IMG/VR virus record: IMGVR_UViG_3300044977_000089
Span: 1 to 33,336 of that record
Source of the DNA: a virus
DNA: 33,336 nt
Direction: 5' to 3' (one strand)
The notes under the pieces are model-generated. The model had not been told where the DNA came from and made no database searches. It saw only the letters and a program-made list of their open reading frames with translations. Positions 1-33,336 of this stretch are shown here, piece by piece. Positions within the stretch are counted from its first letter, which is position 1. Every line of letters begins with the position of its first letter. The position numbers were made by a program, and so were the translations under genes.

Positions 1-654
1 GCGGAGCGCGGACTTGAGGATGACCTCGGCCTGAAAGATATTCGCCGGCGCGCACGTCAGCGCCTTGGGCATGAGGCGGATTTTCTTGCCGTTGTTGTCG
101 ACCGCGCCGCGGACCTGGACGAGCATTTGCTCGACCGAGGTCTGGGACATCGCGGCCGCGGTGGCGAGCTGGTTCGAGAAGCTGCCGGCCGGAGGCGCGA
201 TCGGGTGCGCGGTCGAGACCAAGCTCACACCGTCGCCACCGGTGAAGTTGGCGTTGAAGGCGCGGTTCAGGATGTTGGCCGTCAGGGTCTCGGTCGTCTC
301 CACCAGGGACTGGCCCAGGTGGCGGGCGTAGATCTGGCCGATGCGGATGTGATCGCCGTCCTCGACCAGGACCTGGGTCAAGGCGAAGGCCAAGCCCCAG
401 ACCCGGTACTGGTAGCGCTTCATGAACAGCACGCCACCGGCATCGTAGGTGATCGGCGAACCGTCCGGGAGCTCGGGCGCGGCGCCGAAACCGAAGAGCA
501 CCGGCTCTTCGTGGTAGTTGCGCGCGATGCCGGTCTGCTCGCGGAACGGCCCGCGCCACTCGTCCACGCGTTGTTCGTAGACGCCGTCGAATTCCTCGTT
601 GAGGATCGGCTCAACGATGGCGCGGAAATCTGTGGAGCGCATCGGGGCTGCCAT
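1..654 (-). CDS. Major capsid protein, HK97-type (3' end cut by window edge)
   Basis: This is the N-terminal 218 residues of a phage major head protein, the subunit of the icosahedral shell. No stop occurs before base 1, so the C-terminus lies outside the window. The start ATG follows AGGAGAGAACCT, a strong Shine-Dalgarno. The sequence has the pattern of Mu-like/HK97-fold capsid proteins: an N-terminal segment with RAIVEPILNEEFDGVY, a central KRYQYRVWGLAF stretch (about 79-90), the E-loop-like tract up to residue 130, and STAHPI...GSFSNQL (148-163), a typical capsid signature. The scaffold, portal and a second head gene lie just upstream on the same strand, which supports the call. No prohead protease is seen in the visible part. 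Confidence 0.85.
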   Translation of the reverse strand, partial: MAAPMRSTDFRAIVEPILNEEFDGVYEQRVDEWRGPFREQTGIARNYHEEPVLFGFGAAPELPDGSPITYDAGGVLFMKRYQYRVWGLAFALTQVLVEDGDHIRIGQIYARHLGQSLVETTETLTANILNRAFNANFTGGDGVSLVSTAHPIAPPAGSFSNQLATAAAMSQTSVEQMLVQVRGAVDNNGKKIRLMPKALTCAPANIFQAEVILKSALR

Positions 655-688
655 AGGTTCTCTCCTGTTCTCCTAGTTACGCGCGGGA

Positions 689-1336
689 TCAGCCGGCCGA
701 GGCCTGGATGCCGAGGCCGACCTGCGGCAGCGCGATGGTCATGATGAGATCGGTGAAGGCGTCGCCGGGCAGGCTCGAGCCCTGGCCCGCGACCGCGACA
801 TCGGTGGCGAACTCGGTCAAGGCGAACTGGCCCTGCGCGCCGGCGCCGACACCCGCGGCCCCGACCGTGGCCTGGCTTAGGCCGACACCGCCGTTGATGA
901 CGCCCGCGACCGGATTCGTGATGTTGAACTGCGAGCCCAGGAGGGCCTGCGGCACGGAGCCGTCGGCCTGGACCTTGAAGCGCAAGCTGGGGAGCCAGAA
1001 CGGCCAGATGTAGACCAGCATGTCGAGCGTCGGGTCATAGACCGTGCCCGAGGGCCAGTAGGGCGAGACCGCGGGGCGACCGCCGAGCGGTGTGTACTCG
1101 ACGCCGGAGAAGATGCCGTAGATCTTCTGCGGCACGCCGCCGGGGTTCGTGACCGGGACGATCGTGCCCGTCGCGGTATTGATCGCCACAGGTTGGTACT
1201 TGAAGATGTTGCCGACCTGACCGCTCGCGATACCGCCGGAGACGCCGGGATTGTACGGGAGTCGAACCGGCCGCGGGGCAAAGCCGCTCTGGTCGCTGAT
1301 CGGCTTGAAGCCGTAGGGTGACGAAAGCAATGCCAT
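689..1336 (-). CDS. Phage head structural protein (decoration or minor capsid candidate)
   Basis: A 215-residue protein directly upstream of the capsid gene (34-base gap), starting after CAGGAGGCACG, one of the best Shine-Dalgarno sites in the window. It is rich in Gly, Pro, Val and Thr, lacks Cys, and is predicted mostly beta, with a Gly/Ala-rich tail (GGVGLSQATVGAAGVGAGAQG). The start MALLSSPYGFKPISDQSG looks like that of small structural proteins encoded beside capsid genes in phages of this head-gene order. A decoration or head-stabilising role is inferred from position and composition; no named domain was recognised. Confidence 0.65.
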   Translation of the reverse strand: MALLSSPYGFKPISDQSGFAPRPVRLPYNPGVSGGIASGQVGNIFKYQPVAINTATGTIVPVTNPGGVPQKIYGIFSGVEYTPLGGRPAVSPYWPSGTVYDPTLDMLVYIWPFWLPSLRFKVQADGSVPQALLGSQFNITNPVAGVINGGVGLSQATVGAAGVGAGAQGQFALTEFATDVAVAGQGSSLPGDAFTDLIMTIALPQVGLGIQASAG

Positions 1337-1384
1337 GATCGTGCCTCCTGGGTTCCCGGAAGCACGGCGAAGTCAGCGCGCGAC

Positions 1385-2020
1385 CTATTCGGTCAACGGC
1401 GGCATCGACCGTGCTCTTGCTCTGAGCTCTTCGGTGCCGTCGCCCTCGATCAGATCCGCGCCCATGGCCTTGGCCTTCTGCTTCATCAACTCGATGTTGA
1501 CCCGGATCTTGTCCGCCTGCTCGTTCGGCAGGGTGTGGTGGACGTGGGCCATATACTTGTTGAAGAGCGAGAGCGGGATCTTGGCCGCCAACATCTCGTT
1601 GCACGACACGACGCCGGCGTAATCGCCGGCCTTCAAGTACGAGCCGTCAAAGCCAGGGAATTCCGATGCGTGGATGAGCGAATATCCGCAGCGGATCCGG
1701 AAGGCGACGGTGTCGGTCTTGTGCGTGGTCGTGATCCAACAGACGTGGTAGCCCGGAATCTTGGGCAACGACGGTAGCAGTTCCTGCATCAAGGACGTCT
1801 TGAAGAATTCGAGGCGCTCGGCCTCGTTCATCTCCCGGTCCTCGGCGGTCTCGCGATCCTGGGCTTCGCGGTCATCGGCGTGACGCTCTTCCCGGTTTCC
1901 ACGCGTGTCTTCGGCGGCCCGGCGTGAGGCGGTCCGTGCGGCACGCGGGCTCCCGGCCCGCTCTTGCCCCTGGTCCGCCACTCCGCGTGGCTCGCTCGAT
2001 TCCGCGTCCGGATGCGTCAT
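1385..2020 (-). CDS. Conserved phage protein, head-assembly cluster
   Basis: A 211-residue protein whose ATG overlaps the stop of the scaffold-like gene (ATGA), so it is probably translated by coupling. The first 75 residues are highly charged and rich in Glu, Asp and Arg, likely disordered. The rest is globular, with an aromatic core HVCWITTTHKTDTVAFRIR and FPGFDGSYLKAGDYAGVV, ending in a helical tail with Lys and Glu. The same reading frame is open further upstream, but that part only shadows the scaffold gene. The function is not recognised; the place between scaffold and capsid genes suggests a head-assembly or capsid-associated role. Confidence 0.65.
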   Translation of the reverse strand: MTHPDAESSEPRGVADQGQERAGSPRAARTASRRAAEDTRGNREERHADDREAQDRETAEDREMNEAERLEFFKTSLMQELLPSLPKIPGYHVCWITTTHKTDTVAFRIRCGYSLIHASEFPGFDGSYLKAGDYAGVVSCNEMLAAKIPLSLFNKYMAHVHHTLPNEQADKIRVNIELMKQKAKAMGADLIEGDGTEELRARARSMPPLTE

Positions 2021-3357
2021 GCGGTCAACCGTCCCGACTGCTCGCGATCGAATTCCTGGTACTTCGCGATCATGCGTCTGAACTTTGGCTTGTCGATCAC
2101 CGTGGTGCCGTCGCGATCGAGCACGTTCGCCAAAACCATCGCGTCGCGTCGTTCCTTGCTGAGTTTGACTTGGGTCTTCTGGCCTGGGCCCGGCGTGGCT
2201 TCGCCGCCGGCGCCCGTGGCGGGTCCGCGGCGCATCTGCTGGCCATTCGTCTGTTGGCGCTGACCCGAGGTCTGCTGCCGCCCCTGGGCCTGCTGCCGTC
2301 CGTTGCCGCCCTGGCGCCCGCGCGACTGCCGATCGAACCAATGCGGCAGGTGTTCCTCGATCCGGTCGCGGAGTTCTTCCCAATACTCCGGCGTCGCGGG
2401 ATTGAACCTCCTGGCCACTTGGCCATCGAGGTGGATCACGAGCTGCGAGTCCTCGTCGTCCGGGTCCTCGTTGTTGAACTGCGGGAACTCCTCTTGGAAG
2501 TCGCGCTTGAACTCAAGCTCCTCGCGGCTCTTCTGGCGCGGCTGCTGCTGCTCCTGGCGGCGCTGCTGCTGTTGGTCACCGCCGCCGGCGTCGCGGCGCG
2601 CACCCGCTTGGTCGCCACCGGCGGCCGGTGCGGCGTTGAGCTGCTGCTCGAACTGCTGCTTGGCATTCTGGAGCTGGGCGCGTTTGATGAACGCCGTGCC
2701 CTGCTCTTCGATGATCCTCGAGACCGCCTCGTGGTCCTGCTCGCCCATGGCCGCGGCCATGCGACGCCGGCCGTCGGCAAGTGAGCGCTCGACATCGGCC
2801 AGTTGGCCGTTGACGTTTTGGAGCCGGGACTGGACTTGGCTCTTCTCGAACTCGCCGAACTTCGGCGCGAAGCCGTTGACGCGCGCCGTCAGCTGCTCGA
2901 TCGTCTCCTGCTGGCGCGAGACGATTCCCTTGAGCTCGTCGTTCTCGCGCTTGCCCAGGAGCGCGTTATCCTTGCGGCGTGCGCGGTCGAGCGGGCGGTT
3001 GAGCCGCTGCTCCTCGCGCGGCATGTCTCGCCAAGCGCGGCGGCGCTGCTCGGGCGACATCTGCTCGATCTCTTCGCGCGAGTAGACCTTGCCGCCTTCG
3101 GCGCGGCGCTGCTGCTGCTCGAGCACCGGCCGGGCGCCGACTTCCTCGGTCGTGACGCGGCCCTCGCCGCCGCCTTCACCACCACCGCCTTCGCCGTCGT
3201 CGAGGATGACTTCGAACTCTTCCTCGGGCTGGCGTGCCTGGGGCTGGCGCGGGGCGCCGTCGCGGTTGCCCGCGATACCGGGCGGGATCGTGGCGTCGAT
3301 GACCGTACCGCCTGCGCGGTCGTCATCGTGCTCGGTGAGGACTTGCTCGCCAGCCAT
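2017..3357 (-). CDS. Scaffold-like protein, acidic and Gln-rich
   Basis: A 446-residue hydrophilic protein with the composition expected of a capsid scaffold. Residues 1-75 are acidic and Gly-rich. Residues 90-240 are charged and helical, with a coiled-coil-like stretch (ELKGIVSRQQETIEQLTARVNG and following). Then come Gln/Arg-rich linkers (about 240-275 and 345-385) and a basic C-terminal segment with DGTTVIDKPKFRRMIAKYQEF. Scaffolds bind capsid subunits through a basic C-terminus and leave or are cut after assembly; this is known of the class, and the assignment here rests on composition and on the position between portal and capsid genes. The start follows a weak ribosome site two bases after the upstream stop. 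Confidence 0.65.
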   Translation of the reverse strand: MAGEQVLTEHDDDRAGGTVIDATIPPGIAGNRDGAPRQPQARQPEEEFEVILDDGEGGGGEGGGEGRVTTEEVGARPVLEQQQRRAEGGKVYSREEIEQMSPEQRRRAWRDMPREEQRLNRPLDRARRKDNALLGKRENDELKGIVSRQQETIEQLTARVNGFAPKFGEFEKSQVQSRLQNVNGQLADVERSLADGRRRMAAAMGEQDHEAVSRIIEEQGTAFIKRAQLQNAKQQFEQQLNAAPAAGGDQAGARRDAGGGDQQQQRRQEQQQPRQKSREELEFKRDFQEEFPQFNNEDPDDEDSQLVIHLDGQVARRFNPATPEYWEELRDRIEEHLPHWFDRQSRGRQGGNGRQQAQGRQQTSGQRQQTNGQQMRRGPATGAGGEATPGPGQKTQVKLSKERRDAMVLANVLDRDGTTVIDKPKFRRMIAKYQEFDREQSGRLTA

Positions 3358-3359
3358 GG

Positions 3360-3881
3360 CTAATTAAAAGCTTTCACGGCGCACGGATCGCCGGTGTACT
3401 CGCCCAGAAGCGCCAAGTCCTTGAACAGGACGAAAACGACCTCGTCCTTCTCGCCGGCGTCGTTGGTATACGGGACCGGGATCCGGTCCCCCTGGTACTT
3501 GGGCACGCGGACGAAATCTCCGACCCGGCACCACGCGCCCTCGAACCATGTCTCGCCGGTCTTGCGGTCACGGAAGCACCCGTCACCGATCGCCACGACC
3601 TTCGCGACCTGAGTGGCATAGTGCTCGGTGGTCCGATCGTCGGCGGTCAGGATGATGCCACCACGGGTCTTGCGCTTCGGCTGACGGATCTGGACCAGCA
3701 CGAGCTGGCCGAACGGCCGGACGCCGGGGTCGACCTCCGGGAAAGCTTCGGCGATCGAGGCATAGCGGAACTCGATCGCGTTGCCGCTGGCCAGGGTCGG
3801 GGTCGCGCCCGATGGGGTATGCTTGGCTGGCGCCAACTCCGCGACCTCGCGCTCCGTCGCCTTCAGCAGCGCACCGCTCAT
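3360..3881 (-). CDS. GroES-like co-chaperonin domain protein
   Basis: A 173-residue protein whose second half (about 57-165) reads like the Cpn10/GroES fold: FGQLVLVQIRQPKRKTRGGI, then a mobile-loop-like insert, QVAKVVAIGDG, VGDFVRVPKYQGDRIPV and DEVVFVLFKDLALLGEY. These match the beta-strand order of GroES (LGDRVLV, TAGGIVLP, GEVVAVGPG, VGDKVLF, LIVREDDILAV). The first 55 residues are an extra N-terminal arm. T4 Gp31 shows that phages use their own GroES to let host GroEL fold a capsid protein; that role is inferred here from the position next to scaffold and capsid genes. The ATG overlaps the upstream stop (ATGA). Confidence 0.72.
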   Translation of the reverse strand: MSGALLKATEREVAELAPAKHTPSGATPTLASGNAIEFRYASIAEAFPEVDPGVRPFGQLVLVQIRQPKRKTRGGIILTADDRTTEHYATQVAKVVAIGDGCFRDRKTGETWFEGAWCRVGDFVRVPKYQGDRIPVPYTNDAGEKDEVVFVLFKDLALLGEYTGDPCAVKAFN

Positions 3882-4099
3882 GCCGCTTCCTCAATGTCCT
3901 GGCGTGTCGCTCTCTTCATGACTTCCTTCGCGTCTTCGAACGCCTTGGCGCGGGCCTGGAGCTTCGCAATCCTGACAGGATCGACGTCGCCGACGATAGC
4001 CGCGTCTTTACACTTGGCGATCTCCTTGTCGCACTCGATCTCGAAGAATGTCTTCATCCGCGCAAGGGTTGCGGGTCGCGACCCTTTAGTGCAAGCCAT
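3878..4099 (-). CDS. Small hypothetical protein
   Basis: A 73-residue, largely helical, charged protein whose stop overlaps the start of the GroES-like gene (ATGA). Two starts are possible: the ATG at 4099 and a second at 4057 (MKTFFEIECDKEIAKCK). Neither has a clear Shine-Dalgarno. The part after 4057 is better conserved-looking, with helix-forming KLQARAKAFEDAKEVMKRAT. It is the first gene of the leftward scaffold/capsid group after the plus-strand island. No function is recognised. Confidence 0.5.
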   Translation of the reverse strand: MACTKGSRPATLARMKTFFEIECDKEIAKCKDAAIVGDVDPVRIAKLQARAKAFEDAKEVMKRATRQDIEEAA

Positions 4100-4144
4100 A
4101 TCTGGCGCTCACGATTGTGGGCGAGCGCTACCGATTGCTTGCAC
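4089..4144. promoter_or_regulatory. Nested inverted repeats, operator candidate
   Basis: Two perfect inverted repeats share one centre at 4116.5. The outer arms are GTGCAAGC (4089-4096) and GCTTGCAC (4137-4144); the inner arms are GCGCTC (4105-4110) and GAGCGC (4123-4128). The outer right arm covers the -35 box of the rightward promoter, and the outer left arm covers the start codon region of the leftward gene at 4099. This placement suits binding by a dimeric regulator, possibly the HTH protein encoded next to it, but that is inference. Confidence 0.45.
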
Positions 4145-4167
4145 GGCGCTCCCGACGGGGGTAAAAC
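4139..4167 (+). promoter_or_regulatory. Promoter for the HTH / cold-shock pair
   Basis: A -35 box TTGCAC and a -10 box TAAAAC lie 17 bases apart, close to sigma-70 consensus and unusually AT-rich for this region. They precede the plus-strand gene at 4253, giving a leader of roughly 80 bases. Confidence 0.55.
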
Positions 4168-4252
4168 GAAACTGACGCGTTAGGGAGGGCGTGCACCGCC
4201 GTCCACCGGAAGAATTCCCCGGGCGTCGCCGTCGAAGCCGAGAGCGAGAACC

Positions 4253-4531
4253 ATGGCCGAAGCCGCGACCGACACACGTCTGCTCGAGCGCAAGGAAGCC
4301 GCCGCCTACCTGACCTCGCGGTGGTTCCGGATTTCCCATAGGACACTGGCCGACATGGCGTCGGCTGACAAAGGTCCGACCTATGTCGTCACGGAGCCCA
4401 GCGGTGGCCGCGCGCTCTACAGCAAAGCCGACCTCGACACTTGGGCGCAGCAGCGGCTTCAACCGCCGCCGAAGCGCCAACCACCTTCACCACCAACCAT
4501 CGGCGCGTTGGCGCCGATCAGCAGGAGATAG
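4253..4531 (+). CDS. Excisionase / AlpA-like helix-turn-helix protein
   Basis: A 92-residue protein on the opposite strand to its neighbours. Residues 10-70 look like a MerR/excisionase-type winged helix: LLERKEAAAYLTSRWFRISHRTLADM is the HTH, and RALYSKADLDTWAQQRL is the usual C-terminal end of such domains (domain class HTH_17). The tail is Pro-rich. Such proteins act as directionality factors or transcriptional regulators. It sits between a divergent regulatory region and a cold-shock gene, so autoregulation is plausible. No integrase is present in the window, so an excision role cannot be confirmed. Confidence 0.7.
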   Translation: MAEAATDTRLLERKEAAAYLTSRWFRISHRTLADMASADKGPTYVVTEPSGGRALYSKADLDTWAQQRLQPPPKRQPPSPPTIGALAPISRR

Positions 4532-4537
4532 GGTTAC

Positions 4538-4753
4538 ATGTCGACTCTCTCGACCGGGACCGTCAAATGGTTCAATCAGGACAAGGGCTACGGCTTCATC
4601 GAAATCGGCGCCGGCAAGAAGGACGTCTTCGTCCACGCTCGGCAGGTCGAGGAATCCGGCATCGCGGAGCTGCGCGAGGGCCAGCGCGTCCAATTCGAGA
4701 TCAAGCCAGGGCGTGAGGGGAAGTCAGAGGCCCACAAGCTCAAGGTCGTCTGA
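4538..4753 (+). CDS. Cold-shock domain protein (CspA family)
   Basis: A 71-residue single cold-shock domain, the normal length for CspA proteins. The RNA-binding motifs are intact: KGYGFI (RNP1) after VKWFNQD, and DVFVHA (RNP2), followed by the usual VQFEI strand and a C-terminal hydrophobic strand. These proteins bind single-stranded RNA or DNA and melt RNA secondary structure. It starts 6 bases after the HTH gene, behind AGGAGATAGGGTTAC, so the two are co-transcribed. There is no long 5' leader of the sort that makes E. coli cspA cold-inducible. A hairpin terminator follows directly. Phage-borne copies are known; a role in host takeover or antitermination is inference. Confidence 0.92.
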   Translation: MSTLSTGTVKWFNQDKGYGFIEIGAGKKDVFVHARQVEESGIAELREGQRVQFEIKPGREGKSEAHKLKVV

Positions 4754-4760
4754 AACGGCA

Positions 4761-4791
4761 ACGGCGGAGGCCCTTGAGGAGCCTCCGCCGT
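4761..4791 (+). terminator. Hairpin terminator after the cold-shock gene
   Basis: A perfect 11-base-pair stem, ACGGCGGAGGC pairing with GCCTCCGCCGT, with a 9-base loop, starts 7 bases after the cold-shock stop. The following bases are pyrimidine-rich (GCTTCGTCT) but not a true T run. It lies between convergent genes and could stop transcription from both sides. Confidence 0.7.
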
Positions 4792-4848
4792 GCTTCGTCT
4801 GCGGGCGGGGTTATGACCAGCCGACTATGCGGCCATCCCGGTCTCAGG

Positions 4849-5022
4849 TCAATAGCTGCAATTGACCTTCTTCGACGTGTCCGGCTTCGCGCCGTTCGGG
4901 TTGGTCTTGCCATCGACCTTCTCCCCAAGAGCCAAGCGCTTATGCTGGCTGATTGGCCCCTTCGGCTTCTCTGCGCCACCCTGCGACAGGTGGCTGTCGT
5001 TATAGTCCGAACCCTTAGCCAT
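4849..5022 (-). CDS. Small hydrophilic phage protein
   Basis: A 57-residue ORF. It begins MAKGSDYNDSHLSQGG after AAAGGGAAAACCAAG, a good ribosome site, and its start overlaps the stop of the upstream gene by 8 bases. The protein is rich in Lys, Gly, Ser and Asn, with no hydrophobic segment, and ends KKVNCSY. It is probably a small conserved phage protein; no function is recognised. Genes this short are easily missed by automatic calling. Confidence 0.6.
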   Translation of the reverse strand: MAKGSDYNDSHLSQGGAEKPKGPISQHKRLALGEKVDGKTNPNGAKPDTSKKVNCSY

Positions 5023-5383
5023 CTTGGTTTTCCCTTTCGAGGTTACGCGGTATCAGCGAGTCGCCGAAGGCTCGGCTAGACCGGAGCGCCTCGGCGTCGA
5101 GCTCCGGCTTGCTGGATATGACCATGCGGGCATCTGCGCGCCAGCGGCCTGGGTTGGCGTGGTCGGGCTCGCTGCTTGGCAGCCGACGCCAGTAGAGGAT
5201 CCCGTCCCGCGTCGCGGCATAGTCCATGAGCTTTGAGCACAGCGCCTTCATGGCATCGTCGGCCGAGAGCGCGTTGAAGACCTTGAAGAAGACGTAGGGC
5301 TCGCCGGTCTCGCAGTGCGAACGCGGGATACCGGACTTCTGGATGAAGCCCGAGAGCTGGTCGCGGATCTGCTGCGGCGTCAT
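5015..5383 (-). CDS. Hypothetical protein
   Basis: A 122-residue soluble protein. The start MTPQQIRDQLSGFIQ is preferred over an earlier in-frame ATG because GGAGAGAAGCC precedes it and because it overlaps the upstream stop as ATGA. It has a mixed helix/strand pattern (EPYVFFKVFNALSADDAMKA; GILYWRRLPSSEPD; ADARMVISSKPELD). No family is recognised. It belongs to the coupled run of small genes between portal and scaffold groups. Confidence 0.6.
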   Translation of the reverse strand: MTPQQIRDQLSGFIQKSGIPRSHCETGEPYVFFKVFNALSADDAMKALCSKLMDYAATRDGILYWRRLPSSEPDHANPGRWRADARMVISSKPELDAEALRSSRAFGDSLIPRNLERENQDG

Positions 5384-5610
5384 GGCTTCTCTCCACTCCC
5401 CGGCACATAACGACAACTCGGATCCGCCTTCACCGCTTCCTGATATACATGCGCGCCGATGGTGGTCGGGTAGAAACGCCCGTCACGTTTCTTCACCAGA
5501 TAGCTGGCGCGAGTCAGATACTTGGTAGCCCACCATGAAGGCTCGGCCGCGACGTGTCCGTCGACCAAAGCCCTACCGAGCAAGTGCATTGATCGAGGCC
5601 CGGTCTTCAT
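5380..5610 (-). CDS. Small hypothetical protein
   Basis: A 76-residue protein with ATGA overlaps at both ends, which fixes its start at MKTGPRSMHLLGRALVDGHV. The stretch ATKYLTRASYLVKKRDGRFYPTT (split by Trp-rich WWATK) has the feel of a small winged-helix fold, with YLVKKRDGRFYPT as a possible wing; this is a weak similarity and function is unknown. Confidence 0.6.
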   Translation of the reverse strand: MKTGPRSMHLLGRALVDGHVAAEPSWWATKYLTRASYLVKKRDGRFYPTTIGAHVYQEAVKADPSCRYVPGSGEKP

Positions 5611-6101
5611 AGCTTCTGGTCGTCCCACATCTCGGCGTCGGGCACTGGCGGGAACGCGCCCGCGATCTCCGGCTGCTCGGCTAGCACCGGCTTCGCCGAG
5701 AGCGCCAGCCGCATGCGGATGTAGCAGCGATAGGTCACGGCACCGCGCCGGCCCTTCTTGGTCCGCTCCTGCAGGAATGCGCGCGTGCCGGCGTAGCGCC
5801 AGTAGAGCTTCGGGTTCTCGCCCGGGTGCTCGCGGTGCCACCAGTCGGCGTAGAGGTTGAAGCACGCCAACGCGCGCCAGAGCGCGGTCTCGAGGTCGGG
5901 CGACAGTTCCTGGGCGCCATACGGGCACGTGCCCGGCGGTGGGTTCTTGTCGACGTAGAGCGGCGCTTCCACCTTGGGATCGTGTTTTGGGTCGCCGATG
6001 ATCACGTACTCGTCGCCCGTCTGGCAGCGGGCGTGGTAGATCCCGTCGACGCACGGGTAGCGGGCCTCGATCGCCGCGACCAAGTCCTCGATCGTCTTCA
6101 T
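5607..6101 (-). CDS. Hypothetical protein
   Basis: A 164-residue protein joined to both neighbours by ATGA overlaps. It is rich in aromatic residues, with Cys at several places (ARYPCVDGIYHARCQTGD; PPPGTCPYG), and contains LYADWWHREHPGENPKLYWR and RGAVTYRCYIRMRLALS. The mix suggests a compact fold but no known domain was seen. It lies in the portal-to-scaffold run of small genes. Confidence 0.6.
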   Translation of the reverse strand: MKTIEDLVAAIEARYPCVDGIYHARCQTGDEYVIIGDPKHDPKVEAPLYVDKNPPPGTCPYGAQELSPDLETALWRALACFNLYADWWHREHPGENPKLYWRYAGTRAFLQERTKKGRRGAVTYRCYIRMRLALSAKPVLAEQPEIAGAFPPVPDAEMWDDQKL

Positions 6102-6307
6102 GGCGCAGCGCAGAGTTGAATCGCTTGCGGCAGGAACTCTCTGACGTCATCGACAATCTTCTGTAGGCCGGCGAGATCACGAATACCCTCCTGCTCCGCA
6201 CCGCCGACAAGCATCACCGCCATGGCCTGTGCCAAGGATAGGCCGCTCAAGACATCCCCGCGGTCGTGTCCTGGGCCTTTTACGACGTTGTCCTCGATCG
6301 ATTTCAC
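6098..6307 (-). CDS. Small hypothetical protein (GTG start)
   Basis: A 69-residue protein. The start codon is GTG overlapping the upstream stop as GTGA. It is mainly helical (LSGLSLAQAMAVMLVGGAEQ; LAGLQKIVDDVREFLPQAIQ). No family recognised; the coupling shows it belongs to the operon. Confidence 0.55.
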   Translation of the reverse strand: MKSIEDNVVKGPGHDRGDVLSGLSLAQAMAVMLVGGAEQEGIRDLAGLQKIVDDVREFLPQAIQLCAAP

Positions 6308-6543
6308 GGTTTCCTCACCATCTCGGACAGGTAGACGCCTGCCATCGCGCGCTCGAAATCTCGCCGGATCGCGTCCGCATCGCCACCATAGGCTTCCCAG
6401 ACTTCGGGCGACACGATGAAATGCGTTGGGTGCGCCGTGAGCGGCGCCCGCATCTGGGCGCGCATAGCATCGAGCGCTTCCTCAAGCGACTTCTCGGTCA
6501 GGCCCGCTCCGGCATCAGGCTGGTTTGAGAATGGCCCCGTCAT
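6304..6543 (-). CDS. Small hypothetical protein
   Basis: A 79-residue protein. The ATG at 6543 abuts the upstream TGA as TGATG; a GTG at 6546 directly before it is an equally possible start. It contains a long amphipathic helix (TEKSLEEALDAMRAQMRAPL), then HPTHFIVSPEVWEAYGG and a final helix with RRDFERAMAGVYLSEMVRK. No function recognised. Confidence 0.55.
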   Translation of the reverse strand: MTGPFSNQPDAGAGLTEKSLEEALDAMRAQMRAPLTAHPTHFIVSPEVWEAYGGDADAIRRDFERAMAGVYLSEMVRKP

Positions 6544-7346
6544 CACCAGCGGCTCCCCGCCGGCTTCCGGTCGGGCCGGGCGGGCTCGACCACCGGCGCG
6601 CCCTTGTCGCGTTCGGACGATACATAGACATCGAGGAGTTGCCGCTCGATCGTGCGCAGCACCGCGACTTGAGCCGCGATCGTGGTATCGCCGGGCTCGG
6701 CCCGACGGATGAACTTAGGGTTCTTGGTGATGGCGGCAAGCATGCGCGCGATGTTGCCGGCGCTTTGGATCATCGCCGACATGGTTTCGTCGTCGCACAT
6801 GTGCTTCATCTGGAAATCGAGATTGCTGACCCCTGACAGCGCCTTGACGCCCGGAGCCGGCAACGCCGGATTGTCGCGCTTCTGCGCCGCGCCGTCTTTG
6901 CTCACGAAGAACATCGGGTACACGCGCGCGAGCGCGGAGGCGATGTAGCGCTCCCGCGCCTCGCGGTTGGTCAGATGGTTGTGCTCCGGATCTTGTGGGA
7001 CCCGCCTATAGATCCTGGAGCAATACGTGCGCGCGGCCTCGTGTACTGCCTCCTCAATCGCGGCCGCATCCCAGCGCTTGTCAGCCGTCGACAGCGCGGT
7101 CGCCACCATCGCGACCACGAAAGGGTCGAAGAGGTGCATGTTGTCCTGGATATCGATGCAGTCGAAAAGCCAGACGCCTCGGCATTTTCCATCGGGGCCG
7201 GTCGGTTCTCGCGGAAAGTGCAGCACGTAGTGGCCAGTCTCGACTTCCCAAATGGCGAACAGCGAAAGCTCCGTGATCTGCGGCTGGAAGTAGTCGCTGA
7301 TCTTTCCCCATAGGTCGTTCATCGTCGTGGTGTGCTTTGCTGTCAT
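6543..7346 (-). CDS. Conserved phage protein next to portal
   Basis: A 267-residue soluble protein. The ATG at 7352 overlaps the portal stop, but AGGAG is spaced seven bases from the ATG at 7346, which is the better start. It has an aromatic N-terminal half (LSLFAIWEVETGHYVLHFPRE; GVWLFDCIDIQDNMHLFDPF) and a helical C-terminal half with MKHMCDDETMSAMIQSAGNI and ending in a basic, Pro-rich tail. No known domain. Its place right after the portal gene suggests a head-to-tail or portal-associated role, but nothing in the sequence proves it. Confidence 0.6.
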   Translation of the reverse strand: MTAKHTTTMNDLWGKISDYFQPQITELSLFAIWEVETGHYVLHFPREPTGPDGKCRGVWLFDCIDIQDNMHLFDPFVVAMVATALSTADKRWDAAAIEEAVHEAARTYCSRIYRRVPQDPEHNHLTNREARERYIASALARVYPMFFVSKDGAAQKRDNPALPAPGVKALSGVSNLDFQMKHMCDDETMSAMIQSAGNIARMLAAITKNPKFIRRAEPGDTTIAAQVAVLRTIERQLLDVYVSSERDKGAPVVEPARPDRKPAGSRW

Positions 7347-7348
7347 CG

Positions 7349-9922
7349 TCATGCTCCTACCATGGATTCGCCTGTCGTGAAGCCCGGGGCCTGCCCGCGG
7401 TTCAGCCGCTGAGTCGAAATATCTTCGGCGGTCTGGTTGTCGGCGCTGGTTGTCGCGATCTTGGTCGCGCTCTCGACCTGGATCTGCTCGCGCCGGATCT
7501 CGTTCTGCTCGGCCAGGAGCGCGTTGCGCTGCTGATCGTTCTGGGCGCTCGCCTGATCCGCCGTCGTCTTGCGCTTCGTCTCCGCCATCGCGGCCGCCTG
7601 CGCCGCCATCGCGGCCGGATCCATCGGCGCCTGCGGCTGCATCGACGACAGCAACTGCTGTGCCTTCTGAAGCAGCGGCATCGCCCTGGCGATCATCTGC
7701 ATGTACTGCGGGATCACCCGCTTGGACGCCACGGCCAAGAGTTGGTCGAACCGCTGCTTGACCTTGTCGTCGGACGACATCAGGTCGACGACGTCACGGC
7801 CGGCAGCCTGTTGGATCAGATCCGTGGTCTGGCCGACGTAGAGGTATCCGATGTGCTCGACCGCGTGCTGCATGGCGCCCGGCAGGAACTTCTGCGCAAT
7901 CATGGGTGGCGAACCTGGATTTAACGCCACGGCCTGCATGAAGTCCATCAGGACTTCGAGGTGCGCGGCATGATCCTGGTCCGGGAACGCGACCACGGGT
8001 TTCCCCATCAGGAGCGACAGGTTCTCGTTGACGGCGTTGAGCTCGTGCGGCTGCGGGATGTCCTGAAGGAATTGCTCCGGGTCCGGGATCTTGAGCCACT
8101 TCAGGAACCACATCTCGACTTCGCGGATCTTGTAGACCTGCGGTAGCACCTGCGCGCGCTGCTGGACCGCCGTCACCTGGGCGAAGCGCTGCTGGTCCGA
8201 GTAGATCGTCGGGTCACTCGTGGGCTCGATGTTGCACGGGCCCTCGTAATCCCGGCGATAGACCAGGATCTCGCGTCCGTTGTCATCGACCGCGAGGCGG
8301 TCGGGCAGGTAGAGGCGGTTGAGCCGGTGCAGGCCCATGAGCAAGCGGTTGAAGCTCGCGTGGACGCGGCGGTGGATCGCCGAGAAGACCGTCATGCCCT
8401 CCTCGAGCCGCGCCATCGTGGTCCCGACGGGGGTGTTCGGCGACTGGTCTGACGCGACCTCGTCGAGCGAGGTCCGGACGGTGTTCTTGAGCGCGTCGGT
8501 CAGGAAGCCCAGGAGTTGGAACAGGACCGGGCTCGGGCCCTTGCCCGGAAACTCCATCACGAGCTTCCGGATGTCGTCGACCTCGAGGCCGCGGTCGATT
8601 TCGGTCAGTTCGCCGATGTTCGGCCGCACGGTCTGGCCGCGGGTGCCCGAGCCCTTGAGCATCACGCCCGTGGCCGCGTTGGCGATGTGGGCACTGTCCA
8701 GGAGCGCGCGGAGCGACCCCGTGGCCGCTCCCGATAGGGTCCCGATGATGTGCGGGAGCCCGACGTTGCCGCCGCGCCAATAGATGAACGGGAACTCGAA
8801 CGTGTGCTCGATCGGCTCGTAGGTGTCGTCGTCCTCCTCCCAGCAGCGGTACATCGCGCACATCTCGCGCGTCTGCTCGTCGATCGAGATCATGAAGGGC
8901 CGGATGTCGCCCTCCTGCTCGTCCCCGCCCAGATCTTGTAGCGCCTGGGCTAGGTCGGCATCGATCTCGATCAGCTCCGTGGTCTCGAAGATCGTGCGGT
9001 CGCCGTCGATGTTGAGCGCCGGCTCGTCCTTGCCCTGCACGCGGTCGCTGGCCTTCTCGGCCGGGGTCTGCTCCGGCCGGGTCGCGGTCTCGCCGAAGTC
9101 GAGGTCGATGTAGACGCCGTATTTGACCTTGTGCTTATAGTCGACGGCCGACATCGGGCGCTCGACTGTCCGGCGGTTGGCGGAGTGCCAGTTCGCGGCG
9201 CCGAAGGGATAGTGGCACCGGTCCTTCGGGATATACTCCCAGCGCGGCCGGCCGAGCCGGTGATCCCAAGTCTGGTCGACATACTGGGCACCCGCGAGCG
9301 GGACCTGGGTGAACATGGTCTCCAAGACGCTGAAGCCCTCTTTGATCTGCGTCGTGATCTGCCAGTTCATGTGCTCGACCTTGCGCTTGGCGCGCTCGGT
9401 CTTGGCCCGTGTGGCGACGCCGACGATCTTCTGCTTGACCGGGCCCGCGGGCGGCATCAGCTCCTTGATAACCCTGGCCTCGTAGTCGATGCACGCGTCC
9501 GTGAGACCGGGGTGGACCGCGCGCGATGCACCCTCGAACTCGGCACCGCCCGGCGCGTCCTTGCCCAGGCCGGTGCGGCGGATGCCCTCCTCGTAGTCCT
9601 CCTGGCCCTTCTTCCGCGCTTCCTTGTCCTGCTCGATCTTCTGCAGCGTGTCGGTGGCCAGCGACTGCTTGAGCCGGTCCTCGAGATAGGCGGCCAAGTT
9701 GGCGTAGAACTCGATCTGGTCTTGGTTCCTGGGTGGCTCGTAGGGCTCACCGATGGTGACGACGAGGTCTTCGCCGTCGATCGTTACCGTGTAGTCGTCG
9801 TTGTCTTGGTCGTCATCGCCCGGGTCCAGGTATTCCGCGACGGTGTCGCCGGTGTCCCCGGGTGGTCCTGAACCAGGACCTCTACGGTCGGGCGGGAGTT
9901 CGGTCTGCTGGGTCTCGGGCAT
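7349..9922 (-). CDS. Portal protein
   Basis: An 857-residue protein of the size of large phage portals, which form the dodecameric ring through which DNA is pumped. After an acidic N-terminus (1-60), residues 128-160 hold FEGASRAVHPGLTDACIDY and IKELMPPAGPVK, a signature of this portal group. Later come EYIPKDRCHYPFGAANWHS, a long charged middle and helix-rich LRALLDSAHIANAATGVMLK, with PVGTTMARLEEGMTVFSAIH near residue 515. The C-terminal 120 residues are Gln/Met/Ala-rich helices, as in P22-like portal barrels. The start follows GAGGACGA. A -10-like TATAGT sits 60 bases upstream. Downstream genes are coupled to its stop. Confidence 0.88.
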   Translation of the reverse strand: MPETQQTELPPDRRGPGSGPPGDTGDTVAEYLDPGDDDQDNDDYTVTIDGEDLVVTIGEPYEPPRNQDQIEFYANLAAYLEDRLKQSLATDTLQKIEQDKEARKKGQEDYEEGIRRTGLGKDAPGGAEFEGASRAVHPGLTDACIDYEARVIKELMPPAGPVKQKIVGVATRAKTERAKRKVEHMNWQITTQIKEGFSVLETMFTQVPLAGAQYVDQTWDHRLGRPRWEYIPKDRCHYPFGAANWHSANRRTVERPMSAVDYKHKVKYGVYIDLDFGETATRPEQTPAEKASDRVQGKDEPALNIDGDRTIFETTELIEIDADLAQALQDLGGDEQEGDIRPFMISIDEQTREMCAMYRCWEEDDDTYEPIEHTFEFPFIYWRGGNVGLPHIIGTLSGAATGSLRALLDSAHIANAATGVMLKGSGTRGQTVRPNIGELTEIDRGLEVDDIRKLVMEFPGKGPSPVLFQLLGFLTDALKNTVRTSLDEVASDQSPNTPVGTTMARLEEGMTVFSAIHRRVHASFNRLLMGLHRLNRLYLPDRLAVDDNGREILVYRRDYEGPCNIEPTSDPTIYSDQQRFAQVTAVQQRAQVLPQVYKIREVEMWFLKWLKIPDPEQFLQDIPQPHELNAVNENLSLLMGKPVVAFPDQDHAAHLEVLMDFMQAVALNPGSPPMIAQKFLPGAMQHAVEHIGYLYVGQTTDLIQQAAGRDVVDLMSSDDKVKQRFDQLLAVASKRVIPQYMQMIARAMPLLQKAQQLLSSMQPQAPMDPAAMAAQAAAMAETKRKTTADQASAQNDQQRNALLAEQNEIRREQIQVESATKIATTSADNQTAEDISTQRLNRGQAPGFTTGESMVGA

Positions 9923-9981
9923 TCATCGTCCTCGTGGACGGGGTGCGGGTCTCCCGAGCCTCGCCGGGGCGTATGCGCGCC

Positions 9982-9987
9982 ACTATA
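9982..9987 (-). promoter_or_regulatory. Possible -10 box upstream of portal
   Basis: The minus strand reads TGTATAGTGGCGCGC in the 77-base gap before the portal gene. TATAGT is close to consensus, and TATAGTGGCGC resembles TATCGTGGCGC in front of the small terminase gene. No convincing -35 box lies 16-18 bases away, so this is tentative. Confidence 0.35.
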
Positions 9988-9999
9988 CACGACTCCTGG

Positions 10000-10239
10000 T
10001 TATTTCGCCTTCGCCTGTTCCTCGTGCTGCTCCGCCATGCGGATCATCGCGGTGCCGAGCTCGCGCAGGCTGACCCACGGCATCGCGAGGTCGATCTGGC
10101 CATGCCGCGGGTGCGGTATCCCGAGCACGGCGATGTGGCGCCCGTCGTACATGAAGGTCGTGACCTCCCACTTCGGGTTGACCAAGACCTCGGTGATGAA
10201 GCGGGGCTTGGGCGCGTCGGCCTGCGCGATGTCGCTCAT
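10000..10239 (-). CDS. Small hypothetical protein
   Basis: A 79-residue protein with a start fixed by an ATGA overlap. It has alternating strands (FITEVLVNPKWEVTTFMYDG; HIAVLGIPHPRHGQIDLAMP) and a helical end rich in Glu and Lys (TAMIRMAEQHEEQAKAK). No family recognised. It lies just upstream of the portal gene. Confidence 0.58.
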   Translation of the reverse strand: MSDIAQADAPKPRFITEVLVNPKWEVTTFMYDGRHIAVLGIPHPRHGQIDLAMPWVSLRELGTAMIRMAEQHEEQAKAK

Positions 10240-10439
10240 AGATCCCCTTCTACCATTTGGCGGCTGTTGTTGAAAATCCGCTCATACTCGGCGGCCAGCG
10301 CCTCTTGCTGGCGGCGGTATTGTGGGTCGGCCGCCATGCGGCGCTCGTGGTCATCTTCCCAGGCGGCAACGGCGGCTCTGACGGATTCCTGCCAATAGCG
10401 CCAGCGCTCGTCTAGCGCCTTCAGGCCGGCGTTAGCCAC
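10236..10439 (-). CDS. Small helical protein (GTG start)
   Basis: A 67-residue charged helical protein (VANAGLKALDERWRYWQESV and following). The GTG start overlaps the upstream stop (GTGGCTAA) and is preceded by AGGA. The longer open frame upstream is a shadow of the neighbouring zinc-ribbon gene, as its composition shows. Function unknown. Confidence 0.55.
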   Translation of the reverse strand: MANAGLKALDERWRYWQESVRAAVAAWEDDHERRMAADPQYRRQQEALAAEYERIFNNSRQMVEGDL

Positions 10440-10707
10440 GGCGGCGGTCCTGGGCGATGGCGAAGAGATGGGGAGCGAACTCGCCAACCATGTCGTTAAG
10501 CGTGACCATGCCGTTCCAGCCGACAGACTGAACGCGGTGAGTCGGGCCGTCCGGCTGATGAAGGAAGCAGATGTCGTGCTCCAGCAGCGCCAGCGCAGTC
10601 TTTTTCTGCTCAAGGTCATCGGCTGCCATGATCGGCTCATGGGGGCAGTAGGTGAGCCGGTCTTCGTCGAGGTAGGTGGCGCCGCAATCGGCGCACGTCA
10701 CTCTCAT
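10432..10707 (-). CDS. Zinc-ribbon hypothetical protein
   Basis: A 91-residue protein with an N-terminal zinc-ribbon-like motif: Cys5-x2-Cys8 then Cys21-Pro-His23 (VTCADCGATYLDEDRLTYCP). The rest has a helical part (LEQKKTALALLEHDICFLHQ) and a strand-rich end (VQSVGWNGMVTLNDMVGEF). The metal site is inferred from cysteine spacing only. ATGA overlap with the KTSC gene upstream fixes the start. Confidence 0.6.
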   Translation of the reverse strand: MRVTCADCGATYLDEDRLTYCPHEPIMAADDLEQKKTALALLEHDICFLHQPDGPTHRVQSVGWNGMVTLNDMVGEFAPHLFAIAQDRRRG

Positions 10708-10943
10708 TGCAATTTCTCCCAGGTGAAGCCGCCCTTCTTGATCGCGCTGTCGAGGTACTGGCCGGGGCTGCGGCCATCCCGGATGTGGTCGAAGTGCTCC
10801 GCCGGCACGTTGAGGTAGCGCCCGATCACCTGTACGCCGGTCTTCGTGCTCGGGTGGAACCGGACGTACAGGTGGTGGCCGTCGTGGCCCACGGCTTCCA
10901 GGTTCGAACTCTGCACCGGGTGCATGGGCGGCAGCACCATCAT
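10704..10943 (-). CDS. KTSC-domain protein
   Basis: A 79-residue protein that matches the KTSC domain along nearly its full length: PVQSSNLEAVGHDGHHLYVR, then IGRYLNVPAEHFDHIRDG and SPGQYLDSAIK. This is the pattern (V.SS.i.aigYd...L.v.F, Y.nVP...f..l..A.S.G.yln..I) of the family named for its link to lysyl-tRNA synthetases. The domain is common as a small stand-alone phage protein; its biochemical role is not settled. The start follows AGGAGAGACGCC; two ATGs in a row (10943, 10940) are possible. Confidence 0.75.
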   Translation of the reverse strand: MMVLPPMHPVQSSNLEAVGHDGHHLYVRFHPSTKTGVQVIGRYLNVPAEHFDHIRDGRSPGQYLDSAIKKGGFTWEKLQ

Positions 10944-10976
10944 GGCGTCTCTCCTACTTTGGTATGGTTCCGCGCG

Positions 10977-11337
10977 TGCTTATCCGGTTATCACCCAGTG
11001 GTTCCGATTTCATTCCTGAAAAGGTCTCCGCCGGGCTTCCATCTGGCAACAAGGCCGGCATATTTAGATAAAAGTGTTACATCTTCTGACCACCAGCCCT
11101 CATCGATCTTTTCATATGAACGCCCATAGAACGTGTTCATGCGCCTATAGTGCTGGTTCATCTTTTCATTGTGTTCGTCGCACCGTCGACGATCATCTGC
11201 GATAGATTTTCGTTCGGCGGGGCTTTTGTAGCGATGAGCTATCTTCGCAAGTGTCCACATCGCCAGAACGACCATCGTGACCCAGTGGAAGCTATTCATC
11301 CCGCGCTCCTAGTTCATGGGTAACAACCGGATAAGCA
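10977..11337. repeat. Inverted repeats flanking a low-GC gene (possible moron boundary)
   Basis: A 21-base sequence at 10977-10997 recurs in inverted orientation at 11317-11337 with 19 of 21 matches; the core is TGCTTATCCGGTT. A direct repeat ATGGTTCCGCG lies at 10964-10974 and again at 11337-11347. Between them is a single gene of about 48 percent GC (hand count over 11041-11280), far below its surroundings. The arrangement suggests a small inserted unit. Confidence 0.55.
10991..11299 (-). CDS. Small membrane-anchored protein in low-GC insert
   Basis: A 102-residue protein with one N-terminal hydrophobic helix (FHWVTMVVLAMWTLAKIA, residues 4-21), then a long charged, Arg/Asn/His-rich cytoplasmic-type region (DRRRCDEHNEKMNQHYRRMN) and a Trp/Lys-rich end. 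The start follows TAGGAGCGCGGG. Base composition differs clearly from the neighbours, and inverted repeats flank it, which points to acquisition as a separate unit (a moron). The function is unknown; small membrane proteins in such units sometimes exclude other phages, but nothing here proves that. Confidence 0.65.
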   Translation of the reverse strand: MNSFHWVTMVVLAMWTLAKIAHRYKSPAERKSIADDRRRCDEHNEKMNQHYRRMNTFYGRSYEKIDEGWWSEDVTLLSKYAGLVARWKPGGDLFRNEIGTTG

Positions 11338-11370
11338 TGGTTCCGCGAACGTTCCGTGACCGATTCTGGG

Positions 11371-11772
11371 TTATGCACTTGACGATACCGGCCGGTCGCG
11401 GCGCAGCAGCGCCTCGGCCGTGGTCGACCGAACCCTGACCTCGCGGAAGCTCTTCTGGTCGAGGATGTCTCGGCGTGGCGGCAGCATGCCGTCGCGCACC
11501 CGGCGCCACACGCCCTCGTGCTCGCCCGTCATCTCCAGGAGCTTCGCCGGCACGTCCAGCTTGTCGTCGACGTAGATGTCGCGGAGGTAGAGGTGGGCGA
11601 GGTCGCGGGAGAGCCGCTGCTTGCGCGTGGCCTCGTCGTCAATCGCTGCCTGCTGCGCGCGGAGCACGCGGACATCACCGATCTGGCTGGCGCGCTCGCC
11701 CAGGCGCCGCGATGTCTCGGCGTCGATCACGGGCTCGATGCCGCGGTCACGCCTTCGGCGGCGCGGCGTCAT
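11371..11772 (-). CDS. Hypothetical protein
   Basis: A 133-residue, highly charged helical protein. I chose the start MTPRRRRRDRGIEPVIDAET because GAGGG precedes it; an earlier in-frame ATG lies inside the neighbouring gene. Its start overlaps the upstream gene by 26 bases. The repeats of Arg, Glu and Asp suggest a nucleic-acid- or protein-binding helical bundle, but no family is recognised. Confidence 0.55.
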   Translation of the reverse strand: MTPRRRRRDRGIEPVIDAETSRRLGERASQIGDVRVLRAQQAAIDDEATRKQRLSRDLAHLYLRDIYVDDKLDVPAKLLEMTGEHEGVWRRVRDGMLPPRRDILDQKSFREVRVRSTTAEALLRRDRPVSSSA

Positions 11773-11962
11773 GGACACCCTCGACCACGGTAAGGATCTC
11801 CAACTTACCGCCCAGTAGCTTGCGAGAGGAACTTGATTTTCCCGTGACCTCGGCCCGCTGTTTCGCACCGCGCAAGAAGTGCTTTAGCGCAAAGCGGCTT
11901 AGCCACCATGGCATCTGCAGCCGAATGCTGATCACTCTCGGTTCTTCGTCTGGGTCGGTCAC
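11747..11962 (-). CDS. Small hypothetical protein (GTG start)
   Basis: A 71-residue protein starting at a GTG that overlaps the upstream stop (GTGA). It has a basic, Trp-containing centre (RLQMPWWLSRFALKHFLRGA) that could lie on a membrane or nucleic acid, and a beta-like end (LGGKLEILTVVEGVHDA). No function recognised. Confidence 0.52.
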   Translation of the reverse strand: MTDPDEEPRVISIRLQMPWWLSRFALKHFLRGAKQRAEVTGKSSSSRKLLGGKLEILTVVEGVHDAAPPKA

Positions 11963-12213
11963 GTACCGACCGCCTTTCTCAGGTCCGCCAGAACCTGATC
12001 GAAGTTCGCATACGGCAGACGCACCGCGGTGTCGCGCTGCAGGCCCTCGAGCAGCACCAGGGCTTCGCCCGCCGCCTTCTCCATCTCGGCCACCGGGATC
12101 GCCATGGCCGCGAGTTTGACCGCGACCCGGGGCGCGATCTTCTTGCGCCTGAGGTAGACGCCGGACTTCAGGATCTCGGGGCCGAAGCGGAGCGCGTAGG
12201 GGCCGCCGCTCAT
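11959..12213 (-). CDS. Small hypothetical protein
   Basis: An 84-residue protein tied to both neighbours by stop/start overlaps. The first part is basic (YALRFGPEILKSGVYLRRKK), the rest helical (AAMAIPVAEMEKAAGEALVL). It follows the collar-like gene in transcription order. No function recognised. Confidence 0.55.
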   Translation of the reverse strand: MSGGPYALRFGPEILKSGVYLRRKKIAPRVAVKLAAMAIPVAEMEKAAGEALVLLEGLQRDTAVRLPYANFDQVLADLRKAVGT

Positions 12214-12647
12214 ACCGCGATCTCAGCGCCGATCGGCTTGCCTGGCTCGCCCGCGATCAGGACGATCGTGCCGACCGGAATCGGGCCTCCATCGCTGGTC
12301 GCCTTGATCCAGTATCGGCACTGGATCGGCGCGGGGGTGGCTGATCTCGTCGTGCGAAAGTGGTGAATCTGAATATTGAACGCGTGAGAGCCGAGATTCG
12401 GGATGCTGAAGTCGCTCTCGCTGAGGGACTCGCGCTGATAGATCTCAGGAGGCATGTCCGCCAAAACTTGGAATAGTTCACGGTAGGCCGCTTGGTCCAC
12501 ATCGCGCCCGTCGCACGGTAGCCACGGCAGCGTGACTGGTTTCCCGGCTACCGCGGCCACGACGGCCTCTGGCGTCATCATGGTGGTTGCGGCGACGCTC
12601 GCGCCCGCGACCGCCAGCAGCGACTTCAGCAGGTCCCGCCGGTTCAT
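12210..12647 (-). CDS. Tail-collar-domain protein with Tat-type signal
   Basis: A 145-residue protein. It begins MNRRDLLKSLLAVAGASVAA, a twin-arginine signal (RRDLLK) with a hydrophobic core, followed by a likely cleavage region near Ala32. The mature part has the tail-collar pattern (Phage_Tail_Collar): LPWLPCDGRDVDQAAYRELF (40-59), a central SDFSIPNLGSHAF (78-90), matching the usual 'G.LpCdGs.v....Yp.Lf' and 'F.lPDLrGr'. The start at 12647 overlaps the terminase-side gene stop as ATGA. Export of a collar-fold protein is odd for a virion part, so it may be a periplasmic or cell-surface factor. Both features are read from sequence; the role is open. Confidence 0.68.
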   Translation of the reverse strand: MNRRDLLKSLLAVAGASVAATTMMTPEAVVAAVAGKPVTLPWLPCDGRDVDQAAYRELFQVLADMPPEIYQRESLSESDFSIPNLGSHAFNIQIHHFRTTRSATPAPIQCRYWIKATSDGGPIPVGTIVLIAGEPGKPIGAEIAV

Positions 12648-13081
12648 GCGCGCGTCTTCTTGCGGGCAGGACTGCGGCTCCGGCGTCCGCGCGGTATCGG
12701 CGTCGAGAGCTTGACCTGTGCCGCGCTCTGCTCGCGCAGGCGAATTGTCCCCATCAAGTCGTTTAGAGTGACTAGTTGACAATTCGCGACGAGATCCACG
12801 CCTTCTCGAATAACCTCGCCCTCGAATGCGCTCATCATGCGGGTGGCGTGGATGGCGCGCGCCAGCACGATCACTGAGCCTTCAAGCTTAGCTAGAGTAT
12901 CGTTAATCTTGAGGATCCTGACGTCGTCGCCGATCTTCGCCGCGCCGGCGGGGCGCTGGTCTGCGGCGGTCTCGCCTGTCAGATATCGCTCGAAGATGCG
13001 GGCGGCCTCCGCGATCGCTGCCGGGTCACGCCCGGGCATCGCTTTGACGGCAAGTTCCAATGCTGTGTCGCGGTATGACAT
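12644..13081 (-). CDS. Hypothetical protein downstream of terminase
   Basis: A 145-residue protein, or 155 if the ATG at 13111 inside the terminase end is used. The start MSYRDTALELAVKAMPGRDP at 13081 is preferred because GGAG lies upstream. Its N-terminus (ALELAVKAMPGRDPAAIAEA) followed by RIFERYLTGE resembles a helical segment often seen in small phage proteins. The middle is a long helix (LKINDTLAKLEGSVIVLARA) and the end is very basic (RGRRSRSPARKK), suggesting nucleic-acid contact. Function unknown. Confidence 0.58.
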   Translation of the reverse strand: MSYRDTALELAVKAMPGRDPAAIAEAARIFERYLTGETAADQRPAGAAKIGDDVRILKINDTLAKLEGSVIVLARAIHATRMMSAFEGEVIREGVDLVANCQLVTLNDLMGTIRLREQSAAQVKLSTPIPRGRRSRSPARKKTRA

Positions 13082-13100
13082 GATGTGCTCGACGCTCCGG

Positions 13101-14729
13101 TCAAACGCCATAGGGGTTAATTCTGGCCTTCTCGCGCTCCCGCTCCCGCTTCGCCGCCTCCTCGGCCTCCGCTTTCTTCTCCTCGGGGTCGGGGTCGGGC
13201 AACTCCTGGGGCGAAATGGCGAGAAAGCTCTTCGCTCCGAGATATATCACCGCCTGCGACAGGCTGTCGACATAATCGTCGTACTCGGTCGAGCCCTCGC
13301 CCTGGAACGCCGTGACCTGGTCCAGGAATGGCTCGACCCAGTCCCGGGGCTGGCCGAGGCGCGCCGCCACGGTGCTCTCGGGGATGAAGAGCCCGCCCTG
13401 CTTGATGTAGGGCGAGGCCGCGTGGAGCCGCATGGTCTTCGACATATTGCCGGGGTTGTAGGGCCATGTCGGCGCCCCGTAGTTGACCATCATCTGCCGC
13501 AGCTGGATGCCCGAGGACTTGTTCTCGATCAGCATGATGTCGGGCTTCCGGCCCGGGTTGGCGCCGTACTTGGTCCGCATCATCTCCCGGGCTTTCTCGA
13601 GCAGGTCCGGGAACCCGTACCGGATGGCCCAGCAGTCGAGCAGCACCGCGGCGTAGGGATGGCGCACCTGGAGCCGGCGCAACTCCTCGGCCGTGAAGCA
13701 TTGCTTGGTGTTGAAGATTCCCCACACGGTCGCGGCCGTGTAGTCGATCTTGACCTCTCGCTTCTTGGCGTCCCAGTCGTAGTTCTCCTCCTCCGATGCC
13801 GTGTCGAGGCTGATCAGCACATAGGAGAATTCGGGGAATTTCTTGATCTTGCCGTCGAGGCCGCGGTACGGCCAAAGGCGGAACCAGCCGCGCTTGATGA
13901 TCGCGCCCGACTGGTCGTCGAGGTATTCGCCGTGGATCTCCTGCTTTCCGATCTGTGTCCCTTCCTTGGACAGGATCGTGTTCCTGAACGCGGGATCGAG
14001 GTTTGGAAGGTTCTCGTATGTCGAGCCCGTGATCGTGATGACGTCCGGCCGCTTCTCCAAGTTCTTGAGGAAAGGATTCGGCTTCGGCGTGGTCCCGAAC
14101 ACCGCGCGCGCCGGCGAGCCGTCGGGGCTCTTCAGCCGAACGCCGAACATGGCGTTGTCAAAGGCCTTCTCGGCATTGCCGGCGGGCCGGTCCCAGGCCG
14201 CGAACTCGTCCCCGCCGAGCCGGTGGCACTGCGGGCCGCGCATGCGCTCGCCCTCTTCGAAGGTCGCGAAGCCTTTGATCATCGAGCCGTTGGCTAGATA
14301 GAGCCGTGGCCGCTTGCCGGCGCGGTATGCCTTCGCCCAGCTGGCGCCGCGCAAGCATTCTGCCGGCACCACGGCCTGAAGCCCAGACACGCCTTCGAAT
14401 ATCGTGCCCTCGACGTCGGTCGAGGTCGCGGCGAGGTAGTGGCCAATCAGCTCGGGCACCTGCCAAAGCTCCCACCACAGCCATTCCGAGATGGCTTTCG
14501 TCTTGCCAAAACCGCGGCCGCAGCGCCACAGCAGTATCGACCACGGCAAGCCGCGGGGCGTGGTCTCGGGCGGAATCTGCTTGCCGTTGTACTCGGGCTT
14601 GCTCTTGCGATCCCAGGCGTCGGTGAGCCAGCGACGGCGCGCCGCGAAGGCCGCCAGGTCGGCGTCAGAGTAGCCGGTGTCGGCGTTGGTTAGGGTGGAG
14701 TCGTCCGGGCGACCGGTCTCAAGCGTCAT
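13101..14729 (-). CDS. terL: Terminase large subunit
   Basis: A 542-residue DNA-packaging motor with both domains. The ATPase part has Walker A GRGFGKT (71-77), Walker B LGGDE (171-175) and coupling motif GTTPKP (212-217). The RNase-H-like nuclease part has acidic residues at LISLDTASEE (Asp309), IMLIENKSSG (Glu402) and YDDYVDSLSQA (around 485-489). Terminase large subunits cut concatemeric DNA and drive it through the portal. The start ATG has only a weak ribosome site; it lies 12 bases after the RyR-domain gene. The small subunit is not adjacent but about 10.5 kb upstream, which is unusual. Confidence 0.95.
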   Translation of the reverse strand: MTLETGRPDDSTLTNADTGYSDADLAAFAARRRWLTDAWDRKSKPEYNGKQIPPETTPRGLPWSILLWRCGRGFGKTKAISEWLWWELWQVPELIGHYLAATSTDVEGTIFEGVSGLQAVVPAECLRGASWAKAYRAGKRPRLYLANGSMIKGFATFEEGERMRGPQCHRLGGDEFAAWDRPAGNAEKAFDNAMFGVRLKSPDGSPARAVFGTTPKPNPFLKNLEKRPDVITITGSTYENLPNLDPAFRNTILSKEGTQIGKQEIHGEYLDDQSGAIIKRGWFRLWPYRGLDGKIKKFPEFSYVLISLDTASEEENYDWDAKKREVKIDYTAATVWGIFNTKQCFTAEELRRLQVRHPYAAVLLDCWAIRYGFPDLLEKAREMMRTKYGANPGRKPDIMLIENKSSGIQLRQMMVNYGAPTWPYNPGNMSKTMRLHAASPYIKQGGLFIPESTVAARLGQPRDWVEPFLDQVTAFQGEGSTEYDDYVDSLSQAVIYLGAKSFLAISPQELPDPDPEEKKAEAEEAAKREREREKARINPYGV

Positions 14730-14741
14730 GCCGCGGTTGCG

Positions 14742-15323
14742 TCACTGCTCGCCCTCTTCGGGCGCCGGACCGACGGCTATGCGGCGGGATGCCATGTCGT
14801 CCTCGACCGCCTGGACCGGCGTCTTGCCGGCTTCGTAGGCGTCAGCCCAATAGCCCCAGTCGACGGCGCGGTGCGGGTGCTTGCCGACGTGCTGGTCGAG
14901 CAGCGCCCCGACTTCCGCCATCCATCCAGCAAAGCGCTCGTCGACGTGAATGGTCTCGGCCGGCCGCGCCTCGGGCTGGGGCTGCAACGCGCGCACGATC
15001 GCGAGGAACAGCCTGTCCTTGACGCGCTGGACCTCGGGCAGGTCCACGTAGGGCACCAGCGCCGGGTGCGTCTTCGCGGCCGCGTCCTTGACGTCGCCAC
15101 GGCGCCAGCCGTCCAGGATCTTGGCGTTCATCCAGGCTTGGTGCTGATCCTCGGGCGTCGAGCCTGGGTTCGCGATAGCGAAGGCGACGCCATCGATGTA
15201 GCCCTGGACGCTCTGCGCGGCGGCCGCCGCCTCCCACGGCGGATCAACCGGATGACCGACATGAGCACAATACGCGCGGTTCGCCTCCCAGCAGATCCGC
15301 GCGATCGTCACGGTGTCGGTCAC
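14742..15323 (-). CDS. RyR-domain protein (GTG start)
   Basis: A 193-residue protein. Residues 5-110 match the RyR domain seen in ryanodine receptors and in many bacterial and phage proteins: IARICWEANRAYCAHVGHP, PPWEAAAAAQSVQGYIDGV, GSTPEDQHQAWMNAKILDGW and THPALVPYVDLPEVQRVKDR. The remaining part is charged with Trp residues (AVDWGYWADAYEAGKTPVQ). The function in prokaryotes is not established; in eukaryotes the domain sits in a calcium channel. The GTG start overlaps the upstream stop (GTGA), and terL follows in the same operon. Confidence 0.82.
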   Translation of the reverse strand: MTDTVTIARICWEANRAYCAHVGHPVDPPWEAAAAAQSVQGYIDGVAFAIANPGSTPEDQHQAWMNAKILDGWRRGDVKDAAAKTHPALVPYVDLPEVQRVKDRLFLAIVRALQPQPEARPAETIHVDERFAGWMAEVGALLDQHVGKHPHRAVDWGYWADAYEAGKTPVQAVEDDMASRRIAVGPAPEEGEQ

Positions 15324-15688
15324 GGCTTCTCCTTGCGCAGCATAGCGAGCTTGGCGCCGATGTTGGCCACCAGCGTGTTGGCCATCTTGTTGAAGTCGCC
15401 CTTGAGCTCTTCCGAGGTCAGGACATTGATGCCTAACATCAGCATCACGCCATCGGGGCTCCGCGCCAGCCCGCGGCTCCTAATGCCGATGTCTCCATGC
15501 TGGTCCGCGATGCTATCGATCTCCTCGTTGGCGATCGGCTCAATAATCGCCAGCAAGTCACTGAACGTCACCGCCGTTCCCGGAATGCACTCGCTAGGCT
15601 TCTTGATCGTCATGAAGTCCATCGGCTGCAGGCCCCTGTCGCCGAAGTTCTCGCGCCACCAGTGCACCGCGCGCGTGGCCCAGCTCAT
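15320..15688 (-). CDS. Hypothetical protein
   Basis: A 122-residue protein fixed by an ATGA overlap at 15688. It begins MSWATRAVHWWRENFGDRG and contains FSDLLAIIEPIANEEIDSIA and GVMLMLGINVLTSEELKGDF. No family is recognised. Coupled on one side to the three-HTH gene, on the other to the RyR gene. Confidence 0.58.
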   Translation of the reverse strand: MSWATRAVHWWRENFGDRGLQPMDFMTIKKPSECIPGTAVTFSDLLAIIEPIANEEIDSIADQHGDIGIRSRGLARSPDGVMLMLGINVLTSEELKGDFNKMANTLVANIGAKLAMLRKEKP

Positions 15689-17157
15689 TGCGCGGCCTGC
15701 GCCGGCAGCGGTTGCGTGGTCCCGTCCTCGCGCGGCCAGCGCACCCGGCGGCTGTCCCACACCGGAGCGCCCCGCATGATCCGGAAGCGGTTCGCCTGCG
15801 CTAGAAGCTGGTCCCGCATGAGCCTCTTGCCGCCCGCCATGTAGCCGCCGTGATCTGGCTTCGGGTTCACCTTGGTGCCCTGGCGCTTGAATTCTTCGAT
15901 GATGTCGTCGAGGCACGGCGACTCCTCCGAGGCGCGGCTCACGCCCTTGGTGCGGAGGTGCTCCTGGACGAGCTCGGCCTCGGTCGGCTTAGGCGGCGCT
16001 GGCGCGGCCTCGTGCTCGATGACCCTGTCGGCTGAATGGCCCGGCAGCGGCGGCTCGCCATATGGCCTTGTCCCGTGGAGATCGCGGACGATGAGGCGCT
16101 TGAGTTCCAGCGCCGCCAGGATGGCGCCAAGACCGCCGAGCCGCACCTCCGCGCGCTTGGCGAGTTCCGTCCAGGTCGGCTGGCGGCCCTGGCGGTAATC
16201 GCCCGTGATGATGGCGAGGACGCTCTTCTCGGTCGAGGTCAAGGTCGCCTCTGCGCCGACGTTGAGCGGCACAGGCACGGGCGCACGGTGCGGAGACAGG
16301 TCACGCCCATCCATCTCCTCTCGCGGCTTCAACTCGCCTGCCGCCACCAAGGCGTCACGCCTAAGCTGTACCGTGTTCTTGGCGGCGCCGGTCAGGGCCG
16401 CGACATCTCTGGTTGACTTGCCTTCTCGTAGCGCGGCCGTGATCTTGACGTTGACGTCGTCATCTACCCGTCTTGTACCGCCTACCATCGGTAGGTCTGG
16501 TGCAGGCGCATCGGGCGCCCCGTAGATGCCGACGTCGAACCGCTTGACCTCGCCGAGTTCGACCATGCGCCCGAGCGTGATGCCGACGTGCCCGACCGGG
16601 AAGCTTACGGCCTTGGCGATCTCGCCGTAGCGCATGCGGCGACCGCCCATGATCTTCAGGATCTCGGCGGCGCGCTTGGCGTAGGCCGTGACGGCATCGA
16701 CGCCGCGGGTGCGCAGGGACTCGGTCTTGGGTGCGGGCATGACGACGACATGCCCAGCTGCGACTTCGGCGAGCCGCTCGCGCGCGATCACGATGTCTCT
16801 CTCGTCCTCGGCGCGACCCGCCGCCGGCTCGCTCAAGGTTGCCGGCGGCGTCGCGTTATCTGGCGAAGCGCTCTCAGGTTCTCCCGATCGTCTCGAATGT
16901 CCGATCACCTCCTTGGCGACAAGCGGCGAGGGCAGGGGCGCCTCGGCCGGCGGCCGCTCAGGCGCCGGCTTGACCTCTTGGGCTTCTCTGGCGGCCTCCC
17001 GCTCGAAGCGGTCGATCGACACCGCGACCTTGCAGAGCTTGAGGTATAGATCGAGCCAATCCTCGTAGAGCGGCGACTGCCACCCCGGGAACGGCGGCAT
17101 CAGGGCGACGAACTGCGCGTGGCGTCGGTTGATGCGGTTCAGATCGAAGTCGCTCAT
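15685..17157 (-). CDS. Protein with three winged-helix-like segments
   Basis: A 490-residue protein. I start it at MSDFDLNRINRRHAQFVALM; upstream in-frame residues are Arg-rich shadow sequence. After a Pro/Ala-rich linker (60-120) come three HTH-like units: 155-212 (AAEILKIMGGRRMRYGEIAK ... LGRMVELGEVKR), 235-278 (ALREGKSTRDVAALTGAAKN) and 305-362 (WTELAKRAEVRLGGLGAILA). The C-terminal 100 residues hold a further conserved-looking block (CLDDIIEEFKRQG; YMAGGKRLMRDQLLAQANRF). A DNA-binding regulator or replication/packaging adaptor is likely but unproven. No Shine-Dalgarno is present; a TATGAT six bases before the ATG suggests a leaderless mRNA. Confidence 0.65.
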   Translation of the reverse strand: MSDFDLNRINRRHAQFVALMPPFPGWQSPLYEDWLDLYLKLCKVAVSIDRFEREAAREAQEVKPAPERPPAEAPLPSPLVAKEVIGHSRRSGEPESASPDNATPPATLSEPAAGRAEDERDIVIARERLAEVAAGHVVVMPAPKTESLRTRGVDAVTAYAKRAAEILKIMGGRRMRYGEIAKAVSFPVGHVGITLGRMVELGEVKRFDVGIYGAPDAPAPDLPMVGGTRRVDDDVNVKITAALREGKSTRDVAALTGAAKNTVQLRRDALVAAGELKPREEMDGRDLSPHRAPVPVPLNVGAEATLTSTEKSVLAIITGDYRQGRQPTWTELAKRAEVRLGGLGAILAALELKRLIVRDLHGTRPYGEPPLPGHSADRVIEHEAAPAPPKPTEAELVQEHLRTKGVSRASEESPCLDDIIEEFKRQGTKVNPKPDHGGYMAGGKRLMRDQLLAQANRFRIMRGAPVWDSRRVRWPREDGTTQPLPAQAAQ

Positions 17158-17163
17158 GGCGCG

Positions 17164-17169
17164 ATCATA
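17164..17169 (-). promoter_or_regulatory. -10 box, leaderless start of the three-HTH gene
   Basis: TATGAT on the minus strand ends six bases before the ATG at 17157. No purine-rich ribosome site is present. A -35 box is not clear (TTCGCG about 18 bases upstream is poor). The spacing puts transcription start at or next to the ATG. Confidence 0.4.
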
Positions 17170-17428
17170 TCCCAACCCGCGCGTTCCCGCGAAGCCGCTT
17201 CTGCCGGCGGCGCTCCCGCTTCGCCTGCGCCGCCGCGTCGTCGAGCAGATCACGGGTCGGGTCGCGACGGCGCGGGCCCGTCATGCTGCCGTCGGGGTTG
17301 TCGAGCACAACGGCGCCGAACGCGCCCAGCAGAACCTCGGCGGCACTGCCGATAACGTCCACCTTGCGACGCATGGCGCGTCTTGCGACCGCTCGCCCGC
17401 CGACCGCTGGCCCTCGAATGTTGCTCAT
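17165..17428 (-). CDS. Small basic hypothetical protein
   Basis: An 87-residue Arg/Ala-rich protein with ATGA overlap to the GP88-like gene. The central part is hydrophobic and beta-like (SAAEVLLGAFGAVVLDNPDG) and the end is strongly basic (AQAKRERRRQKRLRG). It resembles small nucleic-acid-binding phage proteins in composition only. Confidence 0.55.
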   Translation of the reverse strand: MSNIRGPAVGGRAVARRAMRRKVDVIGSAAEVLLGAFGAVVLDNPDGSMTGPRRRDPTRDLLDDAAAQAKRERRRQKRLRGNARVGI

Positions 17429-18519
17429 GGCGCCTTCCTGTACATGATGCCCGCGGCCTGTCCTGTCGTCAGCCCCAGGTCCGCCGCGACCTCGGCTTGA
17501 CGCTCGCCAGCGCCCACGCGCCGGATGAGCTCGTCGACGATCGAGCGCCCGTAGTTCGCCGTCCGGCCGCCCTTCATGCCGTGGCCGACGAAGACGATGG
17601 TTTCGTTACGAGCCGCCTCGGCCCAGCACAATCCGCAAGTACCGCACGCTTGCGTCTTCTCCGTCTGGGCCGGGCAGACCAAGCCTTCGGCGACCCGCGG
17701 CCCCTCGGGCAGGCGCCAGATCGTCGTCGCGGCAGGGTATGGGTGCGGCCTCTCGTCGTTTCCCGAACGCATGAGTGCGCCGGCTCCCGGGCGGGACGAC
17801 GATGGGTTTTCATCGGACGGGCCGCGCGCCCGCGAAATACCCCGGGAGCCGGATTCTATCGATGTCCTGACCGCGAAGCGGTCCCACCAGAACTCGCGGA
17901 TCCGCGCGACCTCGGCGCCGATCGGGGTCTCGACGCCCCAGTGCGTGTAGCCGAAGATCCGCAAGGCCGGGAACTCGGTCAGCCAGGCGGCCCACTGCCG
18001 CACGTAGGCGACGGAGAAGAAATCGCCCAGTTGGTGAAGCCGGACCACGAAGCCGCGGGCGTGGCGGCGCTGGAGCCGCCGCAACTCGTCCGCCAGCAGC
18101 GGGATCAGGTCACGGTCGGCGGCGACGCGCTTGGCCAAGTGCATGGCGTTTCCAAAGCATTTTTGCCAGAGATCGCAAGACCTCGGGCACGTCGCCCGCT
18201 CCTCGAGCGTCAAGGAGAAGATCGGCATTCCGGCCCAGGCGCCCTTGGTCACGCGCGAGCCGAGCTTGCGCGCGTTGACGCCGCTGATCAGCAGCTCGGG
18301 CGCGTCGCGCGAAGCCCGGACCTGCGACGGGAACATGGTCCTACCCTCGACAACAGCCGGGTGGTCGGCCCGTAGTGCGTGGACTTTGCTGGGTTCGAGC
18401 GGCACGTGGGCATGAAACCGTCTGAGCGCCTTCTGGCCGCGGGCACCGGCCGCGAGGCCTCGGGTGGGTCTGGCCCGCATCGAGCGGCCGACCCGGAATG
18501 TGCTTCGGGCGCCGATCAT
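17425..18519 (-). CDS. GP88-like protein with C-terminal HTH
   Basis: A 364-residue protein. Residues 80-300 resemble the phage GP88 family: KLGSRVTKGAWAGMPIFSLT, TCPRSCDLWQKC (Cys111, 115, 121), VVRLHQLGDFFSVAYVRQW (158-176), LRIFGYTHWG, and a second cluster VCPAQ...CGTCGLCW (Cys282, 292, 295, 298). Seven cysteines suggest metal or Fe-S binding; the reaction is unknown. Residues 325-362 form an HTH-like unit (AEVAADLGLTTGQAAGIMYR). Residues 223-247 come from a palindromic insertion (17780-17852) in low-complexity Ser/Arg/Gly sequence. The ATG at 18519 overlaps the upstream stop (ATGA); earlier in-frame sequence is a shadow. Confidence 0.72.
   Translation of the reverse strand: MIGARSTFRVGRSMRARPTRGLAAGARGQKALRRFHAHVPLEPSKVHALRADHPAVVEGRTMFPSQVRASRDAPELLISGVNARKLGSRVTKGAWAGMPIFSLTLEERATCPRSCDLWQKCFGNAMHLAKRVAADRDLIPLLADELRRLQRRHARGFVVRLHQLGDFFSVAYVRQWAAWLTEFPALRIFGYTHWGVETPIGAEVARIREFWWDRFAVRTSIESGSRGISRARGPSDENPSSSRPGAGALMRSGNDERPHPYPAATTIWRLPEGPRVAEGLVCPAQTEKTQACGTCGLCWAEAARNETIVFVGHGMKGGRTANYGRSIVDELIRRVGAGERQAEVAADLGLTTGQAAGIMYRKAP
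17780..17852. repeat. In-frame palindromic insertion inside the GP88-like gene
   Basis: Perfect 12-base inverted arms, CCGGCTCCCGGG (17780-17791) and CCCGGGAGCCGG (17841-17852), bound a 73-base unit. Inside is a second small hairpin, CGATG/CATCG around GGTTTT. The unit is read in frame and adds Ser/Arg/Gly/Pro-rich residues between the strand AVRTSIES and TTIWRLPEG, where related proteins are expected to continue directly. No second copy was seen in the window. Confidence 0.5.
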
Positions 18520-18704
18520 CCAAGCGCTCTCTGCAGGGCGAGCAGCCGACGAGATAGCGACGGCGGGTTTGGCTCCTGAGCGGCTTTGACTACGGCTCTG
18601 GCCGCCTTCTCGATCGCCAATAGCCGCGTACGTCGCTTGTTGCTGCGTTCGCTGCTGGTCATCGCCCGCGCGCCGAGACAGGGGCGGCCTCGCTTCGCCT
18701 TCAT
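18516..18704 (-). CDS. Small basic protein with AT-hook-like start
   Basis: A 62-residue basic protein beginning MKAKRGRPCLGARAMTSSER. KRGRP is the AT-hook core, and the GRP..G.RAMTS.ER pattern is typical of small phage proteins; the rest is a basic helix (NKRRTRLLAIEKAARAVVKA). It follows GAGGAGCG, and its stop overlaps the GP88-like start. DNA binding is inferred from motif and charge. Confidence 0.6.
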   Translation of the reverse strand: MKAKRGRPCLGARAMTSSERSNKRRTRLLAIEKAARAVVKAAQEPNPPSLSRRLLALQRALG

Positions 18705-18762
18705 CGCTTGCGCTCCTCAGACCGGGGCCTGCCCAGTCGCGAGACCCTTGGTACACCCGAAG

Positions 18763-18792
18763 TTGAATGCGGCGCAAGCGGCGTGATAGGCT
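18763..18792 (+). promoter_or_regulatory. Promoter upstream of the plus-strand gene at 18860
   Basis: TTGAAT (18763-18768) is followed 18 bases later by TAGGCT, preceded by TGA as in an extended -10. The match is partial. It lies in the 155-base gap between divergent genes and would give a leader of about 60 bases with a small upstream ORF. Confidence 0.4.
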
Positions 18793-18818
18793 CGCGATGG
18801 CGCCAAACGCCGCCGGCT

Positions 18819-18868
18819 GCCGTTATGGCTACCCGGCAACCTGAGCAAGGAGAGCCGTTATGGCTACC
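18819..18868 (+). repeat. Direct repeat duplicating a start region, with upstream ORF
   Basis: The 15-base sequence GCCGTTATGGCTACC occurs at 18819-18833 and 18854-18868. The second copy carries the true start ATG of the 161-residue gene behind AAGGAGAGCCGTT. The first copy opens a 16-codon ORF (ATG at 18825, TAG ending at 18875) in another frame that runs past the true start. Confidence 0.5.
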
Positions 18869-19345
18869 ATCGTAGACTTCGCCAGTTGGGTCGACCGCGA
18901 CCTATCCCGCTTCGGCAACACCCGCGACAATGTCGAGGTCGTGGCTACCGGAGAAACAGAACTCCGCATCCGTATCTATACCGACGTCCACCGCTATACC
19001 ATTTCGGCCAGTGACCCGAAGCTTCGCAAGGTGCCGCTGGTGCCTTTCGGGGCGGATTCTCCAGCGGCGGTAGACTGGAGCAAGGTGCCGCATCAAGAAC
19101 TCATGAACGAGGGCTACCTCGGCTGCACGGCTTCGTGCCGCAAGCCGAGAGCGGGCGAGGATTGGACGCGTGGTAGTGATCTCGCCGACGGGCCACTGAC
19201 CGAGGCTATATGGCGGCGCATCCTCGCCGACATCGTCTCCTACGAGATGGTCAGGGTGCATCGCCAGAGACAGCCAACGGCTGACGAACTGGCCCGGCAG
19301 CAGCAAGGCCAAGGACCGGTTGCCGGAAACGTCGCGACGGCGTAA
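18860..19345 (+). CDS. Hypothetical protein, isolated plus-strand gene
   Basis: A 161-residue soluble protein. The start follows AAGGAGAGCCGTT. The N-terminal half is beta-rich (VEVVATGETELRIRIYTDVH; YTISASDPKLRKVPLVPFGA), with two cysteines in GYLGCTASCRKPRAGEDWTR; the end is helical then Gln-rich (ELARQQQGQGP). No domain is recognised. It stands alone between a divergent promoter and a bidirectional terminator, which suggests independent expression, perhaps early or as an accessory gene. Confidence 0.7.
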   Translation: MATIVDFASWVDRDLSRFGNTRDNVEVVATGETELRIRIYTDVHRYTISASDPKLRKVPLVPFGADSPAAVDWSKVPHQELMNEGYLGCTASCRKPRAGEDWTRGSDLADGPLTEAIWRRILADIVSYEMVRVHRQRQPTADELARQQQGQGPVAGNVATA

Positions 19346-19387
19346 TCTGCGGTTGCTAGGCCCACTCGGGCCGAACGGGGAGCACCC

Positions 19388-19419
19388 AGGGGCGCCGGTC
19401 AGCGATGGCCGGCGCCTCT
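19388..19419. terminator. Bidirectional hairpin terminator between convergent genes
   Basis: An 11-base-pair stem with core GGCGCCGG (19391-19398) and CCGGCGCC (19409-19416), extended by three outer pairs, one of them G-U, and a 10-base loop. On the plus strand it is followed by pyrimidine-rich TCACTTCTC. It lies between the plus-strand gene ending at 19345 and the minus-strand gene ending at 19422. Confidence 0.65.
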
Positions 19420-19421
19420 TC

Positions 19422-19592
19422 TCACTTCTCGATCTGTTCGACCAGCCATTCGCCAAGCAATCGGCGTCGCGCCTCGCGGCCGGCGCTGTCCACTGGTGTG
19501 TAGAGCCACTTCACGACGTCGGTCGCGGTCGCCGGCGGGGCGCTGGTCGGCATCCCGATGAACTCCGCAAGGGCGCGATCGTCGATCTTCAT
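19422..19592 (-). CDS. Small hypothetical protein, last of the long operon
   Basis: A 56-residue protein starting MKIDDRALAEFIGMPTSAPP at a TGATG overlap. It is helical with an acidic start and Arg-rich end (REARRRLLGEWLVEQIEK). It is the last gene of the leftward run before the terminator. No function recognised. Confidence 0.55.
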   Translation of the reverse strand: MKIDDRALAEFIGMPTSAPPATATDVVKWLYTPVDSAGREARRRLLGEWLVEQIEK

Positions 19593-19909
19593 CAGATGCT
19601 CCGGCGATCGCCGCGCCAGGGCAGGGTGTCGGTATCGTCGTCGGTCGGCGGGGCCTCGATCGGGCCGCCGGGGCCGAGGATCACGGGCCCGTCGGGCGTG
19701 AGCAGGACCTTCCGGTCCAGCGGGACCGGAGCGTCGGAGCCGTAGAGCAGCGTCGCCGCGCCGGTGCAGCCGAACCACGCCGCAGGGCCGGCGGCCAGGA
19801 AGATCGCGATTCCGAGCGCCGTCGAGGCGTGGCGCCTACGCCTCGCCCGCGCACTCCGGCGCAGGTCGAGCGGCATCCCAAGTCGATAGCCCGGCATCCG
19901 TTCGGTCAT
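19592..19909 (-). CDS. Membrane protein, single transmembrane segment
   Basis: A 105-residue protein. I choose the ATG at 19909 because CGGAGGCGGAC precedes it. A basic N-terminus (RRSARARRRRHAS) is followed by one hydrophobic helix (ALGIAIFLAAGPAAWFGCTG), then an acidic Pro/Asp-rich tail (PTDDDTDTLPW), so the tail is probably outside the cytoplasm. It lies just downstream of the Acb2-type gene. Function unknown. Confidence 0.6.
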   Translation of the reverse strand: MTERMPGYRLGMPLDLRRSARARRRRHASTALGIAIFLAAGPAAWFGCTGAATLLYGSDAPVPLDRKVLLTPDGPVILGPGGPIEAPPTDDDTDTLPWRGDRRSI

Positions 19910-19956
19910 GTCCGCCTCCGCCCCCGCTTGGGCGAACGCGCCGTTGACGATGATGT

Positions 19957-20292
19957 TCAAAATCCCTCCGGGCGCGCGATGGCGCGGACTAGCCACATCA
20001 TCGCGGTCTGCAGTTCCGTCTGCGCGATCGCGACGGCCCGCTGGTCAACGCCAGCAATGCCTTTCACCCGGAGGAGAAGCGCCCGAAGCCGCTCGCCCTC
20101 ATCCTTGACCTCGTTGATCAGCGCGATTTCGGCCTCGGTGAGGTCGCGGTAGCCGCTGATCTTCTTGTGCTGGTTGTCGACCATCGTTCTCTCCTGTGGT
20201 TCTCGGCAGATCAAGCATACGCGCCGCTCGGGCGGGATGGGGTTGCTTCGGTCGCCGCAGTCGTAGACGTGCGCATGCCGATCGGTCGTCAT
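19957..20292 (-). CDS. acb2: Acb2-type anti-CBASS nucleotide sponge, with zinc-ribbon extension
   Basis: The C-terminal 75 residues (from an internal ATG at 20184) match the Acb2/Tad1 hairpin family along the whole length: HKKISGYRDLTEAEIALINE, then VAIAQTELQTAMMWLVRAIA ending RPEGF. Acb2 is a small hexameric phage protein that binds the cyclic nucleotides made by CBASS and so blocks abortive defence. The conserved Tyr and Lys I recall as cGAMP contacts are spaced 15 apart here too (Tyr12, Lys27). The frame is open upstream to an ATG at 20292 that overlaps the previous stop (ATGA) and adds 36 residues with a zinc-ribbon look (HVYDCGD...RRVCLIC). AGGAGAGAACG sits just before the internal ATG, so two products are likely. 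Confidence 0.78.
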   Translation of the reverse strand: MTTDRHAHVYDCGDRSNPIPPERRVCLICREPQERTMVDNQHKKISGYRDLTEAEIALINEVKDEGERLRALLLRVKGIAGVDQRAVAIAQTELQTAMMWLVRAIARPEGF

Positions 20293-20432
20293 CTCGTTCC
20301 CTTCCGCCGGAGCGGCTTCTTGCGCTGCAGGCCCTTGGGCTTCGCCTTGCCCGGCGCGGCCTTGGATGCGCCGAAGACGTGCGCCACGCCCCAGTGCCGC
20401 TCCCCGCAGGTCTTGCATTTAGGCGCTTCCAT
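20289..20432 (-). CDS. Very small CxxC protein
   Basis: A 47-residue protein, MEAPKCKTCGERHWGVAHVF and a Lys/Arg-rich tail (KPKGLQRKKPLRRKGTR). One Cys-x2-Cys pair with nearby His suggests half a zinc site. It has TGATG and ATGA overlaps at its ends, which strongly support it as a real gene despite its size. Confidence 0.58.
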   Translation of the reverse strand: MEAPKCKTCGERHWGVAHVFGASKAAPGKAKPKGLQRKKPLRRKGTR

Positions 20433-20650
20433 CACCGCACCTGCGTAGGGGCATCGGCGTCATCGATGCGCCCCTCCATCTCTATGCATGTGAAGGCGAA
20501 CGAGTGACCGGGCGAGACAATCGGCTGGTAGGCCTCGCATAGCTGCTTCGACGCAAACACCTGGATCGTGACCGCCTCCATGGGCGGCTTGCAGTGGTTC
20601 ACCCAGTTGTCGGGCGACTGCAGGCAAACGACGACGAGGACCCAGATCAT
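20432..20650 (-). CDS. Small exported or membrane-anchored protein
   Basis: A 72-residue protein starting MIWVLVVVCLQSPDNWVNHC at an ATGA overlap. The first 10 residues form a short hydrophobic stretch, too short for a full helix alone but signal-like, followed by a domain with three Cys (HCKP, LCEAY, FTCIEME) that could be a disulfide-bonded periplasmic module. Function unknown. Confidence 0.57.
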   Translation of the reverse strand: MIWVLVVVCLQSPDNWVNHCKPPMEAVTIQVFASKQLCEAYQPIVSPGHSFAFTCIEMEGRIDDADAPTQVR

Positions 20651-20799
20651 GCGAAGTGCCAGTAGATGACCACCGCGACCGCCGTCGTGACCGAGCCCAC
20701 GGCCAGCATCAGGGCCTCGAACACCGCCGGGGCGACGACGGCCAGGGCCACGAGGGCCACCGTGACCGCGATCGCGTGGGGCGTGCGGCGGAGCTTCAC
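20647..20799 (-). CDS. Small two-helix membrane protein (GTG start)
   Basis: A 50-residue protein. The GTG start overlaps the upstream stop (GTGA); an ATG at 20856 in the same frame is an alternative. Almost all of it is hydrophobic: AIAVTVALVALAVVAPAVFE and LMLAVGSVTTAVAVVIYW form two helices with a short turn. Small size and two helices would fit a holin or a membrane accessory protein, but no lysis gene is nearby, so it is left unnamed. Confidence 0.5.
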   Translation of the reverse strand: MKLRRTPHAIAVTVALVALAVVAPAVFEALMLAVGSVTTAVAVVIYWHFA

Positions 20800-21050
20800 G
20801 ACGCGGCCTGCCGCTTGGCCAGCCACACCCGATAGGCTTCCTGGTGCTCGGGACACAGGTCCTTGTTGGGCGCCACGGTCTCAGCGTGGTCGGAGCAGAT
20901 CGGACGGTCGCAGGTCTTGCCCTCGCCCATCTTCCAGTCGCAGAGCCGCGTCCCTGGCCGCTTGCACGCCCAGCAGCGGCCACCACGCGGCTTCGGCCCG
21001 CAGACGATCGCGTATCCGCCACCGGGCAATTCCATCGAGCGACAGGTCAT
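20796..21050 (-). CDS. Cysteine-rich zinc-binding protein
   Basis: An 84-residue protein with nine cysteines and two histidines: MTCRSMELPGGGYAIVCGPK, then CWACKRPGTRLCDWKMGEGK, TCDRPICSDHAETVAP and LCPEHQ. The spacing (CxxC, C..C, C..H, C..H) fits one or two zinc sites. The opening MTCRSMELPGGGYAIVCG is a pattern seen in small phage proteins of this type. The start is fixed by ATGA overlap with the HNH gene. Role unknown. Confidence 0.68.
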   Translation of the reverse strand: MTCRSMELPGGGYAIVCGPKPRGGRCWACKRPGTRLCDWKMGEGKTCDRPICSDHAETVAPNKDLCPEHQEAYRVWLAKRQAAS

Positions 21051-21517
21051 GCGTCCTTGGTACGCCTTTCCGCGAGCCCAGGCAATGCCGGGTTGAACGG
21101 AAGCTGGTTCCATTCCGCCTGCTGCACCGCCAGCGGCGTTGGAAGCCGGCCCTTGCCGTCGAGTGCGGATTTTACGGTCTCGACCCGCTTGCGCAGGCGC
21201 CGCTGCGTCGTTCCCTCGGGCGGGATCTCGCCGAGGCGCGCGTGGATCTGCTTCGCCTTCTCGACCTCGGCTTCCGTCGGCCACCGCGGCCCGCGCTCGC
21301 TGTTGCAGTCGGCGTGCGACAGCACCACGCCGTGGCCGTCGTGCGTCCGACGCATCGGGTGCCCGATCGGGTAGACGTGCTCCTTGCTCACGACGAGGCC
21401 GTGCGGATCCTGCTCGCCACGCTCGAGCAGCATCGCTTGGTCGCACAGGAAGCAGAGCCCGTCCTGCGCCTGGAACAGCATCTTGATGTGCCGGGTGATC
21501 TTGGTCCGGGACTTCAT
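21047..21517 (-). CDS. HNH endonuclease-like protein
   Basis: A 156-residue protein. It begins MKSRTKITRHIKMLFQAQDG and has a CFLC knuckle (22-25), the catalytic-type EHVYPIGH (46-53) in place of the usual DH.P, and LSHADCNSERG (66-76), the HNH 'H..CN' end. HNH nucleases cut or nick DNA with one metal ion. The C-terminal half is basic and helical (TTQRRLRKRVETVKSALDGK). In phages such genes may assist packaging or act as free-standing mobile nucleases; here ATGA coupling ties it into the operon. Confidence 0.75.
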   Translation of the reverse strand: MKSRTKITRHIKMLFQAQDGLCFLCDQAMLLERGEQDPHGLVVSKEHVYPIGHPMRRTHDGHGVVLSHADCNSERGPRWPTEAEVEKAKQIHARLGEIPPEGTTQRRLRKRVETVKSALDGKGRLPTPLAVQQAEWNQLPFNPALPGLAERRTKDA

Positions 21518-21750
21518 CGGCTTCGGCGAGCTTTCCAGAGGTCGAGCTTCGCCTGCATGTTCAGGTAGAGCTCCGGCGCGGCGCCGACGAGGCGCCCGAA
21601 GCGCAACGCCATATCGGCCGTCAGCGAACTCTTGCCGGCCAGCGTCGCCGACAGCGCCGCGCGGCTCACTCCCATCCGTCGGCCCGCGGAGGCGATCGGG
21701 ATCTTCAGCTGCTCGCGCATCAGCGCGCCGGGGTGCGACGGCTTTCTCAT
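21514..21750 (-). CDS. HigA-like antitoxin / XRE regulator without a toxin
   Basis: A 78-residue protein matching HigA-type addiction antidotes: KPSHPGALMREQLKIPI, then HTH AGRRMGVSRAALSATLAGKS, MALRFGRLVGAAPELYLNMQ and AKLDLW. In HigBA modules the antitoxin follows a toxin gene of about 90 residues; here the neighbours are a 116-residue protein and an HNH gene, neither toxin-like, so this is an orphan. It may be a regulator, or may neutralise a host HigB. Start fixed by ATGA overlap. Confidence 0.8.
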   Translation of the reverse strand: MRKPSHPGALMREQLKIPIASAGRRMGVSRAALSATLAGKSSLTADMALRFGRLVGAAPELYLNMQAKLDLWKARRSR

Positions 21751-22097
21751 GGCCGCAGCGCCATTCGGGCGACGCGCTGTAGATCACGCGCGAATTCGCG
21801 CCAGCTACCGTCGCTCGCCAGGGTGCTTTCCGGCGAGCCCGCTGGGCGTCCCGCCTCGACCGTCTCGAGCGCCACACGGTAGCGTTCCGCGGCGCTTTCC
21901 GGTCCCGGGATCTTGACCCAGCCGCGCTTCGCCATCTCGCCCTCGGTCATGTGGCCGATCGGCGTCGCCCACGTACCGGCGCCCAGGTGACTGTCGAGGC
22001 GGCACATCTGAACTTGGTTCTGGCTGTCGGCCCACACCGCCCAGCGCTCGCCGGGGCGATAGGTCGTGAGCGTGACCAAGGCATCGCGGAGCGACAT
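21747..22097 (-). CDS. Hypothetical protein
   Basis: A 116-residue soluble protein, MSLRDALVTLTTYRPGERWA start at a TAATG overlap. It has an N-terminal strand-rich half (AVWADSQNQVQMCRLDSHLG) and helical C-terminus (WREFARDLQRVARMALRP). No domain recognised; it does not look like a HigB toxin. Confidence 0.57.
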   Translation of the reverse strand: MSLRDALVTLTTYRPGERWAVWADSQNQVQMCRLDSHLGAGTWATPIGHMTEGEMAKRGWVKIPGPESAAERYRVALETVEAGRPAGSPESTLASDGSWREFARDLQRVARMALRP

Positions 22098-22252
22098 TAC
22101 AAGCCCAGGACGGCGGAGATGATCCCGAGCACGGCGCCCACAATAGCCGGCATGTAGAAGATCGGGCTCGTGACGAAGTCGAACGGATGGACGCCGTAGT
22201 TGCAGATCGGATGCGGACCGTGCTCGCGTCCGCAGCGCTGGCACGGCATCAT
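22097..22252 (-). CDS. Very small zinc-knuckle membrane protein
   Basis: A 51-residue protein: MMPCQRCGREHGPHPICNYG then a hydrophobic segment (IFYMPAIVGAVLGIISAVLG). Cys4, Cys7 and Cys17 with His11 and His14 could form a metal site on the cytoplasmic side of a single C-terminal membrane helix. ATGA and TAATG overlaps at its ends support it as real. Confidence 0.57.
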   Translation of the reverse strand: MMPCQRCGREHGPHPICNYGVHPFDFVTSPIFYMPAIVGAVLGIISAVLGL

Positions 22253-22533
22253 TGAGGAATCGTCTTAGCCAGTGCCTCGGCGACCGCCGCTGCCTTCTTG
22301 CCCAGGTCCTGCGCCGCCTCCCAGGGGTCGCGCCCTTTGCCCGTGTACTCGGCGCCGTCGGCCTTCAGGATGATCTGCACGCCATCGTCTGGGTTGGCCC
22401 AGATCGAGATCTCGCGCCGCTCGAAGAACTTGCGCGCCAGTGGCGCGAGCGTCTCCAGCAGATCCTCGACCTCCTGCCAGGTCCGGTTGGCGTTCCGGCC
22501 CGGCTTCGGGCCGCCCATGATGAGCTTGAGCAT
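22249..22533 (-). CDS. Hypothetical protein
   Basis: A 94-residue protein. The ATG at 22533 is preceded by AAGGAGGTGGAC, an ideal ribosome site. It has a helical, Leu-rich N-terminus (TWQEVEDLLETLAPLARKFF), then strands (EISIWANPDDGVQIILKADG) and a final helix (GKKAAAVAEALAKTIPQ). Function unknown. Confidence 0.6.
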   Translation of the reverse strand: MLKLIMGGPKPGRNANRTWQEVEDLLETLAPLARKFFERREISIWANPDDGVQIILKADGAEYTGKGRDPWEAAQDLGKKAAAVAEALAKTIPQ

Positions 22534-22544
22534 GTCCACCTCCT

Positions 22545-22736
22545 TCAGGTTCTCTGCGGCAGCATCGGGACCGAGCCAGAGCACGACGGCGGGAGTGCGC
22601 TGACCAGCAGCCGAGCCTCCGCGGCCAGATCACGGAACCCCAGCCGCATCGTCGGCGACATCTGCTTGAGGTCGATCTCGATCGGGGTCTCGCCGACGAA
22701 GATCACGAAGCGAATCGGTAGCGGCGTCTCAGACAT
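22545..22736 (-). CDS. Small hypothetical protein
   Basis: A 63-residue protein starting MSETPLPIRFVIFVGETPIE, with beta-strand pattern followed by a helix (TMRLGFRDLAAEARLLVSAL). Its start overlaps the upstream ORF end by 8 bases. No function recognised. Confidence 0.5.
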   Translation of the reverse strand: MSETPLPIRFVIFVGETPIEIDLKQMSPTMRLGFRDLAAEARLLVSALPPSCSGSVPMLPQRT

Positions 22737-22872
22737 TGGGCGTCACCCTATCCCTAGGCATGGCGGCGCCTCGCGAGCTGATCCGCACTTGAAGGGCTGG
22801 CGTCCGGTGATGAAGAGCGGCGGGTTGGCCAGTGTCCCGCGTTCGTCCTTTCCGCTCCGCCCAATGTTCCAT
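22729..22872 (-). CDS. Very small basic ORF, uncertain
   Basis: A 47-residue ORF (MEHWAERKGRTRDTGQPAAL...) framed by a TGATG overlap upstream and an 8-base overlap downstream, which is the main reason to list it. Its sequence is basic and low in complexity. A second frame here also reads plausibly (ANPPLFITGRQPFKCGSARE) but lacks an ATG, so the true frame is unsure. Confidence 0.35.
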   Translation of the reverse strand: MEHWAERKGRTRDTGQPAALHHRTPALQVRISSRGAAMPRDRVTPNV

Positions 22873-23138
22873 CAGTCCAGTATCCTCGACCTCAGCTGCT
22901 CCAGCGAGATCTGATGGATCTCGTCGTCGACGTAGCGCCGCTCCAGGCGGTCGAAGATGCCCCAGGCCGGCCGGCGCGGGTCGAACCGCAGCGGCACGTA
23001 GCGCCAGCGCGCGTCCGAGAAGCGGCACCGCGGGCGGAGCGCCCACGAACCCTTGAAGAGGTCGTGGAAGCACTCCTCGTGCTCGTGGTCGAAGACCTCG
23101 GAGACCTTGGCGGCGGTCAGGGCCGCGGGCTCGGTCAT
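22872..23138 (-). CDS. Hypothetical protein
   Basis: An 88-residue protein starting MTEPAALTAAKVSEVFDHEH at an ATGA overlap. It has an acidic His/Cys stretch (FDHEHEECFHDLF) and then basic, aromatic strands (RWRYVPLRFDPRRPAWGIFD) and an acidic helical end. No family recognised. Confidence 0.57.
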   Translation of the reverse strand: MTEPAALTAAKVSEVFDHEHEECFHDLFKGSWALRPRCRFSDARWRYVPLRFDPRRPAWGIFDRLERRYVDDEIHQISLEQLRSRILD

Positions 23139-23305
23139 GTGTCCAGGTCGCCGACACAGGCGGCGAGGACATGTTCTGCCCTCGCCAGCCGATCCATAGC
23201 GCCTGGCTTGCTCGGCTCGGCCACCGCCAGTCGCCGCGCATCGCGCCACTCGCGCGCGGCCCTGACCAAAAGACCGATTTCTGTCGGAACGCGACCGAGA
23301 CTCAT
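23135..23305 (-). CDS. Very small helical protein
   Basis: A 56-residue helical protein, MSLGRVPTEIGLLVRAAREW start at a TGATG overlap, ending at an ATGA overlap. It is Arg/Ala-rich with a single Cys near the end (VLAACVGDLDT). Overlaps at both ends support it as a real gene. Confidence 0.5.
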   Translation of the reverse strand: MSLGRVPTEIGLLVRAAREWRDARRLAVAEPSKPGAMDRLARAEHVLAACVGDLDT

Positions 23306-23601
23306 CAGCGCGGTCTCTTCGTGAGTTCGGCCGCGGCGCGGTTCTGCCGCTCCAGCGCACGCTTGGCCTCATCCGCTTCGGCCTGGCGCTTCGCCAGCAC
23401 CTCGCCCTTGCGCTGGTAGCGCTCCATCAGGGCCTGGGTCAGGGTCGCCTGCGCCTCGGTCAGACGCTTCACGTCATCGTCGGTCATGGCGGGGCCGTCC
23501 GGGTGGCCGTGATAGCCGAACACCGTCACGGCCTCGTTGTAGAGGTTCTCGGTGTGCCGCTGCACCAGACCCCGGACCTCGTTCACGCTCGGGACACTCA
23601 T
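23305..23601 (-). CDS. Helical hypothetical protein, coiled-coil end
   Basis: A 98-residue protein starting MSVPSVNEVRGLVQRHTENL at an ATGA overlap. The C-terminal half is a long charged helix (RYQRKGEVLAKRQAEADEAK, then RALERQNRAAAEL) with coiled-coil character. Function unknown. Confidence 0.57.
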   Translation of the reverse strand: MSVPSVNEVRGLVQRHTENLYNEAVTVFGYHGHPDGPAMTDDDVKRLTEAQATLTQALMERYQRKGEVLAKRQAEADEAKRALERQNRAAAELTKRPR

Positions 23602-23885
23602 GGCAAGCTCCTCCTGATGAACTCTTGGATAGCTTCGTCCTGATCGAAGGTGGCGATCGCGAAGCCGACGGCGCTCGGCGACGGGCCAAACTCCATGTAG
23701 TCCTCGGTCGCGCGCTTGATGACTTGGACCATGGCGGCGACCTCCGTGGCCTTGCCGAAGCGGCGCTCGCGGTGAGGGTGATGGCGGCGCCACTCCCGCA
23801 CGACGCGGATCAGCCGGCGGCCGATGATGTCGCAGTCCTCCAGCGTCGGCGAGAGGCGGGGCATGGCGGAAGCGACGCGTGGCAT
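23598..23885 (-). CDS. Hypothetical protein
   Basis: A 95-residue protein. ATGs at 23885 and 23864 are both possible; AGAGG lies before the first. It has a basic helix (GRRLIRVVREWRRHHPHRER) and a helical middle (ATEVAAMVQVIKRATEDYME) and ends in an acidic helix. Function unknown. A 67-base gap upstream shows no convincing promoter. Confidence 0.55.
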   Translation of the reverse strand: MPRVASAMPRLSPTLEDCDIIGRRLIRVVREWRRHHPHRERRFGKATEVAAMVQVIKRATEDYMEFGPSPSAVGFAIATFDQDEAIQEFIRRSLP

Positions 23886-23952
23886 GGGTGGGGTACCTCT
23901 CGGGCGGTCTTGACTTCTACTCCTCAACCGCCGCGCGCCGCAACCGCGATCT

Positions 23953-24279
23953 TCAGGGCCGGTGCACGACCATTTCGCTCTTGCTGCAGTCGAGCACGTA
24001 GCGCGTGGCCTCGCCGTTGGCGTCGAGCCACATCTCGCCGCCGCAGGCCATGACGTGATCCTCGACCGCACGTAGCTCCAGGTAACCGAGGGCGGCCAGG
24101 ATCGCGACGACGGCGCTCCCGACGGCAATCCAGAGCCGTGCCTCTCTCGCCGGGCGCGGCTCTTCATGCCAGGGCGGCTGCGCCATCTTCGCCTTCAGCC
24201 ACTCGCGTGTCGCCTCGCGGGAAGCGTCCCTGGCGCTCGTCGGCCGGGGCGGGATGTCGAGACCGTCGTTCTCATCCAT
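23953..24279 (-). CDS. Single-pass membrane protein
   Basis: A 108-residue protein starting MDENDGLDIPPRPTSARDAS after GGGAGAGTGACG. A charged N-terminal part (1-48) is followed by one membrane helix (LWIAVGSAVVAILAALGYLE) and a C-terminal part with two Cys (VMACGGEMWLD; VLDCSKSEMV) that may form a disulfide outside the cytoplasm. Function unknown. Confidence 0.6.
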   Translation of the reverse strand: MDENDGLDIPPRPTSARDASREATREWLKAKMAQPPWHEEPRPAREARLWIAVGSAVVAILAALGYLELRAVEDHVMACGGEMWLDANGEATRYVLDCSKSEMVVHRP

Positions 24280-24281
24280 CG

Positions 24282-24689
24282 TCACTCTCCCAGCCGCTTG
24301 ACCATCGTCATGTGCCGGTGGCCGCGGGGATAGTCCGCGATCTCGCACGTGACCTCGAACCCCAGCTTACGGTAGAACCCCGGCGCCTGGAAGCTGTGCG
24401 TCTCGAGCATGATCTGGTGGCAGCCGCGGCGGCGCGCCTCGGACTCGACCGCACGCATGATCTTCCGGCCGAGGCCGAGCCGGCGCAGCACCTCGGGGAC
24501 GAACACGTAGCGGAGGTAGCAGGTCCCGCCCCAGGTCCAGCCGTAGGCGCCGCCCATGAACTCGCCATGCAGCCGCTCGAAGACCCCGAGCTCCTCGCCG
24601 CCACCCGTGGCCTCGCGGTTGAACTCCAGCAGCCCCTCGTGCAGGAACCGGACATCGGCGACGAGCGGCGTCGACTCGACGGTCAGCAT
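24282..24689 (-). CDS. GNAT-family N-acetyltransferase
   Basis: A 135-residue protein with the GNAT core. LRYVFVPEVLRRLGLGRKIM holds motif A (V.P..R..GlG..L), the acetyl-CoA pyrophosphate loop; RRRGCHQIMLETHSFQAPGF is motif B with the Tyr of FYRKLGFE. The start at 24689 overlaps the zinc-knuckle gene stop (TGATG). GNAT enzymes transfer an acetyl group from acetyl-CoA to amines or protein N-termini; the target here is unknown. Phage copies may modify host proteins. Confidence 0.85.
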   Translation of the reverse strand: MLTVESTPLVADVRFLHEGLLEFNREATGGGEELGVFERLHGEFMGGAYGWTWGGTCYLRYVFVPEVLRRLGLGRKIMRAVESEARRRGCHQIMLETHSFQAPGFYRKLGFEVTCEIADYPRGHRHMTMVKRLGE

Positions 24690-24997
24690 CACGCGGGGTC
24701 CTTGGCCTTCTTCCGGCTCTTCCTCATGGCTTTGGCGAGGTAGGCGCGGCGGTTGTCGCAGTAGGCGCACTCCCCTGGAGGGGCGGTAAGCTTAACGCGG
24801 TCTCTAGGCGGCTGAGGCGCCGCTCGATCCTGTTCATGCGCCGCGTCGAGAGCAAGCTGATCAGCGACAGCAGTACGAGCGACACTGTGATTGCCATTAG
24901 CCTTTCTCCGTGGTTTGGCGCTTGCCTTCTTGGGCAGGTGGCAGTTGCCGGCCCAGTGGCCTTCGCCGCCGCAGTTGGTGCACCGGACCAATGGCAT
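24689..24997 (-). CDS. CCHC zinc-knuckle protein
   Basis: A 102-residue basic protein. It opens MPLVRCTNCGGEGHWAGNCH, a textbook zinc knuckle C-x2-C-x4-H-x4-C, the single-stranded nucleic-acid-binding module of retroviral nucleocapsids. A second Cys pair (CAYCDNRRAY) lies near residue 80, and the tail is Lys/Arg-rich (KAMRKSRKKAKD). RNA or DNA binding is inferred from the motif and charge. Coupled to the GNAT gene. Confidence 0.72.
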   Translation of the reverse strand: MPLVRCTNCGGEGHWAGNCHLPKKASAKPRRKANGNHSVARTAVADQLALDAAHEQDRAAPQPPRDRVKLTAPPGECAYCDNRRAYLAKAMRKSRKKAKDPA

Positions 24998-25002
24998 GCG
25001 CG

Positions 25003-25215
25003 CTATGACGGCCTCTTGACCGCTCGCTGATATTCCGGAACTGGACCGCCCAGGCGATAGATCAGCGAGGGCGACAGGTCATAGGCTTGCGCGATCCGCC
25101 ACGCTGGCCAGCCGCGCATCGAGGCGTCGAGCATCTTCTCGAACTCTGGCTCGCCTGGACGCACGCCGATGCGCGTGACCTCCTGGATGGCCGCCTCTCG
25201 CGTCCTACCGGTCAT
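25003..25215 (-). CDS. Small HTH-like protein
   Basis: A 70-residue protein. I prefer the ATG at 25215 because AAGGGA is well spaced from it; an ATG at 25221 is an alternative. The segment MRGWPAWRIAQAYDLSPSLI followed by YRLGG has HTH character (helix, turn, recognition helix). It overlaps the small terminase stop by 11 bases. Possibly a DNA-binding partner in packaging or regulation. Confidence 0.55.
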   Translation of the reverse strand: MTGRTREAAIQEVTRIGVRPGEPEFEKMLDASMRGWPAWRIAQAYDLSPSLIYRLGGPVPEYQRAVKRPS

Positions 25216-25984
25216 GGCCATTTCCCTTCCCGTTCGGCTTCGCTGGCGCGGCCTCGGGCTCCTGGTCGATGATCGGGCCGCCGGGCGCAGGCGCCGGCAG
25301 GTGCCGCCCGCGCTCCATCTCGCGCAGCCACTCGATCGTCTGCCGCCGCTGCTTCGCCCGCTCCTCCCGGACCTCGGGCGGCGTCGTGTCCTCGACCTCG
25401 ACCTTGTGCTGCAGCGGGAACATCCCGATCTCCCGCCCCATCAGCTCCAGCGCCTGGCGCGGCGGCGACAGCTTGATCCACGTCCTGCGCATCACCTTGC
25501 CGACTGCGTCCGTCGTCTCCTCGACCTTGATCTCCTGGATCGCCGCCATATCGTCCTCGCTGCAGGCACTGAGGTCGACGATGAATTGTCCCTCCTCGTC
25601 GATGCGCCCATAGCGGCTCAGATTGGCGAAGCCGATCTTCCGCAGTTGGTTGAGGATCGACGCACGGTTCACGGCCGAAATGTCGACCACTGCCTGGGCG
25701 ATCGCCGGCTCCACCTTATCGCGGTATTCCTGGATCAACGGCGCGATCTTGGGATGCCGTAGCAGCTTCAGCGCCTCGATCATCACCCAGCGCGTCGCCG
25801 TCTTGACCTTGACGTCGTAGGACTCGCGATAGGCCTTCGAGGCGTTCCGCTCCACGGCCAGGAAGTTCACCGTGAACGCCGTCTGCCGCTCCGTCAGCCC
25901 GCGCTGCCGGCACAGCGTCGCCAGCACCCCGGCGTCAATGTGCCCGTTGCTCAACGTTTCGGCGAGGCCAGATCGATCAACCAT
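25205..25984 (-). CDS. terS: Terminase small subunit (Terminase_2 type)
   Basis: A 259-residue protein, long for the family because of a Pro/Lys-rich tail. The N-terminal part is the Terminase_2 DNA-binding domain: LTERQTAFTVNFLAVERNAS, KAYRESYDVKVKTATRWVMI, ALKLLRHPKIAPLIQEYRDK. Then comes the usual VDISAVNRASILNQLRKIGF and IKLSPPRQALELMGREIGMF. The small subunit recognises the packaging site and hands DNA to TerL. It is first in the long leftward operon, about 10.5 kb from terL. The ATG at 25984 has no Shine-Dalgarno; a good promoter ends 8 bases before it. Confidence 0.85.
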   Translation of the reverse strand: MVDRSGLAETLSNGHIDAGVLATLCRQRGLTERQTAFTVNFLAVERNASKAYRESYDVKVKTATRWVMIEALKLLRHPKIAPLIQEYRDKVEPAIAQAVVDISAVNRASILNQLRKIGFANLSRYGRIDEEGQFIVDLSACSEDDMAAIQEIKVEETTDAVGKVMRRTWIKLSPPRQALELMGREIGMFPLQHKVEVEDTTPPEVREERAKQRRQTIEWLREMERGRHLPAPAPGGPIIDQEPEAAPAKPNGKGNGHDR

Positions 25985-25992
25985 CGAGCGCC

Positions 25993-26021
25993 ACGATACC
26001 CGCGCGCCCAAAACGGCGCAA
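25993..26021 (-). promoter_or_regulatory. Promoter of terS and the long operon, leaderless
   Basis: On the minus strand TTGCGC is followed after 17 bases by TATCGT, and only 8 bases separate this from the terS ATG. Transcription would start at or within a base or two of the ATG. No ribosome site is visible. Confidence 0.55.
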
Positions 26022-26042
26022 CGTGCATGGCAGCCGGTAGGG

Positions 26043-26834
26043 TCAGATCAGGACGCCCTGCCGACTGGACGCGAACAGCCCGAGTTGGCCGATCTGCTCT
26101 TGATGCCAGCGGCGCATGTGGTTCTCGCGGTGGGCGACGGAGCAGGAGAAGCGGCCCTTGCTGGCTTCCCAGCGTGCGGCGCGGTCCCATGCCTGACTGT
26201 CCATGGATGTGATGCGAGGATGGCCCGCGAGCACACCGATGGCGCTGCCCTTGACGCCGAAGAGGTGGAGGCCCACGGACTTCGGGAGATGGCGGTCGAG
26301 CGCGGCAATGACCGCGAGCACGCCGTCGTCGCCCCTGAGTGGACGGCGGCAGACTGAGCCGACGCCGACGAGGGCCGGGAGGTCGCCCATCATCTCGGCG
26401 CACACGAGGTAGTCCTCGGGTAGCCATCCCTGGAGGACGGGCATCGGAGGCTTGACGCCCTGGATCTCGGCCTCGTCGCGGTTGCGCTCGAGCATCATGG
26501 CGGTCTCGAGGACGCGCCGGGCGACCTCGTCGCGGTCACGGGCGATCTGGGGCTCGCAGCAGAAGTCCATCGCGGCCCACCACGTCCATGGGTGCGAAGC
26601 CGCGAGCGCGACATACTCGGCCTGGGTCCAGGGGTAGCCGCGATATCGGAACATGGCGACAAAGCCGGCGCTGTCGAGCGCGACGTCGGCGCCGTGGAAC
26701 AGATCGGCCGACGGGCGCCAGAACTTGCCGTCGCGGCGGAACGCGTTGGCGCTGACCAGGATGGGCGAGCCGAGCGACTTGGCGACGCCGGAGAATCGGT
26801 TAAAGCAGGCCGGGATGCCGAGGCGGACGATCAT
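26043..26834 (-). CDS. dpdA: DpdA-like 7-deazaguanine DNA-modification transglycosylase
   Basis: A 263-residue TIM-barrel protein related to tRNA-guanine transglycosylases in the form used for DNA. Signature parts: ILVSANAF; GADVALDSAGF (48-58, the substrate-pocket Asp region); AMDFCCEPQIARDRDEVARR (88-107); MPVLQGWLPEDYL (131-143); LVGVGSVCRR (155-164); LHLFGVKGSA (189-198); ITSMDSQAWDRAARW (208-222). DpdA enzymes swap guanine in DNA for preQ0 or related bases and protect phage DNA from restriction. No queC, queD, queE or folE lies in the window, so the base would come from the host or from genes elsewhere. A -10 box ends 8 bases before the ATG; no Shine-Dalgarno. Confidence 0.75.
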   Translation of the reverse strand: MIVRLGIPACFNRFSGVAKSLGSPILVSANAFRRDGKFWRPSADLFHGADVALDSAGFVAMFRYRGYPWTQAEYVALAASHPWTWWAAMDFCCEPQIARDRDEVARRVLETAMMLERNRDEAEIQGVKPPMPVLQGWLPEDYLVCAEMMGDLPALVGVGSVCRRPLRGDDGVLAVIAALDRHLPKSVGLHLFGVKGSAIGVLAGHPRITSMDSQAWDRAARWEASKGRFSCSVAHRENHMRRWHQEQIGQLGLFASSRQGVLI

Positions 26835-26842
26835 GGGCGCAC

Positions 26843-26869
26843 GCTATACCACCAACTCCCGGTTGACAA
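26843..26869 (-). promoter_or_regulatory. Promoter of the dpdA-like gene, leaderless, overlapping divergent promoter
   Basis: Minus strand: TTGTCA, a 15-base spacer, then TATAGC, and 8 bases to the ATG. The -35 box overlaps that of the rightward promoter in GTTGACAAC, a short palindrome, so the two promoters share their upstream element. The short spacer lowers confidence. Confidence 0.42.
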
Positions 26870-26892
26870 CATGAAACTCCAGGGTGTAGCGT
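26863..26892 (+). promoter_or_regulatory. Promoter of the plus-strand methyltransferase operon
   Basis: A perfect -35 box TTGACA (26863-26868) is followed after 18 bases by TAGCGT, preceded by GTG. It lies 27 bases before the start at 26920 and gives a short leader with GAGGAG as ribosome site. Confidence 0.55.
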
Positions 26893-26919
26893 CTCGGGAT
26901 CAGCATGAGGAGTACCGAG

Positions 26920-27264
26920 ATGGCGACGAGACCTGACGTTTCCCAGACTGCACAGCCGCGCGTAGGCGATCTCCTGGCATTGCCGCTCACGTATGAGCCC
27001 GGGGGCGAGATGCTGGATGCGCGGGGGAAGAATGTGGACCATGACCGGAGCGAGCGGGAGATCGATGACATCGCCGCCGTGGTGGTGCGGGCGCTGAACG
27101 CGCACGACGCCATGCTGGCGGCGCTCCGGACCATCTTTGTTGCCGTGGCCAATATCTCGGCGTGCGACCCGCGCGAGCCGCTGTCCTACGCGGACAGGCA
27201 GGCGCTTCTTTCGGCCGCACGAGATGGAGCCGCCGCACGAGCGCTCGCGGAGGGCCGGTCATGA
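26920..27264 (+). CDS. Hypothetical protein, first gene of plus operon
   Basis: A 114-residue protein. I choose the ATG at 26920 because GAGGAG is well placed before it; the ATG at 26905 is too near the promoter and lacks a site. It has the segment DDIAAVVVRALNAHDAMLAA followed by LRTI, a helical pattern frequent in small phage proteins, and a C-terminal Ala-rich helix. Function unknown. Its stop overlaps the next start (ATGA). Confidence 0.62.
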   Translation: MATRPDVSQTAQPRVGDLLALPLTYEPGGEMLDARGKNVDHDRSEREIDDIAAVVVRALNAHDAMLAALRTIFVAVANISACDPREPLSYADRQALLSAARDGAAARALAEGRS

Positions 27265-27689
27265 GCTACGCCATCGACGGCAAGTGCCACAACGCGGAGC
27301 CGGGCACGTTCGGGCACGAGTGCGGCAAGCCCGCGACGTGGCGGGGCACGGCGTCGACCGGGTTCGTCTCGGGCTTCTGCGACGAGTGCAAGGAGCGCGG
27401 ATACGAGGCCCGGGATATCGTGGCGTGGACGCGGCTCGCGCAGGGCGGCGCCGACCGGGTCGCGGGCGCGGCCTTGATCGCACTCATGGGCTTGGCCGCG
27501 CTCTCGGCGTGCAGCCCAGCGGACTTGGGCCGGCGCGCCATGGAGATGCCGCACCCGACCATCGACATCGCCTGCGCCGATACGCTGATTGCGTACCCGG
27601 GCGGGTTCTGCGCGCTGAATGTGCCTGCCGAGACGGCTGGGCACATCACGATGTTTCCGACCACGCCAGTATCAAGGGCGGTCAGGTGA
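27261..27689 (+). CDS. Zinc-ribbon protein with hydrophobic lipobox-like segment
   Basis: A 142-residue protein. Residues 1-50 hold Cys/His pairs (KCHNAEPGTFGHECGKPATW; GFCDECKERGYEARD) that fit a zinc ribbon. Residues 71-90 are hydrophobic and end LIALMGLAALSAC, which reads as a lipoprotein signal, followed by a second part with three more Cys. A cytoplasmic zinc ribbon followed by a lipobox is odd. Either the two parts are separate products from an internal start (ATG before GLAALSAC), or the middle is just a membrane helix. Coupled at both ends. Confidence 0.58.
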   Translation: MSYAIDGKCHNAEPGTFGHECGKPATWRGTASTGFVSGFCDECKERGYEARDIVAWTRLAQGGADRVAGAALIALMGLAALSACSPADLGRRAMEMPHPTIDIACADTLIAYPGGFCALNVPAETAGHITMFPTTPVSRAVR

Positions 27690-28117
27690 GACCGCGCCAT
27701 CTGAAGGGTATGGACGAGAGGCGGTCTGCGAGATGGGGTCGCGACCGACAATGGCGGCTCATGGAGCGCGCCAGTGGGCGTCCGCTCTGGTTCTGCGTCT
27801 GGAACAAGCGAGGACTGCCTGAGAAGATCGACGAATGGCGCGACGGCCTGATCTCCGGCATGGAAATCCTCGGGTGGATCAAGCAGCACCGCAGATGGTT
27901 CATCGTCGGCCGCTGGTCCGAGGACCGCTATGCTGTGCCGATCATCCTCACCCCCGAAGGGCGGCGGGCGCTCGCCGAGCGGCGGTGCGACATGGAGCCG
28001 GTCGAGGGCGGTCTCGTGGAACCTGGGTTTCTGGCGAAACCGACCACGCCAGCGAAACGCCGACCGCACCCCCGTTTGGTGAGGTGGCGCGAGATCATGA
28101 GATCACGCAAGCGCTGA
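27686..28117 (+). CDS. Hypothetical basic protein (GTG start)
   Basis: A 143-residue protein starting at GTG in a GTGA overlap. It has aromatic and basic segments (RQWRLMERASGRPLWFCVWN; MEILGWIKQHRRWFIVGRWS) and a later part ILTPEGRRALAERRCDME that looks like the end of a small winged-helix. The end is Arg/Pro-rich. No family recognised. Confidence 0.55.
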   Translation: MRPRHLKGMDERRSARWGRDRQWRLMERASGRPLWFCVWNKRGLPEKIDEWRDGLISGMEILGWIKQHRRWFIVGRWSEDRYAVPIILTPEGRRALAERRCDMEPVEGGLVEPGFLAKPTTPAKRRPHPRLVRWREIMRSRKR

Positions 28118-28129
28118 CGCAGCCTTGAG

Positions 28130-28173
28130 CCCCGCTGTCAGAGCGCGGGGACCAGGGGTGCGCCAAGCACCGA
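28130..28173 (+). promoter_or_regulatory. Leader hairpins before the gene at 28188 (repeat copy 1)
   Basis: CCCCGC pairs with GCGGGG (28130-28135 and 28146-28151). Six bases later comes GGGTGCGCCAAGCACCG (28157-28173), which folds as GGTGC/GCACC around GCCAA. The second element recurs exactly upstream of the next gene. Placement right before the ribosome site suggests RNA-level control or processing. Confidence 0.45.
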
Positions 28174-28187
28174 AAGGGGCCAAGTCG

Positions 28188-28556
28188 ATGAGCAAATATC
28201 TACTACCGACTGTAGATGTAGGGACGTTTCTGGTGCTGCGCACCGATGGCGCGGAAGAGATCGTGCGCAAAAAACCAAGTATCACTCACCTTCTCAAGGC
28301 GATCGGCGCCCATACCCTCGATTTCGTAGCGGTCGGCAGGGCCAGTCGATCGGATCTCATGATGGCCGTCGATGACAGTGGCTATGAGACGGAGTTGGTC
28401 GATCACGGTAATGGGCGCCTCGAAATGAAGCCAGTCAGGGCGACCAAGCCGTTCAACGCGAAGGCCACAGCACTCTACCACGCAGTCTGCCAGCCTGGAA
28501 CTACGCACCAGATCGTTGGCGATGTCGCGCTCGTGCACGACGCGGATTTCGCATAG
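28188..28556 (+). CDS. Conserved phage protein (DUF3846-like)
   Basis: A 122-residue protein starting MSKYLLPTVDVGTFLVLRTD after AAAGGGGCCAAGTCG. The middle (KKPSITHLLKAIGAHTLDFV) and the end (FNAKATALYHAVCQPGTTHQ followed by IVGDVALVHDADF) match a conserved group of small phage and plasmid proteins, close to DUF3846 as I recall it. Function not known. The upstream in-frame extension is non-coding leader with hairpins. Confidence 0.68.
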   Translation: MSKYLLPTVDVGTFLVLRTDGAEEIVRKKPSITHLLKAIGAHTLDFVAVGRASRSDLMMAVDDSGYETELVDHGNGRLEMKPVRATKPFNAKATALYHAVCQPGTTHQIVGDVALVHDADFA

Positions 28557-28568
28557 GGCTTAGCCGTC

Positions 28569-28617
28569 AGGGGCCGGGAAGCGCGAGCCCTGCCCCTTGC
28601 GGGTGCGCCAAGCACCG
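28569..28617 (+). promoter_or_regulatory. Leader hairpins before the gene at 28636 (repeat copy 2)
   Basis: AGGGGC pairs with GCCCCT (28569-28574 and 28592-28597) with an inner GGG/CCC pair, followed by GGGTGCGCCAAGCACCG (28601-28617), identical over 17 bases to the copy at 28157. The layout copies that of the previous gene: hairpin, repeated small hairpin, ribosome site, ATG. Confidence 0.45.
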
Positions 28618-28635
28618 GGACCGAGAGGGAACACC

Positions 28636-28806
28636 ATGAGAGCACGTTCGACCAAAATCGTTATATGCGTCGTCATCCTGGGGCTGGCCCTGGGGATCGT
28701 GGCCATGCGCCAGAGCCAAGCACCCGGGTACGAGCGCTACTGCACCGCCCTGGCGGCTTCGCACGGCGAGACATCGCATGAGTTCGCCGTCAGGTGCGAG
28801 AGGTGA
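28636..28806 (+). CDS. Small membrane-anchored protein
   Basis: A 56-residue protein starting MRARSTKIVICVVILGLALG after GAGAGGGAACACC. One N-terminal membrane helix with a basic flank points to a signal anchor, with a short outside domain carrying two Cys (RYCTALAASHGETSHEFAVR, ending CER). Coupled to the XRE gene by GTGA. Function unknown. Confidence 0.57.
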   Translation: MRARSTKIVICVVILGLALGIVAMRQSQAPGYERYCTALAASHGETSHEFAVRCER

Positions 28807-29210
28807 CGGCGGTGGAGCGCAAGCGCGGCCGGGACCTCCACCACGTCGACGAGCACATCGGAGCCAAACTCCGGGAGCGGCGGCTGATCCTGGGCTTGAG
28901 CCAGGAGGCTTTCGCGGCGAAACTCGGGATCACGTTCCAGCAGGTCCAGAAGTACGAGAAGGGCCGGAACCGGGTGTCGTCGAGCATGCTGTGGCTGGTC
29001 TCGGACGTGCTCGATGTCACGCCCGGGTACTTCTTCGAGGGGCTGGGTGACCGCGCCTCGCCCCCGATCACGGGCGGGGGCGGGTCCTATGCCAGCGAGC
29101 GCGTCATCCTGGAGCTCGCCCGGCACTTCGCCACGCTCGAGCCGGACCTGCAGCGGAGCGTGTTCTCGCTGGTGAAGGCGATGGCGCGCGCGGCGAAGGC
29201 TGCGTCATGA
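28803..29210 (+). CDS. XRE-family HTH regulator (GTG start)
   Basis: A 135-residue protein. The GTG at 28803 overlaps the upstream stop (GTGA). The HTH is GAKLRERRLILGLSQEAFAA, KLGITFQQVQKYEKGRNRVS, and continues SSMLWLVSDVLDVTPGYFFE, typical of phage and alphaproteobacterial XRE regulators. The C-terminal helical part (SERVILELARHFATLEPDLQ) probably mediates dimerisation. It may regulate its own operon including the methyltransferase; target sites were not identified. Confidence 0.88.
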   Translation: MTAVERKRGRDLHHVDEHIGAKLRERRLILGLSQEAFAAKLGITFQQVQKYEKGRNRVSSSMLWLVSDVLDVTPGYFFEGLGDRASPPITGGGGSYASERVILELARHFATLEPDLQRSVFSLVKAMARAAKAAS

Positions 29211-30328
29211 TACGATCAGCCTATTACAACGAGATCGACCCCTATGCCGCGCAATGGCTCCGCAACCTCATCGCCGCCTGTCACATCGCCCCAGGGGACG
29301 TCGACGAGCGTAGCATCGTCGATATCAGCGCATCCGACCTTGCCGGGTATGGACAATGCCACTTCTTCGCCGGCATTGGCGGATGGTCCTACGCGCTCCG
29401 CCTCGCTGGATGGCCCGACGATAGACCCGTCTGGACCGGCTCCTGTCCATGTCAGCCGCTTTCGAGCGCGGGACAGCGGAAAGGCCATGCCGACGAACGA
29501 CACCTCTGGCCCGCTTTTCACGCGCTCATCGCCGAGTGCCGGCCTGCAACGGTCTTTGGAGAGCAGGTTGCGGGCGCGCTTGGACGTGAATGGCTCGCCG
29601 GTGTTCGCGCTGACCTGGAAGGCGATGGATATGCCGTCGGGGCTGCCGATCTGTGCGCTGCGGGCGTCGGGGCGTTCCACATCCGGCAGCGGCTCTATTG
29701 GGTGGCCGACGCCGCAGCAGCACGACGCGGCGACGCCGAAGACGCCGGAACAGGTAGAGGCATCGAAGGCGCGCGCAAAAAAGCGCAAGAACGGTGGAAC
29801 GGCGGGATACCGGAATCTAAACGAGGAAGCGCAGCAAGTCGGCTGGCCGAGCCCGCAGTCGAGGGACGGGGCGCACAGCCGGAGCGGCCAGATCGAGCGG
29901 ACGGGCGGGCGACGCAGGAACCTCGACGACTATGTGACGCTCGCGGGATGGGCGACACCAGCAGCTCAGGAAGCTGGCGGAACGCCGGAGCAATTCCTGG
30001 CCCGCAAAGAGAAGGCGATAGAGAACGGTGCGAGCCTCGGCATGTCGCTGACGAGCCTGTCGCTGCAAGTGGCGGCATGGGCAACGCCAGCGCAGGAGCG
30101 CGGCGGCTCGACCAAGGGCGAGCAACTCAACAATCAGGTCGTTCACCATGGGCAGATGCCGAGTGGATCGACTGCCGCGACGGCAAGCGCCGGCCAGTTA
30201 AATCCGGCCTTCAGCCTCTGGCTCATGGGGTTCCCGCTCGAGTGGGAAAGCTGCGCGCCGCCGGCAACGCGGTCGTCCCGCAGGTTGCCGCCAAGTTCGT
30301 GACCGCTTTCATCGAGTGCCAACCATGA
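29207..30328 (+). CDS. dcm: DNA cytosine-5 methyltransferase
   Basis: A 373-residue C5-cytosine methyltransferase. Motif I is HFFAGIGGWSYALRLAGW (52-69), motif IV the catalytic GSCPCQPLSSAGQRKG (78-93; Cys82), motif VI VFGEQVAG where ENV is replaced by EQV, motif VIII IRQRLYWVAD (159-168), and motif X GNAVVPQVAAKF near the end. Between VIII and X is a long, low-complexity Gly/Arg/Asp region with repeated VADA/MGDT/MGNA units. It methylates cytosine in a specific site, target unknown, and probably protects phage DNA from restriction. Coupled to the XRE gene (ATGA). An alternative frame stays open over almost the whole gene. Confidence 0.85.
   Translation: MIRSAYYNEIDPYAAQWLRNLIAACHIAPGDVDERSIVDISASDLAGYGQCHFFAGIGGWSYALRLAGWPDDRPVWTGSCPCQPLSSAGQRKGHADERHLWPAFHALIAECRPATVFGEQVAGALGREWLAGVRADLEGDGYAVGAADLCAAGVGAFHIRQRLYWVADAAAARRGDAEDAGTGRGIEGARKKAQERWNGGIPESKRGSAASRLAEPAVEGRGAQPERPDRADGRATQEPRRLCDARGMGDTSSSGSWRNAGAIPGPQREGDRERCEPRHVADEPVAASGGMGNASAGARRLDQGRATQQSGRSPWADAEWIDCRDGKRRPVKSGLQPLAHGVPARVGKLRAAGNAVVPQVAAKFVTAFIECQP
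29244..30302 (+). CDS. Overlapping ORF inside dcm, dual-coding candidate
   Basis: A 352-residue frame open across the methyltransferase gene, shifted by one base. It has repeated GWPTP-like units (IGWPTPQQHDA, VGWPSPQSRDG, AGWATPAAQEA, AAWATPAQERG) and ends QLNPAFSLWLMGFPLEWESC followed by Arg/Ser-rich residues. The closing motif resembles ends I know from methyltransferase-linked phage proteins. No separate ribosome site is clear. It may be a second gene product, or a shadow created by the repeated VADA codons in the main frame. Confidence 0.3.
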   Translation: MPRNGSATSSPPVTSPQGTSTSVASSISAHPTLPGMDNATSSPALADGPTRSASLDGPTIDPSGPAPVHVSRFRARDSGKAMPTNDTSGPLFTRSSPSAGLQRSLESRLRARLDVNGSPVFALTWKAMDMPSGLPICALRASGRSTSGSGSIGWPTPQQHDAATPKTPEQVEASKARAKKRKNGGTAGYRNLNEEAQQVGWPSPQSRDGAHSRSGQIERTGGRRRNLDDYVTLAGWATPAAQEAGGTPEQFLARKEKAIENGASLGMSLTSLSLQVAAWATPAQERGGSTKGEQLNNQVVHHGQMPSGSTAATASAGQLNPAFSLWLMGFPLEWESCAPPATRSSRRLPPSS

Positions 30329-30528
30329 GACCGTACTTTCTCCGCCAACGGCGCCCCGTCTCGGTCGCGGTGCGGCGCCGTCGACGGCGCCACGCGGTCA
30401 CGCTGGGCGAGCTCGGGTGGGAGATCGCGGAGCGCCGGGTCGAGCGCATCCGGGCTCCCGCGCTCGCGGCCGGCGGGCTCGCGGCGTGGTACGTGGGGTG
30501 GCAGCTATGGCGTTGGTGGTCGCTGTGA
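30325..30528 (+). CDS. Small basic membrane protein
   Basis: A 67-residue protein starting MRPYFLRQRRPVSVAVRRRR at an ATGA overlap with dcm. A very basic N-terminal part is followed by one short hydrophobic, Trp-rich segment (LAAGGLAAWYVGWQLWRWW) at the C-terminus. Its last 24 bases overlap the end of the convergent radical SAM gene. Function unknown. Confidence 0.57.
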   Translation: MRPYFLRQRRPVSVAVRRRRRRHAVTLGELGWEIAERRVERIRAPALAAGGLAAWYVGWQLWRWWSL

Positions 30529-31356
30529 TTTTGCGTGGATGATCTTCGGGCGGGCCCACTGCCGCTGAAAGGCTCGCCACTCTGGCCCGGGTGCATGCCG
30601 TTCCTGTGACGGCGTGTCCGGGCGCCAGAGCATCGCCATCGGCGTGAAGCCGATCCCGACCATGTCCCTCAGACGCTTCTCGGCAAGCTCGAACGTGTCC
30701 TTCGGGTAGCCGATCATCACGTAGGCGCGCAGCCGGTGGGATTCGCGCGTGAAGCCAGCAGCCAGCAAGCGGCTGGCGGCGCTCTCCAGCGTCTCGAAGG
30801 CGTCCTGGGGATCGTAGGCGAAGAAGCAATTTGGCCTGGGCGTCAGGCCCGCGAGCAGGTCGACCTGATAATCCTGGAGCGCCAGCGCCTCGAGCCCGCC
30901 GGTGAACTGGACGCGCCCGGGTTGCCGGCGCAGCATGGCGAAGACGGCTTCGACGTGCGGCCTGGGGCAGGCCAGCAGATTGTCGTCGAGGATGTTGTGC
31001 CCGTCGGGGAAGTCCGGGATCGGCGTGGCGGCGCCGAGCCGCTTCCAGACGCCGCAGAACCAGCAGCGCCGCGGACAGCCGCGCGAGGTGAAGGTGTAGC
31101 CGGGCTTGATGTAGAGCCCTGGCGTGAACGCGAGCTCGTAGCTGTCTTTCTCGTAGGCCGGGCCGCCGAGTTTGACCGGCGCGACCCAGCGCCATTGCTC
31201 CGCCAAGCGTTCCGCCTCCGCCATGTCCTGGCTGAACGTGACCGAGATCCTGACCTCGTCGGCATAGACGGTGAGATCGGGCGGTCCGACCCAGGCCAGC
31301 GGGTCGTCGGGCGTCGCGCGGGTGCGGCGCGGGAAGACGCGGATCAGCCTAGACAC
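30505..31356 (-). CDS. Radical SAM protein (GTG start)
   Basis: A 283-residue protein with a radical SAM core: FTSRGCPRRCWFCGVWKRLG holds the Cys94-x3-Cys98-x2-Cys101 cluster that binds the [4Fe-4S] and S-adenosylmethionine. Before it, residues 1-85 form a region with a shortened B12-domain feel (LTVYADEVRISVTFSQDMAE). After it come barrel strands (RVQFTGGLEALALQDYQVDL; LRAYVMIGYPKDTFELAEKR). The GTG overlaps the stop of the PP-loop gene. Such enzymes use a radical to methylate, thiolate or rearrange substrates; the substrate here is unknown. Next to modification genes, a role in making a modified base is a reasonable guess. Confidence 0.78.
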   Translation of the reverse strand: MSRLIRVFPRRTRATPDDPLAWVGPPDLTVYADEVRISVTFSQDMAEAERLAEQWRWVAPVKLGGPAYEKDSYELAFTPGLYIKPGYTFTSRGCPRRCWFCGVWKRLGAATPIPDFPDGHNILDDNLLACPRPHVEAVFAMLRRQPGRVQFTGGLEALALQDYQVDLLAGLTPRPNCFFAYDPQDAFETLESAASRLLAAGFTRESHRLRAYVMIGYPKDTFELAEKRLRDMVGIGFTPMAMLWRPDTPSQERHAPGPEWRAFQRQWARPKIIHAKSQRPPTP

Positions 31357-32155
31357 CGCAGACGCCGTCGCACTCGTTGGTGAAGAGGTTGAGCTGGCCG
31401 CGGTCCTCGGCGGTCGAGAAATCGACATCGGCGAGCGGCGTCCGGCTTGCGTGGACGAACCACCGCTCGCCCGCCGGTCGGCGTGGTCCTGGCATACCGG
31501 GGCGGATCGCCTCGTCGACCACGATCGCGTCGGCGAAGGCGTCAGGATCATTGAGCTTCATGTCGCGCCATTGCTTGGCATCGTGATACGGGCAGAAGGT
31601 GCATGCGCTCTTGGGTGGCGTGGGGAAGCCGTGAGCCTCGCACCAATCGATGCAATGCCGCCTCGCCATGCCGGCTTCGATCAACGGCCACCGGTGCTTC
31701 ACGAAGGGGAGCCACGACGGCTTGACGCGCCACGCCTCGTCGGTCGAGATGCCGATCCACTGATCGACTAGGATGGTTTTCGGGTTGCGCTGCCGCGGGC
31801 GCAGACCCACGAGCTCGCGGACCTTGCGTTCGATGGGGATGATCTTGAAGTCTTGGGTGCACTGGCGATTGAGCATGCCGCCGTCGAGCGTGAAGAAGGG
31901 CGGGCGCCCGTTCGTCTTCGCGGTGCCGTTCATGGAGCCGATGATCTGAGCCCGTAGACTGCCGGCCGTAACCCGGTGAACCGGGAACGGCAGTTGACGC
32001 TCGAGCCAGTCGAGATGGCGGTACACGCTCTGCGGCTCGCTCTGCGTGTCGGCGAAGATCGCGCAGTCAGGCATCGGCCCGATCTCGTCGGCGGCGGCCA
32101 TTAGCGCCATGGTGGTCGACTGGACGCCGGCGCCCAGCGATATGACCCTAAGCAT
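31349..32155 (-). CDS. PP-loop / PAPS-reductase-like protein
   Basis: A 268-residue protein starting MLRVISLGAGVQSTTMALMA. SLGAGVQST (6-14) is the PP-loop variant that binds the ATP pyrophosphate. Further family signs are IFADTQSE (33-40), MLNRQCTQDFKIIPIERKVR (94-111), where PAPS-reductase relatives have R.CT..yK..P, and ACTFCPYHDAKQW (184-196), a Cys-x2-Cys near the substrate site. Members activate substrates with ATP for thiolation, amidation or DNA sulfur chemistry; the phage group has no firm function. Coupled to the radical SAM gene by an 8-base overlap. Confidence 0.75.
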   Translation of the reverse strand: MLRVISLGAGVQSTTMALMAAADEIGPMPDCAIFADTQSEPQSVYRHLDWLERQLPFPVHRVTAGSLRAQIIGSMNGTAKTNGRPPFFTLDGGMLNRQCTQDFKIIPIERKVRELVGLRPRQRNPKTILVDQWIGISTDEAWRVKPSWLPFVKHRWPLIEAGMARRHCIDWCEAHGFPTPPKSACTFCPYHDAKQWRDMKLNDPDAFADAIVVDEAIRPGMPGPRRPAGERWFVHASRTPLADVDFSTAEDRGQLNLFTNECDGVCGV

Positions 32156-32522
32156 TGGGCGGCCACGCCAGATCGATCTCGTGCTGGGGGAACCCGGCCT
32201 TGACCGCCTCGTCGCGGGTCAGCAGGCGCTGGCGCAGGCCGGCGAGCTGCGCCTGCTTCTCCCGGAGCGTGAGCGCGGTGCGCAGCAGGTTCGGCGGCGC
32301 CGGCGTGTAGCCCGGGAGCTTGACCAGAGGCTTGAGACCAGACGAGCCGACCTGGGGTTCGCGCTTGGCCTCGCCCGCCGGCACGGGCGCGTGCAGGCCG
32401 CAGAAGCTGCAGACGAGCGTGCGCTGCCCGGCGCGCTCCACAGCACGGCCGAAGTCGTGGTGCCCGCTCGGCGGCATGATCTGGCGATCGCCGGCTCGGC
32501 CGCCTGGGCATTCGGGCGTCAT
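32148..32522 (-). CDS. Hypothetical CxxC protein
   Basis: A 124-residue protein starting MTPECPGGRAGDRQIMPPSG at an ATGA overlap. It has one Cys pair (TLVCSFCGLHAPVPAGEAKR), Pro-rich linkers and a helical C-terminal part (LLRTALTLREKQAQLAGLRQ). Zinc binding is possible together with the His/Cys at the start. Function unknown. Confidence 0.57.
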   Translation of the reverse strand: MTPECPGGRAGDRQIMPPSGHHDFGRAVERAGQRTLVCSFCGLHAPVPAGEAKREPQVGSSGLKPLVKLPGYTPAPPNLLRTALTLREKQAQLAGLRQRLLTRDEAVKAGFPQHEIDLAWPPNA

Positions 32523-33336
32523 GTGTCCTCCTTGTCTGACGGAGAGGCGGGGAGGGCCGCGAGCGCATCCGCAACGTACTGGTACTCTGGCGACCCTGTA
32601 TAATGGACTCCATAGCGTTTTCCCGCAGCTTGCAACGAGTCTACCCATCGACGCGCCGCCCGCACCACGGCCCGCTCTGCCTCGCGCTCGGCCAAGAGAC
32701 GGGAGGCGAGGGGATTTGAGAGGGCTTTGTCCGCCTTCTCGAAATCGGACTCTTTGAAGCAGCAGCTTCCGCCTGTTCCGCTGCTGTTAGCGTAAAATGA
32801 CAGGGTAAATCTGACGCTGCGGTCAAGGTCGCGCATGCTCGACATCCACGACACTACCGCCGCGAACGGCGCCAACGCATCGCGCAGCACCACGATCGCC
32901 TCCGCGTGCTCGCGGAGGGAGGAGTCGGCGGCCTTCAATTTGTCGTTCATGCTGTCGAGCCGATCGCAAAGCTCGTTCCCCGCTTCGCGCTCTGTCCTGC
33001 GCCACATCGGGCCGCAGTCGTTAGGGCAGCGCTGCGGATCGTTGTTCGCCGAAAACTGGCCGGTGTCAGCGTGCAGATTGGTCGTGATCAGCACGCAGCC
33101 GCATTTCGCGCACTTGAGCACCCCCGGCACGTAGCACAAAGCTTCCGCCTTCTCCACCCGATCCTTCAATGTCTCGGCGAGGCGCTCCAGGGTTTCGCGT
33201 TCGGTGCCGGCTCGGGTCAGTTCGGCAGTAAGGCGCTGCACGTCTGCCCACGGCTGCGCCGACTGCAACTTGTCGCCGCGTCCCCGCTCAGACGCCAGCG
33301 CCTCCCGGGCCTCCGCCAGTTCCCTCCCGGTCTCGA
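32519..33336 (-). CDS. Coiled-coil zinc-ribbon protein (5' end cut by window edge)
   Basis: A protein open to the right edge: the frame continues to base 33336 without a stop (ETGRELAEAREALASERGRG), so the start lies outside and a TTG at 33268 is not needed. The visible part has a coiled coil (RETLERLAETLKDRVEKAEA), a zinc ribbon (KCAKCGCVLITTNLHADTGQ ... RCPNDCGPMW), a second helical part (MNDKLKAADSSLREHAEAIV) and a C-terminal region with RWVDSLQAAGKRYGVHYTGS. It is the type of accessory phage protein with no firm function. Confidence 0.58.
   Translation of the reverse strand, partial: ETGRELAEAREALASERGRGDKLQSAQPWADVQRLTAELTRAGTERETLERLAETLKDRVEKAEALCYVPGVLKCAKCGCVLITTNLHADTGQFSANNDPQRCPNDCGPMWRRTEREAGNELCDRLDSMNDKLKAADSSLREHAEAIVVLRDALAPFAAVVSWMSSMRDLDRSVRFTLSFYANSSGTGGSCCFKESDFEKADKALSNPLASRLLAEREAERAVVRAARRWVDSLQAAGKRYGVHYTGSPEYQYVADALAALPASPSDKEDT

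Follow-up and report, generated by a model that had tools for sequence, protein, structure and literature searches.

The window analysed here is the whole of IMG/VR record IMGVR_UViG_3300044977_000089, a stretch of 33,336 bases. Its acb2 gene is read from the minus strand, as a long frame of 111 residues and a stop that runs from 20292 to 19957. An earlier note, made from the sequence alone, had placed a frame at 19957-20292; those coordinates are right, and to them we add the strand, the plus strand of the same interval being closed by a stop. The long frame has two parts. The last 75 residues, termed the ‘core’, begin at an inner ATG at 20184; the 36 codons before it, termed the ‘extension’, begin at an outer ATG (20292-20290) that shares bases with the TGA (20291-20289) of a frame of 47 codons, forming ATGA. 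The same note had described such a start, overlapping the previous stop and joined to the core through 36 residues, and this is indeed what the sequence contains. The segments it singled out, HVYDCGD...RRVCLIC, GYRDLTEAEIALINE and TELQTAMMWLVRAIARP, are all found in the 111-residue frame. The open frame reaches beyond the outer ATG, as an ORF of 153 residues from 20418 on the same strand. CxxC motifs occur elsewhere in the run of genes to which acb2 belongs: CKTC in the 47-aa gene, CWAC in the gene at 20796-21050 and CFLC in that at 21047-21517. The features of the locus are collected in Table 1. The upstream gene has no family match, and the downstream gene has no Pfam match.

Table 1. Features of the acb2 locus, by position in the window
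Feature	Position	Strand	Description	Basis
acb2 core	19957..20184	-	75 aa; predicted canonical Acb2/Tad1 hairpin protein	PF24729, 8h2j match
Extension	20185..20292	-	36 in-frame codons, from outer ATG 20292 to the core; this virus only	Sequence
ATGA	20289..20292	-	Stop of the 47-codon frame and outer start codon	Sequence
AGGAGA	20190..20195	-	Predicted ribosome-binding site for the inner start, within the extension	Duplex energy
Small upstream gene	20289..20432	-	47 aa; one CKTCG motif	Codon usage supports coding
Small downstream gene	19592..19960	-	Same run; TTG start overlaps the acb2 stop as TTGA	

The virus is represented by a second IMG/VR record, 3300037235_000080 (45,551 bases), which is identical to the window over the 21,626 bases compared. 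This record supports the sequence and, being the same virus, carries no evolutionary information; with no substitutions, it was set aside as a comparative test of the extension. A terminase search, which reaches close relatives only, found no phage besides this second record, and megablast of positions 12000-33336 against the phage collection gave no match. Owing to these results, we have no relative close enough for a test of selection on the 36 codons. The closest annotated portals, 41% identical, are those of the Caulobacter phages GB2A, RW, RLK and KcrB.

Several other genes of the window can be assigned to families. A DpdA-like protein (26043-26834, minus strand; PF23859, E 2e-18) suggests 7-deazaguanine modification of the phage DNA. 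On the plus strand, 29207-30328 encodes a C5 cytosine DNA methyltransferase (PF00145; phrog_363, E 2.1e-79), whose gene overlaps that of an HTH regulator through ATGA. On the minus strand, at 30505-32155, a radical SAM protein (phrog_9298) adjoins a phosphoadenosine-phosphosulphate-reductase-like protein (phrog_424), possibly a metabolic or modification pair. Also on the minus strand are a GP88/DUF7227 protein of unknown function (17425-18777; PF17338 and PF23872), an HTH protein that resembles plasmid antitoxins (21514-21750; phrog_1381, E 4.8e-13) and, close to the genes for portal and head, a Cpn10 (GroES-like) domain (3360-3881; 35.1 bits, with a cut-off of 21.1). The Cpn10-like protein has a relative (58%) in L033, a related phage contig with a portal 39% identical to that of the window. 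In L033, acb2 comes directly after this Cpn10-like homologue, near the portal, unlike acb2 of the window; its position thus varies within the phage group.

The core certainly matches the Acb2 family beyond chance. The Pfam profile PF24729 (Acb2/Tad1 hairpin), with a curated cut-off of 27 bits, finds the core with 70.4 bits (E 1.5e-19) and the 111-residue frame with 68.9 bits, and no other Pfam family matches either core or extension at E up to 10. The earlier note had assigned the last 75 residues to this hairpin family and proposed a profile search as a check; the profile bears the assignment out, and the predicted fold and the pocket residues agree with it. In the PDB, the sequence matches Acb2 p26 (8h2j, E 1.4e-13; 8ixz, E 3e-13) and, more weakly, T4 Vs.4 (7uq2, E 2.3e-4). 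AlphaFold, given the long frame and an alignment of 79 sequences (the query and 78 of 96 reference sequences), predicts two helices, at residues 53-77 and 84-106, with pLDDT values of 89-98 (means of ten-residue blocks). The model thus has the arrangement that marks Acb2, a short N-terminal segment followed by a pair of long antiparallel helices, and its top Foldseek match is Acb2 8h2j (E 1.7e-4), with T4 Vs.4 ranked behind. The query TM-score to 8h2j is 0.48, the unfolded extension being included in the count. The short N-terminal helix described for Acb2 in PMC12043709 is absent from this model of the long frame.

Four residues of the core, Y12, K27, R49 and T56, are kept in 78, 78, 77 and 77, respectively, of the 79 aligned sequences. 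We take the pocket residues of the Acb2 of Pseudomonas phage PaMx33 to be Y11, K26 and R67. By PDB alignment, with an inferred offset of one residue in the 7uq2 chain, Y12 corresponds to Y8 of the T4 protein, and T56 to T68. In T4 Acb2, the Y8A substitution disrupts binding (PMC12657218; PMC12657230), T68M lowers affinity (PMC12657230) and F82 stacks on the ligand (PMC12657218). The position of F82 is occupied by alanine in the window protein, and likewise in all 79 aligned sequences. By profile, predicted fold and pocket residues, then, the 75-residue core is an Acb2 protein. Taken alone, the gene from 20184 very probably specifies a canonical Acb2 sponge, the activity and the translation of which we infer.

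Where Acb2 genes begin was compared across the family. A tblastn search, run at E 0.01 against the phage collection, returned 232 records, and ten among the 60 listed were taken for comparison; an alignment-based scan found at least 559 relatives in viral contigs and 125 in genomes, and 80 were kept from each. Altogether 175 loci were examined. Four of these hold the same virus, and the comparison set is the other 171, some of which are near-duplicates. At 170 of the 171, a start codon stands at core residue 1 or 2 (ATG at 156, GTG at 13, TTG at one). A Shine-Dalgarno-like tetramer precedes the core start at 147, and at 129 an in-frame stop lies no more than 36 codons upstream of the core. The window gene conforms to this pattern, for its inner ATG at 20184 opens the sequence M(V)[DE]NQH that is characteristic of Acb2 starts and has a ribosome site of its own, AGGAGA.

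Sequence resembling the extension occurs at none of the 171 other loci. Fifteen have an ATG-started, in-frame upstream stretch of at least 20 residues, and at seven an ATGA in frame with the core stands 20 or more codons before it; by these counts, genomes of this kind often have open frames upstream. The most similar core among the loci compared, that of L018, is 66% identical, and in the 6.2 kb around the L018 gene no other window protein is found. A stop between the two parts in close relatives, with only the short form conserved, had been named in advance as evidence against the fusion. Only the short form is, in fact, conserved among these 171 loci, but none is a close relative, and so the comparison says that the extension is not a feature of the family; it does not say that the extension is unreal in this phage.

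The extension includes three cysteines and two histidines. Its candidate ligands (H6 or H8, C12, C26 and C29) are spaced as H-x3/5-C-x13-C-x2-C, with a single CxxC pair and no predicted fold. The combination of a CxxC pair with two more Cys or His residues, a pattern picked post hoc with the extension sequence already known, occurs at a rate of 0.8% among random open frames, and 32 of the 3,146 open 36-mers of the window contain it. Chance alone would not usually yield either the ATGA coupling or this post hoc Cys/His pattern. The earlier note went further and proposed a zinc ribbon, which our results do not support: no Pfam or PHROG family confined to the extension was found at E up to 10, and AlphaFold assigns the extension no secondary structure and block means of pLDDT of 47-55. 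The extension has no alignment depth, and this disorder says little because it has no homologues.

Searches with the extension itself, and near-matches beside other acb2 genes, led to several candidate relatives, of which we rejected all but a short frame in L181. With tblastn, the 36 residues gave one match among phages, at E 7 (MT835911), which reads as unrelated; it is part of a longer open frame, and has neither an ATG start nor a CxxC there. With blastn, the 108 bases gave 16 phage records, all with less than 80% of the query covered, of which the ten listed have E values of about 4. Four DNA patterns taken from the extension were scanned in viral contigs. Two match this virus only; the other two, CLICREP and HVYDCGD, match this virus and eight other loci, and these eight contain no similar peptide and no significant acb2 match (best E 2.5). 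A Thiohalocapsa phage match (H1), in which tblastn covers 100% of the query, has a stop ten codons before its MENQH start and more stops farther upstream. Matches to JBD67-like phages begin at residue 18, and the upstream frame of JBD67 lies within another gene and is unrelated. At L046, the sequence RRCARCREPD just before acb2 is in a different frame, within an ORF of 256 residues that we read as a predicted transglycosylase; the score of this locus, 40, is the best among the 171 and equals the 95% point of the shuffled controls.

One of the eight loci found by these patterns, L181, has in its viral contig a short frame (684-881) ending in VCFICREPVKKK, which is similar to the end of the extension. 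A term search of the main text of PMC11722364, a weak test, found neither ‘zinc’ nor ‘N-terminal extension’. Among the 171 other loci compared and in the searches made, the extension is seen in this virus only.

The best PHROG match of acb2 is phrog_717, a family of unknown function. Its profile has 289 positions, with Acb2 beginning near position 199, so that some 198 positions precede the Acb2 part and the last 90 or so represent it. Because of these preceding positions, some members of the family may carry other N-terminal additions in their annotation. The match to the long frame begins at residue 28, inside the extension, at profile position 189, and scores 76.4 bits, 4.4 more than the 72.0 of the core alone. 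We do not regard this as homology of the extension, since in ten other long or natural frames the match begins at positions 153-200, also over unrelated upstream sequence, and in three of 11 records it runs across a stop. No match before position 153 was found in these ten frames or in ten records (JBD67 is in both).

Whether the extension is translated can be judged from the junctions, the ribosome sites and the codons. Genes were called with a simple caller of our own, not a published one, which gives 62 in the window. In the minus-strand run at 19422-22533, the ten other junctions are all -4 or -1; the junction before acb2 is exactly -4 with the outer start, and a gap of 104 bases with the inner. 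Same-strand gaps of 90 bases or more are found at 9 of the 54 such junctions in the window, which makes a non-coding gap before acb2 possible. ATGA stands at 22 of the 62 gene ends, or 21 if that of acb2 is excluded, and at 17 of these 21 the start of the next gene was called. The number rises to 18 when 29207 is added, where the caller took another frame and the alignment to the DNA methyltransferase PHROG begins at residue 1. At the remaining ATGA ends, two of the frames are open for 76 and 87 codons, neither with a family match, and one for four codons.

The strong ribosome site that had been claimed before the internal ATG is there. With a generic anti-Shine-Dalgarno sequence, AGGAGA forms a duplex of -7.4 kcal/mol; the outer site, at -6.2, is not far below, and the gene-caller scores of the two starts are likewise close (inner 47.1, outer 45.7). 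Two products are plausible because the frame continues to a coupled ATG and also contains a good internal site. Were the long form the sole product, an inner site with so strong a ribosome sequence and the start usual in the family would hardly have been kept; this favours the short form, made either by itself or together with the long one. The zinc-ribbon fusion with two products that the earlier note envisaged is possible; of its parts, the two products are plausible, and the zinc ribbon is without support here and the extension without a counterpart at the 171 loci.

Codon usage in the extension is equivocal. Across the 108 bases, none of the other five frames reaches the codon score of the acb2 frame. 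At 0.00 bits per codon, compared with 0.19 in the core, synonymous usage in the extension is neutral, a value as low as that of 3.5% of true coding stretches and as high as that of 4.9% of off-frame ones; for the full codon score, the corresponding figures are 3.1% and 1.0%. At this G+C content, chance alone would leave 36 codons open with a probability of 0.42, and the openness of the extension, by itself, is not more than chance.

We interpret the gene as the acb2 of a tailed phage, one of a series of small genes closely packed on the minus strand. Acb2 is a hexamer with distinct sites for dinucleotides and trinucleotides (PMC12043709), and the core from ATG 20184 should, judging from its sequence, form such a hexamer and sequester CBASS signals, binding cyclic dinucleotides in pockets around the conserved tyrosine of the family and cyclic trinucleotides at the trimer interfaces. 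With these signals sequestered, the host effectors are predicted to stay off. Ribosomes that finish the 47-codon gene would probably also initiate at the overlapping ATG at 20292, read through the 36 codons into acb2, and so generate a second, 111-residue form, while the internal site would keep producing the normal 75-residue sponge. The likeliest origin would be that a small gene or leader lying upstream lost its stop and was thereby fused to acb2, which would explain how a peptide with a coupled start comes to run into an acb2 that has kept a start of its own. An effect of the extension on ligand binding is conceivable, because it would join residues beside the conserved pocket tyrosine. 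The statement as a whole, an Acb2 sponge together with a second, N-extended product from a fused upstream stretch, is one towards which we lean, without firm conviction.

A simpler account, which we regard as possible but somewhat doubtful, is that ordinary Acb2 alone is made, from 20184, and that the 104 upstream bases are a non-coding spacer, or a decayed gene, in which the frame is open by accident. The inner start at 170 of the 171 other loci, and the lack of a similar extension at all of them, favour this. So do the 42% chance of openness, the 15 loci with ATG-started stretches and the seven with an in-frame ATGA, the weak codon usage of the 36-codon stretch, and L046, where a CARCREP motif beside acb2 has arisen within a different long ORF, in another frame. 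On the other hand, ATGA overlaps with gene ends mark real starts in this phage, a gap of 104 bases is out of place in the run at 19422-22533, and about one open 36-mer in a hundred shows a Cys/His pattern of this kind. Two further accounts are versions of the reading in which the long form is made, and their probabilities overlap with it. The ATGA coupling, the internal ribosome site, and a peptide with neither fold nor homologues would all suit a translated leader. In this version, the 36 codons would serve only to bring ribosomes from the upstream gene to acb2 and adjust how much of it is made, while the residues themselves would do nothing and the long form would arise incidentally. Coupling needs no 36 in-frame codons, however, the run mostly uses direct -4 overlaps, and the Cys/His pattern is left to chance; we consider this version rather unlikely.

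That the long form contains a functional zinc module, folded around one zinc (H6 or H8, C12, C26 and C29), and that this alters the sponge (e.g. its ligand choice, assembly or partner binding), is improbable, given the want of a family match, the disorder in the AlphaFold model and the restriction to one virus. The ligand pattern, found in about 1% of open 36-mers, and the CxxC motifs in other proteins of the run are the points in its favour. Most elaborate, and in our estimate very improbable, is the two-product reading in which the normal sponge is accompanied by a long form with a metal-binding module beside the dinucleotide pocket. Mixed hexamers, or a metal- or redox-sensitive form, would then tune which signals are captured, or let the sponge evade guard systems such as Panoptes, which are set off by Acb2.

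Whichever products are made, the gene contributes an Acb2 from a phage group for which the closest annotated portals (41%) come from Caulobacter phages. If, as we are inclined to think, the sponge is accompanied by the long form, the latter would be a variant Acb2, the only one with such an N-terminal extension among the loci compared (171 others), and would offer a natural test of whether the surface beside the Acb2 pocket tolerates an extension with function kept. An extendable surface at this place would matter, since Acb2 has to contend with CBASS on one side and Panoptes on the other (PMC12657218). Should the long form not be made, the locus is a caution that, in G+C-rich phages, frames are often open upstream of the true start.

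Among known systems, Tad1 shares with the window protein the name of a Pfam hairpin family (PF24729). In Tad1, an N-terminal beta-sheet precedes the two helices (PMC12043709); the AlphaFold model of the window protein has no strand, so that this mark of Tad1 is missing, and in the short form only 10 residues precede the hairpin match. T4 Vs.4 (7uq2) has the fold and family of the window protein, and its Y8 and T68 are the counterparts of Y12 and T56, but the similarity in sequence is weak (E 2.3e-4) and the position of F82 is alanine in the window protein. The likeness to the Pseudomonas phage Acb2 (p26; 8h2j, 8h2x and 8ixz) extends to the hairpin family, the (M)DNQHKKI start and the pocket residues, and the ends of the two proteins are similar. 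The window protein differs in its shorter inter-helix loop (75 versus 93 aa overall), and its frame differs in the in-frame upstream extension, which the 8h2j chain lacks. Beetrevirus JBD67 has an Acb2 of the same family, with a long loop insertion and an upstream frame that belongs to another gene and is not homologous to the extension. The JBD67 gene nevertheless starts at the same place, with MDNQHRK, and likewise overlaps the gene that precedes it, by one base.
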